Virus record (IMG/VR): IMGVR_UViG_3300021963_000833
Coordinates: 1-20,095 of that record
From: a virus
Length of the DNA stretch: 20,095 nt
Reading direction: 5' to 3' (one strand)
This document shows positions 1-20,095 of this stretch, in pieces. The stretch's first letter is position 1. Each line of letters begins with the position of its first letter. Under the pieces are notes generated by a model. The model was not told the DNA's origin. It saw only the letters and a list, made by a program, of their open reading frames with translations, and searched no databases. Made by a program: the position numbers and the translations under genes.

Positions 1-1
1 G

Positions 2-1885
2 GGAGCTACAGGTTCTCAAGGTACTGATGGAACTCAAGGAACCACAGGGACTCAAGGAACCACAGGAACTGGCACTCAAGGTGCTACAGGCACTCAAGGT
101 ACTGATGGAACTCAAGGAACCACAGGGACTCAAGGAACCACAGGAACTGGCACTCAAGGTGCTACAGGCACTCAAGGTACTGATGGAACTCAAGGAACTC
201 AAGGAACCACAGGGACTCAAGGAACCACAGGAACTGGCACTCAAGGTGCTACAGGCACTCAAGGTACTGATGGAACTCAAGGAACTCAAGGAACTACAGG
301 TTCTCAAGGTATTCAGGGAACTGATGGAACTCAAGGAACTACAGGTTCTCAAGGTATTCAGGGAACTACAGGTTCTCAAGGAACTACAGGTTCTCAAGGA
401 ACTACAGGTTCTCAAGGAACCATAGGTTCTCAAGGTATTCAAGGAACTGATGGGATTCAGGGATCTACAGGAACAGGAACTCAAGGAACCACAGGTGCTC
501 AAGGTACTGATGGAACTCAGGGAGCTACAGGATCTCAAGGTTCGACGGGATCTCAAGGTTCGACGGGATCTCAAGGAACCACAGGGACTCAAGGAACTGA
601 TGGAACTCAAGGAACCACAGGAACTGGCACTCAAGGAACCACAGGTGCTCAAGGAACCACAGGTGCTCAAGGTACTGATGGAACTCAGGGAGCTGCAGGA
701 TCTCAAGGTTCGACGGGATCTCAAGGTTCGACGGGATCTCAAGGAACCACAGGGACTCAAGGAACCACAGGGACTCAAGGAACTGATGGAACTCAAGGAA
801 CCACAGGAACTGGCACTCAAGGAACCACAGGTTCTCAAGGAACCACAGGTGCTCAAGGTGCTACAGGATCTCAAGGAACCACAGGATCTCAAGGAACCAC
901 AGGAACTCAAGGAACCACAGGTGCTCAAGGTGCTACAGGATCTCAAGGTGCTACGGGTGCTCAAGGAATTCAAGGTATCAGTATCCAAGGATCTACAGGA
1001 TCTCAAGGTGCTACAGGTTCTCAAGGTATTCAAGGAATAAGTGTCCAAGGTGCTACAGGTTCTCAAGGTATTCAAGGAATAAGTGTCCAAGGTGCTACAG
1101 GTACTCAAGGTGCTATAGGTTCTCAAGGAATCCAAGGATTTACTGGTACAGGTTCTCAAGGTATTCAAGGTATTCAGGGACCATCCTCTGCGGGTGGTTC
1201 GGGAATAACAGCAGTAAGAGAGTTTGTATTAACTTCCGGAACTACATACACCCCAACATCAGGAACAACACATGTTCTTGTTTATGCTACTGGTGGTGGA
1301 GGTGGTAGTGGAAATGCATCAGGAACTGATACTTCAAACTCCAGTGTTGGTGCTGGTGGTGGAGCGGGAGGAACTGCAATTAAACTTTATACTGTTGCAG
1401 AAATAGGTGCTTCAGCATCATATTCTATTGGTGGTGGTGGTACTGGAGCAACTACTGCAGGTGCTACTGGAGGAACAGGAGGAACAACAACATTTACTCC
1501 TTCTGGTGGTGGGGCAACACTAACTGCAAATGGTGGTCTTGGGGGAACAGGAAACTCCACTGCTGCTACTGCTGTGTATGCAAATGGTGGAACTGGAGGA
1601 ACAGCAACTGGTGGGGATATTAATGCAAGAGGACAGTCTGGATTTGCTGTTGGTTCTGTTGCTGCTTTTGCTGGTGGTGGCAATGGTGGTGCTTCTTTCT
1701 ATGCAGGTGGTGGTGAAGGTGGATATGTAGTTACAAACGCATCACAAGCAGGAGCAACAGCAACTACATATGGTGCTGGAGGTGGTGGTGGTGCCTCAAG
1801 AAACTTAAATAATGCTGGTGCTGGTGGTGGTGTTGGAGGTGATGGTGGTGATGGTGTAATTTGGATTATTGAATACGGTTCATAA
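2..1885 (+). CDS. Collagen-like, glycine-rich phage fibre/adhesin (5'-truncated)
   Basis: Probable receptor-binding or appendage fibre protein on the virion surface. The frame beginning at base 2 is open from the window edge to TAA at 1883-1885 (627 residues visible); the start is upstream. Residues 1 to about 395 are Gly-X-Y triplets rich in Thr, Gln, Ser and Ala (units such as GTQ, GTT, GSQ, GAT, GTD) with almost no proline, plus regular breaks such as G-T-G-T-Q and GISIQG/GISVQG. From about residue 400 a beta-strand lead-in (REFVLTSGTTYTPTSGTTHV) opens a glycine-rich domain with GGGG runs that ends in GGDGGDGVIWIIEYGS, the layout of phage glycine-rich tip domains. Such domains form polyglycine-helix bundles in some phage adhesins; that is family knowledge, not shown here. 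The tail-assembly chaperone-like gene follows after 11 bases. The fibre type (tail or head) cannot be told from this sequence. Confidence 0.82.
   Translation, partial: GATGSQGTDGTQGTTGTQGTTGTGTQGATGTQGTDGTQGTTGTQGTTGTGTQGATGTQGTDGTQGTQGTTGTQGTTGTGTQGATGTQGTDGTQGTQGTTGSQGIQGTDGTQGTTGSQGIQGTTGSQGTTGSQGTTGSQGTIGSQGIQGTDGIQGSTGTGTQGTTGAQGTDGTQGATGSQGSTGSQGSTGSQGTTGTQGTDGTQGTTGTGTQGTTGAQGTTGAQGTDGTQGAAGSQGSTGSQGSTGSQGTTGTQGTTGTQGTDGTQGTTGTGTQGTTGSQGTTGAQGATGSQGTTGSQGTTGTQGTTGAQGATGSQGATGAQGIQGISIQGSTGSQGATGSQGIQGISVQGATGSQGIQGISVQGATGTQGAIGSQGIQGFTGTGSQGIQGIQGPSSAGGSGITAVREFVLTSGTTYTPTSGTTHVLVYATGGGGGSGNASGTDTSNSSVGAGGGAGGTAIKLYTVAEIGASASYSIGGGGTGATTAGATGGTGGTTTFTPSGGGATLTANGGLGGTGNSTAATAVYANGGTGGTATGGDINARGQSGFAVGSVAAFAGGGNGGASFYAGGGEGGYVVTNASQAGATATTYGAGGGGGASRNLNNAGAGGGVGGDGGDGVIWIIEYGS
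26..268 (+). repeat. Three tandem ~78-bp coding repeats in the collagen-like region
   Basis: Copies at 26-103, 104-181 and 182-268 each begin GATGGAACTCAAGGAAC and end GGCACTCAAGGTACT. The first two are identical 78-bp (26-codon) units. The third is 87 bp because of one extra 9-bp triplet-repeat unit (GGAACTCAA). All changes keep the reading frame. This is built on a shorter 9-bp periodicity of the Gly-X-Y codons. Confidence 0.9.
494..829 (+). repeat. Large duplicated block in the collagen-like region
   Basis: A 150-bp block at 494-643 recurs at 662-829. The second copy carries an 18-bp in-frame insertion (one more GTTGTQ unit) and a small change (GCTACA to GCTGCA near 693). Both copies contain the distinctive pair of GGTTCGACGGGATCTCAA units. 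This indicates recent segmental duplication by slippage or recombination between repeats, with the frame kept. Confidence 0.85.
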
Positions 1886-1896
1886 GGAGAAGGTAA

Positions 1897-2268
1897 ATGA
1901 AAGTTTGTATTCTTAACTCCCAAACAAAAGTTGTAGAAAATATTGTAAGTCTGGATTATCCAGAACAGTTTATTCCTTATAAACAAGGAATAGAAGTTGC
2001 TCCACAACACGATGGGGAAATTGGATGGACTTGGACTGGTTCTGGATGGTATAATCCAGAAGTTCTTCCAAATTTAGAAAGACAAGAAAGAGATCGTAGA
2101 AACAAATATCTACAAGTTTATGTTGATGTGATGAATGCTGTAAGATGGGAAAGTTTAACTCAACAACAAAAAGATGATTTTGTTGCTTATCGTCAAGCAC
2201 TATTAGATGTTCCTCAACAACAAGGATTTCCAGAAAACATTAACTGGCCAATTCCACCCGAAATATAA
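1897..2268 (+). CDS. Tail-fibre assembly chaperone-like protein
   Basis: A 123-residue protein. Its second half has the pattern of the phage tail assembly chaperone family (Pfam Phage_tail_APC, from memory): an aromatic helix (VMNAVRWESLTQQQKDDF), then YRQALLDVPQQQGFP and a final NWPIPPEI. In other phages such proteins sit after fibre genes and often end in this W-P-x-x-P signature. The first half (MKVCILNSQTKVVENIVSL) may be a small beta domain. AAGGAG at 1884-1889 overlaps the stop codon of the fibre gene and is placed to serve the ATG at 1897, so the two genes are probably co-translated. The likely role is folding or trimerisation of the upstream fibre, or being a small part of the fibre itself. 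The family call is fairly secure; the partner is inferred from position. Confidence 0.7.
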   Translation: MKVCILNSQTKVVENIVSLDYPEQFIPYKQGIEVAPQHDGEIGWTWTGSGWYNPEVLPNLERQERDRRNKYLQVYVDVMNAVRWESLTQQQKDDFVAYRQALLDVPQQQGFPENINWPIPPEI

Positions 2269-2271
2269 ATA
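2264..2271 (+). promoter_or_regulatory. T4-type late promoter (TATAAATA)
   Basis: Perfect match to the T4 late -10 consensus, 18 bases before the ATG at 2289. It overlaps the TAA stop (2266-2268) of the chaperone-like gene. In T4 this element is recognised by the sigma-like gp55 with the sliding-clamp coactivator gp45. Confidence 0.8.
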
Positions 2272-2288
2272 CTCAAAAACGATAAAGA

Positions 2289-3917
2289 ATGAATAGATAT
2301 TCTAAAATTTTACATCACGTACATCCAAAGAAAAAAGAAACTCCCAAAAGTTCTTCAGGTAAGAAGAGAACTTTTGAGGAGTATGAAGTAGAGCAGAAAA
2401 AAACAGAAGTTGATAAGTTAAAGGAACAAACGAAAGAACTGACTGATAATATTGAGTTCTTACAAAATTTAGTTGTAAATCAGCACGATGAAGTTTATGA
2501 ACTTCGTCAGCAGTTGAAGAGCACTCCTATTCCACAACAGAGAAAACAACTGACTGAAGGTTTATTAAACGAACCTCCTAATATAAAGAATAGTGATCCT
2601 CTTACACCATTAGATCAAAAGTTTGTAACCTTTCAACAACTCAACGAGCATTATCAACTTTTTATCAATCGTATCCAACAGCAGATCGCAACGATTGGTG
2701 GTGGCGGTGAAACTCAATTTAAGTTTCTTGATGATGTTGTAAACTTTATCTTCGTTGGAAGTAAGAATGATTTACCACCAGCAGAAAATGGTGTAATCAC
2801 TCTCAAAGATAACTACACATATTTCTTCACCACGACTGTTGATCTTGAAGGAGACCGTTTAGTTGCTGGTGATAATACAACTATTCTTGGTGGTTCATCA
2901 GAAAACTGCAGAATTAAATCCACTGGTATTAGTACAACAACTCCACTATTGAGTAGTGTTTATTCTCTTCCAATGAGAAACATTACACTTGAAGCACCTT
3001 ATGCAATATACTTACACGCATCAATTCCTTCAGTTCACGCACTTGATTGGTTTGGAGTTAATTTTACCAACTGTGCAAGAGTAGGAATTATCTCAAGTTA
3101 TAATAATTTTATTCTTCTTGATGGTGCTTTCTTAAGTTCTCAAGATTTAACTTTTGATGGAACTACAGGAACTGTAGGATTTAATCAGTGTTTATTCGCA
3201 GGACAATTCCCCCCAGGCAATCCTCCTGCAAAGTCTATTCTGAATTTCCCAAGTACTTTTACTTGCACAAGAAGAATTCGTGTTACTGTCTGTTCTCTTG
3301 TTGTTCCTCCTGGTTATACTGGTATCACAGTTCAGGATGGAGTAACTTTCACTCAACCAGAAAGTTTTATTCTTTCAACAAATAATTTCTCTGGTCCTGG
3401 AACAAAACTTGGTATAAGTACTCATACTGATGTTGATGGTCCAACTTCTTTTTATGAAGGAAATCGTGGTATTGATAATACCTTTGTAATTGGTCAGTTG
3501 TATATGAGGGATAATGCAACTCAAACTACTTTCACTGGAATTGGTACTTATGTAAAAATTGCTGGAGTAACTACTACATCAGATGCAACTAATTCTAAAT
3601 TTGCAGCAACAGACAATCGTTTAACTTGTCTTGCTGGTATTGAAAGACAATATCTTACTCAAGTATCTGCTACTATTGTTGCAAGTACTAATACAACTTG
3701 TAGTATTGCAATTTATGATAGTTCTAATGGTAATGCTATTTTAGAAGCATCCACTTTAGAATTTGAGTGTCTTGCAGGAGCTCAGTCAATAGTTCATATT
3801 ACAGACGTTCATAAACATATTCTAAATGATTACATTGAAATTCATATTGCTAATTTAGAAAATACAGATCCAGTTACTGTTACTCAATTAAATGTTTTGG
3901 CAACTCAACTTGGATGA
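2289..3917 (+). CDS. Probable virion structural/appendage protein, coiled coil plus beta-rich body
   Basis: A 542-residue protein with no signal peptide or membrane segment. Residues 1-27 are very basic (HHVHPKKKE, SSSGKKR). Residues 28-78 look like a charged coiled coil (VEQKKTEVDKLKEQTKEL). A linker and a second helix (about 110-135) end in GGGG. From about residue 145 the protein turns beta-rich, with the segment VGSKNDLPPAENGVITLKDN followed by VDLEGDRLVAGDNTTILGGS. I recall such segments from beta-helix-like phage structural proteins, so a right-handed beta-helix is possible but unproven. Residues about 450-542 look like a separate beta-sandwich. The layout (attachment helix, stalk, beta body, tip) fits a fibre or baseplate-decorating protein. 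It lies beside the fibre/chaperone pair and has its own late promoter. Exact function not recognised. Confidence 0.65.
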   Translation: MNRYSKILHHVHPKKKETPKSSSGKKRTFEEYEVEQKKTEVDKLKEQTKELTDNIEFLQNLVVNQHDEVYELRQQLKSTPIPQQRKQLTEGLLNEPPNIKNSDPLTPLDQKFVTFQQLNEHYQLFINRIQQQIATIGGGGETQFKFLDDVVNFIFVGSKNDLPPAENGVITLKDNYTYFFTTTVDLEGDRLVAGDNTTILGGSSENCRIKSTGISTTTPLLSSVYSLPMRNITLEAPYAIYLHASIPSVHALDWFGVNFTNCARVGIISSYNNFILLDGAFLSSQDLTFDGTTGTVGFNQCLFAGQFPPGNPPAKSILNFPSTFTCTRRIRVTVCSLVVPPGYTGITVQDGVTFTQPESFILSTNNFSGPGTKLGISTHTDVDGPTSFYEGNRGIDNTFVIGQLYMRDNATQTTFTGIGTYVKIAGVTTTSDATNSKFAATDNRLTCLAGIERQYLTQVSATIVASTNTTCSIAIYDSSNGNAILEASTLEFECLAGAQSIVHITDVHKHILNDYIEIHIANLENTDPVTVTQLNVLATQLG

Positions 3918-3926
3918 TACTTAAAC

Positions 3927-3934
3927 TATAAATA
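3927..3934 (+). promoter_or_regulatory. T4-type late promoter (TATAAATA)
   Basis: Perfect TATAAATA, 10 bases after the stop of the 542-aa gene and 25 bases before the ATG at 3959. Confidence 0.8.
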
Positions 3935-3958
3935 TAAAAAGATCCTTGATATTATTTG

Positions 3959-5491
3959 ATGAAATCTCAATTCACCAAATTTACTCATAAAACCCCACAT
4001 CTTGGGAAAAAGCAACATCAGCTTGATCCTAACTTGGATATGAAACAATTGGTTCATCATGCAACTGTTCAGTATGTTGATCGTGATGCTGATGGAGATG
4101 TGGATATTTACGATAATCCGAAAAAACCAGTTCCTGATGAAAATCCAATCAAAGATTTTGGAAAAGTTTCTAAAACTCTGATGGCAAAGCAAAAAGGAGA
4201 AATTAAGCATACTCGTAGAGGTATGGCTTATGAAGATCTTCGTAAGTGGTTTGGGACTGGTGGAGAAGGTGGTGTAGGTGGTGGTGGATGGGATCGTTAT
4301 AATACTAAAGGTGAAAGAATTGGTAAGTGTGCTCGTGAACCTGGAGAGGGTAAACCAAAGTGTCTATCAAAAGAAAAGGCAGCAAAAATGTCTAAGGATG
4401 AGATTGCTGCTGCTGTAAAAAGAAAAAGAAAATCTGATCCAGTAGCAGATCGTCCAGGGAAAGGAGGAAAACCAAAGATGGTATCTAATAAAATCAAAGA
4501 AGAAGCACATGAGTCTTCTCTTCCTGATTGGAATGGACCGATGTTCTCTTTAAATGAGAAGAGATTTTGTCCAAAATGCCAAAAGAATGAAACACAGATG
4601 GAGTGTAAATATGGTCCAAAATATTGGGCATTATATTCATTACCATCATCAATCGTCACTAATCAAATGAAATATGATATTGCACAACTACATCCAGCAA
4701 ATGAAGAGAAAGATCCTTGCTGGACAGGATATAAACAAGTTGGTATGAAGAAGAAAGGTGGAAAAAAAGTTCCCAACTGTGTTCCTGAACATACTGGAAT
4801 TGTGGGTAAAATTCTTGAGCAGATTGCTGGTGAAGAAGAACTTCAGACTCTTGAAGAAAAGAACGTTCCAACAAATCCTGCTCTCTGGTCTAAGATGAAG
4901 TCAAGAGCAAAGGCAAAGTTTGATGTTTATCCATCTGCTTATGCTAATGGTTGGGCAGCAAAAGAATATAAGAAAGCAGGTGGTGGATGGAAGTCCGTAA
5001 GTGAGGAAACTGAACTTGAAGAGGCAGTAAGAATTCCAGCAAAAACTGGAAATCTTATTCATATAATGTTGACTTGGAAGGGAAAATATTATTCACTCAA
5101 AATGTTCTTCCCACAAGTGTCTGTCCCAAGTAGAAAAGATGTTCAGGATCAGATCGAAAAGATATATCCAGGATCTAAAGTCCAGTCCTATCATGTGGCA
5201 GAGTATCAACCAGGGGAACCAATTGTTTATACTGAAGATTGGCAAAAAGTAAACAAACAAGATAAAACTGATGGAATGAGTCCTGCAGCAGTTAAAGCAT
5301 ATCGTAGAGAAAATCCGGGTTCAAAATTAAAAACCGCAGTTACAGGAAATCCAAAACCCGGAAGTAAAGATGCAAATCGTAAAAAGTCTTTTTGCTCAAG
5401 ATCTGCTGGCCAAAGAGACATGCACAATATAGATTGTTCCAAAACTCCAGATAAACCAATTTGTAAAGCAAGAAGAAGGTGGAAGTGTTAA
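3959..5491 (+). CDS. Cysteine-rich multidomain cyanophage protein, unknown function
   Basis: A 510-residue, highly basic protein. I chose ATG 3959; a TTG one codon upstream is possible. Modules in order (residue numbers approximate): an EF-hand-like acidic loop (about 41-50, DRDADGDVD); a conserved-looking segment (about 90-180) with MAYEDLRKWFG, GGWDRYNTKGERIGKC and KPKCLSKEKA, rich in Lys/Arg; a CPKC...C zinc-finger-like cluster (about 204-216); a C-W-x-G-Y...K-V-P-N-C module (about 254-274); a FDVYPSAYANGWAAKEYKKA segment (about 321-340); a YPGSxVQ domain (about 368-414) shared with the 106-aa protein at 5945; and a Cys-rich tail (about 478-510, FCSR...CSK...CKARRRWKC). I recall several of these segments from hypothetical proteins of T4-like cyanophages but know no function. 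Position in the late cluster suggests a virion or assembly role. Confidence 0.75.
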   Translation: MKSQFTKFTHKTPHLGKKQHQLDPNLDMKQLVHHATVQYVDRDADGDVDIYDNPKKPVPDENPIKDFGKVSKTLMAKQKGEIKHTRRGMAYEDLRKWFGTGGEGGVGGGGWDRYNTKGERIGKCAREPGEGKPKCLSKEKAAKMSKDEIAAAVKRKRKSDPVADRPGKGGKPKMVSNKIKEEAHESSLPDWNGPMFSLNEKRFCPKCQKNETQMECKYGPKYWALYSLPSSIVTNQMKYDIAQLHPANEEKDPCWTGYKQVGMKKKGGKKVPNCVPEHTGIVGKILEQIAGEEELQTLEEKNVPTNPALWSKMKSRAKAKFDVYPSAYANGWAAKEYKKAGGGWKSVSEETELEEAVRIPAKTGNLIHIMLTWKGKYYSLKMFFPQVSVPSRKDVQDQIEKIYPGSKVQSYHVAEYQPGEPIVYTEDWQKVNKQDKTDGMSPAAVKAYRRENPGSKLKTAVTGNPKPGSKDANRKKSFCSRSAGQRDMHNIDCSKTPDKPICKARRRWKC

Positions 5492-5539
5492 TTCATACCT
5501 TTTTCATTACATAAATAATTGTAAAGAAAAAGGTATGAA
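5492..5539 (+). promoter_or_regulatory. RNA hairpin sequestering the endo VII/HNH start codon
   Basis: A perfect 14-bp inverted repeat: left arm 5492-5505 (TTCATACCTTTTTC), right arm 5526-5539 (GAAAAAGGTATGAA), loop of 20 bases. The ATG at 5535-5537 and the purines before it lie wholly in the right arm. The left arm begins directly after the stop codon of the upstream gene. A read-through transcript could fold and hide the start. A transcript begun at the late promoter in the loop (5510-5517) would lack the left arm and stay open. The same arrangement is documented for T4 genes e, soc, 49 and I-TevI; its function here is inferred. Confidence 0.8.
5510..5517 (+). promoter_or_regulatory. Late promoter in the hairpin loop (CATAAATA)
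   Basis: One mismatch at the least strict position of TATAAATA. It lies inside the 20-base loop, 18 bases before the ATG at 5535. By T4 spacing, initiation would fall near 5523-5525, giving a leader of about 10 bases without the left hairpin arm. Confidence 0.7.
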
Positions 5540-5945
5540 CACCAAAATTTGTACTAGATGTAAAGAAGAAAAATCGAGAGATACTATAAGTTTTCCCCCA
5601 CACAATAAATGTAAAGATGGTCTAGATAGTTGGTGCAGAAAGTGCAGAGCAACTTACAGGTCAGAAATATGTAGAGGAAAATTTAGAGGTCAATTATCTG
5701 ATGATAAAGTGAGAGAATTAAAAAAACAAGAAAAATGTGATATATGTGGCGGTAATGAATTTGCAGGATCTAGAAATAATATTCATGTCGGAAAAGTATA
5801 TGCGCTGGTAATGGACCATAATCATACTAGTGGAAAATTTCGAGGAATGCTGTGCAATCATTGCAATAGAGGGTTAGGAAATTTCAAGGATAATATAAAT
5901 ACTTTACAGGCAGCAATAGAGTATTTAAAAGAAAGAGATAAGTAA
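5535..5945 (+). CDS. Recombination endonuclease VII-like HNH nuclease
   Basis: A 136-residue protein of the T4 gp49 (endonuclease VII) type. The N-terminal part has its own zinc-ribbon-like pairs, C6-x2-C9 and C34-x2-C37 (the second within SWCRKC). The catalytic part has C68-x2-C71, DHNH at 94-97, then the GxxRGMLCNHCNRGLG pattern with C107-x2-C110 and N111, followed by a helix (LQAAIEYLKER). In T4 endo VII four cysteines hold one zinc and an Asp-His/Asn set binds the metal that cuts branched DNA; the equivalent residues are present. It may be a free-standing homing-type nuclease or a Holliday-junction nuclease; the N-terminal ribbon and the odd location favour a mobile gene. The last base of its TAA (5943-5945) is the A of the next ATG. 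Translation is probably gated by the hairpin at 5492-5539. The SD match is weak and very close to the start. Confidence 0.85.
   Translation: MNTKICTRCKEEKSRDTISFPPHNKCKDGLDSWCRKCRATYRSEICRGKFRGQLSDDKVRELKKQEKCDICGGNEFAGSRNNIHVGKVYALVMDHNHTSGKFRGMLCNHCNRGLGNFKDNINTLQAAIEYLKERDK
5894..5901 (+). promoter_or_regulatory. Late promoter inside the HNH reading frame (TATAAATA)
   Basis: A perfect TATAAATA within the codons for D-N-I-N-T near the 3' end of the nuclease gene, 44 bases before the ATG at 5945. No other late motif was seen before the next genes, so it may drive 5945-6265, 6270-7859, gp17 and the zinc-ribbon gene independently of the nuclease. Confidence 0.65.
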
Positions 5946-6265
5946 TGAAATCATTTAAACAGTTTTTATCAGAGAGTATCAATATCTCTGGAGATTTCAA
6001 CGGAACTCTGATTGTTGGTGGCAACAATCATCAAGAACCTCAAACTGAAGAGTTTTCTGCCGATATTGTTTATATGGGAAACATTCATAGAATCTCTATG
6101 GTAACTGAGAATGGGGTTCCTACAAAGAACGAACTGACTCAGTATCTTCAAGACGAGTATCCGGGTTCTATCGTTCAGAATATATACGTTAAGGAAAACT
6201 CAAAAGGTTCTATCAGAATAAAAGACGATAAAAGATACCATCCTGCAAAATTAGATTGGATTTGA
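5945..6265 (+). CDS. Small protein with capsid-targeting-like N terminus (possible internal head protein)
   Basis: A 106-residue protein. It begins MKSFKQFLSESIN, which resembles the capsid targeting sequence of T4 internal head proteins (MKTYQEFIAE, cut by gp21 after the Glu). Cutting after E10 would fit the L-x-E rule seen in gp22 and gp23 here. Residues 45-82 (from GNIHRISM through DEYPGSIVQNIYV) align with residues about 375-413 of the Cys-rich protein at 3959, sharing G..., M, VP-x-K/R, YPGSxVQ and a final V. The product may be carried inside the head and enter the host with DNA, or be part of the core. Translation can be coupled to the nuclease gene through the TAATG overlap. It has its own late promoter at 5894. 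The domain's function is unknown. Confidence 0.65.
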   Translation: MKSFKQFLSESINISGDFNGTLIVGGNNHQEPQTEEFSADIVYMGNIHRISMVTENGVPTKNELTQYLQDEYPGSIVQNIYVKENSKGSIRIKDDKRYHPAKLDWI

Positions 6266-6269
6266 ATTA

Positions 6270-7859
6270 ATGGCACAGTGGAATAAGTCTATACAAGATT
6301 ATCTAAATCAGGAGAGGACACTACATGAGGTTTATCTCCGTGCTGATGAGTATGGAAATATTCTAAATGAGAGTGCTTGCTCCAAATCTGCTTTTGGAGA
6401 AAATCTAGCAATTCCACTCACACCTAAAATTCAGGGTGATGCGATTTATGGATTAGACCCAAGAAACTTTGAGATATTTAAGTTTAGTAATAGTGGAATT
6501 GCAACTCATGAAAATAATACTTTCAAGGTTGGTTGTGGAACAGATGCAAACTCTTATGGAGTTATAAGAAGCATAAACTTTCTTAGATATCGTCCAGGAC
6601 AAGGTGTAGTTGGAAGATTTACTGCATCATTCTCAAATAATCCAGTAGGTTTTACTCAGAGAGCAGGATTTTTCAATCAAGAAAATGCTCTTCAAATTGG
6701 TTATGCTCATACAAATGGAAAGTTTGGTATCCTTCGTGCAAATGGCGGTAAGACACATATTCACGGATTTACATTTTCTGCTCTTGATGATGGTAATGTG
6801 ACTGTGACCGTAAATGGGACTACATTTACTGCGGTAACTCTAAACACAGGAAGTGTTGCTGGAAATATTGCACAACTCGTTCAAGGACTAAGAGCACAAG
6901 CACTCTTTAATGCTTTATTTGTAGCAGAGTATGACCAAACAAAGATTAGTTTCCTTGCAACATCATTGGGAGCACAAACAGGAACTAATAATATAACAAG
7001 CACCACAACAGTTACTTTTACTCACGCAGATTTGCAAATTGGTGCGACACAAACAGAACATTGGACATTCCAAGAAGATTTTAATTTAGATAAACTTGAT
7101 GGAACTGGATACTCTGGTATTACACTAGACCCATCAAAACTGAATGTATATCAAATTAACTTCCGTTGGTTAGGTGCTGGTGAGCAAAGATATGCAATAG
7201 AAAATCCTCTAAATGGAGATATGATTTTCTTCCATCACGATCACTATTCCAATAGATACATAGTTCCACACTTAGATAATCCATCACTCAAACTTGGATA
7301 TGTCGCAGCAAATCTTGGTGGTGCAACGAGTGGAGTTGTAACTTGTAGAGGTGCATCATTTATGGGTGCAGTTGAAGGTAATGTCGTCCAAAACAGATTA
7401 CCTTATTCTGCAACAGGTTCAAGAAATGATTCAATGAATAGTCCAGGTTCTTTGTATCATATTCTATCTATTAAGAATAGAGTGGTTTTTCAAAATAAAG
7501 TAAATACAAGAGATTTAATTCTTAAAAAAATTACTGCTTCTGTGAATACGACAGGAGACCCAGCAATCTTATATGTTTATGTAAATCCAAATACAACAAA
7601 CTTTTTTAGATGGATAAGCAGTAATGAATTTAATGCATCACTTTATGCAACACAAAGCACTGCTGGATTATTTGTATTGAGTGCAACACAAACTTTTAAT
7701 CCAGTAGCAGCATTTCATATTTCTAATGGAGATACTCTAAATGCTGATGTGAGTGATTTAGGTATTGATATTCCACCAAATAATTTTATTAGTCTTTTTA
7801 TGACTTCTACAAGTAATATGACTTCTGCCAAGGCATCATTGATTTATGTAGAGGACTGA
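6270..7859 (+). CDS. Probable virion structural/adhesin protein
   Basis: A 529-residue, mostly beta-rich protein without membrane segments. Residues 1-75 form an N-terminal region (YLNQERTLHEVYLRADEYG). Residues about 100-175 carry GRFTASFSN, AGFFNQENALQIGYAHTNG and KFGILRANGG. Residues about 175-265 look like an inserted beta module (DDGNVTVTVNGTTFTAVTLN). The core then resumes with LDKLDGTGYSGITLDPSKLN and VYQINFRWLGAGEQRYAIEN. Residues about 380-529 form a C-terminal beta domain. I recall the signature D-G-T-G-x-S-G-x-T-L-D followed by N-x-Y-x-I-x-F-x-x-L-G-x-G from structural or adhesin-like proteins of marine phages and large eukaryotic viruses; this is memory, not a search. It starts 4 bases after the CTS protein and ends 4 bases before gp17, so it should be co-transcribed with both. 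Confidence 0.65.
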   Translation: MAQWNKSIQDYLNQERTLHEVYLRADEYGNILNESACSKSAFGENLAIPLTPKIQGDAIYGLDPRNFEIFKFSNSGIATHENNTFKVGCGTDANSYGVIRSINFLRYRPGQGVVGRFTASFSNNPVGFTQRAGFFNQENALQIGYAHTNGKFGILRANGGKTHIHGFTFSALDDGNVTVTVNGTTFTAVTLNTGSVAGNIAQLVQGLRAQALFNALFVAEYDQTKISFLATSLGAQTGTNNITSTTTVTFTHADLQIGATQTEHWTFQEDFNLDKLDGTGYSGITLDPSKLNVYQINFRWLGAGEQRYAIENPLNGDMIFFHHDHYSNRYIVPHLDNPSLKLGYVAANLGGATSGVVTCRGASFMGAVEGNVVQNRLPYSATGSRNDSMNSPGSLYHILSIKNRVVFQNKVNTRDLILKKITASVNTTGDPAILYVYVNPNTTNFFRWISSNEFNASLYATQSTAGLFVLSATQTFNPVAAFHISNGDTLNADVSDLGIDIPPNNFISLFMTSTSNMTSAKASLIYVED

Positions 7860-7863
7860 TATT

Positions 7864-9510
7864 ATGAGTGACGTATATCTTGGCAATCCACTTCTTAAGA
7901 AGGCTAATACTCCTATTGAGTTTACTCAGGATCAAATTCTTGAGTTTGTAAAGTGTAAAGAGGATCCAGTATATTTTGCAAAGAACTATGTAAAGATTGT
8001 GACTCTGGATAAGGGACTACAACCTTTTCAGATGTATCCCTTTCAAGAGAAGTTAGTCAACAACTTCCACAATCACAGATTTAATATCTGTAAGATGCCT
8101 AGACAGACTGGTAAATCAACCACTGTTGTGTCCTTCCTGCTCCACTATGCCGTCTTTAATGATAATGTGAACATAGGTATCCTTGCAAACAAAGCAGCAA
8201 CTGCGAGGGAACTCCTGGATAGGTTACAGACTGCATACGAAAACTTACCTAAGTGGATGCAGCAGGGTATTATATCTTGGAATAAAGGTTCTTTGGAATT
8301 AGAGAACGGTTCTAAGATTCTTGCTGCTTCTACATCAGCATCTGCTGTCCGAGGAATGTCATTTAACATTCTGTTCTTGGACGAATTTGCGTTTGTTCCA
8401 AACCATATTGCAGATTCTTTCTTTGCATCTGTTTATCCCACTATTACTTCAGGTAAAAGCACGAAAGTAATTATCGTTTCTACACCACACGGTATGAATC
8501 ACTTCTACCGAATGTGGCATGATGCTGAGAAGAAGAAGAATGAGTATATTCCAACTGACGTTCATTGGAGTGAGGTTCCTGGTAGGGATGAAGTTTGGAA
8601 AGCACAAACAATTGCTAACACATCAGAACAGCAGTTTAAGGTTGAGTTTGAGTGTGAGTTCTTAGGATCTGTTGATACTCTGATTGCTCCCAGCAAACTT
8701 AAGAGTTTGGTTTATGATCATCCACTCAAACGAAGTGCTGGATTAGATGTTTATCAAGATGTAAAAGAAAATCATGATTATGTAATCACTGTTGACGTTG
8801 CTCGTGGTGTTGGAAATGATTATTCTGCATTCACAGTTATAGATATCACAACATTCCCACATAAGGTAGTTGCAAAGTATCGGAACAACGAAATCAAACC
8901 AATGTTGTTCCCAAGTATTATTGTCGATGTAGCAAAGAATTATAATGACTCTTATATCTTATGTGAGGTAAATGATGTTGGCGATCAAGTAGCAAGTATT
9001 GTTCACTATGACCTAGAATACAACAACCTTCTTATGTGCTCTATGCGTGGCAGAGCAGGACAGATTGTTGGGCAAGGATTCTCTGGAAAGAAAACCCAAC
9101 TTGGGGTAAAAATGTCCAAGACGGTTAAAAAAGTTGGTTGTTTAAACCTCAAGACGATGATTGAGGAAAACAAACTTCTCATTAATGATTATGAGATTAT
9201 CGCAGAACTCACAACCTTTATTCAAAAGCATAACTCATTTGAAGCTGAAGAAGGTTGTAACGATGACTTAGCTATGTGTCTCGTGATCTATGCTTGGTTA
9301 GTTGCACAAGATTACTTTAAAGAACTTACAGACCAAGACGTTCGTAAGAGAATCTATGAAGAACAGAAAAATCAAATCGAACAAGACATGGCACCGTTTG
9401 GATTCATCGTTGATGGATTGGATGGAAACAGTTTTGTAGATTCTGAAGGAGATCGTTGGTATGCCGATGAATATGGAGATAGATCATATATGTGGGAGTA
9501 TCTATCCTGA
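7864..9510 (+). CDS. 17: Terminase large subunit gp17
   Basis: A 548-residue DNA-packaging motor. The ATPase domain has Walker A at 80-86 (RQTGKST), Walker B at 168-175 (NILFLDEF, D173/E174) and the coupling motif STPHG at 206-210. The RNase H-like nuclease domain has its acidic residues at D311 (YVITVDVARG), E368 (LCEVNDVGD) and D467/D468 (CNDDLAMC). Length is a little under T4 gp17 (610). It pumps DNA into the prohead through the portal and cuts the concatemer. GAGG at 7851-7854 lies 9 bases before the ATG, within the 3' end of the previous gene. No late promoter lies just upstream, so it is probably read from 5894. The small-subunit gene 16, adjacent in T4, was not recognised here. No intron or frameshift interrupts it. 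Confidence 0.97.
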   Translation: MSDVYLGNPLLKKANTPIEFTQDQILEFVKCKEDPVYFAKNYVKIVTLDKGLQPFQMYPFQEKLVNNFHNHRFNICKMPRQTGKSTTVVSFLLHYAVFNDNVNIGILANKAATARELLDRLQTAYENLPKWMQQGIISWNKGSLELENGSKILAASTSASAVRGMSFNILFLDEFAFVPNHIADSFFASVYPTITSGKSTKVIIVSTPHGMNHFYRMWHDAEKKKNEYIPTDVHWSEVPGRDEVWKAQTIANTSEQQFKVEFECEFLGSVDTLIAPSKLKSLVYDHPLKRSAGLDVYQDVKENHDYVITVDVARGVGNDYSAFTVIDITTFPHKVVAKYRNNEIKPMLFPSIIVDVAKNYNDSYILCEVNDVGDQVASIVHYDLEYNNLLMCSMRGRAGQIVGQGFSGKKTQLGVKMSKTVKKVGCLNLKTMIEENKLLINDYEIIAELTTFIQKHNSFEAEEGCNDDLAMCLVIYAWLVAQDYFKELTDQDVRKRIYEEQKNQIEQDMAPFGFIVDGLDGNSFVDSEGDRWYADEYGDRSYMWEYLS

Positions 9511-9740
9511 TGGACATAGACGGTCAGATTAGACTAGGGCATCTATTATTGAATGATAGGAAGTGTAGAGTATGTGGCGAGGTAAAAAATCTTATTGATG
9601 GTTTTTACAGAACGAGAAAAGATAGGGGTCCGGTCCCATCTTCATATTCTTATGAGTGCAAAGAGTGTACTATTAAAAGGATAATTACTAGTAGAATGGC
9701 ATCAAAAGTTTTGGATAAATGGGAATATCCCGATTGGTAG
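9510..9740 (+). CDS. Small zinc-ribbon protein between gp17 and gp18
   Basis: A 76-residue protein from ATG 9510, whose A is the last base of the gp17 TGA; an in-frame ATG at 9492 would lengthen it by six residues inside gp17. GGGAG at 9493-9497 lies 12 bases before 9510, which favours that start. Cysteine pairs C19-x2-C22 (CRVCGEVKNL) and C50-x2-C53 (YECKECTIKR) frame a basic segment (FYRTRKDRG). This resembles the N-terminal ribbon of the HNH gene at 5535 but has no DHxH or CxxCN catalytic part. It may be a small DNA/RNA-binding regulator or the remnant of a homing nuclease. I believe similar small proteins occur between gp17 and gp18 in other cyanophages, which would favour a conserved role. 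Translation is coupled to gp17. Confidence 0.65.
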   Translation: MDIDGQIRLGHLLLNDRKCRVCGEVKNLIDGFYRTRKDRGPVPSSYSYECKECTIKRIITSRMASKVLDKWEYPDW

Positions 9741-9779
9741 TTGTTCATACACCATTTCCCCATTCAAAAAGTCCATTTT

Positions 9780-9787
9780 CATAAATA
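9780..9787 (+). promoter_or_regulatory. Late promoter (CATAAATA) for gp18
   Basis: Seven of eight match to TATAAATA, 34 bases before the gp18 ATG, in the 80-base gap after the zinc-ribbon gene. AGGAG at 9810-9814 lies 7 bases before the ATG. Confidence 0.7.
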
Positions 9788-9820
9788 TTTTCAGATAAAC
9801 TGAAGTATCAGGAGAAAAAC

Positions 9821-12043
9821 ATGGCGACTCCTCAATTATCTCCAGGCGTACTCGTCAGAGAGGTTGACTTAACTGTAGGAAGAGCTGATAATGTTTTAGA
9901 TAATATTGGAGCAATTGCGGGTCCTTTCTCGATTGGTCCAGTTGACGATCCAATTGACATTACCACAGAACAAGAACTCATCAACGTATTCGGTAAGCCT
10001 CTGTCTACTGATGGACAGTATGAGTACTGGATGAGTGCATCATCGTTCCTTTCGTATGGTGGTGTTCTTAAGGTCGTAAGAACTGACGGCACCACATTAA
10101 ACAATGCAAATGCCGGTGTAGGTGCTGCATATACAACATCACTGAAGATTAAAAACTTTGATGATTATCAGGCAAACTATGCTGATGATGTCGCAGATTA
10201 TGTATTTGCCGCAAAGAATCCTGGTTCTTGGGCAAATAACCTCAAGATCTGTGTGATTGATGACAAAGCAGATCAAACTATCGGAATCACTACAACTGAT
10301 CCTGGTGCTGCGGGTGCAGTTATTGGATATGGTGTTACGACTCCTCTAGTAAATGCAGTTATTCCTGGTGTTGGATCAACTACAGGATTTAATGGATACA
10401 TCAAAGGTATTATCACCGGTGTTTCCACTGCTTCAACAACAGGTAGTAGCTCAATTGATGTTAAGATTGTTTCAAGAGTTTCTACAGCAGCAACAGATAA
10501 CGGAACTGAGTATCCAATTTCTTATGCTCAAGGAAATCAGAATGCTTCATTCCAAGCATCAGATGCAATTACCTTCTATAACAACTCTGGTATTGCTACA
10601 GGAAACGGAACAGTTTCGGCAGTAACCACAGTAGCAGATTGGTACGATTCCCAAACTCTGAACCTGACAAATACTACAATTTTCTGGAGTTCGATTGCAC
10701 CTAAGCCTATCAGCAACGGTTATGTTCTTGATAGACAAGGTAGAAATGATGCTCTGCACGTAGTAGTTGTCGATGACACAGGTTCTGTAACTGGTATTCA
10801 AGGGAATCTCTTAGAAAGACATCTGAATCTTTCTAAGTCAACCGATGCTGTTTCCGCAGTTAATGCTCCACAGAAAACTTTCTGGAAAGATTATCTGGCA
10901 CTTTATTCCGCATATGTTTATGTCGGAGACAATCCTTCGGTTGGTGTTGATTCTTACCATGGAACTACTCCACTCGCAACTGGATTCTCTTCAGGATTTA
11001 CAGCAGTTACCGAGGGAGCAGGTCAGTGGAATCAACTTGCACAAGGAGTTACTTTCAGTGCATTAGGAAACGTAACTTATTCTCTTGGTGGTGGTGTTGA
11101 CTATTCTGTAACAAACGGAATGACAGCAACACTCGGAAATCTCTTTACTTCATATAATCTCTTCTCAAATAAAGATGAGATTGCAGTTGATTATCTGATT
11201 ATGGGTCCTGGAATGGGCAACAAGTTTGAGTCTCAAGCAAAGGCAAATCAACTGATTTCTATTGCAAACAATAGAAAGGATTGTATTGCGGTTATCTCCC
11301 CACACAGAGCTGATCTGATTCAAGGAGATGGTGGTCCTATCACCAATACTGATACTCAAACCGATAACGTAATTCAGTTCTTCTCACCACTTTCATCCTC
11401 ATCTTATGCAATCTTTGATAGTGGATATAAGTACACTTACGATAGATTCAATAACAAGTTCCGTTATATCCCATGTAACGCTGACGTTGCTGGTCTTTGC
11501 GTAAGAACTTCGATCTTTGCTTATCCTTGGTTCTCTCCTGCTGGTCAGCAAAGAGGTATCCTGAATAATGCAATCAAACTTGCATATAATCCAAATAAGG
11601 CACAAAGAGATCAACTTTATCCAGTAAGAATTAACTCGATTGTTAACCAACCTGGAATTGGTATTCTTCTCTTTGGTGATAAGACTGCTCTTGGATATGC
11701 ATCCGCATTCGATAGAATCAACGTTCGTCGTCTGTTCCTGACTGTTGAGCAAGCACTTCAGAAGTCAGCAGAAGCACAACTCTTCGAACTGAACGATCAA
11801 ATCACGAGAGCAAACTTTGTCAATATCGTTGAACCATATCTCCGTGATGTTCAAGCAAAGAGAGGTATCTATGGATTCCTGGTAATTTGTGATGAAACAA
11901 ATAACACTCCTGACGTAATTGATAATAATGAGTTCAGAGCTGACATCTTCCTGAAACCAGCTAAGTCCATTAACTACGTCACACTTACCTTCGTTGCCAC
12001 CAGAACTGGTGTAAGTTTCGAAGAAGTTGCTGGTAGAGTTTGA
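9821..12043 (+). CDS. 18: Tail sheath protein gp18
   Basis: A 740-residue contractile tail sheath subunit. The N terminus MATPQLSPGVLVREVDLT is the classic sheath start, where an N-terminal arm links to neighbouring subunits. It is followed by GAIAGPFSIGPVDDP and ASSFLSYGGVLKVVRT. The C terminus holds the conserved core: RTSIFAYPWFSPAGQQRG, AYNPNKAQRDQLYPVRIN, FGDKTAL, NVRRLFLTVEQAL and DIFLKPAKSINYVTLTF. It is longer than T4 gp18 (659 residues). The extra length lies in the variable, Thr/Ser/Gly-rich middle (about residues 95-300), which in T4 corresponds to outward-facing protruding domains. It is transcribed from the late promoter at 9780 with a good SD; the tail tube gene follows. Confidence 0.97.
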   Translation: MATPQLSPGVLVREVDLTVGRADNVLDNIGAIAGPFSIGPVDDPIDITTEQELINVFGKPLSTDGQYEYWMSASSFLSYGGVLKVVRTDGTTLNNANAGVGAAYTTSLKIKNFDDYQANYADDVADYVFAAKNPGSWANNLKICVIDDKADQTIGITTTDPGAAGAVIGYGVTTPLVNAVIPGVGSTTGFNGYIKGIITGVSTASTTGSSSIDVKIVSRVSTAATDNGTEYPISYAQGNQNASFQASDAITFYNNSGIATGNGTVSAVTTVADWYDSQTLNLTNTTIFWSSIAPKPISNGYVLDRQGRNDALHVVVVDDTGSVTGIQGNLLERHLNLSKSTDAVSAVNAPQKTFWKDYLALYSAYVYVGDNPSVGVDSYHGTTPLATGFSSGFTAVTEGAGQWNQLAQGVTFSALGNVTYSLGGGVDYSVTNGMTATLGNLFTSYNLFSNKDEIAVDYLIMGPGMGNKFESQAKANQLISIANNRKDCIAVISPHRADLIQGDGGPITNTDTQTDNVIQFFSPLSSSSYAIFDSGYKYTYDRFNNKFRYIPCNADVAGLCVRTSIFAYPWFSPAGQQRGILNNAIKLAYNPNKAQRDQLYPVRINSIVNQPGIGILLFGDKTALGYASAFDRINVRRLFLTVEQALQKSAEAQLFELNDQITRANFVNIVEPYLRDVQAKRGIYGFLVICDETNNTPDVIDNNEFRADIFLKPAKSINYVTLTFVATRTGVSFEEVAGRV

Positions 12044-12051
12044 TTTTAGAT

Positions 12052-12059
12052 TATAAATT
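12052..12059 (+). promoter_or_regulatory. Weak late-promoter-like site (TATAAATT) with strong SD for gp19
   Basis: The last base differs from TATAAATA. It lies 21 bases before the gp19 ATG. AAGGAGG at 12064-12070, 9 bases before the ATG, is the strongest ribosome binding site in the window and fits the high copy number of the tail tube protein. Confidence 0.5.
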
Positions 12060-12079
12060 ACTAAAGGAGGAACCTAAAA

Positions 12080-12694
12080 ATGGCACAAATTCCAACAAGA
12101 GGCATTTCACAATTTAAATCAAAACTGATTGGTGGTGGTGCTCGTCCTAATCTGTTTGAGGTTGATGTTACCTTTCCAGCAGGAGTAAGTCTTGGTGTTC
12201 AGGGTGACGGAACTGGGCAGTTTGATAAAGAGAACTTCCGTTTTCTTTGCAAGGCTGCTGCACTTCCAGCATCAAACGTTGCATCAATCGACGTTCCTTT
12301 CAGAGGTCGTACTCTGAAAGTTGCTGGAGACAGAACCTTTGATGTATGGACTGTAACCATCATCAACGATGAAAACTTCTCACACAGAAGAGCATTTGAA
12401 GCATGGATGCAAAACCTTGCTCAATATGGCGATCACTCTGGTCTCTCAAACCCAGCAGATTATATGGGTCAAGCAATTGTTTATCAACTTGGCAGAAGCC
12501 CATCAAACACTCAGGGTAACAACACAACTGGTGACAACGCAAACATTCTGGCACAATATCGTTTCATCGATATTTTCCCAACTGCAGTTTCTGCTATCGA
12601 TCTCTCATACGATTCTTCAGACACAATTGAAGAATTTACTGTTGACTTCCAAGTTCAGTACTACTTCCCAGAAGCACCTGGAACTGGAGCATAA
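12080..12694 (+). CDS. 19: Tail tube protein gp19
   Basis: A 204-residue subunit of the inner tail tube. Diagnostic segments are RPNLFEVDVTFP, FLCKAAALPASNVASIDVPF with FRGRTLKVAGDRTFDVWTVT, NFSHRRAFEAWMQNL, and YRFIDIFPTAVSAIDLSYDS ending in EFTVDFQVQYY. This is the T4 gp19-like tube fold shared by gp19, gp3 and gp54. It is longer than T4 gp19 (163), partly through a loop rich in Asn/Thr/Gly (about 143-160). It lies directly between sheath and portal as in other T4-like phages. The stop codon is part of the next late promoter. Confidence 0.95.
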   Translation: MAQIPTRGISQFKSKLIGGGARPNLFEVDVTFPAGVSLGVQGDGTGQFDKENFRFLCKAAALPASNVASIDVPFRGRTLKVAGDRTFDVWTVTIINDENFSHRRAFEAWMQNLAQYGDHSGLSNPADYMGQAIVYQLGRSPSNTQGNNTTGDNANILAQYRFIDIFPTAVSAIDLSYDSSDTIEEFTVDFQVQYYFPEAPGTGA

Positions 12695-12700
12695 TAAATA
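12693..12700 (+). promoter_or_regulatory. Late promoter (AATAAATA) for gp20
   Basis: Seven of eight match, overlapping the TAA (12692-12694) of gp19 and 28 bases before the portal ATG at 12728. No clear SD precedes the portal ATG, which fits low expression. Confidence 0.65.
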
Positions 12701-12727
12701 GATCATAAGTAGATAGCAACTTTAATA

Positions 12728-14392
12728 ATGGCAAAATTGTTTGGATTCTCTATTGAGGATAACGAACCACTATCACCAAGTACAGTCAGTCCCGTTCCCC
12801 CAAATAATGAGGATGGGACTGACCACTACCTGAGTAGTGGTTTTTTTGGTTCTTATGTTGATATTGAAGGAGTTTATAGAACTGAGTTTGATCTAATCAA
12901 ACGATATCGTGAAATGGCACTTCACCCAGAATGTGATAGTGCCATTGAAGATATTGTAAATGAGGCAATCGTATCTGATACAAACGATAGTCCCGTTCAG
13001 ATTGATTTGGATAATCTGAACGCAAGTGATGGTATAAAGAAAAAAATTAGAGAAGAGTTTAAGTATATTTTAGAACTACTTGACTTTGATAAAAAGTCCC
13101 ACGAAATTTATAGGAATTGGTATATTGATGGTCGTCTTTACTATCATAAAGTAATTGACTTAAAAAATCCACACGAAGGTATTCAAGAACTTCGTTATAT
13201 CGACGCACTCAAGATGCGTTATGTAAGGCAGAATAAGAAGAAAAAAGATAACGGAAATACATTTGCAAGAATGAGATCTGATAATCCTATGGATTATGAG
13301 TTCCCAGAGATTGAAGAGTATTTTATCTATAGTCCAAAGACTTCATATCCAACACAAAATCCAACTGCATCTGGTGCAAATAATGGAATTAAAATGTCAA
13401 GAGATTCCATCACCTACTGCACTTCAGGTCTGGTAGATAGAAATAAGGGGTCAACACTTTCTTATCTCCACAAAGCAATCAAGTCTCTCAATCAACTGAG
13501 AATGATTGAAGACTCACTGGTTATCTACCGTTTGTCTCGTGCTCCAGAAAGAAGAATTTTCTATATTGATGTAGGTAATCTTCCTAAGGTAAAGGCTGAG
13601 CAATATCTTCGTGATGTTATGATGCGTTATCGTAACAAACTTGTTTATGATGCATCAACTGGAGAAATCCGTGATGATAAAAAATACATGAGTATGCTTG
13701 AAGATTTTTGGCTCCCTCGTCGTGAAGGTGGTAGAGGAACTGAAATCTCTACTCTTCCTGGTGGTCAAAATCTCGGAGAAATCACAGACATCAAATACTT
13801 CCAAGAAAAACTCTACAAGTCTCTAAATGTTCCTCCAACCAGAGTTGGTGGAGATGGTGGATTTAATCTTGGACGTTCATCAGAAATTTTAAGAGATGAA
13901 CTTAAGTTCAGTAAGTTTGTGGGTCGTTTGAGAAAGAGATTCTCAAATATGTTTAGTGATATGTTGAGAACCCAACTCATCCTCAAAAATATTATTACTC
14001 CCGAAGATTGGGAAGTAATGAATGAGCATATTCAATATGACTTTCTTTATGACAATCATTTTGCGGAACTCAAAGATGCTGAACTCCTAAATGAAAGATT
14101 AAGTCTTGCAGCAACTGCAGAACCTTATGTTGGAAGATATTTCTCTCAAGATTATCTCAGAAGAAAGGTTCTTCGTCAAACGGATCAAGAGATTATTGAG
14201 CAGGACATGTTGATCAAGAAAGAAATTGAAGAAGGCATTATTCCCGACCCATCTCAGATGCAAATTGATCCTGCAACTGGCCAACCAATTCCTATGGATG
14301 CTGCTGCTATGGATTTAGGAAAACCAGTCATGGAACCAGATTTGGGTTCCGAAGAAAAAACGGTAGACATACCAAAGGGTGGGGAAATTTAA
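12728..14392 (+). CDS. 20: Portal vertex protein gp20
   Basis: A 554-residue portal subunit. It forms the dodecameric ring at one head vertex through which DNA passes, nucleates prohead assembly and joins the tail. The sequence gives clear cyanophage gp20 segments: HYLSSGFFGSYVDIEGVYRT, LIKRYREMALHPECDSAIED, IVNEAIVSDT, SLVIYRLSRAPERRIFYIDV, NLPKVKAEQYLRDVMMRYRN, FWLPRREGGRGTEISTLPGG and LNVPPTRVGGDGGFNLGRSS. The C terminus is acidic with Pro/Met (DPSQMQIDPATGQPIPMD). Length is close to T4 gp20 (524). Odd feature: codons about 20-41 hold two strong inverted repeats, the second followed by a T run, like an intrinsic terminator (12785-12847). The stop overlaps the next late promoter. Confidence 0.97.
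   Translation: MAKLFGFSIEDNEPLSPSTVSPVPPNNEDGTDHYLSSGFFGSYVDIEGVYRTEFDLIKRYREMALHPECDSAIEDIVNEAIVSDTNDSPVQIDLDNLNASDGIKKKIREEFKYILELLDFDKKSHEIYRNWYIDGRLYYHKVIDLKNPHEGIQELRYIDALKMRYVRQNKKKKDNGNTFARMRSDNPMDYEFPEIEEYFIYSPKTSYPTQNPTASGANNGIKMSRDSITYCTSGLVDRNKGSTLSYLHKAIKSLNQLRMIEDSLVIYRLSRAPERRIFYIDVGNLPKVKAEQYLRDVMMRYRNKLVYDASTGEIRDDKKYMSMLEDFWLPRREGGRGTEISTLPGGQNLGEITDIKYFQEKLYKSLNVPPTRVGGDGGFNLGRSSEILRDELKFSKFVGRLRKRFSNMFSDMLRTQLILKNIITPEDWEVMNEHIQYDFLYDNHFAELKDAELLNERLSLAATAEPYVGRYFSQDYLRRKVLRQTDQEIIEQDMLIKKEIEEGIIPDPSQMQIDPATGQPIPMDAAAMDLGKPVMEPDLGSEEKTVDIPKGGEI
12785..12823 (+). repeat. Perfect 9-bp inverted repeat inside the portal gene
   Basis: GTCAGTCCC at 12785-12793 pairs with GGGACTGAC at 12815-12823 around a 21-base loop. 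Its right arm overlaps the next hairpin's left arm by two bases (12822-12823), so the two structures touch and weakly compete. Confidence 0.7.
12822..12847 (+). terminator. Intrinsic-terminator-like hairpin within the portal coding sequence
   Basis: ACCACTAC (12822-12829), loop CTGA, GTAGTGGT (12834-12841), then a run of seven T (12841-12847, the first being the last base of the stem). This has the shape of a Rho-independent terminator but sits in codons about 32-40 of gp20 (DHYLSSGFF). Ribosomes translating gp20 would melt it, so it could act as an attenuator on poorly translated transcripts. The structure is seen; the activity is inferred. Confidence 0.55.
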
Positions 14393-14398
14393 TAAATA
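14391..14398 (+). promoter_or_regulatory. Late promoter (AATAAATA) for the gp67-like gene
   Basis: Seven of eight match, overlapping the TAA (14390-14392) of gp20, 26 bases before the ATG at 14424. Confidence 0.65.
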
Positions 14399-14423
14399 AC
14401 TCAGAATACTATTGATTACAATC

Positions 14424-14618
14424 ATGGATGAATTAATGGATATGATTACTACTGATGAGAGTCCTTCTCAGATTAGTGATAAAATTAAAGATCTTTTATT
14501 CGCAAAAGCATCAGAAAGAGTCGATTCTTTCAAACCTAATGTTGCAAATTCACTTTTTGGTAGTGAATCTGAGGAAGAAATTGAAGTAGAAGATACTGAA
14601 GAGTACGAAGAATCATAA
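14424..14618 (+). CDS. 67: Prohead core protein, gp67-like
   Basis: A 64-residue protein. I chose ATG 14424; an in-frame TTG at 14412 also exists, but the ATG gives the expected start (MDELMDMITTDESPSQISDK). It has a helical first half (IKDLLFAKASERVDSFKPNV) and a very acidic tail (SESEEEIEVEDTEEYEES). T4 gp67 has the same size class, the same helix-then-acidic-tail plan and the same position between portal gp20 and protease gp21. gp67 is a minor component of the prohead core and is degraded by gp21 during maturation. The assignment rests on layout and position more than on residue identity. Confidence 0.7.
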   Translation: MDELMDMITTDESPSQISDKIKDLLFAKASERVDSFKPNVANSLFGSESEEEIEVEDTEEYEES

Positions 14619-14621
14619 ATA
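14614..14621 (+). promoter_or_regulatory. Late promoter (CATAAATA)
   Basis: Seven of eight match, containing the TAA (14616-14618) of the gp67-like gene, 26 bases before the ATG at 14647. It probably serves the 88-aa gene and gp21. Confidence 0.65.
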
Positions 14622-14646
14622 AAAAGTATAAGACTTTATCATAAAA

Positions 14647-14913
14647 ATGCAAAGAACTAAGATAATTGAGACTGAAGTTTCAACAGGTGCTTCTGCCGGT
14701 GCTGCTACAAGTATCGGAAATGCTACTTGTGTAAGAATTCATAATGATACGGCAGGTGTTATTACTGTTGGTGTTTCCACAATTGTTGGAGCAGCAACTA
14801 CAAATTATTTCACGATGCCAGCAAACTCTGTAGAATTTCTTGAGAAACTTCCAACTGATGTTATCTGGACTTCATCATCTATCAAAGCAGCAAAAGTAGG
14901 ATTCACTAACTAA
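14647..14913 (+). CDS. Small beta-rich protein of unknown function in the head gene cluster
   Basis: An 88-residue protein with predicted beta strands throughout: TKIIETEVSTGASAGAATSI, CVRIHNDTAGVITVGVSTIV, TNYFTMPANSVEFLEKLPTD, VIWTSSSIKAAKVGFTN. It has no charged helix, signal or metal motif. The spacing of strands with N-D-T-A-G-V-I-T-V-G and MPANSVEFLEKLP suggests a small beta-sandwich, like proteins that decorate heads or tails. In T4 this slot between gp67 and gp21 holds gp68, a longer helical core protein, which this does not resemble. It ends 4 bases before gp21, so the two are probably co-expressed from the 14614 promoter. A head-related role is inferred from position only. Confidence 0.6.
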   Translation: MQRTKIIETEVSTGASAGAATSIGNATCVRIHNDTAGVITVGVSTIVGAATTNYFTMPANSVEFLEKLPTDVIWTSSSIKAAKVGFTN

Positions 14914-14917
14914 AGCC

Positions 14918-15568
14918 ATGAAACTCATCAGAGAAGAAATCGAACAGGTCGAATTTATCGTTGAAAATAAGAACGGTAAAAAGTCACTTTTCATCGAAGG
15001 AGTTTTTCTCCAAGGAAACATCAAGAACCGTAATGGTCGTATGTATCCTATGGAAACTCTTCGTCGTGAAGTTGCTCGTTATAATGAAAACCATGTTGCT
15101 CAAGGTAGAGCACTTGGTGAACTTGGACATCCCGATGGTCCAACTGTAAACCTGGATAGAGTTTCTCACAAGATTATTTCTCTGAAGGAAAGTGGTAATA
15201 ATATTATCGGAAAAGCAAAGATTCTTTCTACTCCTATGGGTAAGATTGCAGAATCTCTGATTTCTGAAGGAGTAAAACTTGGAGTTTCTTCTCGTGGTAT
15301 CGGTTCTCTCCGTATGACAAGAGAGGGAATCAATGTTGTCGGTGAAGACTTTATGCTCGCAACTGCTGCTGATATCGTTGCCGATCCTTCTGCTCCTGAT
15401 GCATTTGTTGAAGGAATTATGGAAGGTAAAGAATGGGTATGGGATGGTGGTATTCTGCGTGAAAAGTATGCAGAGAAAACCTACAAGACTATTAATACTC
15501 TTGTAGATCAAAAGAGATTGGAAGAGAATAAGTTGAACTTATTCAATGACTTTCTCGCAAATCTTTAA
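14918..15568 (+). CDS. 21: Prohead core protease gp21
   Basis: A 216-residue serine protease of the T4 gp21 type (MEROPS S80), which matures the prohead by cutting scaffold, capsid and internal proteins after short L/I-x-E-type sites. Visible signatures are GVFLQGNIKNRNGRMYPMET, the catalytic-His region GRALGELGHPDGPTVNL (H71) and the nucleophile region EGVKLGVSSRGIGSL (S124/S125), followed by ATAADIVADPSAPDAFVEGI. Length is close to T4 gp21 (212). It starts 4 bases after the 88-aa gene with little SD, so translational coupling is likely. Candidate substrates here are gp22, gp23, the gp67-like protein and the 106-aa CTS protein at 5945. Confidence 0.96.
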   Translation: MKLIREEIEQVEFIVENKNGKKSLFIEGVFLQGNIKNRNGRMYPMETLRREVARYNENHVAQGRALGELGHPDGPTVNLDRVSHKIISLKESGNNIIGKAKILSTPMGKIAESLISEGVKLGVSSRGIGSLRMTREGINVVGEDFMLATAADIVADPSAPDAFVEGIMEGKEWVWDGGILREKYAEKTYKTINTLVDQKRLEENKLNLFNDFLANL

Positions 15569-15570
15569 TT

Positions 15571-15578
15571 TATAAATA
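15571..15578 (+). promoter_or_regulatory. Late promoter (TATAAATA) for gp22-gp23
   Basis: Perfect consensus, 2 bases after the gp21 stop and 38 bases before the gp22 ATG. GGAG at 15605-15608 is the SD. It may also be the main promoter for gp23, since none is seen just before that gene. Confidence 0.8.
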
Positions 15579-15615
15579 AATATAGTTTAAAACTAAGGTT
15601 AAACGGAGAGTTCAA

Positions 15616-16695
15616 ATGTCTCGTGGAGATTTACAAGAAATGGAAGTAGGCACTAAGCAATCCAAAACCGCTGTTAATGCTGGTGCAAAAGCAGCGGAAG
15701 GAATGCCTAAACTGGCAGATCCAGGAACCCAACTTGGTAGTGTAGAAGATCTCGGTGGTCCCACCCCAGAGAACTACAGATCTGATGATGATTCTGCAAA
15801 GCTGAAGACTCCTGGTGCTACCCTCAAGCAAGTCAGAGATGTTGTTAATAAAGGTGCAAAATCTGCTGATGCTATGAAGGCAGTTAAGGAAGAAGAAGAA
15901 CTTGAGGATGAAGAAGTTCTTGCCGAAGTTGAAGAGACTGAAGAAGAAGTTGTAGAAGAAGAAACTGCTGAGTATGACATCGAAGAAGATGTTAATGCTC
16001 TCCTTGGTGGTGAAGAACTCTCCGAAGAGTTTAAAGAAAAAGCAAAGACCATCTTTGAAGCTGCTCTGACTGCTAAAGTTGGAGAAATCAAAGAGGCTCT
16101 TGAAGCACAATATGAAGAGAGACTTGTAGAAGAAGTCGAAGAGATTAAAGAAGCACTCGCACAAAGAGTAGATTCTTATCTTGAGTACGTTGCTGATGAA
16201 TGGTTCACCGAAAATGAACTGGCAGTCGAGCAAGGTCTTAAGACTGAAATGACCGAATCATTCCTTGAGGGAATGAAGGGTCTTTTTGAAGCACATTATG
16301 TATCAATCCCTGAAGATAAATATGATGTTCTTGAGAGCATGGTAGAAAAACTTGATGACATGGAGACAAAACTCAACGAGCAGATTGAGAAGAATATCCA
16401 ACTGAACCAAAGACTCGCAGAGTCGGTTGCTGATGGAATCTTCGATGAGATTTCTGAGGGCCTTGCTGCTACTCAGAAAGAGAAGCTCGCTTCACTTGCC
16501 GAAAGTGTTGAGTTTGAAAGTGAAGAAGAATATCGTGAAAAACTGGAGATGCTGAAGGAATCTTATTTCCCAGCAAATAAAGCTCCTAAAGCACATACTG
16601 AAACCCTTTCTGAAGGTGTAGACCATTCTACCGAAAATATTTCGGGACCAATGGCTGCATACCTGAAGACTCTTCAGGCTGTTGCTAAGAACTGA
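15616..16695 (+). CDS. 22: Prohead core scaffolding protein gp22
   Basis: A 359-residue scaffold that fills the prohead and is destroyed by gp21. Residues 1-90 are Gly/Ala/Lys-rich and probably flexible (AVNAGAKAAEGMPK, GAKSADAMKAVK). Residues about 90-125 are strongly acidic (runs of Glu). Residues about 130-315 are helical with long coiled-coil stretches (KAKTIFEAALTAKVGEIKEA, LEAQYEERLVEEVEEIKEAL, MVEKLDDMETKLNEQIEKN). The end is the conserved gp22 tail (ISGPMAAYLKTLQAVAKN). L-x-E sites such as TLSE before Gly and LAES fit gp21 cleavage. It is longer than T4 gp22 (269), mainly through the N-terminal flexible and acidic parts. It lies directly before gp23, as in T4. Confidence 0.93.
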   Translation: MSRGDLQEMEVGTKQSKTAVNAGAKAAEGMPKLADPGTQLGSVEDLGGPTPENYRSDDDSAKLKTPGATLKQVRDVVNKGAKSADAMKAVKEEEELEDEEVLAEVEETEEEVVEEETAEYDIEEDVNALLGGEELSEEFKEKAKTIFEAALTAKVGEIKEALEAQYEERLVEEVEEIKEALAQRVDSYLEYVADEWFTENELAVEQGLKTEMTESFLEGMKGLFEAHYVSIPEDKYDVLESMVEKLDDMETKLNEQIEKNIQLNQRLAESVADGIFDEISEGLAATQKEKLASLAESVEFESEEEYREKLEMLKESYFPANKAPKAHTETLSEGVDHSTENISGPMAAYLKTLQAVAKN

Positions 16696-16739
16696 ATTTA
16701 ACATTAATCAAACGTAAACATTCACATAGGTAAACGCAA

Positions 16740-18161
16740 ATGTTCCATTCCGAGCATCTGCAGGAAAAGTGGGCACCTCTCCTCAACTATGAGGGTCTTG
16801 ATCCAATCAAAGATTCCCATCGTAGAGCGGTAACCGCAGTCCTGCTGGAAAACCAAGAAAAATTCCTCAAAGAAGAGTCCGCATTTAGCAGCGGATTCAA
16901 CCTGATGGAGTCCCCCACCAACTCAACTGGAACCGGTGGTTTCAGTGGTAGCTCTGCTGCTGGTGGTCCTACCGCAGGTTTCGATCCCGTTCTGATCTCA
17001 CTGATCAGACGTTCAATGCCCAACCTTGTCGCATATGACCTGGCTGGCGTTCAACCAATGAGTGGTCCTACTGGACTCATCTTCGCAATGCGTTCCCGCT
17101 ACAACAATCAGAGCGGAAATGAAACCTTCTTCAACGAAGTTGATACCGCATTCTCTGGTCAGGATGACGGATTCAATCTCACTTCAGGTTTCTCTGATGT
17201 TGCTGCTGGTCTCGGTACTACTGCACAGTCAGGCACCAACCCAGCAATCCTGAACCCAGTTGGAACCGCAACCTCAACCGCGTATGATGTCGGTCAGGGT
17301 ATGGTAACTGGTGATGCAGAGAATCTCGGTTCTGCTGCTGGTGATCAGTTCAACCAGATGGCATTCTCGATCGAGAAAGTCACCGTAACCGCAAAGTCAA
17401 GAGCACTGAAGGCCGAGTATTCACTCGAACTGGCTCAAGACCTTAAGGCAATCCACGGTCTGAATGCAGAAGCAGAACTTGCTAACATTCTGTCTAGCGA
17501 GATTCTTGCTGAAATCAACCGTGAGGTTATCAGAACTATCTACAAGATTGCTGAGCAAGGTGCTGTTGAGAACGTTGCTACCCAGGGTGTATTTGACCTG
17601 GATATCGACTCCAACGGTCGTTGGTCAGTTGAGAAGTTCAAGGGTCTTCTGTTCCAGATCGAAAGAGATGCTAACAGAATTGCTCAGAGAACTCGTCGTG
17701 GAAAGGGTAACATCATCATGTGCTCTGCTGACGTTGCTTCAGCACTGACCATGGCTGGTGTTCTCGATTACACCCCTGCTCTGAATGCAAACCTGAACGT
17801 TGATGACACCGGCAACACCTTTGCTGGTACTATCAACGGTAAGTATCGTGTTTATATCGATCCTTATTCGGCAAACCTGGCTGCTGACAACAGCGGTCTG
17901 GCACAAGGCAGCAACCAATACTACGTTGTTGGTTACAAGGGTTCCAGTGCATATGATGCTGGTCTCTTCTACTGCCCATATGTACCTCTGCAGATGGTAC
18001 GTGCTGTTGGAGAGGATACCTTCCAACCAAAAATTGGCTTCAAGACCCGTTATGGTATTGTTGCCAACCCATTCGCAGAAGGAACCGATCAAGGTCTGGG
18101 TCGTCTGCGTGTCAACAGCAACCGTTACTACAGACGTGTTGCAATCAAAAATCTCATGTAA
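16740..18161 (+). CDS. 23: Major capsid protein gp23
   Basis: A 473-residue HK97-fold capsid subunit. The N-terminal prodomain starts FHSEHLQEKWAPLLNYEGLD and runs to a likely gp21 site after E57 (FNLME before SP), leaving about 416 residues in the mature form. Core signatures are RRSMPNLVAYDLAGVQPMSG, PTGLIFAMRSRYN, AFSIEKVTVTAKSRALKAEY, SLELAQDLKAIHGLNAEAEL, EILAEINREVIRTIY, INGKYRVYIDPY, GLFYCPYVPL and FQPKIGFKTRYGIVANPFAE. C-ending codons and overall GC look higher than in neighbours, as expected of a very highly expressed gene. The SD is modest (AGG at 16728-16730) and no NATAAATA lies in the 44-base gap before it. A strong terminator follows. Confidence 0.98.
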   Translation: MFHSEHLQEKWAPLLNYEGLDPIKDSHRRAVTAVLLENQEKFLKEESAFSSGFNLMESPTNSTGTGGFSGSSAAGGPTAGFDPVLISLIRRSMPNLVAYDLAGVQPMSGPTGLIFAMRSRYNNQSGNETFFNEVDTAFSGQDDGFNLTSGFSDVAAGLGTTAQSGTNPAILNPVGTATSTAYDVGQGMVTGDAENLGSAAGDQFNQMAFSIEKVTVTAKSRALKAEYSLELAQDLKAIHGLNAEAELANILSSEILAEINREVIRTIYKIAEQGAVENVATQGVFDLDIDSNGRWSVEKFKGLLFQIERDANRIAQRTRRGKGNIIMCSADVASALTMAGVLDYTPALNANLNVDDTGNTFAGTINGKYRVYIDPYSANLAADNSGLAQGSNQYYVVGYKGSSAYDAGLFYCPYVPLQMVRAVGEDTFQPKIGFKTRYGIVANPFAEGTDQGLGRLRVNSNRYYRRVAIKNLM

Positions 18162-18180
18162 TTCTCATAGAGATTTTACT

Positions 18181-18205
18181 AAGGTGCCGAAAGGCACCTT
18201 TTTTT
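18181..18205 (+). terminator. Rho-independent terminator after gp23
   Basis: AAGGTGCC (18181-18188), GAAA tetraloop, GGCACCTT (18193-18200), with a T run from 18199 to 18205. It lies 19 bases after the gp23 stop and is the only strong intergenic intrinsic terminator in the window. Confidence 0.95.
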
Positions 18206-18212
18206 ATAAATA
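18205..18212 (+). promoter_or_regulatory. Late promoter (TATAAATA) fused to the gp23 terminator
   Basis: A perfect consensus whose first T is the last T of the terminator tract. Initiation would fall near 18218-18219, after the ATG at 18216, so the HNH gene should start at the ATG at 18237. Confidence 0.75.
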
Positions 18213-18236
18213 AAAATGTTAAATATTGATTGTGAT

Positions 18237-18569
18237 ATGCCAAGACCAACGAACCCAAATATTGGCGAGGATTACATTTCAAAAAATGGTGTAAAAAGAA
18301 ATAAAGAGAAACATAAGTTATATGTGATGAGACGACGTGATGAAAGAAAATTAAAACTCGTAGAACATTTTAATAATAAATGTGGTGATTGTGGAGGAGT
18401 ATTTCCTCCTTGTTGTTACGATTTTCATCATATAGATCCATCATCGAAATCATTTGAGATAGCACCTCGACTTGATGGGAATTTTGAAACTATCCTAAAA
18501 GAAGCAGAAAAGTGCATAATGATATGTTCAAATTGCCACAGAATCCGACATTATAAGGAAAACCGATAA
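18237..18569 (+). CDS. Free-standing HNH endonuclease
   Basis: A 110-residue protein from ATG 18237 (MPRPTNPN). An in-frame ATG at 18216 lies only 4 bases after the late promoter, so transcripts from that promoter could not use it. The HNH (beta-beta-alpha-metal) core has C49-x2-C52 (CGDCGG), FHHIDP at 63-68 with H64/H65 and D67, and C97-x2-C100-H101 (CSNCHRIRH) with H105. The N-terminal part is basic (KRNKEKHKLYVMRRRDERKL) and probably contacts DNA. Free-standing HNH genes between conserved T4-like core genes are usually homing endonucleases that cut the matching site in relatives lacking the gene. It is insulated from gp23 by the terminator and has its own promoter. No relation to the endo VII-type gene at 5535 is evident beyond the fold class. 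Confidence 0.87.
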   Translation: MPRPTNPNIGEDYISKNGVKRNKEKHKLYVMRRRDERKLKLVEHFNNKCGDCGGVFPPCCYDFHHIDPSSKSFEIAPRLDGNFETILKEAEKCIMICSNCHRIRHYKENR

Positions 18570-18572
18570 ATA
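18565..18572 (+). promoter_or_regulatory. Late-promoter-like site (GATAAATA)
   Basis: Seven of eight match, containing the TAA (18567-18569) of the HNH gene and only 10 bases before the ATG at 18582. The leader would be about 3-4 bases, so transcripts from here would be nearly leaderless; the gene may instead be read from 18205. Confidence 0.5.
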
Positions 18573-18581
18573 ATTCAAAAA

Positions 18582-19145
18582 ATGGCAGTTACAAACGCAT
18601 ATAAGAATCAGATACAGAACAGAAACTTTCTGTCTCCTGTAGGATTTAAGTTTACTTTGAACAGAGCACCTAAAGTTGCATTCTTCGGAAACACTGCAAA
18701 CATTCCAGGAATGACTTTAGGAGTAGCAGTTCAACCATCATATTTAAAGGATATTGATATCCCAGGAGACAAAATTCAATTTAATGATTTGACTTTGAGA
18801 TTTCTTGTCGATGAAAATCTTGAAAACTATATGGAGATCCAGAACTGGATTCGTGGTATTGGATTTCCAGAAAATCTAAAAGAAATTTATGATTGGCAAA
18901 GAAGCAATCCAGGAATGGATCTTCAAGATAAAAACCAAATGAATTTATATTCTGACGCAACACTTACAGTTCTCACCAGTTCTAATAATTCAAATTTCAA
19001 AGTTAAGTTTCTTGACTTATTTCCATACTCTTTGACAGATTTACAGTTTGATGCTACTGATAGTGATATTGACTATTTGACGGCAGAGGTCACTTTCAAG
19101 TATACTATTTACGATATAGTAGATAATGCCGGCAACTCATTATGA
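18582..19145 (+). CDS. 3: Tail completion/tube-like protein, probably gp3
   Basis: A 187-residue protein of the tail-tube fold group (T4 gp19, gp3, gp54). Segments are GFKFTLNRAPKVAFFGNTAN, IPGMTLGVAVQPSYLKDIDI, PGDKIQFNDLTLRFLVDENL, ENYMEIQNWIRGIGF and, near the end, KFLDLFPYSLTDLQFDATDS. In T4, gp3 caps the tail tube and stabilises the sheath end. In T4-like cyanophages, as I recall, gp3 lies between gp23 and uvsY, which is the position here. It is clearly not the main tube gene, which lies at 12080. The gp3 call rests on fold resemblance, length (T4 gp3 is 176) and position. It overlaps uvsY by 4 bases (ATGA), so they are translationally coupled. Confidence 0.72.
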   Translation: MAVTNAYKNQIQNRNFLSPVGFKFTLNRAPKVAFFGNTANIPGMTLGVAVQPSYLKDIDIPGDKIQFNDLTLRFLVDENLENYMEIQNWIRGIGFPENLKEIYDWQRSNPGMDLQDKNQMNLYSDATLTVLTSSNNSNFKVKFLDLFPYSLTDLQFDATDSDIDYLTAEVTFKYTIYDIVDNAGNSL

Positions 19146-19579
19146 CTTTTGATTTGGATATGATCCAAAAAATGTGGGAGGAGGATTGTAAGATTGATGC
19201 AAATAACTTGCATACAGAATCCCTGAATATTGCAAGTTTACATGCAAAATACTTTGATATGTACAATAACATCATTCTTCTGAAAAAGAAGGCTGAGCAA
19301 CAAAGAAAAAATATCAGACACGATCGTTATGAGTATTATACAGGAAAAGCAGATCCTGATGTTTACATAGAGAATCCATTTCCCAAGAAAATTCGTGATA
19401 AAGAGACTCTTCAAAAATACTTAGATGCTGATGAGAAACTTTCTCAGGTTTGTCTTAAGATCGATTACTATGATACGATGCTGAATTACATCGAAAGTAT
19501 TCTGAAGATGATTCAGAACAGAACTTTTCAGATCAAGAATGCAATTGAGTTTGTTAGATTTACTGCTGGACTGGGGTAA
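19142..19579 (+). CDS. uvsY: UvsY recombination mediator
   Basis: A 145-residue, mostly helical protein close in length to T4 UvsY (137). It loads the UvsX recombinase onto single-stranded DNA covered by gp32. Matching features are the N-terminal acidic helix (LDMIQKMWEEDCKIDANNLH), the basic segment with a tyrosine pair (RHDRYEYYTGKADPDVY, compare RLDYYSGRGD in T4), the middle LQKYLDADEKLSQV and the C-terminal helix NRTFQIKNAIEFVRFTAG. It starts within the stop of the gp3-like gene (ATGA at 19142) and is followed by uvsW, the order usual in T4-like phages. A recombination gene inside the late transcription unit suggests late expression, though a middle promoter upstream cannot be excluded. 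Confidence 0.93.
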   Translation: MTFDLDMIQKMWEEDCKIDANNLHTESLNIASLHAKYFDMYNNIILLKKKAEQQRKNIRHDRYEYYTGKADPDVYIENPFPKKIRDKETLQKYLDADEKLSQVCLKIDYYDTMLNYIESILKMIQNRTFQIKNAIEFVRFTAGLG

Positions 19580-19586
19580 ATAAATA
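19579..19586 (+). promoter_or_regulatory. Late-promoter-like site (AATAAATA) for uvsW
   Basis: Seven of eight match, sharing one base with the uvsY stop (TAA 19577-19579), 22 bases before the GTG at 19608. T4 uvsW is known to be expressed late, which agrees. Confidence 0.6.
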
Positions 19587-19607
19587 ATCCAAGATGAATG
19601 GATTCAT

Positions 19608-20095
19608 GTGATTGATACTACAGCAAACCTTGTTATATCGAAATCCAACGAAGTATTTTTAAAGATTAATACGGAACCTCATATTGAATATGAACTTAGA
19701 GATCACTTTAAGTTTGAGGTTCCTAATGCAAAGTTTATGCCACAGTATCGTGGGAGGAATTGGAACGGAGAGATTCACCTCTACGATATGAGATCCAAGC
19801 AGATTTATGTGGGTCTATTAGATAAGATTGTATCCTTCTGTAAGCAATATGGATACACTTATAAGTTTGACGATAATAAATTTTACGGACTTCCATTTGA
19901 GATTAATGAAGAGATCTCATATGAAGGTGTGAAAGATTATATGAAATCTATTTGTGCTCATTCTCCAAGGGAGTATCAAGTAGAGGGAGTATATGATGCT
20001 CTAAGGCATAACAGAAAGCTATTGATAAGCCCCACTGCATCTGGCAAATCACTGATGATTTATTCCCTCGTAAGATATTATGTGGATAAAGGGCA
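19608..20095 (+). CDS. uvsW: UvsW helicase, 5' part (cut by window end)
   Basis: Open from GTG 19608 to the window edge (162 complete codons). No in-frame ATG lies between the stop at 19581 and this GTG, so a GTG start is the best choice. The first ~95 residues match the T4 UvsW N-terminal DNA-binding domain (EYELRDHFKFEVPN, YRGRNWNGEIHLYD, VGLLDKIVSFCKQYGYTYKF). PREYQ at about 124-128 is the Q-motif-like element. Walker A is SPTASGKS at 141-148 with K147. UvsW is a superfamily 2 helicase that unwinds R-loops and remodels branched DNA, moving T4 from origin-based to recombination-based replication. The remaining helicase motifs lie outside the window. Confidence 0.93.
   Translation, partial: MIDTTANLVISKSNEVFLKINTEPHIEYELRDHFKFEVPNAKFMPQYRGRNWNGEIHLYDMRSKQIYVGLLDKIVSFCKQYGYTYKFDDNKFYGLPFEINEEISYEGVKDYMKSICAHSPREYQVEGVYDALRHNRKLLISPTASGKSLMIYSLVRYYVDKG

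What the first reader, a model, noticed from the sequence alone, without database searches (positions are those of the whole stretch)
5492..5539. Hairpin switch hiding the start codon of the endo VII/HNH gene, with a late promoter in its loop
Seen: a perfect 14-bp inverted repeat whose right arm contains the ATG, and CATAAATA in the 20-base loop. Known: T4 genes e, soc, 49 and I-TevI use a hairpin to block translation of read-through RNA while RNA started at a late promoter inside the structure is translated. Gene 49 itself encodes endonuclease VII, the same family as here. Inference: the same logic was kept, or evolved again, in a cyanophage homing-type nuclease, limiting it to late infection.
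Basis: partly seen in the sequence, partly recalled or inferred. Interest (0 to 1): 0.85.

Follow-up and report, generated by a model that had tools for sequence, protein, structure and literature searches.

The report
Late-promoter hairpin gating a phage nuclease
Just before a small DNA-cutting enzyme gene in a cyanophage, an RNA hairpin appears to hide the gene's start signal unless the message begins at a promoter inside the hairpin; this control trick is known from phage T4, and it is conserved in relatives of this virus and recurs on other mobile nuclease genes in at least one related cyanophage.

Summary
No perfect 14-bp inverted repeat arose in 200 shuffles. The hairpin is kept in about 20 distinct relatives, with paired length changes in both arms (at least three on the tree) and compensating substitutions. 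Opening the start region costs 13.6 kcal/mol in read-through RNA against 3.0 in RNA starting at the late promoter, like T4 genes e, 49, segB, I-TevI and I-TevII scored the same way. Best explanation: a T4-type late-promoter/hairpin translation switch, not shown experimentally. In the isolated relative S-SRM01 the same switch is enriched on nuclease genes (7 of 12 against 3 of 57 others). Known mechanism, new members.

The parts
5492..5511 (+). 5' arm of the hairpin (TTCATACCTTTTTCATTACA), starting right after the upstream gene's stop codon
   Evidence: conserved in relatives
5510..5517 (+). T4-type late promoter box CATAAATA at the tip of the hairpin
   Evidence: 14 copies, all + strand; NATAAATA consensus of cyanophage late promoters, PMC2984593
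5512..5519 (+). 8-nt loop
5520..5539 (+). 3' arm (TGTAAAGAAAAAGGTATGAA), holding AAGG and the start codon
5523..5523 (+). predicted late transcript start (+1), leaving a 12-nt leader without the 5' arm
   Evidence: inferred from T4 late promoter geometry; not mapped
5535..5945 (+). endonuclease VII-type HNH nuclease gene, 136 aa
   Evidence: Pfam PF02945 E 1.5e-15; phrog_2633
3956..5491 (+). upstream gene with C-terminal DUF6321 domain; the gene behind whose end the nuclease is inserted
   Evidence: empty sites
3928..3934 (+). ATAAATA upstream of the DUF6321 gene: probable source of late read-through RNA
5945..6265 (+). downstream gene (phrog_1742); in cyanophages lacking the nuclease it directly abuts the DUF6321 gene

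Best explanation
A cis-acting translation switch of the T4 e/49/I-TevI kind. RNA that reads through from upstream carries both arms, folds into a hairpin of about 20 bp and hides the start codon and AAGG, so the nuclease is not translated. RNA started by the late (gp55-type) polymerase at CATAAATA inside the hairpin begins near 5523, lacks the 5' arm and is translated. The nuclease is thereby tied to its own late promoter and insulated from read-through mRNA, whether early or the late mRNA of the flanking virion genes. Shown here: sequence, predicted folds, conservation and paired changes. Inferred: promoter activity, start site, translation effect and purpose.
For: Stable hairpin, z -7.75; 0 of 200 shuffles with such a repeat. 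Genome-wide late-promoter motif, strand-biased, matching the published cyanophage NATAAATA. In 20 distinct relatives nearly all stem cells pair; the T-run of the left arm and the A-run of the right arm have matching length in every one (4/4 or 5/5), with at least 3 changes between the two lengths on the nuclease tree; L020 has two double compensations (A-T to G-C, T-A to A-T) and G-U pairs. Start-region opening cost is 4.8-20 kcal/mol higher in read-through RNA than in late RNA for all 21 hairpin loci, against 1.0-6.3 in four relatives without the left arm. The same score gives T4 e 14.5, 49 12.4, segB 11.7, I-TevII 10.8 and I-TevI 8.8; the window's site has 10.6 and is the highest of 14. In S-SRM01, RefSeq-annotated nuclease genes are enriched among high scorers: 7 of 12 against 3 of 57, p 7e-5.
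Against: No transcript start or translation data. The region is already a late operon, so the early/late logic of T4 does not carry over directly. AAGG lies only one base from the ATG, a poor Shine-Dalgarno spacing, in the window and its close relatives. T4 soc, a known case, scores only 2.0 with my measure. Several relatives have lost (or never had) the 5' arm and keep the nuclease, so the switch is dispensable. Compensating substitutions rest largely on one locus (L020), and part of the pairing is fixed because the ATG forces CAT opposite.
Confidence: 0.8

Rival explanations
1. DNA-level dyad: the inverted repeat is a palindromic operator over the late promoter, bound by the nuclease (as I-TevI represses its own late promoter) or extruded as a cruciform that an endonuclease VII-type enzyme cuts.
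For: The repeat overlaps the promoter; I-TevI-type autorepression is documented in T4 (PMC2988022); endonuclease VII acts on branched DNA (established knowledge).
Against: The distance between the arms varies strongly among relatives, which would shift operator half-sites around the helix; some G-U pairs are tolerated, though mismatches are about as common; start codon and AAGG lie in the arm in the window type, and AAGG in the offset type (L025, L028, L031).
Confidence: 0.1
2. The hairpin mainly protects or processes the 3' end of the upstream DUF6321 gene's mRNA and its overlap with the nuclease start is a by-product.
For: It starts directly after the upstream stop codon in the hairpin loci.
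Against: No U-tract terminator; cyanophages without the nuclease have no hairpin after the same gene; the hairpin goes with the nuclease and the promoter.
Confidence: 0.08
3. Neutral or chance inverted repeat left by the insertion of the nuclease gene.
For: The hairpin has been lost or gained at least 6 times on the tree.
Against: Paired length changes in both arms, compensation in L020, and its retention in most near relatives; 0 of 200 shuffles.
Confidence: 0.03

Closest known systems
T4 gene e, 49, I-TevI, I-TevII, segB and Aeh1 mobE late-promoter/hairpin translation switches
   Same: Late promoter inside or beside a hairpin that hides the start region of read-through RNA; mostly homing endonucleases; similar predicted energetics for the T4 members.
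   Different: Here in a cyanophage, on an endonuclease VII-type HNH nuclease lying among late virion genes instead of an early or middle unit; not tested experimentally.
Phage T4 gene 49 (endonuclease VII)
   Same: Endonuclease VII-type HNH core (PF02945) and the same kind of leader.
   Different: Shares only about 40 residues, lacks the gp49 C-terminal part (phrog_24351); S-SRM01 has another endonuclease VII gene by gp55 without the hairpin.
Synechococcus phage S-SRM01 gp207
   Same: 90% identical protein, same site, same hairpin and promoter.
   Different: Perfect 20-bp stem and longer loop; annotated only as (recombination) endonuclease VII; its genome paper mentions neither hairpin nor promoter.

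Membership tests
T4-type late-promoter hairpin translation switch | stable stem that hides SD and/or AUG in read-through RNA | tested here: met
   predicted folds
T4-type late-promoter hairpin translation switch | late promoter placed so that its RNA lacks the 5' arm | tested here: met
   sequence and published consensus; start site itself not mapped
T4-type late-promoter hairpin translation switch | structure conserved as pairs in relatives | tested here: met
T4-type late-promoter hairpin translation switch | gene lies in an early/middle transcription unit (typical, not strictly defining) | tested here: not met
   neighbours are late virion genes by homology, with their own late promoter motifs
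T4-type late-promoter hairpin translation switch | translation from late but not read-through RNA | not testable with these tools
   needs infected cells or a reporter
gene 49 orthologs | full-length similarity to T4 gp49 including its C-terminal part | tested here: not met
free-standing homing endonuclease | inserted gene with occupied and empty sites in relatives | tested here: met
   empty sites; displaced gene-tail remnants
free-standing homing endonuclease | cuts the empty site and is copied into it | not testable with these tools
   biochemistry needed

The most novel reading that the evidence does not exclude
In cyanophages the hairpin/late-promoter module is a general regulatory tag of mobile nucleases (HNH, GIY-YIG, endonuclease VII type), and within late operons it works as an insulator that ties the nuclease dose to one promoter rather than as an early/late timer; a second form encloses an intrinsic terminator together with the promoter.
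Probability: 0.4. Interest if true: 0.6.

Novelty: new member of a known kind. Interest (0 to 1): 0.45.

Why it matters
It extends a textbook T4 control device to cyanophages with comparative evidence, suggests that selfish nucleases repeatedly acquire the same restraint, and gives a simple scoring rule (start-region access in read-through against late RNA) that finds such genes from sequence alone. The isolated phage S-SRM01 makes it testable.

Tried and rejected
Transcription terminator: none found. Known Rfam family: none in the window. Dispersed repeat: pattern scans of viral contigs found the combination of late promoter and hairpin only before this nuclease; the other matches looked like chance or unrelated repeats. 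Inheritance from gene 49: rejected. Ancestral promoter of the downstream gene: the empty sites looked at have no spacer or promoter. MAFFT alignment of the arms put the gap out of register, so pairs were counted on a hand-made register, and the count of structure pairs with its shuffles was not run. Primary papers on the mobE and gene 49 hairpins are not held; reviews were used.

Full report
What is there. The window is part of a T4-like cyanophage late region (tail, terminase, sheath, portal, capsid genes). Between a DUF6321-domain gene (3956-5491) and a small conserved gene (5945-6265) lies a 136-aa endonuclease VII-type HNH nuclease (PF02945). Directly after the upstream stop codon begins an inverted repeat, 5492-5511/5520-5539, 20-nt arms with one mismatch and an 8-nt loop. 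The start codon (5535) and AAGG are in the 3' arm and CATAAATA (5510-5517) is at the tip. The RNA folds at -24.2 kcal/mol, z -7.75. No perfect 14-bp repeat arose in 200 shuffles.

The promoter. ATAAATA occurs 14 times, only on the + strand, 4.85 expected. NATAAATA is the published late promoter motif of cyanomyoviruses (PMC2984593) and T4 late promoters have the 8-bp box about one helical turn upstream of the start (PMC2988020). +1 would be about 5523, so that the late RNA lacks the 5' arm. This is inference; no start was mapped.

Predicted effect. The cost of freeing the start region is 13.6 kcal/mol in read-through RNA and 3.0 in late RNA. Among the 14 ATAAATA sites of the window this is the largest difference (10.6; next 5.6). 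As a control the same scan of T4 puts e, 49, segB, I-TevII and I-TevI near the top (14.5, 12.4, 11.7, 10.8, 8.8; genes named from their protein starts and my knowledge of T4), which are cases listed in reviews (PMC2988022, PMC3014915), but it misses soc (2.0).

Relatives. Searches of viral contigs gave 66 and then 80 loci, overlapping sets, plus the isolated phage S-SRM01. About 20 distinct loci carry the hairpin with the late promoter between the arms. The T-run and A-run have matching length in both arms in every case, with at least three changes of length on the nuclease tree; L020 has two double compensations. In L025, L028, L031 and L137 the nuclease start lies just past the hairpin, which then hides the AAGG. 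Five loci (L021-L023, L026, L039; three of them alike) have promoter and right arm but no left arm. Distant relatives have neither; in many of them the nuclease start overlaps the upstream stop codon. So the switch looks gained, and later partly lost, in one clade; the direction is not proven by the tree, whose inner forks are weak.

Mobility. In S-T4, DSL-LC02, RN05-S, S-RIM2, S-CAM9 and DSL-LC03 the two flanking genes abut, without nuclease, promoter or hairpin. In L021, L133 and L136 pieces of the displaced DUF6321-gene tail lie downstream of the nuclease, and in L031, L035, L036 and L174 the nuclease itself ends in the same W-N-C-stop sequence. This fits insertion of a homing nuclease that supplied a new tail to the target gene. 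Cutting was not tested.

Generality. In S-SRM01, nuclease genes by RefSeq product name are enriched among genes with a score over 6.5: 7 of 12 against 3 of 57 others (p 7e-5; one of the three others, gp091, has a weak homing endonuclease match). The threshold was chosen after seeing the scores; at 5 and 8 the enrichment also holds, there with gp091 counted as a nuclease. Four of these leaders (gp030, gp066, gp091, gp297) enclose a terminator-like hairpin as well as the promoter (read by eye). In B23 the top hit is a GIY-YIG-like nuclease and in DSL-LC02 the second is an HNH nuclease, but both also have non-nuclease hits; S-T4 has none over 6.5 and Syn33's two best are large, probably structural genes. 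So the tag is clear in one phage and only suggestive beyond.

Interpretation. The mechanism is that of T4; the purpose may differ. T4 cases sit on transcripts of early or middle units. Here the flanking genes are late, so the switch would mainly stop translation from late polycistronic RNA and leave the nuclease to its own promoter. I put 0.8 on the switch itself and about 0.4 on the wider reading (a general tag of mobile nucleases, acting as an insulator in late operons).

Relation to gene 49. The protein shares about 40 residues of HNH core with T4 gp49. S-SRM01 has another endonuclease VII gene beside gp55 and the gp46/47-like genes, without hairpin (score 3.0). The likeness of leader and family name is better explained by independent acquisition than by retention.

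Novelty. No paper found describes such a switch in a cyanophage, but only an open-access library was searched. A 36-bp inverted repeat in the psbA leader of S-PM2d was noted as a possible light-response element (PMC5931967), which is a different matter. The kind of system is known; these are new members in a new phage lineage.

Noticed in passing
L021, L133, L136 downstream of the nuclease; L031, L035, L036, L174 nuclease C-terminus: Remnants of the displaced DUF6321-gene tail or duplicated W-N-C-stop ends flank the nuclease, suggesting an insertion that replaces the 3' end of its target gene.
   Followed up: partly
S-SRM01 gp030, gp066, gp091, gp297 leaders (L189, L191, L198): Long-range stems that enclose a terminator-like hairpin and a late promoter before nuclease genes; a composite not seen in the window.
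   Followed up: no
L011, L012: Nuclease with an N-terminal zinc-finger-like extension, late promoter but no hairpin.
   Followed up: no
L010 start codon: ATT replaces ATG at the nuclease start inside the hairpin: rare start, dead gene or sequencing error.
   Followed up: no
window 18206-18216: ATAAATA lies only 3 bases before the ATG of a second HNH gene (18216-18569), too close for the usual start; it may serve another start or gene.
   Followed up: no
window 9492-9740: Short endonuclease VII-like gene (phrog_4723) overlapping the end of the terminase gene.
   Followed up: no
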